NCBI RefSeq assembly: GCF_900609055.1
Contig: NZ_UXAW01000091.1
Span: 1 to 33,815 of the forward strand
Reading direction: 5' to 3'
DNA: 33,815 bases
Source of the DNA: Pseudogemmobacter humi
GTDB taxonomy: Bacteria; Pseudomonadota; Alphaproteobacteria; Rhodobacterales; Rhodobacteraceae
The notes under the pieces are model-generated. The model ran no database searches. It saw only the letters and a program-made list of their open reading frames with translations, and was not told the origin of the DNA. Positions 1 through 33,815 of the stretch are shown one piece after another (within the stretch, counting starts at the first letter, position 1; the number at the start of each line of letters is the position of its first letter). The position numbers and the translations under genes are program-made.

Positions 1-74
1 CGCTTCACATCACTCGGGACGCCAGAGACCGTCCGCATGCGCTGAAAATATCTGGGAAAGGGACAAGTCCGGCA

Positions 75-158
75 TCAATCCGAATAGCTCAAAAAAGCCG
101 CGCCGCTATAAGCGGACCAGTTCCTGGTCTTGTAGACGGGCGGCGGGGGTTTACTCAT
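75..158 (-). pseudogene. IS5-family transposase, N-terminal fragment
   Basis: An ATG-initiated frame of 27 codons starts with MSKPPPPVYKTRNWSAY, like an IS5-family transposase N-terminus, but continues with residues that do not fit the expected RRGSLxIWFDP segment and stops at 75-77. In another minus frame, 99 to 10 reads GFFELFGLMPDLSLSQ and continues to a stop at 10-12; this looks like the C-terminal end of an unrelated protein. The IS end has therefore probably been joined to other DNA by a deletion or rearrangement near position 100. The transposase is certainly non-functional. Confidence 0.6.
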
Positions 159-219
159 GCAGCACAGCTACCACGCTGGATTCATAAGATGAATCCAGCA
201 CGATTTGTGCAACAAAGCC
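75..219 (-). mobile_element. IS5-family (IS903-group) insertion sequence, left-end remnant
   Basis: Read on the minus strand, 219-202 is GGCTTTGTTGCACAAATC, which closely resembles the terminal inverted repeat of IS903-group elements of the IS5 family (IS903 itself begins GGCTTTGTTGAATAAATC). Just inside lies a perfect 11-bp inverted repeat (arms 175-185 and 189-199, 3-nt loop), and then an ATG at 158-156 whose first codons read MSKPPPPVYKTRNWSAY. This matches the usual N-terminus of IS5-type transposases as I know it. The similarity then stops and the frame ends at 75. Only one end is present, so this is a truncated remnant. It marks the outer border of the monooxygenase island. Confidence 0.72.
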
Positions 220-782
220 TTTGCCATCCTCCATGAGGATCAACGGGTTGGCCTCAGGGTGTCAGGCAGGGTTCGTCGCGGCCTTCCGCCCCCTGCGCCC
301 TGTGCGCCTCAGGGATCCGGCCTCGTCCCCAGGCCCGCCCTCAACAGACCGGCGAGCCCCGAGAGCAGAGGGGAGTTCCGGTTGCAGAGCTCTGAGCCAG
401 GCAGCCGCGAGCCGGGCGTCCCTCTCCGCAGCCCCGGCGCTCCAATGGCATGGCGCAAATCCGGCGTGACGGAAGCCCGGCCGATGCCGATCGCCGGAGG
501 CACCCGCGGCTGCGGCATATATCCCAGACCGGCCAGCGGGCTGACGGGCTGGCCCCGCGCCCGGGCCGGGCTGAGACAGAGGCCGGTGACGGGCAGGGTT
601 TCGCCTTTTCGGAAATACTTGATGAAAGGCATATCCCTATTGTAGCTTTTATCGCGCAGAAGCGGCGGCATGCGATCATGCCTGACCGGGCGGGCAGCGG
701 TGGATCCAAAGGCTTGCGGGGAGGCGGGCTCAGGGTAAGTCCATATGGCTGCTCGTTTTACAGATCACTGGACATTGGGAGG
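220..782. other. No confident gene between the IS end and the first CDS
   Basis: Several open frames cross this stretch on both strands, including a 120-codon minus frame at 671-309. They are rich in Gly, Arg and Pro, lack clear ribosome binding sites, and I recognise none of them. The stretch may hold decayed sequence left next to the IS remnant. The last 60 bases presumably carry the promoter of the gene starting at 783, but I see no clear -35/-10 pair. Confidence 0.4.
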
Positions 783-1283
783 ATGACCTTGGTCGATATC
801 ATTTCAAAGAAAGAAGGCCCGCGCCGCGAGGATGAACGGGCCAGAAACATGCTTCAGGCGAATCGCGGCGCCGTCACCCAGATCGCCGATCACCTGACCC
901 AGGGCGGCTACAGCGCCGGCAAACGCGCGAAGGCCGCGGCCGCCAATGCGGCGCCCGCGCCAGAGGGCAAGCTGTTCTACGACGTTTCCGGCCGGAGCCG
1001 CATCAGCGCGGACAGCGGCGACATCCGCGTCAGGGTCAGCGTGAACAACCGCGTCGTGGCCTATGACAGCGGCTCGGGCAAGCAGGTTCATATGCTTGGC
1101 GAAATCCGGCGGCAGGAAGACACGCGATATTTCGCGCTCGCCTCGCGCGAGAACGGCTTCTTCTCGGGCCTGCCGGACGAGATCACCGAAAAAATCTCCG
1201 AGCTCGATGGCCAGATCATCGACCAGGCCTGCCCCGAAAGCCTGCTGGCGGCAGAAATCTCTGAACGGCTGGGCTTCAGCTGA
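783..1283 (+). CDS. Conserved-looking hypothetical protein, 166 aa
   Basis: I do not recognise a family. The product is soluble and charged, with a Lys/Arg-rich N-terminal 55 residues, an Ala-rich linker (about 55-65), then a mixed alpha/beta half containing FYDVSGRSRISADSGD and ending in acidic helices. There is no signal peptide or membrane segment. The start is uncertain: the ATG at 783 sits directly after GGGAGG (777-782), so the TTG at 789 has better ribosome-binding-site spacing (6 nt) and may be the true start. The gene lies 135 bp upstream of, and on the same strand as, the sigma-54 activator gene, so the two could be co-transcribed. Confidence 0.6.
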   Translation: MTLVDIISKKEGPRREDERARNMLQANRGAVTQIADHLTQGGYSAGKRAKAAAANAAPAPEGKLFYDVSGRSRISADSGDIRVRVSVNNRVVAYDSGSGKQVHMLGEIRRQEDTRYFALASRENGFFSGLPDEITEKISELDGQIIDQACPESLLAAEISERLGFS

Positions 1284-1418
1284 TACCGGATCCTGTTCCG
1301 GCCTTCCGGTGCCCCCCTCCCCCACGACTGCCACGCCTCCTCCAGATGCCTGACAGACCGGATGCTCCATGCGACAGCAAGGGCGATGCCATCGCCCCAG
1401 CCCTTTGGGAGGACCTTC

Positions 1419-3446
1419 ATGACCGATCCGCTTTCGGGATTCCACACCCGGACCGGCATGTTCGATGACTGGCTCGACCAGCGCGCCACCATGCGCGCCT
1501 GGGAAGATTTCCTGACCTATCGCGACATCGAGCAGAGCCGGACCTCCGGTGTGCGGCGCGAGATCCTCGAATCCTGGTCGCGCAGCCTTGCCTCGGGGAT
1601 CGACGCCACCGCCGAACTGGCGCCGCTGGACGAGACCGAGGACCTGCTGGAGGATGCCAGACGGAAGAACGCCGATCTGCACGATGCGGCGCGCGGGCCC
1701 TTTGCGAAGATCGGACCGCTTCTGTCCGAGGCCAATGCCCTGCTGATCCTGACCGATGCCGAGGGGCTGGTGCTGGAACAGATCGGCGATCTGCGCACCC
1801 ATAACGCGGCGCGCAGCATCCATCTGATCAAGGGCGGCAAATGGGACGAAGCGGCCATCGGCACCAACGGGATCGGCACCGCGATCCGCTCGGGGCGGCC
1901 GACGCTGGTCCATGCCTCGGAACATTTCTGCCAGGGGATCAAGGCCTGGACCTGCGCCGCCGCGCCGGTGCGCGATCCGGTAGATCAGCGCATCATCGGG
2001 GCGGTCGATCTGTCCGGCCCGCCCTCGATCTTCCGCCCGCATAATGTCGCGATGATCGCCTCGGTCGCGCGCGAGATCGAGGCCGCGCTGGCCGAGCGGC
2101 AGGAGATGCGGCGCACCCGGCTGCTGGAGGCCTTTCTCGACAATGGCCCGGCCCGGGGCAGCCGCGATTCGGTGCTGATCCTCGACCGGATCGGGCGGGT
2201 CATGTATCATCGGCTGCCCTCGGACGCGCCCCGCGATCAACTGGCGCAGAAACTCTCGCTCGGGCAGCAGTTCATTCCGCTCAGCGGCTCGATGAGCGAC
2301 CAGGACATCGCGCGCGCCATTCCGCCCAATATGCACCCGAGCGGGATCAGCCGGCTGTTCCTTGACGGCGAATTCAGCGGCGCAGCCCTGGTTCTGCCGC
2401 CGCGCGCCCCGGTCAGAAGTGCCCCGGCGGTGCCGGCAGAGCCCTTCCGCATCCCGCCCCGCGCCGGGGCCGAGCGCGACGAGCTTCTCATGATCGGCCA
2501 GGGACCGAAATTCACAGCCGCCGTCGATCTGGCGCGCCGCACCGCCGCCGCGGGTTCGGCGGTGCTGATCCAGGGCGAGACCGGGGTCGGGAAGGAACTT
2601 TTCGCGCGGCTGATCCACACATCGGCGGCCCATAAGGGCCGGGCGCCCTTCGTGACAGTGAACTGCGGCGCGATCTCGGCCGAGCTTTTCGGATCGGAAT
2701 TGTTCGGCCATGCGCCGGGGGCCTTCACCGGCGCCACCCGCGAAGGCAAACCGGGCAAATTCGAACAGGCCGACGGCGGCGTTCTCTGCCTCGACGAGAT
2801 CGGCGAGATGCCGCTGGAATTGCAGCCCTATCTGCTTCGGGTGCTGGAACAGCGCGCGATCTATCGCATCGGATGCTCGAAGCGGCGCCAGGTCAATGTG
2901 CAGCTGGTCGCGATGACCAATCGCGATCTGCGCGAAGAGGTGGAGGCCGGGCGCTTCCGCCGCGATCTTTACTACCGGATCGGCGCCATGACCATCGAGG
3001 TGCCGCCCCTGCGCGAGCGCCCGTGCGACATCCCCGATCTGGCCGACCATTTCAACCGCATGGTGGCGACGCGATTGCAGCGCGAGCCGCTCACCCTGTC
3101 GGAAGAAGCCGCCAGCCTGATGGCGCGCTATGACTGGCCCGGCAATGTACGCGAGATGCGCAACCTGTTCGAGCGGCTGCACCTTATGGTCCAGGACACC
3201 ATGGTCAGCGCAGAGGATCTGCCCGCCAACTTCCGCACCGGCCCGCAGGAGGCGCCCGCGCCCGCGGCGGAAGGGGCGGAGGCGGCGGTTCCCGCAAACC
3301 TTACCGATATGGAAGAGCAGGCGATCCGCCGCACACTCATCACCGAAGAGGGCAATCTGACCCGCGTGGCCCATGTTCTGGGCATTTCCCGCCCGACGCT
3401 TTACCGCAAGCTGAAGACCTACGGCATCCGCCGCACCTATGAGTGA
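1419..3446 (+). CDS. mimR: Sigma-54-dependent transcriptional activator, AcoR/MimR type
   Basis: This 675-aa enhancer-binding protein probably activates the adjacent monooxygenase operon. The start ATG at 1419 follows GGGAGGA with 5-nt spacing. The N-terminal ~330 residues form a sensor region containing a GAF-like stretch (LILTDAEGLVL, GTNGIGTAI), as in AcoR. The AAA+ domain has Walker A GETGVGKE (about 386-393), the sigma-54 contact loop GAFTGA (434-439) and the Walker B-like LDEIGEM. A Fis-type helix-turn-helix lies at the C-terminus (GNLTRVAHVLGISRPTLYRKL). The family's mycobacterial member MimR controls mimABCD; here the gene is convergent with the operon and shares its terminator. Assignment to this operon rests on context; the ligand is unknown. 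Confidence 0.88.
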   Translation: MTDPLSGFHTRTGMFDDWLDQRATMRAWEDFLTYRDIEQSRTSGVRREILESWSRSLASGIDATAELAPLDETEDLLEDARRKNADLHDAARGPFAKIGPLLSEANALLILTDAEGLVLEQIGDLRTHNAARSIHLIKGGKWDEAAIGTNGIGTAIRSGRPTLVHASEHFCQGIKAWTCAAAPVRDPVDQRIIGAVDLSGPPSIFRPHNVAMIASVAREIEAALAERQEMRRTRLLEAFLDNGPARGSRDSVLILDRIGRVMYHRLPSDAPRDQLAQKLSLGQQFIPLSGSMSDQDIARAIPPNMHPSGISRLFLDGEFSGAALVLPPRAPVRSAPAVPAEPFRIPPRAGAERDELLMIGQGPKFTAAVDLARRTAAAGSAVLIQGETGVGKELFARLIHTSAAHKGRAPFVTVNCGAISAELFGSELFGHAPGAFTGATREGKPGKFEQADGGVLCLDEIGEMPLELQPYLLRVLEQRAIYRIGCSKRRQVNVQLVAMTNRDLREEVEAGRFRRDLYYRIGAMTIEVPPLRERPCDIPDLADHFNRMVATRLQREPLTLSEEAASLMARYDWPGNVREMRNLFERLHLMVQDTMVSAEDLPANFRTGPQEAPAPAAEGAEAAVPANLTDMEEQAIRRTLITEEGNLTRVAHVLGISRPTLYRKLKTYGIRRTYE

Positions 3447-3457
3447 GCCGGAATATG

Positions 3458-3487
3458 AAAGGCGCCACCGGGGGGTGTGGCGCCTTT
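3458..3487. terminator. Bidirectional intrinsic terminator between regulator and monooxygenase operon
   Basis: A perfect 11-bp inverted repeat, AAAGGCGCCAC (3458-3468) and GTGGCGCCTTT (3477-3487), encloses an 8-nt loop. A T-rich run follows on the plus strand (CTTTCTT) and the A-run before the left arm supplies T residues on the minus strand. It lies between the stop codons of the convergent activator gene and the alcohol dehydrogenase gene, and can end both transcripts. Confidence 0.85.
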
Positions 3488-3522
3488 CTTCCGCTTCTGT
3501 CCGGACCGCCGGGGTCCGGTGG

Positions 3523-4566
3523 TCAGGGCACGATCACGCCCCGTCCGGTGAAGCGGCGGTTCTTGAAATCGTCAATCGCGGTGTTGATGTCGTCCAGCTT
3601 GTAGGGGGTGTAGTGCATCTTCACCTTTCCGTCTGAGTTCAGCTCCATCAGCTCGACCAGTTCGGTGTAATCGCCGACCAGGCTGCCGCCGATTTTGATT
3701 TCATTGGCGACCAGATCCAGCGTCGGCACCTCGATCCTGCCGCCGTAGCCGACGACGATACATTCGCCGCCCTTGCGCAACAGCTTCCAGCAGATGTTCT
3801 CGACGCCCAGCTCGCCCACGAAGTCGATCACCACATGGGCGCCGCCGCCGGTGATCTCTTTCAGTTCCGCGATGAGGTTCGGGCCGCCGTCCAGCACCAC
3901 ATCCGCCCCCAGATCGCGCGCCAGAACCTGCGCGCCCGGCTCGCGGTCGATGGCGATCAGCCGGGCGCCGCACAATTCGCGCAGGGATTGCAGCGCGATA
4001 TGGCCAAGGCCGCCCACGCCCAGCACCGCGCACCAGCTGCCCGGCGGCAACATCTTCGCCGCCCGTTTCGCCGCGCGATAGGCGGTGATGCCGGCATCGG
4101 CCATCGGCGCCACATCGAGCGGCACGATGCCGGTGTTCAGCCTGATCAGCGAGCGCTCGTTGGTCTTGAAATATTCCGCGAAACCGCCGTCGAGGCCCAG
4201 GCCCGGAAACAGCCCGTGGTCGCAATACATGTCATGGCCGTGGTGGCAGCTCAGACAGACGCCGCAGGTGCGCAACGGATGGCAGATCACCGCATCGCCG
4301 GGCTTCACCGTCCGCACATTGCTGCCGACATCCTCGACCCAGCCAGCGTTCTCATGGCCCATCACATAGGGCAGCAGCGTGTTGTGCGGGTCCATGATCG
4401 GCTTCCACACGCCTTCGATGATATGCAGATCGGTGCGGCACAGGCCCGCCGCGCCGACGCGGACGATCACCTCATCGGGCGCGGCGATGGTGGGGGCGGG
4501 AATATCCTCGATCACCAGCTGGACGTTCATCCCCGGATCGTATTCGTAAAGTCTTGCGGCCTTCAT
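3523..4566 (-). CDS. adh: Zinc-dependent alcohol dehydrogenase (secondary-alcohol / propanol type)
   Basis: This 347-aa medium-chain dehydrogenase probably oxidises the alcohol made by the monooxygenase, with NAD(P)+, to a ketone or aldehyde. Catalytic-zinc ligands are C43 (GLCRTDLH) and H71-E72 (GHEN). The structural zinc cysteines are C101, C104, C107 and C115. The Rossmann motif is GVGGLG at about residues 189-194. It is the last gene of the operon, 59 bp after the chaperonin gene. Actinobacterial propane clusters (prm/mim) carry an alcohol dehydrogenase in the same neighbourhood. Substrate and cofactor preference cannot be read from the sequence. Confidence 0.88.
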   Translation of the reverse strand: MKAARLYEYDPGMNVQLVIEDIPAPTIAAPDEVIVRVGAAGLCRTDLHIIEGVWKPIMDPHNTLLPYVMGHENAGWVEDVGSNVRTVKPGDAVICHPLRTCGVCLSCHHGHDMYCDHGLFPGLGLDGGFAEYFKTNERSLIRLNTGIVPLDVAPMADAGITAYRAAKRAAKMLPPGSWCAVLGVGGLGHIALQSLRELCGARLIAIDREPGAQVLARDLGADVVLDGGPNLIAELKEITGGGAHVVIDFVGELGVENICWKLLRKGGECIVVGYGGRIEVPTLDLVANEIKIGGSLVGDYTELVELMELNSDGKVKMHYTPYKLDDINTAIDDFKNRRFTGRGVIVP

Positions 4567-4625
4567 GGCGCGCTCCTTGTGCTGGAAATTTCAAGAGCAG
4601 GGGGAAGCCGGGGCGCGGCCCCCCC

Positions 4626-6260
4626 TCACTGGCGGCCAAGCCGTTCCGAGCCGCCGCCAAGCGCCGGACCGGCGGTCGGATCGACATATTCCTCGGCATG
4701 GCCGATCAGGGTCTCGGTGGTCAGGATCAGGCTGGCGACCGAGGCCGCATTGGCCAGCGCCGAACAGGTCACGCGCACCGGATCGACGATCCCCGCCCCG
4801 ATCATGTCGCGAAACCGGCCCTGGGCGGCATCAAAGCCCATGCCATCGGCCGAGCGCACCACCTCGGCGATCACCGCATTGGGGTCCGACCCGGCATTGA
4901 TCGCGATCCGCGCCAGGGGCCGCGTCAGGACCGAGCGCACCAGCTCCACCCCCGCCGCGACATCGCCCGAGGCCTCGGCCACCACCTGATCCAGCACCGG
5001 GGCCGCATGGGCCAGCGCCGATCCGCCGCCCGGCACCACGCCCTCCTCGACCGCCGCGCGGATGGCGTAGAGCGAATCCTCGATCAGCTGGATCTTGCGC
5101 TTCTGTTCGACCGGGGTCAGGCCGCCGGCATGGATCACCGCCGTGCCGCCGGAAAGTTTCGCCAGCCGCTCGCGCAGCTTGTCCTGCTCGATATTCGGGG
5201 GGGCGATGTCGTATTGCCGCTGCACCTGAAGCCGCCGCGCCGCGATGGCGGCGGGATCGCCCGCGCCGCCGATCACCGTGGTCTGGCCGGCAGAGGCCCG
5301 CACCTGGCGCGCCGCCCCCAGTTGCTCGCGGGTCACATTGCCGATCTTCCTGCCCAGATCGCGCGCCAGCACCTCGCCGCCGGTCAGGATCGCAAGATCA
5401 TCCATCTGCGCCTTGCGCCAATGGCCGTATTCCGGCGGATGGACGATGAGATATTTGCCCGCGGGCGCCGCCTCCAGCAGCGTCACCACCACCTCGGGGG
5501 CGATCTCTTCCGCAACGATCAGAAGCGGACGGCCCTCGGCATCCGCGATCTTCCGCGCGCCGTCCAGCGCATCGGGCGTGAGGATCTTCTGATCCGTCAG
5601 CAGGATCAGCGGCTTTTCCAGCACCGCCTCCATCTCGTCCTGATCGGTGACCATGTGATGCGAGATATAGCCGCGCTCGAAAGACATGCCCTCGATCACC
5701 TCGAAGGTGGTTTCGACCGTGATCGAGAAATCGGCGGTGATGATGCCGTTCTCTCCCACCCGGCTGTGCGCCTCGGCGACGATTTCCCCGAGGCGCGGAT
5801 CGGTGGCGGCGATATTCGCGACCGCCCCCAGCAGACGCGGGTTGTCCTTCACCGGCACCGCCTGGGCGCGCAGGGCCCCGATCACTTTCGCGACCGCCAG
5901 TTCGATCCCGCGGCACAGATCCACCGCCCGCGCGCCGCGCTCGGCCTGGGCCACGCCCTGCTGGATCATCGCATTCGCAAGCACGATCGCCGTGGTGGTG
6001 CCGTCGCCCGCCACCTCATTCGTCTGCATCGAGACTTCGCGCACCACCTGGGCGCCCATATTCTCGAAACGGTCCGGCAGTTCGATCTCGGTCGCGATGG
6101 AAACCCCGTCGCGGGTGATCAGGGGCGTGCCCACGGGACGGTCGATCATCGCGTTCAGCCCTTTGGGGCCCAGCGTCGGCTCGACAGCGGCGGCAAGGCG
6201 CGCAACGCCGCGCGCCAGCGCCCGGCGGGCCTCGACGGAGTGAAGCAGGAAATTCGGCAT
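4626..6260 (-). CDS. mimG: GroEL-like chaperonin dedicated to the monooxygenase (MimG type)
   Basis: This 544-aa 60-kDa chaperonin paralog has the ATP-binding AGDGTTT motif at 84-90, LGPKG at 30-34, and VVPGGG near residue 411. It lacks the Gly/Met-rich GGM tail of housekeeping GroEL, and no groES is beside it, so it presumably uses the cell's general GroES or works differently. In mycobacteria the homologous MimG is needed for productive folding of the hydroxylase large subunit; its place here, downstream of the hydroxylase genes and before the dehydrogenase gene, fits the same role. It is clearly diverged from housekeeping GroEL. Confidence 0.9.
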   Translation of the reverse strand: MPNFLLHSVEARRALARGVARLAAAVEPTLGPKGLNAMIDRPVGTPLITRDGVSIATEIELPDRFENMGAQVVREVSMQTNEVAGDGTTTAIVLANAMIQQGVAQAERGARAVDLCRGIELAVAKVIGALRAQAVPVKDNPRLLGAVANIAATDPRLGEIVAEAHSRVGENGIITADFSITVETTFEVIEGMSFERGYISHHMVTDQDEMEAVLEKPLILLTDQKILTPDALDGARKIADAEGRPLLIVAEEIAPEVVVTLLEAAPAGKYLIVHPPEYGHWRKAQMDDLAILTGGEVLARDLGRKIGNVTREQLGAARQVRASAGQTTVIGGAGDPAAIAARRLQVQRQYDIAPPNIEQDKLRERLAKLSGGTAVIHAGGLTPVEQKRKIQLIEDSLYAIRAAVEEGVVPGGGSALAHAAPVLDQVVAEASGDVAAGVELVRSVLTRPLARIAINAGSDPNAVIAEVVRSADGMGFDAAQGRFRDMIGAGIVDPVRVTCSALANAASVASLILTTETLIGHAEEYVDPTAGPALGGGSERLGRQ

Positions 6261-6335
6261 CGGGGTAATCCTCCCTTGTGACCGGACGCGCGTGGCGCGC
6301 GCCGGTTTCCCTTCATGGTGGTGGGTTGACGTGGC

Positions 6336-7148
6336 TCAGCTTCGGCTTTGCGGGCTGGCCCCGTGATCCCGTGGCGGCACCCGCCCCAGGAGGAAATCGA
6401 TCAGCTCCGGCTCCTCTCCCGAGCGATCGACCTCTTTGTAGCGCGCGGCGGCGAGGCCGCGGCACATGGCTCCGTTGAACTCCATATTGATGCGTATCGA
6501 GCGCAGCCGCATCATATGATCGCCCAACCCTTCGGGCAGCAGCGGATCTGCCCGCCAGGTGACGAAAGCCAGGTCATCGGGCAGAAGCGCCAGCCCGTCC
6601 TCTACCAGGATCTCGCGGTAGCGCGGCTTCTGCGCCGCCGCCTCGGGCTGATTGTCGAGGTTCAGCGCATCATATCCGGCAAGCGTCAGCCCGGTGATCT
6701 GCGCGGCGGTCCAGCCCATCGCCTTCAGCCCGAGGATCACCGCCTCCTGCCGGCGCAGGAAAGCCTTCTCGCGGAAGGTCTCGCGCACTTCCGACAGGTC
6801 GGCGCCGTCGCTCATCTCGGCAAAAACCGCGTCGAAAGCCTCGCCGCTGTTGACGGCGGCGTTCACTCTGTCGGCGAAGCAGTGGTCCATCAGCCGGACG
6901 CGCACCTTCGACACCCAGGCGGGCGCCATCGCCGCCTTGCGGATGCCGTCCGCCATCAGGAAGGCGAAATTCGGCGAACACCAGTAGGTCGGCAGCCGGA
7001 ACGAGATGTCCACCTCGCCGCGGCGGACCTCAAGGCGTTCGACGAAGCCCATATCGGTGATCGGCTCGTCAAGCTCGGGGTCGGTGACGGCGCCAAGGCG
7101 CCGCCACACTTCCCTTGCCTGCGCACCACGGATCTGCGGCAGGCCCAT
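6336..7148 (-). CDS. MIP18/DUF59-family (PaaD-like) protein with long C-terminal extension
   Basis: The first ~100 residues match the DUF59/MIP18 fold: VWRRLGAVTDPELDEPITDMGFV is followed by the characteristic Cys-bearing loop PTYWCSPNF (C57). A further ~170 residues continue without a domain I recognise; they include MDHC (C90) and FNGAMC, so several Cys/His could bind metal. The family takes part in Fe-S or metal-centre assembly (PaaD, SufT). A gene of this kind sits between the amidohydrolase and chaperonin/dehydrogenase genes in actinobacterial mim/prm clusters. A role in loading the di-iron centre or reductase Fe-S cluster is inference. Its start lies 3 nt after the stop codon of the amidohydrolase gene. 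Confidence 0.8.
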   Translation of the reverse strand: MGLPQIRGAQAREVWRRLGAVTDPELDEPITDMGFVERLEVRRGEVDISFRLPTYWCSPNFAFLMADGIRKAAMAPAWVSKVRVRLMDHCFADRVNAAVNSGEAFDAVFAEMSDGADLSEVRETFREKAFLRRQEAVILGLKAMGWTAAQITGLTLAGYDALNLDNQPEAAAQKPRYREILVEDGLALLPDDLAFVTWRADPLLPEGLGDHMMRLRSIRINMEFNGAMCRGLAAARYKEVDRSGEEPELIDFLLGRVPPRDHGASPQSRS

Positions 7149-7151
7149 GGC

Positions 7152-8174
7152 TCACTCCGCCGCAATGCGAACCGGCGTCTGCGCCAGTTCGGCCCGTTTG
7201 GCCGCCACGTCGATATCGTAGAGCCGGGCCGCGTTCAGGCCGAGGATCTTCTCCTTGATCTCGTCGGTCAGCTGCACGCCGTGTTCGGCCGCGATATCCT
7301 CGGGGATCTGATAGGCCCAGAGCTTCTCGACCAGCCATTGCGGCGTCCAGATCGCGTAATCCGAGCCGAACAGGATCTTTTCCGGGCCGATCCAGAACAG
7401 GAGTTCCGAGATGATCTCGCCGAAATAGCGCGGACGGGCGTGGATGAACGGCAGTGCGACGGCAAGGCCGGCATAGACATTGGTTTCCTGGGTCGCGATC
7501 CAGCAGAAATCATCCAGCCGCGGCAGGCCGCAATGTTCGATGATCCAGTTCAGGCCCTGGAAATCGGTCGCCGCGTAATCGACATCATCGACGCTGAACG
7601 CATCCTTCGACAGCGGGATGATCGTCGGCCCCTTGTGAACGTGGACGTTCCTGATGCCCAGCTTCTCGCACAGCTCGAAACATTTATAGGCCGCGGGATC
7701 GGTCAGCTTCCAGCCTTTGGAATCGCCGTTCCACTCGGCGGTATACATCTTGACCCCTTTGATATCGAAGGTCTCTTTCATGTAGTGGATGTATTCCAGC
7801 GCCTTTTCACCATCGCGCGGATCGAAAGAGCCGTTGACGATGAAGCGGCCCGGATTGACATTGGCAAGCTGGGTCGAGCGTTCGATCGAGCTGAAGCCTT
7901 CCTTGTAGAAATCCTTCAGATAGGTGGACTGGATGATCGCCATATCGTCCGGCCCGTCGATGAAAAGATCCCGGTAGACCTGTTCGACCGACTGCTTCTC
8001 GAACCTCGACTTTTCCCAAAGCTGTTCCTTCGGGCTCAGGCCGGTGTGATAGGCGTAGAAGCAGTCGATGAACTGCTTGCCGTGGATGTTGCGCTGGTTC
8101 TCGGGGCTGCCGTTCCAGAAATGGGTGTGGCAATCCAGAACGAAAATCTCTTTCCCGTCCGGCGTGGTATACAT
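7152..8174 (-). CDS. Amidohydrolase-2 family metal-dependent hydrolase
   Basis: This 340-aa TIM-barrel protein has the amidohydrolase HxH motif at H16-H18 (DCHTHFW), a later HVHKG, EHCG and the C-terminal catalytic-type aspartate in FGSDYAIW. It is the standard fifth gene of MimABCD/PrmABCD clusters, where its biochemical role is not established; suggested roles are hydrolysis or decarboxylation of an intermediate, or assisting enzyme maturation. It is separated from the coupling protein gene by 105 bp holding a GC-rich hairpin. No signal peptide is seen. Confidence 0.85.
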   Translation of the reverse strand: MYTTPDGKEIFVLDCHTHFWNGSPENQRNIHGKQFIDCFYAYHTGLSPKEQLWEKSRFEKQSVEQVYRDLFIDGPDDMAIIQSTYLKDFYKEGFSSIERSTQLANVNPGRFIVNGSFDPRDGEKALEYIHYMKETFDIKGVKMYTAEWNGDSKGWKLTDPAAYKCFELCEKLGIRNVHVHKGPTIIPLSKDAFSVDDVDYAATDFQGLNWIIEHCGLPRLDDFCWIATQETNVYAGLAVALPFIHARPRYFGEIISELLFWIGPEKILFGSDYAIWTPQWLVEKLWAYQIPEDIAAEHGVQLTDEIKEKILGLNAARLYDIDVAAKRAELAQTPVRIAAE

Positions 8175-8244
8175 GATGCTTCTCCCTCGATCTCATCTGG
8201 TCTGATCAGGTGCCTGGGGCGGCCTGTTCCTGGAATTCCTCGGA

Positions 8245-8271
8245 AGGGGCGCACGGGATGCGCGCGCCCCT
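8245..8271. repeat. Intercistronic hairpin between coupling-protein and amidohydrolase genes
   Basis: A perfect 8-bp inverted repeat, AGGGGCGC (8245-8252) and GCGCCCCT (8264-8271), has an 11-nt loop, with further GC pairing possible. In the direction of transcription (minus) it is followed by TTCC rather than a T run, so it is not a standard intrinsic terminator. It may instead protect the 3' end of the four-gene monooxygenase message or lower expression of downstream genes. Confidence 0.45.
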
Positions 8272-8279
8272 GCAAGCGG

Positions 8280-8648
8280 TCAGATGTATTCGAACACTTC
8301 GTCCATATCGCCGAACAGGATGACGGTGTTGTCGTCGATCCTGACCATGCGGCCGTAATGGGTGGAGGTGTTCACCTCGAAGATCTCGGCCGTCATCTCG
8401 CGGCCCAGATATTCGCTGATGTCGTCCATCCTGAAGATCAGCTTGCCTTCGCCGTCGATGCGGATGGTGGCCGGGTTGTAGGTCACCGTCACCTTCGGAT
8501 CCTGATCCATGTATTCGGCGATGGCGCGGGCCTCGACCGAGTCATTCATGGTGACGCCGCATTGATGCGAGATCGTCTGTTCGAAGGTGATATCCTTCAT
8601 GGATTTGAAGATGTTGTTCTTCGTGCTGTCGCGTGCGGTGGTGGACAT
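8280..8648 (-). CDS. prmD: Monooxygenase coupling (effector) protein, MmoB/DmpM family
   Basis: This 122-aa protein has the size and pattern of the small cofactor-free effector proteins of soluble di-iron monooxygenases: VTMNDSVEARAIAEYM, then VTYNPATIRIDGEGKL and a C-terminal DEVFEYI. The family binds the hydroxylase and tunes electron transfer and oxygen activation at the di-iron site. Position directly after the hydroxylase beta gene (11-bp gap) gives the group-5 order large subunit, reductase, small subunit, coupling protein. Confidence 0.9.
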   Translation of the reverse strand: MSTTARDSTKNNIFKSMKDITFEQTISHQCGVTMNDSVEARAIAEYMDQDPKVTVTYNPATIRIDGEGKLIFRMDDISEYLGREMTAEIFEVNTSTHYGRMVRIDDNTVILFGDMDEVFEYI

Positions 8649-8659
8649 GGCGGCTCCTC

Positions 8660-9718
8660 TCAGCGGCTCAGACCGACTTCGCCGAGGATCTGCGCCAGCC
8701 GCTCGTGCGAGACGGCCTGCGCATCGGCGAAGGACACGGGTTTGGAATGGGGTTGCGACCAGACCGGCTGAAGCGCGGCCGCGGCCTTGTCCGCCAGATC
8801 GGCGTGTTTCTTCACCCAGCCGTTGAACAGGGCGCGGTTATGGGCGCCGTGCGCCTCGTCATTGACCAGCAGCCAGATCAGGTCGATGGTATTGGCGAGG
8901 TTGCGCTCGTAATCCGCCTCGGCCGCCGAAATGACCGGGGGGGTGATGAAGTCGTTGTTCGCCGCCGCCGCCTGCATCAGGAAGCCCGAGCGGAAGAGTT
9001 CGCCCACCAGCGGCTCGAAGATCAGGTTGATGGCGAAATACTGCTCCAGATAGTCTTCCGTGCCCATGATCGTCTCGACGGCGAGGCGGGTGGGCTGCCA
9101 GGCCGGATCTTCCAGCCAGGCCTTCTTGCCCAGCTCGTCATCCCAGCCCTCGATATCCATGCCGATTTCGGCCAGATACAGCGTGATGTCCTGCGCCAGC
9201 CGCATCTTGTAGGACGAATTGGTCAGCGTGGCGTTGTTGATCATCTGGGTGTAGCCGTAACGCTGCGCCTGCATCAGCGAGGTGCCGAGGCCGAATTCCG
9301 CATGTTTCCAGGCGCCCAGATGGACCTGGAGCACTCGCTGCCACACCTTGTCGAACGCCAGATGTGCACCGGCCTTGCGGGCGTTCGAGATGACCGACTG
9401 CACCATGGTCTCGATCTTCGACTGGCGCTGGTAATGGGTGCGTTCCCATTCCTGATCGGGCGCCCGGAAGGCATGCCAGTTCGACGAAAGCGCGCGGGTG
9501 TTGTCCTTGGTATAGGCGCCCTTGCCGTTGCCGAAGCTGATGATCCAGTCCTGGATCAGATAGCGTTCGGGATCGGGCTGCACGTCGCAGGTGACATCCT
9601 CGTAATGGGTGGCACGTTTGCCGCGCGGCTCGAAGTAGTTGTATTTGCGGCTGGTCGAACCCGCGAAGATCGCAGAGCCGGCGGCCCCTGATCCGGTTGC
9701 GGTGGCTGTTGCTGCCAT
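8660..9718 (-). CDS. prmC: Propane/alkane monooxygenase hydroxylase small (beta) subunit
   Basis: This 352-aa protein is the beta subunit of the (alpha-beta-gamma)2-type or (alpha-beta)2-type hydroxylase of a group-5 soluble di-iron monooxygenase. It starts with a low-complexity Ala/Thr/Gly segment (1-22), then NYFEPRGKRATHYEDVT, a typical beta-subunit opening. The rest is helical and ferritin-like but lacks the paired ExxH iron ligands, as expected for this non-catalytic subunit. The ATG at 9718 follows an AGGAAG ribosome binding site. It is co-operonic with the reductase (52-bp gap) and coupling genes. Confidence 0.9.
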   Translation of the reverse strand: MAATATATGSGAAGSAIFAGSTSRKYNYFEPRGKRATHYEDVTCDVQPDPERYLIQDWIISFGNGKGAYTKDNTRALSSNWHAFRAPDQEWERTHYQRQSKIETMVQSVISNARKAGAHLAFDKVWQRVLQVHLGAWKHAEFGLGTSLMQAQRYGYTQMINNATLTNSSYKMRLAQDITLYLAEIGMDIEGWDDELGKKAWLEDPAWQPTRLAVETIMGTEDYLEQYFAINLIFEPLVGELFRSGFLMQAAAANNDFITPPVISAAEADYERNLANTIDLIWLLVNDEAHGAHNRALFNGWVKKHADLADKAAAALQPVWSQPHSKPVSFADAQAVSHERLAQILGEVGLSR

Positions 9719-9770
9719 TGGTCTTCCTCCCTAGGTGGTTTTGTTCACAGCGAAGAGCGGTCGGGCCGCC

Positions 9771-10829
9771 TTAATGGCCCGACGAACCGGACGTCGTGGT
9801 GAACTTGTCGTAGAAAATCCGCTCGCTCTCGAAATCGAGCATGAAGAGCGTCGGCGTCAGCGCGTCGATCATCGGCGGCGGGCCGCAGGCATAGACATCG
9901 CCCTGGCCTTCCAGCCCCAGCTCCTTGAGCTTGCGGTCGACCGCCTGGTGCACGAAGCCGGTCTCGCCGGTCCAGCCGCTGCCCTCGGGGGCGTGGGACA
10001 GCACCGGGATGAACTCGACCGACGGATGCGCCGCGGTGATCGCCGCCAGCCGGTCGAGATGGAACAGATCGTCCTCGGTCCGGGCGCCGTAGAAGAAGTA
10101 AACCGGCCGGTCCTCGCCGCTCTCGATATGGTCGTGCAGGATCGACCAGACCGGCGACATGCCCGAGCCCGCGCCGACCAGCACCACCGGCCCCTCGCGC
10201 CCTTCGCGGCGGAAGCACATCCCGTAGGGCCCGACCACCGTCACTTTTGCTCCGGCCCGGATTCCCCCGTTGTCGAGCTGGTTGGAGAACTTTCCTTCGG
10301 GGTATTTTTTGATGATGAAGGAGAGCTTCTGGGTTTCGCTCGGCGGATTTGCCATGGAGAACGAACGCGTGATCGTCTCCCCTTCTTCCGTGGTGACTGT
10401 GATGTCGACATACTGACCCGCCCAGAACTTGAGCGGCGCGTTCAGCTCGATCTCGACGCCGCGGATGTCATGCGTGAGTTTGCGGAAATCCGTGATCCGG
10501 CCGTCGAACTGCCGGACCGGAATGGATTTCGACAGCACTTCCTCGTCGTAATTCAGAAGGTCGATTGTCAGATTGTCGAAGGCCTTCGCGCGGCACATCA
10601 GGATCTGGCCGCCATCCCGGTCGCTGTCATTCAGCGCGAAGGTGGAATATTTCAGCATCTCGACCTCGCCGTCGAGCAGCACGCATTTGCAGGCCGAGCA
10701 TTGCCCCTCCTTGCATCCATGGGGCAGCGCAATCCCCTGGCGGAAGGCGGCGTCAAGAACGGTTTCGTCCTCTTCCACCTCGAATTCCACGCCCACGGGT
10801 TCAAGCCTTACGGTGTAAACCTCTCCCAT
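9771..10829 (-). CDS. prmB: Monooxygenase NADH reductase, [2Fe-2S]/FAD
   Basis: This 352-aa electron-transfer component passes electrons from NAD(P)H to the di-iron hydroxylase. The N-terminal plant-type ferredoxin domain has C39-x4-C44-x2-C47 and C79. The FAD-binding motif RSFS is at 155-158, the nucleotide-binding GAGSGMSP at 219-226, and the terminal YACGPPPMIDA motif near the C-terminus. A GGGGAGG ribosome binding site lies about 8 nt upstream of the ATG. Its place between the large and small hydroxylase genes is typical of group-5 (propane) enzymes and distinguishes them from sMMO or phenol hydroxylase operons. Confidence 0.94.
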   Translation of the reverse strand: MGEVYTVRLEPVGVEFEVEEDETVLDAAFRQGIALPHGCKEGQCSACKCVLLDGEVEMLKYSTFALNDSDRDGGQILMCRAKAFDNLTIDLLNYDEEVLSKSIPVRQFDGRITDFRKLTHDIRGVEIELNAPLKFWAGQYVDITVTTEEGETITRSFSMANPPSETQKLSFIIKKYPEGKFSNQLDNGGIRAGAKVTVVGPYGMCFRREGREGPVVLVGAGSGMSPVWSILHDHIESGEDRPVYFFYGARTEDDLFHLDRLAAITAAHPSVEFIPVLSHAPEGSGWTGETGFVHQAVDRKLKELGLEGQGDVYACGPPPMIDALTPTLFMLDFESERIFYDKFTTTSGSSGH

Positions 10830-10929
10830 TCTGTCCGGCCTCCCCGCCGTCAGTCCGGCAACCCATCGGGCCGCCTGTCGTCAATTCCGGTGAGTGACGG
10901 GGGCCGGGCATGGCCCCCGCCGACCTGCC

Positions 10930-12597
10930 TCAGTTGCAGGGATTGATGGTGAAGCCCGCCTGGTATTCGGCGATATGCTTCGCGCGGGCGTCCGGCGTCA
11001 TCTCGCGCAGCAGCGTCAGCGGCGACAGGAGCGTGTGGCCGCGCACGTCGTCGAGCGTCCACATGTCCTTGTTGTCGAAGCGCAGATGCGGCTGCGGCAC
11101 GAGCGTCTTGCCATCGTCGCGGACGAAGTTCAGGTCCTTGATCGCATCGGCGAGATCCCAGCCGTGATAGACGGTTTCCCATTCGCGCTTGCCCGAGAAC
11201 TTGCCCATCGCCGGCGTCGGACGGCCCTGGTATTCGTTCGAGAAGGCCTCGACGGCGGTCCAGCGGTCCAGCTCATGCGCGAAGGTGTGAAGCTGGCCGT
11301 CGATTTCATCCACGACCATGTCTTCGCGGATAAGGCACGGCACGAGGCACGACCAGCAGCGATGCGGATAGACGTAGCCGGTTTCCTCGTTGAAGGTGAT
11401 CACCTTCTGACCCGGTTTCGACAGTTTCGCATACCACTTCCAGAAGTCGCCGAATTCGGCATACCAGCCCGGATACTTGTGCTCGAACCACTCGAAGTCC
11501 TTGTCGGTCTGCGCCTCGATGCGCCAGAAGTTCACCGGCCAGCCGACCGCGAAGAACTGCGCGACCTTGTGGACGTAATGCTTCTTGGTGATGCGGTTCC
11601 AGGCCTCGTGGACGTCATCATGGTGCACCTTGATGCCGTATTTTTCGAGCGGCAGCATATAGGTCCGGTAGTAGTCCTCGAAGATCCAGCGGTGCCACAT
11701 CTCCGCGTAGGATTCCTTCTCCTTGTCGCGGTTGGTGGTGCCGTATTCGATCAGCGTGCCGATGGCGGCATCGACGATCGCGTGGTTCTGCCAGAAGGCG
11801 TAACGCAGATCGCGCTCCAGCAGCAGATGGTTCTCCGGCTCTTTCAGCGCGGCCATCAGCAGCGAGTGGCCGTTGCCGATATGGCGGCTCTCATCCGACT
11901 GCACCGAGAGGAACACGGTCGGCAGCGCGTAGTCGCCATTACGGGCGGCTTCCGACGGCATGGCGACGAAAAGCGTGTTGGTGAAGGCGGTTTCCGCAAC
12001 AACGGTCAGATACATACAGGCCGAGGTCATCACGTCGCCGGTGATGAAGCCCTCGCCGAACTGGCGGCCGATGGTGGTGGCATAGCACTTGCCGAAGGCT
12101 TCTTCGGTGATATCGAAGCCGGCCGGGTCGATGTAGTTCTCCATATACCACTTCTTCAGGTTCATCTGAATGGTGGAGTGGCGGAACTCGTCGACCATCT
12201 GCATGGTGAAGCCGGTGCGCAGATCCTCGCCGGGCGCGATCCGGGCCACCATCGCCATCGAGCGCGCGGCCGAGATTTCCGGGAACGGAATGATCGCAAG
12301 GAACAGCTTCATCCATTCGACCCAGCGGGGCTGGACGTTGCGGAACATGTCGCCGCGCAGTGCGGCATCCAGCGCGCCATAGACGCGGTTGTCCTTTTCT
12401 TCCTGCATCGGGAAGTAGGACCGCAGCACCTGTTTCATCGGGTCGCGCGGCGCTTTCGCGATCTTGTAGTCGGTCGGGAAGGTCGCGGCTTCCTGGACAT
12501 AGCTGGGGTTCCAGCCAAGGTCCGAGATCTTCTTGGTGGCCTCCCCGACCGAGATCCCGCGCTGCGCGGTGATCTTGTTGAGCGTCAGTTGCGTCAT
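10930..12597 (-). CDS. prmA: Propane/alkane monooxygenase hydroxylase large (alpha) subunit
   Basis: This 555-aa catalytic subunit carries all six carboxylate-bridged di-iron ligands in the expected spacing: E107, E137-x2-H140 (DEFRH), E202 and E236-x2-H239 (DESRH). Length and gene order match PrmA/MimA of group-5 soluble di-iron monooxygenases, which hydroxylate propane at C2, and in mycobacterial enzymes also acetone and phenol; the true substrate here is not readable. The start at 12597 was chosen because MTQLTLNKIT follows AGGAG with 9-nt spacing. A second, out-of-frame ATG lies 5 nt upstream. It is the first gene of an eight-gene operon behind a sigma-54 promoter. Confidence 0.93.
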   Translation of the reverse strand: MTQLTLNKITAQRGISVGEATKKISDLGWNPSYVQEAATFPTDYKIAKAPRDPMKQVLRSYFPMQEEKDNRVYGALDAALRGDMFRNVQPRWVEWMKLFLAIIPFPEISAARSMAMVARIAPGEDLRTGFTMQMVDEFRHSTIQMNLKKWYMENYIDPAGFDITEEAFGKCYATTIGRQFGEGFITGDVMTSACMYLTVVAETAFTNTLFVAMPSEAARNGDYALPTVFLSVQSDESRHIGNGHSLLMAALKEPENHLLLERDLRYAFWQNHAIVDAAIGTLIEYGTTNRDKEKESYAEMWHRWIFEDYYRTYMLPLEKYGIKVHHDDVHEAWNRITKKHYVHKVAQFFAVGWPVNFWRIEAQTDKDFEWFEHKYPGWYAEFGDFWKWYAKLSKPGQKVITFNEETGYVYPHRCWSCLVPCLIREDMVVDEIDGQLHTFAHELDRWTAVEAFSNEYQGRPTPAMGKFSGKREWETVYHGWDLADAIKDLNFVRDDGKTLVPQPHLRFDNKDMWTLDDVRGHTLLSPLTLLREMTPDARAKHIAEYQAGFTINPCN

Positions 12598-12862
12598 GCC
12601 ATGAGTCTCCTGATGTTGACGGCACCGGGATGGTTTCGGCGCCGTTGGGCGGATTGTCCGCCCCGGGATTTCCGGCCCCCCCTTGCGGGGGAAAGACCGG
12701 GTCAGGTCACGGCAAAGGTTCCGGGCAACGGGGCCGGAAACCGAAATCGACAGTGCATAAGCGTGCTGCCGTTTTCCGGTGGCCTCGCTTCTCCTCCCAT
12801 TCCTTCGTTCTTGCGGGGTCTGCCCCTCGTCGGGGAACCGCCTTATTGTGCTTTCGGATACA

Positions 12863-12878
12863 TGCAGGATCTGTGCCA
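12863..12878 (-). promoter_or_regulatory. Sigma-54 (-24/-12) promoter of the monooxygenase operon
   Basis: The minus strand reads TGGCACAGATCCTGCA, against the sigma-54 consensus TGGCACGNNNNTTGCA. The invariant GG (12877-12876) and GC (12865-12864) are separated by exactly 10 nt. The predicted start near 12852 gives a 5' leader of about 255 nt before the prmA ATG. The operon's own activator-type regulator, an IHF site and an upstream box cluster all fit this promoter class. Confidence 0.85.
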
Positions 12879-12939
12879 GATCGGGCTTTCGCCGCGAAAA
12901 TTTCATGAAAACCAGCGGGATCCCCACGCAAGGCACTGA

Positions 12940-12952
12940 TATCAAATATTTA
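12940..12952 (+). promoter_or_regulatory. IHF binding site (perfect consensus match)
   Basis: TATCAAATATTTA matches the IHF consensus WATCAANNNNTTR at every defined position. It sits in an AT-rich island within otherwise GC-rich DNA, between the sigma-54 promoter (about 90 bp downstream) and the GTTACA/TGTAAC cluster. This is the standard position for IHF-mediated looping of an enhancer-bound activator onto sigma-54 polymerase. Confidence 0.75.
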
Positions 12953-13020
12953 ATTTATAAGTATTTTTCGGACGAAATTCCCGCGCCTGCCGGAACCCGG
13001 GCGCGGCGGGCGTAGCGGAA

Positions 13021-13213
13021 CGTTACAACTGTCACGTCCGCGGGCCGGGGCGTTGCACGAAACTGTAACATGGCCGGCGTTACAGCCGGACAGGACGCGA
13101 TTCGACCGCCGCGCGGCCCGGGCGGGGGGCGGAAAATCCATGCAGCAGCGCGGCATGTAACACCGTAGGAAAACTGTAACCGGGGGATGGAACGAAATGT
13201 TACATACGTAACG
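13021..13213. promoter_or_regulatory. Cluster of GTTACA/TGTAAC boxes, candidate enhancer (UAS) of the activator
   Basis: Six copies of one hexamer occur within 190 bp: GTTACA at 13022, 13079 and 13199, and TGTAAC at 13064, 13156 and 13175. Several are arranged as inverted repeats: CGTTACA-N2-TGTCACG from 13021, CTGTAAC-N9-GTTACAG at 13063-13085, and GTTAC-N4-GTAAC at 13199-13212. Chance would give about 0.1 copy in this length. They lie roughly 170-360 bp upstream of the predicted sigma-54 start, the right distance for an enhancer bound by the Fis-type helix-turn-helix of the activator at 1419. The identity of the bound protein is inference. Confidence 0.7.
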
Positions 13214-13234
13214 TCAGAATCCATTTTTCCCGTT

Positions 13235-13240
13235 TATAAT
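13235..13240 (+). promoter_or_regulatory. Possible -10 element for the 13344 gene
   Basis: A perfect TATAAT stands in an AT-rich patch, about 100 bp upstream of the ATG at 13344. No good -35 lies 16-18 bp upstream (GTCAGA). Instead the GTTAC-N4-GTAAC palindrome (13199-13212) abuts that position, which could suit activation by a bound protein. A weak alternative with sigma-54 GG/GC spacing is seen at 13268-13282 (TGG, then GC 10 nt after GG), but it matches the consensus poorly. Confidence 0.35.
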
Positions 13241-13343
13241 CATCAGCTTATATTAAAAATACCTTTGTGGTCACGGTCTCGCGGCTGTTATTCTGATCCC
13301 AGCCGCCGGCCGCGCCCGGCCTGATCTCCGAAAGCCGCTTCAG

Positions 13344-13793
13344 ATGTCAGACCCGATACATCCCGAGCAGACCCCCTCCCGGATCACCGCCGAGGCGATG
13401 ATCGCCCGGGCGCCGCAGGACATGGTTTTCACCATGCGCTTTCTCGGCCAGAGCCAGGAGATCCTGCACAGCCATTTCCGCCGGTTCCTCGAAACCCGGC
13501 TCGCCGAGGCCGGGGTCAGCGCCGACAGCCATCCGCTGCTGCCGTTCTTCATCGACAGCCACGCGGTCGAGTTGCGCGAATTCGTCACCACCGGCGTCTC
13601 GCTGGCCCGCAGCTTCCGTCTGGGCGAGATCGAGATCCTGACCGGAGATGTCGAAACGCTGATGCGGGTCGATATATGGGATGCCATCGCCAGCCACATC
13701 GACATGGCCGAAAAGCGGTTCAGCGAGGGGATCCAGCGCGTGGTCGCCAGCCTGAATGCCGATGAGGCCGCCCTGCGTCCGGTGCGGTCATGA
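13344..13793 (+). CDS. Unrecognised 149-aa helical protein
   Basis: I do not recognise a family. The protein is predicted mainly helical, with FTMRFLGQSQEILHSHFRRFLETRLAEAG, a short HPLLPFF turn and a long C-terminal helix pair (DIWDAIASHIDMAEKRFSEG). There is no signal peptide and no membrane segment. It is the first of a plus-strand set (13344, 14122, 14414, 15565) that looks like one operon, and it is divergent from the monooxygenase operon, with which it shares a 746-bp upstream region holding the GTTACA/TGTAAC boxes. A link with the monooxygenase is therefore possible but unproven. Confidence 0.7.
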   Translation: MSDPIHPEQTPSRITAEAMIARAPQDMVFTMRFLGQSQEILHSHFRRFLETRLAEAGVSADSHPLLPFFIDSHAVELREFVTTGVSLARSFRLGEIEILTGDVETLMRVDIWDAIASHIDMAEKRFSEGIQRVVASLNADEAALRPVRS

Positions 13794-13798
13794 CCGGC

Positions 13799-14074
13799 TC
13801 AGTGCATTCCGCCCGACTGCGCGGCGCCGGGCAGCAGGCCCCAGACCGCGGCGATGTCCTCGCGCATCTCCCGGTGCGCGGCGGCAAGGATCCGGTCGCG
13901 GGCGGCATCGTCCAGCCCGGCCAGCAGTTCATGGACGCGGGCCCCCTGCCCGGGCGCCCCGGTCTTCGCAGCCTCGCGGGCGGCCATGGCAAGCGGATGG
14001 TCCTGGCCCAGTTGCGCCGCCGCGGCGTGGCCGACGGCAGCAAGAAACCGTGTTGCGGGATCGGTCCGTTGCAT
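13799..14074 (-). CDS. Small helical hypothetical protein on the opposing strand, 91 aa
   Basis: The frame starts MQRTDPATRFLAAV with AGGAG six nt upstream, and ends in a convincing helical stretch (VHELLAGLDDAARDRILAAA). It opposes the genes on both sides, which is unusual. A plus-strand frame at 13790-14125 would instead tile exactly between its neighbours by ATGA overlaps, but its product is Gly/Arg/Pro-rich, has no ribosome binding site and does not look like a folded protein. I prefer the minus-strand reading; the choice is not certain. Confidence 0.5.
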   Translation of the reverse strand: MQRTDPATRFLAAVGHAAAAQLGQDHPLAMAAREAAKTGAPGQGARVHELLAGLDDAARDRILAAAHREMREDIAAVWGLLPGAAQSGGMH

Positions 14075-14121
14075 CTGCGGCTCCTGTCCGGGGGCCGGTG
14101 GTCCGGCGAATGGAGGCAAGC

Positions 14122-14421
14122 ATGACAAAGACTCCGCGCGGTGCACAAGAGATTCTGGCCGATCAGTTCCGCCTTACCGCCGAACTCAGCGCCCTGACGG
14201 GCGAGTATCACCGGCTGTTGCAGAAGGTCGCCGCCGCCGGCTTTGCCCGGCAGATGGCCGAGGACGAGCCCGGAGCCGCGCTGGTGGAAGCCGAACGCGC
14301 CGAGATCGCCGCCCGGCTGGTCGCAGAGACCTGCGAAGAGAAGATGCAGGATATGGAAAAGCAGCTTTCCGCCCTTGGGCAGGAACTGAAAGCCCTGAAA
14401 CGAGGATCATCCGATGAGTGA
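14122..14421 (+). CDS. Small coiled-coil hypothetical protein, 99 aa
   Basis: The ATG at 14122 follows GGAGG with 5-nt spacing. The product is almost entirely helical: QFRLTAELSALTGEYHRLL, an Ala/Glu-rich middle, and a C-terminal heptad-like segment (KMQDMEKQLSALGQELKAL) that suggests a coiled coil. I recognise no family. Its end overlaps the next gene by 8 nt, so the two are probably translationally coupled and may act as partners. Confidence 0.7.
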   Translation: MTKTPRGAQEILADQFRLTAELSALTGEYHRLLQKVAAAGFARQMAEDEPGAALVEAERAEIAARLVAETCEEKMQDMEKQLSALGQELKALKRGSSDE

Positions 14422-15550
14422 GACCGCTACCCCGGACGCCCCGGCCAGACCGGAGGCCCAGCCTCCGCTTTTCGACCTGCTGGCCCGCAGCTGGTCCCTC
14501 GGAGCGGCGATCCGCGATGTCGCCATCGACAAGGCCGGCAAGGCCGCCGGTTTCGCGCTGGAAGATGGCCGGCTGGCGCTGATGCCGGTCGAGGATCCCG
14601 AATCGGCGCTGAACCGGATACGGGTCGAGGCGGATTCGGGCCGCAGCACCATCCGCGCGCGGCAAAAGCCGGTGGCTGCGCCGATCCTGACCCCGGTGCT
14701 GGCCGGGGAGGCGCCGATGCTGGCGCCTTCGGGCATGGTGGGGCTGATCGCCGCCGCGCGCGACGGCCGCATCCACCGCGTCACCCCGCGGGGGCAGGTC
14801 ATCCAGATCATGGCGAAAGCCAGCCCGATCTGTGCCATCGCCTCGGATTCCGGGGGACGGATCGCCCTTGCCCGCGACGGCCGCACCGATCTGCATGAGG
14901 AAGACGGCATGGCCCGGCTTGTCGGCCTGCTGACGCCGGGGCCGGCAAACACGCTGGCCTTTGCGCCGGACAACCGTTCCCTTGCGGTCATGCTGGAAGA
15001 GAACCTGCTGTTCGGCCAGCCGCGCCAGGGCTATGACAGCTATCCCCTGGGCGGCAGCGGGCCGCTTGCCTTCTCGGCCGACGGGGCCTGGATCGCGGGG
15101 TCGAACGGCAAGGACGGGATCTGGCTTTTGCGCCGCGCCGATGGCGGCATCGCCCGGATCGGCAATTTCCGCGCCGCCCCCGGCTCCATCGCCTTCAGCA
15201 AGGCCGGGGATGCCGTCTTCGCCTCGGGCGCCTTCCGCGCCGCGGGCTGGTCGCTGGCGACGCCTCCGATCGGCGACGAGGCGGCGGGCGCCCTGCGCAC
15301 CGGGCGGTCGGGCCTTGTCCTGATCGAGAAGATCGCCGCCCATCCGGACCGCGACCTGATCGCGCTCGGCACCGCCGATGGCGCGGTTTCGATCGCGCGG
15401 ATCGGCCAGCCCGAGGAAATGCCGCTGCGCCAGGCCGACGGCAGCCCCGTCACCGCGCTGTGCTGGTCGGCCGATGGCGTTCACCTGGCCATCGGCACCG
15501 CCGCCGGCAATGCCGCGCTGGTGACGCTGCCGCCCCGGCTTTTCAAATGA
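14414..15550 (+). CDS. Beta-propeller (WD40-like) repeat protein, 378 aa
   Basis: Repeated segments of about 40 residues share a pattern of small/hydrophobic strands ending in a turn, for example IRDVAIDKAGKAAGFALEDG, LAFAPDNRSLAVMLEENLL, LAFSADGAWIAGSNGKDGIW and ALCWSADGVHLAIGTAAGNA. This is how WD40-type propellers look, though few repeats end in a classical WD. There is no signal peptide, so it is probably a cytoplasmic scaffold. It overlaps the preceding coiled-coil gene by 8 nt and is followed after 14 nt by a 61-aa gene. The function is unknown. Confidence 0.72.
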   Translation: MSETATPDAPARPEAQPPLFDLLARSWSLGAAIRDVAIDKAGKAAGFALEDGRLALMPVEDPESALNRIRVEADSGRSTIRARQKPVAAPILTPVLAGEAPMLAPSGMVGLIAAARDGRIHRVTPRGQVIQIMAKASPICAIASDSGGRIALARDGRTDLHEEDGMARLVGLLTPGPANTLAFAPDNRSLAVMLEENLLFGQPRQGYDSYPLGGSGPLAFSADGAWIAGSNGKDGIWLLRRADGGIARIGNFRAAPGSIAFSKAGDAVFASGAFRAAGWSLATPPIGDEAAGALRTGRSGLVLIEKIAAHPDRDLIALGTADGAVSIARIGQPEEMPLRQADGSPVTALCWSADGVHLAIGTAAGNAALVTLPPRLFK

Positions 15551-15564
15551 CGAAAGGAGCAGAC

Positions 15565-15750
15565 ATGACCGAAGCCCTGACACAACCGACCGCCGAGGAC
15601 GCCAGCAAGGACGCCTTTTTCGCGCGGATCGCGGAAATCTCGCAGGAGATGATCGCCGCCCATGGCAAGGATTTCGCGATGGGAACGCTGGTGCTGGCCG
15701 CGCGCTGGATCGCCAGCGACCGGATCAGTGAAGCGCCCGCCCCGCATTGA
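15565..15750 (+). CDS. Small hypothetical protein, 61 aa
   Basis: AAAGGAG precedes the ATG at 15565. The product has a disordered Thr/Ala start and then two amphipathic helices (AFFARIAEISQEMIAAHGK and FAMGTLVLAARWIASDR). I recognise no family. It is the last member of the plus-strand set and its final 26 nt overlap the end of the convergent gene at 15725-16687. Confidence 0.6.
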   Translation: MTEALTQPTAEDASKDAFFARIAEISQEMIAAHGKDFAMGTLVLAARWIASDRISEAPAPH

Positions 15751-16687
15751 ACAGGCCCGGGCTGGCGGCGGTTGCCCCCTGCCCGGCCACCGCCCAGCGC
15801 ATCTGGTCGAGCAGGATCTCGCGCGAGCCAGCCGCGAAGGCCAGCAGCGCGTCCGGCGAAGGGTTGGCGGCGATCAGCGCAAGATCCTCTTCCAGCCCGA
15901 TGTCGATCAGATGCGCCCAGGCGCAAAGCTCGTGCAGCCGGTGCGTCACGAATTCGAGGCAATCGCGCGCGACCGGATTGGCGGGCCAGGCGGCCTCGCG
16001 CAGCCGCTCGCCCCGGCCCAGAGGAGAGCTGTGAACCGCCGATCCCAGCAGCGTCAGCACCTGGCGCCGCCAGCGGCCGTATTCGCTCTGGTCGGAATGA
16101 TCGAGGCCGATGCTGTAAAGCTTTTCCGCCACCAGCCGGAAGGCGCGCCCCCCGGCGATATGGCGGCGCCAGAAGTCGTTCGCCTCTTCGGCGGTGCGGC
16201 AGGCGACGAATTGCTGCGCCAGCCTGCGGCGCAGCAACAGCGCAAGCAGCATATCCACATCCTCGGAAACCGACCGCGCCAGTTGCAGCGCCGGCGCCGC
16301 CAGTTCCGACAGGACCAGAAGCCGCAGCGCCGAGACGGTTTCGACCATCCGCCCGGTCAGAATATGCAATGCGCAAAGCTGGTCGCGTCCCAGGCGCAGC
16401 CCGTCGGTTTTCATGCCCTCTCCGGCGGCGCGGTTCAGCGCCATGGCCCAGATCAGCGCCTGATCGAACAGGCAAAGCCGGTCATGGGCATGGCTGTCCG
16501 CCTCGGGCAGATCGGCCGGGGCCAGCGGACGGAATCCCGGCAGCGCACGGATGCACCGCCCCCAGAGCTTGTCGAGATCATGCCCGCGCGAAGACCACAT
16601 CTGCCGCAGCCGCGCCGCGAGCTGCGGCGACATTTCGCGATAGAACCGTTCCGGCGCAATGGGTTGATCCGGTGCGTGGATGGCCAA
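15725..16687 (-). CDS. Unrecognised helical protein, 320 aa
   Basis: A helical, soluble protein without recognised motifs. A segment ALQLARSVSEDVDMLLALLL followed by Arg-rich helices is loosely reminiscent of DUF5677-type proteins, but I would not assign it. The start is inferred as TTG at 16687 because AGGAG lies 8 nt upstream and no good ATG exists; the first in-frame ATG (MSPQLAARL) would remove 19 residues. The upstream extension of the frame overlaps the divergent rpoN paralog and is unlikely to be coding. The two divergent starts are only 5-29 bp apart. Confidence 0.65.
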   Translation of the reverse strand: MAIHAPDQPIAPERFYREMSPQLAARLRQMWSSRGHDLDKLWGRCIRALPGFRPLAPADLPEADSHAHDRLCLFDQALIWAMALNRAAGEGMKTDGLRLGRDQLCALHILTGRMVETVSALRLLVLSELAAPALQLARSVSEDVDMLLALLLRRRLAQQFVACRTAEEANDFWRRHIAGGRAFRLVAEKLYSIGLDHSDQSEYGRWRRQVLTLLGSAVHSSPLGRGERLREAAWPANPVARDCLEFVTHRLHELCAWAHLIDIGLEEDLALIAANPSPDALLAFAAGSREILLDQMRWAVAGQGATAASPGLFNAGRALH

Positions 16688-16716
16688 GGCCGATGCTCCT
16701 GCGGTGGTGGCACCCG

Positions 16717-17958
16717 ATGACGCTAACCTCGCGCCTGAGACAAAGCCAGCGGCAAAACCTTGGCTTCCGGCAGATCCAGGCCCTGAATCTGCTGCGGCTT
16801 TCCAATGAGGAGCTGGCGGCCGATCTGGTGCGGCGGGCGGCGGCGAACCCGTTTCTGCGCCTGCGTCTGCCCGCGGCATTCGTGGCAATCGCACCAGAGC
16901 AGGATGCGGTCGAAAGCGGCCTTTACGCCCATGTGACAAGCCAGTTGCGCATGATCGCAGCGGTGCGGGCCGATGAGGCGCTGGCGGCGGCTTTCGTCGA
17001 GGCGCTTGACGGCAACGGCTGGCTGGACCGCTCTCTGGCCGATATCGCCCTCAGCGCGGGGCGCAGCGGGAAAGCCGCCGCGGCCATGCTTGCCGCGCTG
17101 CAGCATGGGATGGAGCCCGCGGGGCTGTTCGCGCAGGGGCTGGCCGATTGCCTGCGGCTCCAGGCGGAAGACCGCGGGCAGTTGACGCCTGCGATGGCGG
17201 CGGTTCTGCGCCATCTGGATCTGGTCGCCGAGGGCGGGGCCGCGGCGGTGGCGAAGGCTTCGGGGATCGCGCCCGAGGCTGTCGCGCTTTGCCTGGCGCA
17301 GATCCGGCGGATGGATCCGCGTCCGGGGCTGGCCTTCGGCGGCAGTCCCGCGCCGTTGCGCGCCCCGGATGTGATCGTCTCGCGCGGGGCGGACGGCGGC
17401 TGGCAGATCGCGCTGAACCGCGCCACGCTGCCGGTGGTGGCGCTGGCGCCGAAGGGCGGGACCGGGCCGGCAATGCGGGCGGTGCGGGCCGAGGCGGAAT
17501 GGCTGGCCTCGATCGTCGAGCGCCGCAACCGCACGGTGCTGGCGGTGGCGCGCGCGGTATTGCAACGGCAGCGCGGCTTTCTTGATCATGGCCCGGGGGC
17601 GCTGCTGGCGCTCAGCCGTGCCGAAATCGCGGCGGGCCTTGGCCTGCATGACAGCACGGTCGGGCGGGTGGCGCGCGATCTGCTTGTCGAGACGCCGCAC
17701 GGGCTGCGCACATTATGCAGCCTTTTTGACAGCGGGCCCGCGCGGGGAAGCGGCCTCGCGGCGGCGGCGATGCGGCATCGCCTGGGCCAGCTGATCGCCA
17801 CCGAACGCCCGCAGGCGCCCTTCGACGATGCGGCGCTGGCGGCGATGCTGCGCGCCGAGGGCAAACCGCTCGCCCGGCGCACCGTCGCGAAATATCGTGA
17901 GGCACTGGGCATTCCCCCCTGCTCGCAGCGGCGGCGCAGCGATACCCGCTTGCCCTAG
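16717..17958 (+). CDS. rpoN: RNA polymerase sigma-54 factor, compact paralog
   Basis: This 413-aa sigma-54 is shorter than the usual ~480-500 aa. The Gln/Leu-rich activator-interaction region I is present (RLRQSQRQNLGFRQIQALN), but the acidic region II is reduced to a few residues before the core-binding region (LYAHVTSQLRM). The helix-turn-helix reads LSRAEIAAGLGLHDSTVGRV, and the RpoN box (ARRTVAKYREALGIP) is complete near the C-terminus, so it should bind -24 elements. An in-frame ATG at 16693 would add eight residues; neither start has a strong ribosome binding site. The usual rpoN neighbours (lptB, hpf, ptsN) are absent, marking it as a specialised paralog, as known in Rhodobacter. Confidence 0.9.
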   Translation: MTLTSRLRQSQRQNLGFRQIQALNLLRLSNEELAADLVRRAAANPFLRLRLPAAFVAIAPEQDAVESGLYAHVTSQLRMIAAVRADEALAAAFVEALDGNGWLDRSLADIALSAGRSGKAAAAMLAALQHGMEPAGLFAQGLADCLRLQAEDRGQLTPAMAAVLRHLDLVAEGGAAAVAKASGIAPEAVALCLAQIRRMDPRPGLAFGGSPAPLRAPDVIVSRGADGGWQIALNRATLPVVALAPKGGTGPAMRAVRAEAEWLASIVERRNRTVLAVARAVLQRQRGFLDHGPGALLALSRAEIAAGLGLHDSTVGRVARDLLVETPHGLRTLCSLFDSGPARGSGLAAAAMRHRLGQLIATERPQAPFDDAALAAMLRAEGKPLARRTVAKYREALGIPPCSQRRRSDTRLP

Positions 17959-18083
17959 CCCCGGCGCGGGGGGCCGCGCGCGGTGTCCGGGCCTCCGGCA
18001 ATCCGGGCTCTGGCAACCGACGGTTCTGCTGCCGTATGGGAGGACCGTCTGACGACCCCGGGCGCGCTCTGCCCGTCCTGATG

Positions 18084-20450
18084 TCAGGAGAAGGCCCGTC
18101 CCGACGTCAGCCCCCCCGCCGAGCGGACCAGAGAATCGCGGTCGAGGCCGAAGTGGCGGTAAAGATCATTGATGGTGCCGGTTTGCCCGAAATGCTCCAC
18201 CCCATGCGCGATGGTCCGGTGGCCCGCCACCGCGCCCAGCCAGGCCAGGGTTGCCGGGTGTCCGTCGATGACGGTGACGAGGGTGCAATCGCGCGGCAGA
18301 CCGGACAGCAGCCTCTCGACCTGGCTGAGGGCGCCACGGTCTCCGGCAGCGCGGGCGCGCTGCGCCGCGGTCCAGCCCGCGTTCAGCCGGTCGGCCGAGG
18401 TCACGGCCAGAACGCCCACATCGCGGCGATACTGGCCAAGGACCCCCGCCGCCGCAATGGCCTCGGGGGCGACCGCGCCCTGATAGGCAAGCACCACCTC
18501 GCAGTTCGGCCCGGGCCTGCGCAGCCAGTAGCCGCCGTCGATGCTGCCCTGGCGGAAATCCTCGCCGGAGCGCGGGCCGGGCTGCTCCAGAGGATTGGTC
18601 GTCAGCCGCAGATAGACCGACCCGCCCGAGCTGTCGCGCAGCCAGGTGCGGGCGTCGGGCTCCTGCGCGCCGTCGCGCTGCATGTAATCGAAGGCCCATT
18701 CCATGATGACCGCCAGTTCGTCGGCGAAGGCCGGTTCGAACGCCGCCAGCCCGTCCTGCGACATGCCGATCAGGGGCGTGCCGACCGACTGATGCGCGCC
18801 GCCCTCGGGGGCCAGCGTCACGCCCGAGGGTGTGCCCACGATCATGAAACGCGCATCCTGATAGCAGGCATAGTTCAGCGCATCGAGGCCGCGGCAGACG
18901 AAGGGATCGTAGACGGTGCCGATCGGAAACAGCCTTTTGCCGAACAGCGAATGCGACAGGCCCGCCGCCGCCAGAAGCAGGAACAGGTTCATCTCGGCGA
19001 TTCCCAGTTCGATATGCTGGCCGCCGGTCGTGAATTCCCACCGCGAGGTCGAGGGGATGCGGTGCTCGGCGAAGGCATCCGCCCTGGGCCGGCGCGCGAA
19101 CAGCTTACGGCGGTTGACCCAGGGACCAAGGCTGGTGGTCCCGGTCACATCGGGCGAGGTGGTGACGATGCGCGCGGCAAGCTGGCTGTCGCCTCTGGAC
19201 AATTCGTCAAGGATCTTGCCGAAGGCCGTCTGGGTGGAAATCTCCCGCTCGCTGGCAAAGCCGATGCGGGGCACGTCGATGCGGGCATCGCTCAGACGGC
19301 GGGGGCCTTTGGCGAAGAACGGCACCCGGGCCAGGAAAGCCTTCAGCGCCCCGGGATCGGCCACCGTGGCGAACGGCTCCCATTCCTGCCCCGGGGCCAC
19401 GCCCATATCCGCCTGCCAGGCGGCGAACTGGGAAGTGTTCATCAGCCCGCTGTGATTGTCCTTGTGCCCGGCGATCGGGGTGCCCCGGCCCTTGACGGTG
19501 TAGGCGAGGAAACAGGTCGGGCGATCATGGTCGATGGCGGCGAAGGTCTCTGCCATGGTCTCAACGCAGTTGCCGCCGAGGTTCTCCATCAGCGCGGCCA
19601 GTTCGGCATCGCTGCGCCGCCCGATCAGTGCCGACACCTCGCCCTGATCGCCCAGATCGTCCATCAGCCGCTTGCGCCAGCCGGCCCCGCCCATGAAGGT
19701 CAGCGCGGAATAATCCTGGTTGGGGCAGCCGTCGATCCAGTCGCGCAGGCGGCCGCCGCCCGGCTCCTGAAAGGCGGCACGTTGCAGGGCGCCGTATTTG
19801 ACCCGCACCACCTCCCAGCCGAAAGCGTCGAAGATCTTCCCGATCCGCCCGAACAGCCCCTCGTGCACGATCCCGTCCAGCGACTGCCGGTTGTAGTCGA
19901 TGATCCACCAGCAATTGCGCAGATCGTTCTTCCAGCCCTCCTGCAAGGCCTCGTAGATGTTGCCCTCGTCCAGTTCGGCGTCGCCCGCCAGCGCCACCAT
20001 GCGGCCCATGGGCAGATCGCCCGCCCAGGTTTTGGCCGCGATGTAATCCTGCACCAGAGACGCGAAAGAGGTGATCGCCACCCCAAGCCCCACCGAGCCG
20101 GTCGAGAAATCCACGTCGTCGCTGTCCTTCGTCCGGCTGGGATAGCTTTGCACCCCGCCATAGCCGCGGAAGTTCTTCATCCTTTCGAGGCTCTGGTTGC
20201 CCATCAGATACTGGATGGCATGGAACACCGGCGAGGCATGGGGTTTCACCGCCACCCGGTCCCCGGGCCGCAGCGCCGAGAAATAAAGCGCCGTCAGGAT
20301 CGACACCATCGAGGCGGAACTGGCCTGATGCCCGCCCACCTTGATACCGTCCACCTTCGGACGGATGTGATTGGCGTGATGGATCATCCAGTGCGACAGC
20401 CACAGCAGCCGCTGCTCCAACGTCTTCAGATGTCGGATGTTTTCCTGCAT
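18084..20450 (-). CDS. AceE/MdeB-type E1 2-oxoacid dehydrogenase (homodimeric, thiamine diphosphate)
   Basis: The 788-aa product belongs to the homodimeric pyruvate dehydrogenase E1 / transketolase superfamily. Evidence: KPHASPVFHAIQYLMG, the thiamine diphosphate/Mg motif from GDAELDEGN to DYNRQ, AYTVKGRGTPIAGHK, and the catalytic-type glutamate in ELGIAEMNLF. Full-length AceE is about 890 aa, so this is a shorter subgroup. MdeB of Pseudomonas putida, an E1 for 2-oxobutanoate from methionine breakdown, has a comparable size and a divergent Lrp-family regulator, as here. No methionine gamma-lyase, E2 or E3 gene is adjacent, so the substrate is open. GAGGAGG precedes the chosen ATG at 20450. 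Confidence 0.82.
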   Translation of the reverse strand: MQENIRHLKTLEQRLLWLSHWMIHHANHIRPKVDGIKVGGHQASSASMVSILTALYFSALRPGDRVAVKPHASPVFHAIQYLMGNQSLERMKNFRGYGGVQSYPSRTKDSDDVDFSTGSVGLGVAITSFASLVQDYIAAKTWAGDLPMGRMVALAGDAELDEGNIYEALQEGWKNDLRNCWWIIDYNRQSLDGIVHEGLFGRIGKIFDAFGWEVVRVKYGALQRAAFQEPGGGRLRDWIDGCPNQDYSALTFMGGAGWRKRLMDDLGDQGEVSALIGRRSDAELAALMENLGGNCVETMAETFAAIDHDRPTCFLAYTVKGRGTPIAGHKDNHSGLMNTSQFAAWQADMGVAPGQEWEPFATVADPGALKAFLARVPFFAKGPRRLSDARIDVPRIGFASEREISTQTAFGKILDELSRGDSQLAARIVTTSPDVTGTTSLGPWVNRRKLFARRPRADAFAEHRIPSTSRWEFTTGGQHIELGIAEMNLFLLLAAAGLSHSLFGKRLFPIGTVYDPFVCRGLDALNYACYQDARFMIVGTPSGVTLAPEGGAHQSVGTPLIGMSQDGLAAFEPAFADELAVIMEWAFDYMQRDGAQEPDARTWLRDSSGGSVYLRLTTNPLEQPGPRSGEDFRQGSIDGGYWLRRPGPNCEVVLAYQGAVAPEAIAAAGVLGQYRRDVGVLAVTSADRLNAGWTAAQRARAAGDRGALSQVERLLSGLPRDCTLVTVIDGHPATLAWLGAVAGHRTIAHGVEHFGQTGTINDLYRHFGLDRDSLVRSAGGLTSGRAFS

Positions 20451-20528
20451 GGCGGGTTCCTCCTCGCCGCCAGGATAGGCCGGAACCCGTGCCGGTTTGC
20501 AGCGATTTTCAGGTTGCCGCAGCCGATT

Positions 20529-20565
20529 TGCGCAGATATCCATCAACAAAATGACATTATGCGCA
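20529..20565. promoter_or_regulatory. Paired TGCGCA palindromes in the E1 / Lrp divergent promoter region
   Basis: Two TGCGCA palindromes at 20529-20534 and 20560-20565 are 31 bp apart, about three helical turns, flanking an AT-richer segment. They lie between the divergent E1 gene and the Lrp-family regulator gene, where such a regulator would normally bind. This is a candidate operator by position and spacing only. Confidence 0.3.
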
Positions 20566-20585
20566 TGAAATCATCAGGATTGCCG

Positions 20586-21038
20586 ATGGACGCGATAGAT
20601 CTCAGGATTCTGCACGAGTTGCAGTCGGACGCCCGGATCTCTCATCAGGATCTGGCCGGGCGGGTCGGCCTCTCCGCCTCGCCCTGCGCAAGGCGCATCC
20701 ACAAGCTGGAGGCCGACGGCATCATCGAGGGCTACAGCGCCCGCATCAATGAGGCAAAGACCGGCTTCGGCTTCAGCGTCTTCGTGTCGGTCCGGCTTGA
20801 CCAGCAGGTGGACGGCCGTCTTGCCGGTTTCGAAAAGCGGATCAGGGAATGTTCCGAAGTGATCGACTGCTGGCTGATGACCGGCAGTTTCGACTACCTG
20901 CTGCGTATCGCCGTCGCTGATCTGCAGGAGTTCGAGACCTTCCTCACCGGACGGCTGACAAAGATCCCCGGGGTCGCCCTGATCGAATCCTCGATCCCGA
21001 TCCGGCGGGTGAAAAACCAGTTCGGCAGACTGCGATAG
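20586..21038 (+). CDS. Lrp/AsnC-family transcriptional regulator
   Basis: This 150-aa regulator opens with the standard AsnC-type helix-turn-helix (MDAIDLRILHELQSDARIS, then DLAGRVGLSASPCARRIHKL) followed by an effector-binding RAM domain (VFVSVRLD, IDCWLMTGSFDYLLRI, VALIESSIPIRRVK). The ATG at 20586 has AGGA 7 nt upstream; an ATG at 20565 is a weaker alternative. Its divergent neighbour is the E1 2-oxoacid dehydrogenase gene, so it probably controls that gene in response to an amino acid or 2-oxo acid, as MdeR does for mdeAB. Confidence 0.9.
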   Translation: MDAIDLRILHELQSDARISHQDLAGRVGLSASPCARRIHKLEADGIIEGYSARINEAKTGFGFSVFVSVRLDQQVDGRLAGFEKRIRECSEVIDCWLMTGSFDYLLRIAVADLQEFETFLTGRLTKIPGVALIESSIPIRRVKNQFGRLR

Positions 21039-21585
21039 AGGGGCGGCAGACCTTCCATGGTCGGTTGATCCCGCAGTTCGACCGCCAGCCGTTGCGCCGG
21101 TCTTCCCCCCGCTTTCGGTCAGAGCGAAGCCCGAAGCTGGCGTGGCGCAGGGGGCGCAATAACCGTCGCGGCATCGCTTTGCGCAACGGCAGGCCAACCC
21201 TTTGTGGAATAGCCGCGCCCGCCTTGTTCATCAGGGCCGCAGGCGTGTTGACCGAAAGCCGGTTGTAGCGGTCGGCCCTCGCCCTGGCTGTGTGATCCCG
21301 GTTTTGATCGCGCGGCTCTTTCTTTGGCGTGAAAGGATGCGAAAACCGGCCGGTGGGGTCGATGGCGCGCCCTGCGTTCGGATCATTGCGGGCGGCATCG
21401 TGATCACCTCCGGCAATGCCCCTGACACGAGCGCAATCGAATGGTGGGGAGGCTGATCATGCGCCGCGGCTCGACCGCCGGCTCAGGCCCTGGCCGCGCA
21501 AAATCACAGACTTGCGCAAACTTTACTGCAAGCTCGGGACGACCTGTCGGCCGCCGGGACGAGCTTTACCGCAATTCACAAAGGC
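21039..21585. other. Intergenic stretch without a supported gene
   Basis: Short frames on both strands are Arg-rich and lack ribosome binding sites. One minus frame contains YNRLSVNTPAALMNKAG, which could be a remnant of a former gene, but I cannot name it. No terminator, tRNA or repeat stands out. Confidence 0.4.
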
Positions 21586-21897
21586 TCAATGCGTCCAGGG
21601 GCTGCGGCGGTCGGTCGCGAAATTCTCGCCATAGCCGCGCGGGCGGATATTGGCCTTGCGCGGCTTCGGTTCCGCCACGGTGAAGGCGATATCGTGCTGG
21701 GCGGCGTAGGCCTCGGCCTCTTCCCGGGTCTCGAAGCGCAGCCGCACCTGGCTCTGGGTGTCGGTGGTCGAGGTCCAGCCCATCAGCGGATCGACCTCAC
21801 GCGCGGAACCCGGGGCGAATTCCAGGATCCAGTGATGGGTCTTTGCCGTGCCGGACTGCATGGCGTTTCGGGCGGGCTGGTAAATGCGGGCGCGCAT
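21586..21897 (-). CDS. NDUFS4-like accessory subunit of respiratory complex I
   Basis: This 103-aa protein matches the bacterial ETC complex I / NDUFS4 family. It opens with [16 protein letters not shown], then HHWILEFAP, the [15 protein letters not shown] core, and the end motif [13 protein letters not shown]. Alphaproteobacterial complex I carries this supernumerary subunit, shared with mitochondria and encoded apart from the nuo operon. The start is taken at 21897 because the family begins there; the frame extends upstream without similarity. It faces uvrB across a 357-bp divergent region. Confidence 0.9.
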
Positions 21898-22254
21898 CGG
21901 GCTGACCTCCGGGATATCATGCCGGTTCTGGCCGAAACCGCGCAAAAGCGCAAGCACCCGGCACAAGCGGATCCCGGGAAAGCGGACCCTGGGAAAGCTG
22001 CTGTCGGCCGGCGGGGAGTGGGGTGGGCTGGGTGACCGGCCGACAGCATGACCGCCTGCCACGCCACCTTCGCCCGGACCATCCCGTCACACAAGCGGCA
22101 AAAATCGCCGGCCCTTCGGATTATCCATAAGATTGAACTATTTACCTTAACGCTGCGTTTACCTTTTCCGGCCAGAGCCGCGCCTGCGGTCGATCCGGCC
22201 TTGAACTGGAACAAAAACAGATCAAATTAGCGGGGTCCCCGCCCGAGGCCCATC

Positions 22255-24444
22255 ATGCACTACAACGCGCCCGATCAACTGCCCGACATCAGCCACATCA
22301 CCCCCGCCCGGCGCGAAAAGCTGGAGGGCGGCAAGCGCTTCGTCATGCAGACGCCGTTCCAGGCCGCGGGCGATCAGCCGACCGCCATCGCCGAACTCGC
22401 GGCCGGCGTGATGGCGGGCGAGCGCGACCAGGTGCTGCTCGGCGCCACCGGGACCGGCAAGACCTTCACCATGGCGAAGGTGATCGAGGAAACCCAGCGC
22501 CCCGCCATCATCCTCGCGCCGAACAAGACGCTGGCCGCGCAATTATACGGCGAGTTCAAGGGCTTCTTCCCCGAAAACGCGGTAGAATATTTCGTCTCCT
22601 ATTACGATTACTACCAGCCCGAGGCCTATGTCGCCCGCACCGACACCTTCATCGAGAAGGAATCCCAGATCAACGAGGCCATCGACCGGATGCGCCACTC
22701 GGCCACCCGGGCGCTGTTGGAGCGCGACGATGTGATCATCGTCGCCTCGGTGTCCTGCATCTACGGCATCGGCTCGGTCGAGACCTATTCGGCGATGACC
22801 CAGGACCTGATCCGCGGCCAGTTCTACGACCAGCGCAAATTCATCGGCGAGCTGGTGGCGCAGCAATACCGCCGCAGCGATGTGGGATTTCAGCGCGGCG
22901 GCTTCCGGGTGCGCGGCGATGTGGTGGAGCTGTGGCCCGCCCACCTCGAAGACCGGGCCTGGCGGTTCTCGTTCTTCGGCGAGGAGCTGGAGGCGATCAC
23001 CGAATTCGACCCGCTGACCGGGGCGAAAACCGGCGCTTACGAGCAGATCCGCATCTATGCGAACAGCCACTACGTCACCCCCCGCCCCACCATGGCCCAG
23101 GCGATCCAGGGCATCCGCGCCGAGCTGCACCAGCGGCTGAAACAGCTGAACGACGAGGGGAAACTGCTGGAGGCGCAACGGCTTGAGCAGCGCACAAGGT
23201 TTGACCTGGAGATGCTGGAGGCCACCGGCGTCTGCAACGGGATCGAGAATTATTCGCGCTACCTGACCGGCCGCGCGCCCGGAGAGCCGCCGCCGACGCT
23301 CTTTGAATTCATCCCCGACAATGCCATCGTCTTCGCCGACGAATCCCACGTCTCGGTGCCGCAGATCGGCGGCATGTATCGCGGCGACTTCCGGCGCAAA
23401 TCGGTGCTGGCCGAACACGGCTTCCGCCTGCCAAGCTGCATGGACAACCGGCCGCTGAAATTCGAGGAATGGGATGCGATGCGGCCGCAATCGGTGTTCG
23501 TCTCGGCCACCCCCGCGGCCTGGGAGCTGGAACAGGCCGGCGGCGTGTTCACCGAACAGGTGATCCGCCCGACCGGGCTGATCGACCCGATGATCGAGAT
23601 CCGCCCGGTCGAGATGCAGGTCGATGATCTGCTGGATGAGGTGCGGCGGGTGGCGGCCCGCGGAATGCGCACGCTGGTGACGACGCTGACGAAGCGGATG
23701 GCCGAGGATCTGACCGAATATCTGCACGAACAGGGGATCCGCATTCGCTATATGCATTCCGACATCGACACGATCGAGCGGATCGAGATCCTGCGCGACC
23801 TTCGGCTCGGCGCCTTCGACGTGCTGGTGGGGATCAACCTGTTGCGCGAGGGGCTGGATATCCCGGAATGCGGGCTGGTGGCGATCCTCGACGCGGATAA
23901 GGAAGGCTTCCTGCGCTCGGAAACCTCGCTGATCCAGACCATCGGCCGCGCGGCGCGAAACGCCGAGGGACGGGTGATCATGTATGCCGACAAGATCACC
24001 GGCAGCATGACCCGCGCCATGGCCGAGACCGAACGGCGGCGCGAGAAGCAGATGGCCTACAACCGCGAGCACGGTATCACGCCGCAGACGGTGAAGAAGA
24101 ACGTCGAGGACGTGCTGGCCGGTCTCTGGCAGGGCGACACCGACCAGTCGCGCATCACCGCGAGCGTCGGGAAGGCTGCCGTGGGAGAGAACCTCGCCGC
24201 CCATCTCGACGCTTTGCGCGCGGCGATGCGCAAGGCCGCCGAGAACCTCGAATTCGAGGAAGCCGCCCGACTGCGCGACGAGGTGAAGCGGCTGGAAGCG
24301 GTGGAGCTTGCGGTGGCTGACGACCCTCTCGCCCGCCAGGCGGCGGTCGAGGAAGCGGTGGACGAGGCGGTGAAAGCCTCGGGCCGCTCGACCGCGGGCC
24401 GCGCCGGACAGCGGGGCGGCAACAAGCGGCGGAAGAAGCGCTGA
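22255..24444 (+). CDS. uvrB: Excinuclease ABC subunit B
   Basis: This 729-aa UvrB is the damage-verifying helicase-like subunit of nucleotide excision repair, acting with UvrA and UvrC. Walker A GATGTGKT is at 63-70. The DNA-probing beta-hairpin region [10 protein letters not shown] and [12 protein letters not shown] follow. FADESHV is the Walker B region, [13 protein letters not shown] and QTIGRAARN are the helicase motifs V and VI, and the UvrC-interacting UVR domain ([18 protein letters not shown]) is near the C-terminus. The tail ends in Arg/Lys/Gly-rich sequence ([15 protein letters not shown]). I found no GTTC-N7-GTTC LexA box upstream, the form used in alphaproteobacteria. Confidence 0.97.
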
Positions 24445-24549
24445 GGGCGGGGCGGCGCCGTTCCGGCGCCCGTCGGCACCGGCGCCAAAGCGCGGCCTGT
24501 GTCCGACCGGTTCCGCTCTGCTGACCCAGGCTTTGGATCCGGGGCCGGC

Positions 24550-24632
24550 GTGGAAGGGGGCCCTGCCCCCTCGGGCCTTTGGCCCTCACCCCCGGGGTAT
24601 TTAGGCCAGGGTGAAAGCCCATTCATCTTGCT
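24550..24632. repeat. Candidate dispersed intergenic repeat of Rhodobacteraceae type
   Basis: The stretch contains CCCTGCCCCCTCGGGCC, then GGCCCTCACCCCCGGGGTATTT and a GCCAGGGTGAAAG-type end. It is GC-palindromic followed by a conserved-looking TATTT...GGTGAA tail. I associate this layout with repeats found after many genes in Rhodobacter and Paracoccus genomes. There is one copy in the window, so repetition cannot be shown here. It sits about 100 bp after uvrB and may serve as a terminator-like element. Confidence 0.4.
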
Positions 24633-25022
24633 TCAATACCCTCGCCGGAGGCGGCGGCGCCCGCAAGAAGGGCATGTTCTTTTCCGCCACCGCGCGGCGC
24701 GACATGTTTCGGGGGGGGGCCGCCGCGGCCGGAGGGATTCGAACAAACCCGCAGCCACCGTAAGGCCGGGGCACAGATCTCAAGAGACATCGCCCTTTTT
24801 CCCGCTGCCAGTCGCAAGCCAGCCAATGTTCTGGGCCGGACGCGGCGCTCTGGCCGGACCGGCTTTATCGGAAGCGGTGGAGGGATCATACCGGGGGCTG
24901 GCTGCGGCTCATTGCCCGCTCCGATGACCGGCGGGGGATACGAGCAGAGACCGGCAGCCCTGTCGGGCGGTGCGGCGGCGAGCCGGCCCCGGAAATGCGG
25001 GGCCGGTTCCGGGCGGCGCCTT
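24633..25022. other. Intergenic stretch without a supported gene
   Basis: It contains a run of nine or more G (24711-24719) and a minus-strand GTTCGAATCCCTCC that imitates a tRNA T-loop but has no pairing T-stem. Frames crossing the region are low-complexity and lack ribosome binding sites. Confidence 0.4.
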
Positions 25023-25277
25023 TCAGGCGCGTTTGACCAGCCGGATCAGCAACAGCAGGATCACGGCGCCGATGGTGGCGTGGATGATGGCGGCCAGCCA
25101 GCCGCCGCCCATCGTCAGGCCGATCCGCGGCAGGATCAGAGCCGCGATGAAGGCGCCGACGATGCCGACCACGATATTGCCGATCAGACCGAAGCCGTAG
25201 CCCTTGACCAGTTGACCGGCCAGCCAGCCGGCGATCGCGCCGACGATCAGCAGGACGATGATGCTCTCGATACCCAT
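25023..25277 (-). CDS. GlsB/YeaQ/YmgE-family small membrane protein
   Basis: This 84-aa Gly-rich protein has three predicted membrane helices (IIVLLIVGAIAGWLAGQLV, LIGNIVVGIVGAFIAALIL, WLAAIIHATIGAVILLLLI). It matches the transglycosylase-associated (GlsB/YeaQ) family in size and in the repeated GxIxG pattern. Members are often stress-induced inner membrane proteins; no enzymatic activity is established. GAGGAGG lies just upstream of the ATG, and a promoter is visible at 25369-25396. Confidence 0.9.
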   Translation of the reverse strand: MGIESIIVLLIVGAIAGWLAGQLVKGYGFGLIGNIVVGIVGAFIAALILPRIGLTMGGGWLAAIIHATIGAVILLLLIRLVKRA

Positions 25278-25368
25278 ATACCCTCCTCACTTTATGTTGC
25301 GGAGGCACCCGGGGGAGTGGTTTCGGGCGCACTCCTTGCGATGGCCAGGATCTGCGGCCATGGCTAAG

Positions 25369-25396
25369 AGTATACGAAAAAAGCGATATCTTACAA
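25369..25396 (-). promoter_or_regulatory. Sigma-70-type promoter of the GlsB-family gene
   Basis: On the minus strand TTGTAA (25396-25391) is separated by 16 nt from TATACT (25374-25369). It lies in a short AT-rich island about 90 bp upstream of the GlsB-family start, with no competing gene between them. Confidence 0.55.
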
Positions 25397-25554
25397 TAAT
25401 TTTTGCCCCGTTCCGCAGGCGCCGCATTTTCTGCGGGCCGCTGCAGGCCCTCCCGCGGCGACCGGGCCTTGCAACCCTGCAACCGGCAGGGGCGGCTTGA
25501 CCCGGCATCGCCGGGCGCCGATCCTCGGGGCTCCGGACAGAGACAAGGCCCGCG

Positions 25555-25746
25555 ATGAAACTGCTCGACCCGCATCATCCGTTCTTCGACCGCGCGCCTG
25601 CGCGCTGGCTGACCGCGCTTTTGCCGCTGATTTGGGCGGGGGTGGAGTTCTGGATGGGCCAGCCGCTCTGGGGCGGGGTGTTCCTCGCCGCGGGGCTTTA
25701 CGCCGGTTACATGCTGTTCGTCGTCAGGCCGCGCGGGGACAGGTGA
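25555..25746 (+). CDS. Small membrane protein, 63 aa
   Basis: The protein has a short cytoplasmic start (MKLLDPHHPFFDRAPARW) and two hydrophobic segments (LTALLPLIWAGVEFWMG and LWGGVFLAAGLYAGYMLFVV), ending in a positively charged tail. It is probably a two-helix inner-membrane protein. I recognise no function. Its 3' end overlaps the convergent lipoprotein gene by 23 nt. Confidence 0.7.
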   Translation: MKLLDPHHPFFDRAPARWLTALLPLIWAGVEFWMGQPLWGGVFLAAGLYAGYMLFVVRPRGDR

Positions 25747-26035
25747 CGAGGCCGCGCATCTCGCCGGAATCGCCCTGGAGCGCGGTTTCGCGCAGCCGGC
25801 AGCCGGTCACTTCAGGGATCAGCGCGATCATCGTGGCGCGGATCGCCTGATGCTCGCCCGGGGCCGCGAAGCCGAGGCGGATCACCTCGACCGCGTTCCC
25901 CTTCTGAAACACCACATAGTCGCGCCCGCCACGGCTGACGCGGGTCTTTTCCGCGCCGAACATATGCGGGGCGGGCTGGGCGCCGCAGGCGGCGAGGAAC
26001 AGGGGCAGAAGAAGGGCAAGGACCGGAAAACGCAT
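25724..26035 (-). CDS. Small lipoprotein, 103 aa
   Basis: It starts with a lipoprotein signal peptide, MRFPVLALLLPLFLAACG, with lipobox LAAC and the lipidated Cys at residue 17. The mature part is short (about 85 residues), alpha/beta, with YVVFQKGNAVEVIRLGF and two later Cys (CRLRE, VTCPRAA) that could form a disulfide in the periplasm. I recognise no family beyond conserved hypothetical. It is divergent from the DAHP synthase leader region. Confidence 0.78.
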   Translation of the reverse strand: MRFPVLALLLPLFLAACGAQPAPHMFGAEKTRVSRGGRDYVVFQKGNAVEVIRLGFAAPGEHQAIRATMIALIPEVTGCRLRETALQGDSGEMRGLVTCPRAA

Positions 26036-26130
26036 GAGCCGAACCTTACGCCTCAGGGTTAAGAAAACGTGAACGGCGGTGCGCGGCAGGACGAGCGGCG
26101 CCTCAGTGGAAACAGAATGCGAAAAACCGG

Positions 26131-26159
26131 GTGACAGCGCGAAATTCCTTGCCTATGGT
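26131..26159 (+). promoter_or_regulatory. Sigma-70 promoter for the aro leader, placed for a leaderless transcript
   Basis: GTGACA (26131-26136) and TATGGT (26154-26159) are separated by exactly 17 nt, matching TTGACA/TATAAT at 5 and 4 of 6 positions. The expected start point (6-8 nt after the -10) falls on or beside the A of the leader-peptide ATG at 26167. The transcript would therefore be leaderless or nearly so, as reported for the rhizobial trpL leader. Confidence 0.7.
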
Positions 26160-26166
26160 CGCAGCC

Positions 26167-26241
26167 ATGTCGAACCGCGCCCTCTTTACCGCCGCCTATT
26201 ATTGGTTCTGCCGTTCCCGGCGGATGCGGTTGGCTGTGTAG
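26167..26241 (+). CDS. Aromatic leader peptide (24 aa) of an attenuator upstream of DAHP synthase
   Basis: The frame ATG to TAG encodes MSNRALFTAAYYWFCRSRR followed by MRLAV. The consecutive Tyr-Tyr-Trp-Phe codons (26197-26208) cover all three end products of the aromatic pathway, which is hard to explain by chance right before a DAHP synthase gene. There is no strong ribosome binding site; the promoter at 26131-26159 would start the RNA at the ATG itself. An intrinsic terminator lies 33 nt after its stop. Ribosome stalling at these codons would control read-through into the synthase gene. Confidence 0.78.
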   Translation: MSNRALFTAAYYWFCRSRRMRLAV

Positions 26242-26259
26242 GCGCGACGAAGCGACACT

Positions 26260-26307
26260 CCAGAAAACCCCGCAAGCCGCTGGTCCGACCGGCGGCTTTT
26301 CTTCTGG
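26260..26307 (+). terminator. Attenuator terminator between leader peptide and DAHP synthase
   Basis: AAGCCGCTGGT (26274-26284) pairs with ACCGGCGGCTT (26288-26298) around a 3-nt loop (11 bp with one G-U), followed by TTCTT, a classical intrinsic terminator inside the 5' region. A further CCAGAA (26260-26265) / TTCTGG (26302-26307) pairing can extend it. A competing antiterminator is possible: GCGGTT-GC in 26226-26234 can pair, with small bulges, with 26272-26280. A ribosome stalled at Tyr-Tyr-Trp-Phe would leave 26226-26234 free, while one at the stop codon would cover it. Confidence 0.78.
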
Positions 26308-26350
26308 AAACCCAAGCCCCGGCCGGCCCTCTGACAAAAGAGAGAGACCC

Positions 26351-27412
26351 ATGCCGACCGAGACCAACAACCTGCGCATCGCCGAATTGCGCCCCCTGCC
26401 CTCGCCCAGCGATCTCGCGCGCGACATCCCGCGCGACGAGGCGATGTCCGCGACCGTGGCCGCCAGCCGCGCGGCGATCCGCGACATTCTCTCCGGGCGC
26501 GACCCGCGGCTGCTGGTCGTGGTCGGGCCCTGTTCGATCCACGATCCCGAGGCGGCAATGGATTACGCGCGCCGCCTGATGGCCGAGCGCGAAAGGCTCT
26601 CGGACCGGCTGGAGATCGTGATGCGGGTCTATTTCGAGAAGCCGCGCACCACTCTGGGCTGGAAAGGGCTGATCACCGATCCGCATCTGGACGGCACCGA
26701 CCGGATCGAGGACGGGCTGCCGATGGCGCGGCAGCTGCTGGCCGCGATCACCCGGCTCGGCCTGCCGGCGGCGACCGAGTTCCTCGACCCGATCATGCCG
26801 CAATATTTCGCCGATCTGATCGCCTGGGGCGCGATCGGCGCGCGCACCACTGAAAGCCAGATCCACCGCCAGCTTGCATCGGGCCTGTCCTGCCCGGTCG
26901 GGTTCAAGAACGGCACCGACGGCGGCGTGCAGGTGGCGCTGGACGCGATCCGCTCGGCGGCGGGGCCGCATTCCTTCCCGGCGATCACCGCGGAAGGCCG
27001 CGCCGCCATCGCCCGCACCACCGGCAACCGCGACTGCCATGTCGTGCTGCGCGGCGGTGCTGCGGGGCCGAATTACAGCGCCGCCGACATCGGGCGGATC
27101 GCCGGTGCGGCAGCGAAGGCGGGCGTCGATCCCGGAATCGTGGTCGATGCGAGCCACGCCAACAGCGGCAAGGATCCGGCGCGCCAGCCGGCGGTGATCC
27201 ATGACATCATCCTCCAGATCCGCGCCGGTGAGCGGCGGATCCGCGGCGTGATGCTGGAGAGCAACCTGGTCGCAGGCCGCCAGGACGTGGTGCCGGGCCA
27301 GCCGCTCGCTTACGGCCAGAGCATCACCGACGGCTGCCTCGGCTGGGAGGACACGCGCGCGCTGCTGCATGATCTGGCCGAAGCGGCGACGGCCTCAGCC
27401 CGCGCCGCCTGA
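26351..27412 (+). CDS. aroG: 3-deoxy-7-phosphoheptulonate (DAHP) synthase, class I
   Basis: This 353-aa enzyme condenses phosphoenolpyruvate and erythrose 4-phosphate in the first step of the shikimate pathway. Class I (AroF/G/H-type) hallmarks are VGPCSIHDPEAAMDYA, MRVYFEKPRTTLGWKG, GARTTESQIHRQLASG, VGFKNGTDG and VDASHANSGKDP. Length is normal for the family. AGAGAGA precedes the ATG. Upstream lies an attenuator with a Tyr-Tyr-Trp-Phe leader peptide, so expression is probably tied to aromatic-amino-acid supply in addition to any allosteric control. Which of AroF, AroG or AroH it equals cannot be told. Its end overlaps the convergent nuclease gene by 18 nt. Confidence 0.95.
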   Translation: MPTETNNLRIAELRPLPSPSDLARDIPRDEAMSATVAASRAAIRDILSGRDPRLLVVVGPCSIHDPEAAMDYARRLMAERERLSDRLEIVMRVYFEKPRTTLGWKGLITDPHLDGTDRIEDGLPMARQLLAAITRLGLPAATEFLDPIMPQYFADLIAWGAIGARTTESQIHRQLASGLSCPVGFKNGTDGGVQVALDAIRSAAGPHSFPAITAEGRAAIARTTGNRDCHVVLRGGAAGPNYSAADIGRIAGAAAKAGVDPGIVVDASHANSGKDPARQPAVIHDIILQIRAGERRIRGVMLESNLVAGRQDVVPGQPLAYGQSITDGCLGWEDTRALLHDLAEAATASARAA

Positions 27413-28624
27413 GGCGCGCAGGAAGGTCAGGAACTCTTTCACGCCGGTCAGCCAGGGGCGCTGGTCGGCGTGGAAGGTCTGGTGCAGGGGCTGCGGCACC
27501 ACCAGACGCAGGTCATGCGCCTGCATCTCGGCCAGTTGCGCGCGCGAGATCGCGGGCTCCAGCGTCAGCAGATGCTTGACGCGGATGCGGTCGGCCTCGG
27601 CCAGAACCTGGCGCCAGCGGTCCTTGCAACTGGTCTTGACCGCCAGCATATGCAGCCGCCCGGCCGGGAAAGCGGGATCGGCATAGGCCGCCTCGCCCGG
27701 GAACAGGAAATCCGCCGCATTGCGCTTTTCGGTCGCCGCCTCGCGCTTGTGCGGGATGGCCCAGGCCTTCAGCAGCGCCTCGGTGTGATGGGCGAAGGCG
27801 TAGCCCGCGCGCGATTTGCGCCGGTTCTGCACCGTCAGCGAAAAGCCGAGGAACCCCGCCACATCGGCGCGGCCCGCGGTCATGAAGCCCCCGGCCAGCC
27901 GGTCGGTCACGACATGGCGCTCCAGCACGCGAAACAGCGCCTCCTCCTGCTCCATCCAGGCGATCAGCGCACCGTCGGGATCCGCCAGCGGATCGACGCC
28001 GGCCACGCTGTCACGCGCGAAGGCGGAAAACACCGCGGTCGACGGGAAGCCCGTGCCGAAGCGGCGGATCAGGCGCTCGGCGGCCTCGGGCTCGGGCTCG
28101 TCCGGCTCGATCCCGAGTTCGCCCAGGATGAACCGCGCGGCGAGGTCGATGCCGCGATCTCCGGCCGCGCCGATGCTGAGCGTGTAATCGTCGGTCAGTT
28201 GCAGACCGAACAGCCACAGGAGTTTCTGCTCGGCCGAACTCGCCGCCGGGCAGAGGATCGCCAGCACCCGGCGCGCGGGCGTCATGCACAGGAACAAAGT
28301 GTCGCCCGCCCGGGCGTGCCGCACCACCGGATGCGCCGCGGCGGGGTAGTAAAGCCGGTATTCCGGCGCGCGATGCGGCTGGCGCTGGCGGCTGTTGTAC
28401 CAGGTGCCGGTCAGGTCGAGCCGCAGCGGCGGGGACAAATCGTCCATCCAGATCCAGGTGACCGGGATCTTCTCGCGCGCGGGCGGCGTGCCGACGAAGG
28501 TGCGGAACAGGTCCACCCCCTGGAATTCGTGCCCGTTCGAGGTGGCGGGATCGACCTCGGTCGCGCGCAAAACCTTGGCCCCCGCCCCGAGGAAATAGCG
28601 CGAGAGCGCCCCCTTCGCCGCCAT
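27395..28624 (-). CDS. EcoRII-type (type IIE) restriction endonuclease
   Basis: This 409-aa protein spans both EcoRII domains. The N-terminal effector DNA-binding (B3-like) domain is about 1-165, and the C-terminal PD-(D/E)xK-type nuclease domain about 190-400. The catalytic region reads ADFLFPGE (D305), then VKTSCKDRWRQV (K330 and following) and LAEADRI, close to EcoRII as I know it; nothing obvious is broken. EcoRII cleaves CCWGG, though specificity here is only inferred. Its ATG overlaps the Vsr stop by one nt (TGATG), so translation is coupled. The cognate methyltransferase gene two positions upstream is badly deleted, so this nuclease may be unopposed locally. Confidence 0.88.
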   Translation of the reverse strand: MAAKGALSRYFLGAGAKVLRATEVDPATSNGHEFQGVDLFRTFVGTPPAREKIPVTWIWMDDLSPPLRLDLTGTWYNSRQRQPHRAPEYRLYYPAAAHPVVRHARAGDTLFLCMTPARRVLAILCPAASSAEQKLLWLFGLQLTDDYTLSIGAAGDRGIDLAARFILGELGIEPDEPEPEAAERLIRRFGTGFPSTAVFSAFARDSVAGVDPLADPDGALIAWMEQEEALFRVLERHVVTDRLAGGFMTAGRADVAGFLGFSLTVQNRRKSRAGYAFAHHTEALLKAWAIPHKREAATEKRNAADFLFPGEAAYADPAFPAGRLHMLAVKTSCKDRWRQVLAEADRIRVKHLLTLEPAISRAQLAEMQAHDLRLVVPQPLHQTFHADQRPWLTGVKEFLTFLRASGGAG

Positions 28625-29076
28625 CAACTCGCCCCGATGTCGATGAGCGCCTCGTCCGAGCGCAGCCAGGCGGCGAGGCTGTCCGCGACCTCGGCCACGT
28701 CGCGCCGCCCGCGGCCTTTCAGCGCGCATTCCCAGACCTGCGCCACCCGCCAGCCGAGACCGCGCAACGCCGCCAGTGTCCGCGCGTCGCGGCTCATATT
28801 GCCGCCGATCTTCGCGCGCCAGAACTCGGGGCGGGTCGCGGGCCAGCGGAACAGATCGCAGCCGTGGCCGTGCCAGAAACAGCCATGGGCGAAGATCACA
28901 GCGCGGTGTTTGGGCAGCACCAGATCGGGCCGCCCCGGCAGCCGCCGGTCCTGCAACCGGAAGCGGAAGCCGCGCGCGTGCAGCGCCTTGCGGATCAGGA
29001 TCTCGGGCCGGGTGTCGCCGCCCCTGATCGCCGCCATGTTGCGGCTGCGGGTGGCGGGATCGTGAACGTCAGCCAA
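28624..29076 (-). CDS. vsr: Very short patch repair endonuclease Vsr
   Basis: This 150-aa protein aligns closely with E. coli Vsr by eye (MADVHDPATRSRNMAAI, LPGRPDLV, HGCFWHGHGC, WRVAQVWECALKGR). It nicks 5' of T in T:G mismatches that arise when 5-methylcytosine of a Dcm-type site deaminates. D51, H64 and H69, and the zinc ligands C66, H71, C73 and C117, are all present. The E. coli T63 is Ala here, which may be tolerated since I recall metal contact there through the main chain. It overlaps the methyltransferase remnant by 8 nt and the nuclease by 1 nt. Confidence 0.93.
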   Translation of the reverse strand: MADVHDPATRSRNMAAIRGGDTRPEILIRKALHARGFRFRLQDRRLPGRPDLVLPKHRAVIFAHGCFWHGHGCDLFRWPATRPEFWRAKIGGNMSRDARTLAALRGLGWRVAQVWECALKGRGRRDVAEVADSLAAWLRSDEALIDIGAS

Positions 29077-29485
29077 GTCTGCGCGCCTTTTGCGTCCCCG
29101 CCATCACCGTCAGGTCAGGCGGCAGCATAGCGCGGGCGGGGTCTGCCAAGGCCGGCACCGCGACGGAATAGCCGAACCGGCGGCAGGCCCGGGTGTCGGA
29201 AACCCGGCCGTCCTGGCCCAGCAGCCGCGCGCCTTCGCGGGGCGTCAGGCGGCGCATGCCGCAGGATGGCAGCCTCAGGCCGCCGCCCCCGGCGAACAGG
29301 TCGATACAGGTGAAACCTGGAAAACGGCGTCCGGCTTCGGCCGTCAGCAGCGCCATGACCGCGCCTTGCGGGCTTTCCTTACCGGGTTTCCGGCGGCAGA
29401 TATCGCCCTCGCAATAGCCGGGATGCCGCGCGGCCCCGGCCACCGACCAGCCCGCGCGCTTCGGAAGGCTGTCGTATTCGGTCAT
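29069..29485 (-). pseudogene. Dcm/M.EcoRII-type cytosine-5 methyltransferase, internally deleted
   Basis: Only the two ends of a C5-methyltransferase remain in one 138-codon frame. Motif I, the SAM-binding DLFAGGGGLR (62-71), runs directly into the C-terminal motifs MRRLTPREGARLLG and SDTRACRRFGYSVAVP (motif IX/X; canonical QFGNSV has Asn where Tyr stands here). About 250 residues are missing, including the catalytic PC motif IV, ENV motif VI, motif VIII and the target-recognition domain, so it cannot methylate. The junction is near 29272 and stays in frame, which preserves coupling to vsr. A full gene would be about 400-470 aa. Confidence 0.85.
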
Positions 29486-29563
29486 CGGAGGGCGCCGCCG
29501 CAGCTACGGGAATTGTCCCGGCATTATGTCGGGGAACGCCCCGTCACACAAGAACGCCACGCA

Positions 29564-29591
29564 AACAAAGCGCGGGGGACCCGCCCCCCGC
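29564..29591 (-). terminator. Probable intrinsic terminator of topA
   Basis: On the minus strand GCGGGGG (29591-29585) pairs with CCCCCGC (29578-29572) around a 6-nt loop, followed by GCTTTGTTTG. It begins 8 nt after the topA stop codon and separates topA from the restriction locus. Confidence 0.6.
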
Positions 29592-29598
29592 TTGCCGT

Positions 29599-32277
29599 TT
29601 ATTCCGCCGCCTTCTTCTTCGCCGGAGCCTTTTTCGTCGCCGCTTTCTTCGCCGCGGGTTTTGCGGCGGGCTTCTTCGCCGCGGGCTTTTTCGCACCGGC
29701 CTTCTTCGCCGGGCTCTTGCCCGCCTTTTCGGCGACCAGCGCCAGCGCCTCCTCCAGCGTCACCGCCTCCGGCTCCATCCCCTTCGGCAGGGTCGCGTTG
29801 ACCTTGCCCCATTTGACGTAAGGCCCATAGCGGCCGGGCATGACCTGGATCTCGCCACCGTCGGGATGCTCCAGGGTTTTCAGCGGCTGCGCCGCCGCCC
29901 CCCGCGCCCCCGGGCCACGCGCCCGTTTCAGCGCCAGCAGTTCCACCGCCCGATTCATCCCGAGGCTGAAGACCTCCTCGGCATCCGCGAGATTGGCATA
30001 GGTCGAGCCGTGTTTCACATAGGGGCCGAAGCGGCCCAGATTGGTCTCGACCGGCTCGCCGTCCTCGGGATGGCCGCCAAGCTGGCGCGGCAGCGACAGG
30101 AGTTGCAGCGCGCGCTCCAGCGTCAGGCTGTCGGGCGACCAGCCCTTGGGCAGGCTGGAGCGGTCGGGTTTCGGCTGCGCCTCCGTCGCCTCGCCGCGCT
30201 GGACATAGGGGCCGAAGCGGCCCGCCCGCAGGGAAATCTCGTGGCCCTGGTCGTCCTGGCCCAGGATGCGGCCGTCCGAGGCCACCGCCTCGGCATCGCC
30301 CGCAATCGGGCGGGTGTAGCGGCATTCGGGGTAATTGCCGCAGCCGATGAAGGCCCCGCCCGAGCGCGCGGTCTTCAGATGCAGCCGGCCGGTGCCGCAG
30401 GTCGGGCAGGCGCGCGGATCGCCGCCATCCGCCCGCGGCGGATAGAGATGCGGCGCCAGGAATTCGTCCAGCTTTTCCAGCACTTCGCCGATGCGCAGAT
30501 CGGCGGTCTCGGCCACCGCGGCCGAGAAATCCCGCCAGAACCGGGCAAGCACGTCCTTGTAATCGCGCTCGCCCGCCGACACGTCGTCCAGCTCGCCCTC
30601 AAGCCCGGCGGTGAAATCGTATTCGACGTAACGGCGGAAGAAATTGGACAGGAACGCCGTGACCAGCCGCCCCTTGTCCTCGGGGATCAGCCGGTTCTTG
30701 TCCTTGCGGACATATTCGCGGTCGACGATGGTCGTCAGGATCGAGGCATAGGTCGAGGGCCGGCCGATCCCGAGTTCCTCCATCCGCTTCACCAGCGTCG
30801 CCTCGGTGTAGCGCGGCGGGGGCTGGGTGAAACTTTGCGTGGCCAGCACGCCGCCGCCCTCGCCGAGCACGGCCGAGGCGATGCGGGCCTCTTCGATCAC
30901 GCTGTCGCTGTCACGCGAGGCGGCCTTGCGGAAGGCCTCCTTCAGCGCGCCCGGCGCAAGGGCGGCCTTCTCGCCCTGCATGATCTGCGGCAGGCGGCCC
31001 TCGTCCTCGTCGTCGTCGTCGCGGCCCTGGTCGTAGATGCGCAGGAAGCCGTCGAACAGCACCACCTGGCCGTTGGCGCGGAGCGCGACCTGGCCGTCGG
31101 GGCTGGCGATGTCCACCGTGGTGCGCTCCATCCGCGCCGCAGCCATCTGGCTGGCCAGCGTGCGCTTCCAGATCAGATCGTAGAGCCTGCGCTGGTCCTC
31201 TTCGACGCGCAGCTTCGCCGGATCCGCCGACATGTCGGTCGGCCGGATGCATTCATGCGCTTCCTGGGCGTTCTTGGCCTTGTTCTTGTACATCCGCGGG
31301 CTGTCGGGGACATAGGCCGCGCCGAACCGCCGGCCGATCTCGGCGCGCGCGGCCATCACCGCCTCGGGCGCCATGTCGATGCCGTCGGTCCGCATATAGG
31401 TGATATGGCCGGCCTCATAGAGCCGTTGCGCCGCGTTCATACACTGTTTCGCGCCCATGCCGAACTTGCGGCTGGCCTCTTGCTGCAAGGTCGAGGTCAT
31501 GAAGGGCGGCCAGGGATTGCGGCTTGCCGGTTTCGATTCGACCCCGGCGACGCTGTAGGTTCGGGAAGTGACAGCCTTCACCGCCAGATCCGCCGCATCC
31601 AGCGTCGGAATGTCGAATTTCTGCAACTTCTGCCCGCCAAGCACGACCAGCTGCGCCTCGAACTCCTGGCCGCGCGGGGTGGTGAAGATCGCCTTCACCG
31701 TCCAGTATTCGCGCGCCTTGAAGGCCTCGATCTCCATCTCGCGCTCGACGATCAGCCGCAGGCAGACCGACTGCACGCGGCCCGCGGATTTCGCCCCCGG
31801 CAGCTTGCGCCACAAGACCGGCGACAGCGTGAAGCCGACCAGATAGTCCAGCGCGCGGCGCGCGAGATAGGCATCGACCAGCGCCTCGTCCACCTGGCGC
31901 GGGTGCTGCATCGCCTTGGTCACCGCATCCTTGGTGATGGCGTTGAAGGTCACGCGGCTGACGGTCTTGCCCTTCTTCAGGCTGCTGGCGAGCGCCTCTT
32001 TCAGATGCCAGGAAATCGCCTCGCCCTCGCGGTCGGGGTCGGTGGCGAGGATCAGCGTATCGTCGGATTTCAGCGCCTCAGCGATGGCGCGGACATGTTT
32101 CTTGCTTTCGGCCGCCACCTCCCATTTCATCGCGAAATCGTGGTCGGTATCGACCGAGCCGTCTTTCGGCGGCAGGTCGCGCACATGGCCGTAAGAGGCC
32201 AGCACCGTATAGTCCGGGCCAAGATATTTGTTGATTGTCTTGGCCTTGGCAGGAGATTCCACAACGACGACTGGCAT
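29599..32277 (-). CDS. topA: DNA topoisomerase I
   Basis: This 892-aa type IA topoisomerase relaxes negative supercoils. The TOPRIM domain starts VVVVESPAKAKTINKYLG (3-20) with ATDPDREGEAISWHL (78-92). The active-site tyrosine is Y294 in ITYMRTDGIDMA. A C4 zinc finger (CPTCGTG...FIGCGNYPEC) and several TopoI repeat modules (GRFGPYV, GRYGPYVKWGK) follow. The last ~50 residues are an Ala/Lys-rich, histone-like basic tail (AKKPAAKKPAAKPAAKK). The start at 32277 was chosen because MPVVVVESPAK is the family N-terminus and GGAAAGGA lies just upstream; the frame extends 23 codons further without support. Confidence 0.97.
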   Translation of the reverse strand: MPVVVVESPAKAKTINKYLGPDYTVLASYGHVRDLPPKDGSVDTDHDFAMKWEVAAESKKHVRAIAEALKSDDTLILATDPDREGEAISWHLKEALASSLKKGKTVSRVTFNAITKDAVTKAMQHPRQVDEALVDAYLARRALDYLVGFTLSPVLWRKLPGAKSAGRVQSVCLRLIVEREMEIEAFKAREYWTVKAIFTTPRGQEFEAQLVVLGGQKLQKFDIPTLDAADLAVKAVTSRTYSVAGVESKPASRNPWPPFMTSTLQQEASRKFGMGAKQCMNAAQRLYEAGHITYMRTDGIDMAPEAVMAARAEIGRRFGAAYVPDSPRMYKNKAKNAQEAHECIRPTDMSADPAKLRVEEDQRRLYDLIWKRTLASQMAAARMERTTVDIASPDGQVALRANGQVVLFDGFLRIYDQGRDDDDEDEGRLPQIMQGEKAALAPGALKEAFRKAASRDSDSVIEEARIASAVLGEGGGVLATQSFTQPPPRYTEATLVKRMEELGIGRPSTYASILTTIVDREYVRKDKNRLIPEDKGRLVTAFLSNFFRRYVEYDFTAGLEGELDDVSAGERDYKDVLARFWRDFSAAVAETADLRIGEVLEKLDEFLAPHLYPPRADGGDPRACPTCGTGRLHLKTARSGGAFIGCGNYPECRYTRPIAGDAEAVASDGRILGQDDQGHEISLRAGRFGPYVQRGEATEAQPKPDRSSLPKGWSPDSLTLERALQLLSLPRQLGGHPEDGEPVETNLGRFGPYVKHGSTYANLADAEEVFSLGMNRAVELLALKRARGPGARGAAAQPLKTLEHPDGGEIQVMPGRYGPYVKWGKVNATLPKGMEPEAVTLEEALALVAEKAGKSPAKKAGAKKPAAKKPAAKPAAKKAATKKAPAKKKAAE

Positions 32278-32619
32278 GAAATCCTTTCCGCGAGGGGCTT
32301 TGACAAGAGGCGCGCTCAGATGTGCGGCAAAGCGGGGGTTTGTCAACCGCGCCCCGCAGCAGCGCGGGATCAGATCTGCGTCAGCGGCAGTTGCGGGGCG
32401 CGCTCTGCCGCCCTGCCTTCGGGTTCATGCCAGAGGCGGCGCAGGGGTGTCTGGCGGCAGCATCCCTCGCGAATCGCGGGGAGGGAGCCCTGGCCGCGGC
32501 GCGGCGCCATATCTGTTCCGGTCCGCCCGCGCGGCGCGGCGCGGTGTCCGGTTTTCCGCGGACAGGGGCCACCGCACCACCAAAACTTCACCCATGAGCG
32601 GCGCTGCACAGCCGCCTGC
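32278..32619. other. topA-dprA intergenic region
   Basis: This 342-bp stretch has no supported gene; frames crossing it are Arg/Ala-rich shadows. It must hold the topA promoter. A minus-strand TTGACA at 32346-32341 is a possible -35, but no good -10 follows at 16-18 nt. Confidence 0.4.
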
Positions 32620-33815
32620 TCACAGCCGCGACAGCAGCCCGCCGGGCTGGCGCAGGATGCGCCCCTCCAGTTCCAGCGTCAGCAGTTCCGGCGCAAGGCT
32701 TGCCGGGGGCAGCGAGAGGTCGCGGATCAGCTGATCCTCGGGCAAGGGGCTGGGGCCCAGCCGGTCGAGGATCATATTGTGCAGCCGCGTCACCCCCGAC
32801 AGATCCGGCGCGGGGCGCGGGGGCCGTGCGGCAGCCGGTTTCGCGGCCTCCGGTTCGGGCGGCGCCACCGGCTGCGGCGCCGGTTTCGGCATCGGCCGGG
32901 GCGTCGGGGCGGTGGCCAGCTCGCCGGTGTCGGACGAGACCGGCGCGGCCTGGCCCAGAGCCTCCAGCACGTCGCCGGTATCGCGCACCAGCGCGGCGCC
33001 GTCGCGGATCAGCATGTTGCAGCCCGCCGCGCGGGCGTCGAACGGATGGCCCGGCACCGCCAGCACCTCGCGCCCCTGGTCGAGCGCCAGCCGCGCGGTG
33101 ATCAGGCTGCCCGAACGCGCCGCCGCCTCGACCACCACCACCGCCTGCGACAGCCCCGCGACGATGCGGTTGCGCAGCGGGAAATGCCGGGCCTGGGGCT
33201 GGGTGCCGGGGGGGTGTTCCGAGAGGCGCAGCCCGTGCTGGCGGATCTCTTCGGCCAGGGCCGCGTTCTCGCCGGGGTAGATCACATCGACGCCGCCGGC
33301 CTGGACCGCGATCGTGCCGGTCGCCATCGCGGCCATATGCGCCTCGGAATCCACACCGCGGGCAAGGCCCGAGACCACGGCAAAGCCCGCCTGCCCGATG
33401 CCGCGCGCAAGGCTGCGCGCCATCCGCACCCCCAGCGACGAGGCGTTGCGCGCGCCGACCAGCGCCACCATCGGCCGCATCAGCAGGCCCGCATCGCCCT
33501 GAAGCCACAGAAACGGCGGCGCATCGGGCAATCCGGCCAGCGCCGCCGGATAGAACGGATCGCCCAGAAACAGAAGCCGCGCGCCCGCCTTGCTCCCGGC
33601 GGCCAGTTCCGCGGCGGCGACGCCCGGCGGACAGGGCTGATAATCCCCCACCCCCGCCGCGCGGGCGATCGCGGGCAGCGCCGCCAGCGCCTCTCCGGCC
33701 GAGCCGTGCTCGGCCAGCAGCCGGTGGAAGGTCACCGCGCCGACCCGGCGCGAGCGAATGAGGCGCAGCCAGTCCAGCCGCTCCGCCTCCGTCTGGGGTG
33801 GGGTGGGGTGTGTGG
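32620..33815 (-). CDS. dprA: DNA-processing protein DprA, 5' end outside the window
   Basis: DprA loads RecA on incoming single-stranded DNA during natural transformation. The frame remains open to the window edge; upstream of the GTG at 33735 it reads TEAERLDWLRLIRSRRVGAV, a typical DprA N-terminus, so the gene begins beyond 33815 and no start is called. The Rossmann-like core is evident: VALVGARNASSLG, FAVVSGLARGVDSEAH, PLRNRIVAGLS, RSGSLITARLALDQGREVLAVPG. A Pro/Ala-rich linker leads to a C-terminal winged-helix domain (DLSGVTRLHNMILDRLGPSPLPEDQL). It is followed downstream by topA, a neighbourhood common in this family. Confidence 0.95.
   Translation of the reverse strand, partial: THPTPPQTEAERLDWLRLIRSRRVGAVTFHRLLAEHGSAGEALAALPAIARAAGVGDYQPCPPGVAAAELAAGSKAGARLLFLGDPFYPAALAGLPDAPPFLWLQGDAGLLMRPMVALVGARNASSLGVRMARSLARGIGQAGFAVVSGLARGVDSEAHMAAMATGTIAVQAGGVDVIYPGENAALAEEIRQHGLRLSEHPPGTQPQARHFPLRNRIVAGLSQAVVVVEAAARSGSLITARLALDQGREVLAVPGHPFDARAAGCNMLIRDGAALVRDTGDVLEALGQAAPVSSDTGELATAPTPRPMPKPAPQPVAPPEPEAAKPAAARPPRPAPDLSGVTRLHNMILDRLGPSPLPEDQLIRDLSLPPASLAPELLTLELEGRILRQPGGLLSRL

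Follow-up and report, generated by a model that had tools for sequence, protein, structure and literature searches.

A predicted leaderless attenuator with tyrosine, tryptophan and phenylalanine codons upstream of the type I-alpha DAHP synthase gene of Pseudogemmobacter humi and related proteobacteria

The DAHP synthase gene and its leader region

The stretch of DNA analyzed here (the window) comprises 33,815 nucleotides of a Pseudogemmobacter humi contig and carries a DAHP synthase gene preceded by a promoter, a short open reading frame and a terminator (Table 1). The preliminary description had named a class I DAHP synthase downstream of the terminator, and this was borne out by profile matches above cut-off to TIGR00034 (aroFGH, 484 bits) and PF00793 (295 bits). 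As regards the feedback type of the enzyme, the Phe-sensitive AroG of E. coli ranked above AroF among the structure matches, and PRK12755 ranked first among the NCBIfam models. A class II DAHP synthase is encoded in the same genome (G000 C131:34781-36091, locus L090). No aromatic frame was present in the 330 nt upstream of the class II gene, and a loose hairpin with some T behind it lies about 210 nt before that gene. The other PF00793 match of the genome, a 284-aa frame (L002), is presumably KdsA. As the class II enzyme is also encoded, we regard the type I-alpha gene as an additional, patchy gene; it occurs in seven of 13 congeners and in 17 of the 394 genomes of the family sample. Its product might supplement the class II enzyme according to demand.

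Table 1. Features of the type I-alpha DAHP synthase locus in the window
Feature	Position	Strand	Basis
-35 element GTGACA	26131-26136	+	promoter-like site search; GACA at -34 to -31 from the leader ATG prominent in Rhodobacteraceae
-10 element TATGGT, 7 nt before the leader ATG	26154-26159	+	direct reading and promoter-like site search
Leader ORF, 24 codons plus TAG (26239-26241), predicted leaderless	26167-26241	+	direct reading, relatives compared
Control codons Tyr-Tyr-Trp-Phe (TAT TAT TGG TTC)	26197-26208	+	direct reading; aromatic run in 128/139 loci
Region 1, left arm of 1:2 hairpin (right arm 26218-26224)	26207-26213	+	fold, pair counts
Region 2, CCGGCGG, resembles right arm of terminator; partner 26277-26283	26217-26223	+	nascent-RNA fold, pair counts
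Second part of antiterminator; partner 26270-26274	26225-26229	+	nascent-RNA fold
Region 3, left arm of terminator	26274-26284	+	fold, pair counts
Region 4, right arm of terminator	26288-26298	+	fold, pair counts, terminator search
Remainder of T-rich terminator tail	26299-26305	+	direct reading, terminator search
Shine-Dalgarno-like GAGAGAGA of enzyme gene	26340-26347	+	read by eye
Type I-alpha DAHP synthase (AroFGH family), 353 aa	26351-27412	+	profile matches, structure matches

The promoter elements are separated by 17 nt, and GTGACA-17-TATGGT was the only promoter-like site found between 26030 and 26420 (shuffles of this stretch: mean 0.0, sd 0.1). The predicted start point falls on the ATG of the 24-codon frame with its Tyr-Tyr-Trp-Phe codons, which could be read directly as the preliminary description had claimed; the translation is MSNRALFTAAYYWFCRSRRMRLAV. 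The 11-bp terminator hairpin that had been described was likewise found at 26274-26298 (loop of 3 nt, -18.1 kcal/mol), and the T run said to follow it is present in an interrupted form (TTTTCTTCT, with the last two stem bases included). Taken alone, this terminator is close to chance, with one found versus 0.6 expected from shuffles. The fold of the whole leader was slightly better than that of shuffles (z -1.96; 7 of 200 shuffles equally good). An outer CCAGAA/TTCTGG helix around the terminator (26260-26307) would absorb part of the T tract, and a weak local hairpin of 4 bp reaches the Shine-Dalgarno-like stretch of the enzyme gene.

A restriction module adjoins the enzyme gene on the minus strand (window 27395-29485). 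It comprises an EcoRII C-terminal domain protein (27395-28729), a Vsr endonuclease (28624-29076) and a 138-aa frame (29069-29485) that is without a Pfam match and looks cut short; part of this frame holds what we take to be a resemblance to a cytosine methyltransferase motif.

Conservation of the leader and its start

Loci related to that of the window were drawn from overlapping sources: the best 80 of 592 confirmed stretches resembling the window enzyme in named genomes, the seven of 13 congeneric genomes with the enzyme gene, 17 of 394 genomes of a family sample, 14 of 385 genomes of a class sample, and the best 30 places of a phylum sample, in which 224 of 398 genomes had a match. The 142 oriented loci reduced to 138 distinct ones; addition of L104 gave 139, and L001, L002 and L090 were excluded. 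To be scored as a leader, a frame had to open with ATG no more than 330 nt upstream of the gene, span 8-45 codons and include four or more F/W/Y within seven codons. Such a frame was present in 127 of the 138 loci, and 111 had at least five aromatic residues in seven codons, as against 1.5% and 0.1%, respectively, of 13,800 trials with dinucleotide shuffles of the same upstream DNA. A chance origin of the frame was rejected on these numbers. With L104 included, 128 of 139 near-relative loci had the frame and 126 had both frame and terminator, and in 124 of the 126 CCGCC or CCGCT occurred together with GGCGG inside the terminator. These rates apply to near relatives, because the loci were chosen by their likeness to the window enzyme; frame and terminator were both present in five of 20 more remote loci, which were selected from the lower ranks of the phylum-sample list.

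The 11 loci scored as lacking the frame include four with thinner aromatic runs (L006, L015, L019 and L108) and one whose contig starts about 170 nt before the gene (L112); the others are L065, L067, L072, L077, L082 and L146. In L073 and L079 a frame was scored and no terminator was found, the frame of L073 being probably due to chance, and the terminator assigned to L135 appears misplaced. Where several in-frame ATGs were available, the shortest frame was used in the count of frame plus terminator and in the analysis of the leaderless start, a rule that probably sets the ATG 6 nt too far in for L004, L085, L087 and L088. The Rhizobium-type leaders of L006, L015 and L019 (MSFAHAYASRFYSYRCSQRRRACA and similar) have the same layout with a smaller number of aromatic codons than the related loci L120 and L124; the switch is perhaps decaying or re-tuned there.

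The preliminary description had spoken of a single group. It does occur in Rhodobacteraceae, but it extends well past them to rhizobia, Devosia, Xanthomonadales and Betaproteobacteria. Examples of the leader peptide are MTRTYAAFWYFFYPRHMADGGVSAF (Leisingera), MTQTYAAFWYFYAPSHKAAAGVCAF (Thalassococcus), MITVATSYFWYFSYDSSLAAGGSRSI (Bradyrhizobium), MNAAPTSFYWYYFPKPLAEEGLRSP (Stenotrophomonas) and MSFARAYFFFYFSYSSPTAVKSGKRS (Collimonas). The order of the aromatic residues is permuted between leaders and the run itself is kept. The taxon groups in which codons, Trp residues and start signals were counted are hand-made, and some of their members are without a name. All three aromatic amino acids are encoded in each of the 25 Rhodobacteraceae leaders. 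Trp codons, found in these 25, also occur in 17 of 18 leaders of the Xanthomonadales group, the exception being L117, a locus from the class search that is misplaced in the group; they are absent from 13 of the 17 leaders of the beta group (L044-L076 in part and L145; Herminiimonas, Collimonas and relatives). The later residues of the peptide track the RNA: the second half of the frame contains a near-invariant GGCGG that resembles the right arm of the terminator. TTT makes up 243 of the 301 Phe codons in the aromatic runs but 85 of 731 in the adjoining enzyme genes, a preference that fits either slow codons or an unstructured stretch. When relatives were compared for frame and hairpin, as the preliminary description had proposed, frame, aromatic run, promoter spacing and terminator thus all recurred, and it is this conservation that raises the finding above chance.

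An SD-like motif (AGGA, GGAG or GAGG at -20 to -4) preceded one of 98 non-redundant leaders, whereas 88 of the 98 enzyme genes behind them had one. The Rhodobacteraceae leaders show GACA and the -10 element at constant distances from the ATG: the -10 could be scored in 17 of 21 non-redundant rows, and its distance was 7 nt in 12 and 6 nt in three of them. Spacing and lack of the motif together make a leaderless translation start, as predicted both here and in the preliminary description, probable. Leaders of the beta group had no SD-like motif and a promoter spacing that is not clearly leaderless. Because the position of the promoter is less clear in the beta and other groups than in Rhodobacteraceae, our claim for those groups is limited to the lack of a Shine-Dalgarno sequence. 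At least one alphaproteobacterium is rich in leaderless mRNAs: 375 have been reported for Caulobacter (PMC4117421).

Alternative folds of the leader RNA and specificity for the gene

Folding in silico yielded the classical alternatives 1:2, 2:3 and 3:4. Nascent RNA was modeled up to position 26286, with a stalled ribosome masking about 10 nt downstream of its A site. With the A site at Y11, Y12 or W13, one and the same antiterminator structure of -30.2 kcal/mol was obtained, consisting of region 2 and the second antiterminator part with their respective partners (Table 1); with the A site at F14 the value was -24.7 kcal/mol. With the ribosome at the stop codon the antiterminator could not form (-3.0), and without a ribosome region 2 was held in the 1:2 hairpin. 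The preliminary description had proposed a pairing of 26226-26234 with the left terminator arm. A pairing that competes for this arm was found in the nascent-RNA fold, but the proposed position was abandoned in favor of 26217-26223 mainly, plus 26225-26229.

Over 126 loci, the mean probability that region 3 of the nascent RNA pairs upstream was 0.65-0.68 with a stalled ribosome; it was 0.16 for a ribosome at the stop codon and 0.50 when no ribosome was present. Once region 4 was made, the terminator was on average the more stable structure in every ribosome position (mean probability 0.77-0.96), with 0.77-0.84 when the leader was masked as by a stalled ribosome versus 0.96 at the stop codon. 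Because the completed terminator is more stable even in the stalled state, the switch would have to be kinetic. Compared with shuffled linkers, upstream pairing of region 3 was 0.65 versus 0.53 in one stall state (103 of 126 loci above the mean of their own shuffles) and 0.68 versus 0.54 in the other (113 of 126). The locus of the window is unexceptional in this respect, with 0.53 versus 0.64 for its shuffles in one stall state and 0.72 versus 0.65 in the other, where 12 of 30 shuffles were as high. The statistical support that such modeling lends to the 2:3 pairing is modest, and folding alone is no proof of a switch.

Pair counts were obtained from close relatives. Region 2:3 was paired in 70 of 70 cells over ten of them, the window locus included, and its covariation is weak, as five of the seven pairs are invariant and 190 of 500 shuffles equaled the observed score. 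The terminator (3:4) was paired in 110 of 110 cells at ten loci. At ten loci of the window's clade the 1:2 helix was paired in 87% of cells; six of its seven pairs are retained in relatives, the innermost is confined to the window, and one compensatory change was seen (U-A in six rows, C-G in four). Over 44 loci one pair of the terminator is G-C in 29 and A-U in 14. Pairing of leaders with their own terminator arms scored 17.6 compared with 16.9 for the arms of other loci, and the own value was at least the median in 110 of 126 loci; the contrast is small, since the arms resemble one another so closely.

A covariance model of the stretch from the aromatic run to the terminator (R1), built from 44 loci, was run against genomes of the genus and family, with scoring limited to the best 150 or 23 candidates per genome. 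Among 13 congeneric genomes it exceeded 64 bits in precisely the seven with the enzyme gene. Strong matches (E 3.5e-14 or better) were found in nine of 149 family genomes, each just upstream of the enzyme gene. All other matches were weak (at most 31.1 bits in the genus; in the family, E values of 1.6e-6 or worse), and most of these cover the terminator half only, the whole model being matched in four of 18 in the family. Since four of the seven strong congeneric matches are training rows and the other three close relatives of one, and eight of the nine strong family matches are training rows, the matches test place and exclusiveness and not sensitivity. No Rfam 15 family reached its gathering score in the window or at the equivalent place in 20 related loci. 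The best matches below threshold were sroD (23.3 of 50 bits) and BjrC1505 (RF02356; 19.1 of 50 bits); membership in the latter was rejected on this score, and two Bradyrhizobium loci gave no gathering-level match either. In Stenotrophomonas pavanii, a tandem glycine riboswitch (L074:3461-3667) is located downstream of the DAHP synthase gene and on the opposite strand.

Proposed mechanism, alternatives and comparison with known systems

The leader combines a run of codons for products of the pathway, an intrinsic terminator, a 1:2 hairpin (in the window's clade) and an antiterminator predicted in silico, features that characterize attenuators. We consider it highly probable (roughly 0.9) that the element is a ribosome-mediated transcription attenuator before the DAHP synthase gene, working by the mechanism that the preliminary description had put forward. 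That a real supply-sensing switch is involved appears very probable because the same arrangement recurs in many related bacteria. From the parts, their conservation and the folds we infer the following steps. RNA polymerase would start at the A of the leader ATG or at most one base away from it. A ribosome would load on the leaderless end of the RNA. When the tRNAs for Tyr, Trp and Phe are charged, it would pass the Tyr-Tyr-Trp-Phe codons to the stop codon and cover region 2, so that the 3:4 terminator forms and the enzyme gene is left untranscribed. When any of the three amino acids is short, the ribosome would stall on these codons and cover region 1, leaving region 2 available for pairing with the left terminator arm (2:3), and transcription would proceed into the DAHP synthase gene. 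The evidence supports this reading of attenuation by three aromatic amino acids, but the claim that the switch gates entry to the shikimate pathway was overstated: a class II DAHP synthase is also encoded, without such a leader, and the switch therefore does not gate the whole pathway.

Four other explanations were weighed. The predicted terminated leaderless small mRNA of about 135-140 nt could act mainly in trans, as RNA or peptide, with attenuation in cis being secondary. Its predicted leaderless build resembles that of trpL of Sinorhizobium meliloti, whose products rnTrpL and peTrpL act in trans (PMC7298713, PMC10117765). Nevertheless, we judge this improbable, as the peptide outside the aromatic run varies by lineage, its later part follows RNA region 2, and strong R1 matches were found only before the enzyme gene among the best 150 or 23 candidates per genome. 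That the terminator is constitutive, the small frame accidental and the gene served by a promoter of its own further downstream would agree with the near-shuffle level of the window terminator taken alone (1 versus 0.6); the joint presence of frame and terminator in 126 of 139 loci and the lack of a second promoter-like site up to 26420 make this very hard to maintain.

Any terminator-bearing 5' leader could in principle contain a riboswitch or T-box; here it would bind tRNA or an aromatic amino acid, and the small frame would be a bystander. This is highly unlikely given that no Rfam family reached its gathering score in the window and the 20 related loci, and that conservation within the leader RNA is concentrated mainly at the start and aromatic codons, in region 2 and in the terminator. 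Control of enzyme translation in place of transcription was considered because leader and gene would share one transcript and the weak 4-bp hairpin touches the SD-like stretch of the enzyme gene. However, this stretch lies outside the competing helices, and in 126 of 139 loci the gene is located behind a T-tailed hairpin, which leaves such control with very little credence. Transcription attenuation is thus the reading that we prefer.

DAHP synthase supplies all three aromatic amino acids, and one leader reading the three cognate tRNAs would act as a simple OR gate at the committed step. The element is found in three proteobacterial classes, where it would explain short unannotated frames, and its predicted leaderless start would offer a natural system in which attenuation proceeds without a Shine-Dalgarno site. 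It is conceivable, with chances that we hold to be evenly balanced, that one ancestral attenuator lacking a Shine-Dalgarno sequence has been kept with the type I-alpha gene across Alphaproteobacteria, Xanthomonadales and Betaproteobacteria, that it senses all three end products, and that lineages re-tuned its sensing by rewriting codons. Against this reading, two of five extra leaders whose class is unassigned (L149 and L159) have a beta-like frame with Trp. Because the codon run differs between lineages, a switch of effector would be open to testing by codon swaps.

Ribosome-mediated attenuation, leaderless trpL and leaders that sense several amino acids are already known kinds of regulation. 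The E. coli trpL and pheL leaders share the 1:2, 2:3, 3:4 logic and likewise encode a leader peptide containing control codons, but they are SD-led and respond to one amino acid each. Sensing of more than one amino acid by a single leader is found in ilvGMEDA and thrABC, which differ in being SD-led and in reading branched-chain amino acids or Thr/Ile. The E. coli enzymes AroF and AroG are subject to feedback inhibition. Their genes are repressed by TyrR (PMC11878033), and an attenuator has been hypothesized for E. coli aroF (cited in PMC8632094).

Among the top-ranked matches in the open-access literature, a scope outside which the survey of proteobacterial attenuators by Vitreschak et al. 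(2004) falls, we found no description of a leaderless element reading three aromatic amino acids. A small-frame attenuator, uORFC-13-1, has been predicted before a DAHP synthase gene, Acholeplasma aroF; it has an RBS, a U run coding for Phe and another structure, with 24 examples in Acholeplasma and environmental DNA (PMC8632094), whereas the leaders described here have a mixed aromatic run, lack an SD-like motif and belong to other taxa. In two species of another taxon, Vibrio, attenuators have been predicted at a type I-alpha DAHP synthase gene within the tyrA operon (aroA-I-alpha-Y > tyrA; Merino database, PMC1173090 Table 7). From the same order as Pseudogemmobacter, uORFC-8-2 is a predicted ribosome-mediated attenuator before cysS of Rhodobacterales, with Cys codons and an aminoacyl-tRNA synthetase gene downstream (PMC8632094). 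The leaderless trpL transcript of S. meliloti, also an alphaproteobacterium, starts with the leader ATG, as is predicted here, and the element resembles it in having codons for products of the pathway and a terminator (PMC10117765, PMC7298713). There, however, consecutive Trp codons precede trpE(G), whereas here a single Trp codon stands together with Tyr and Phe codons before the DAHP synthase gene.
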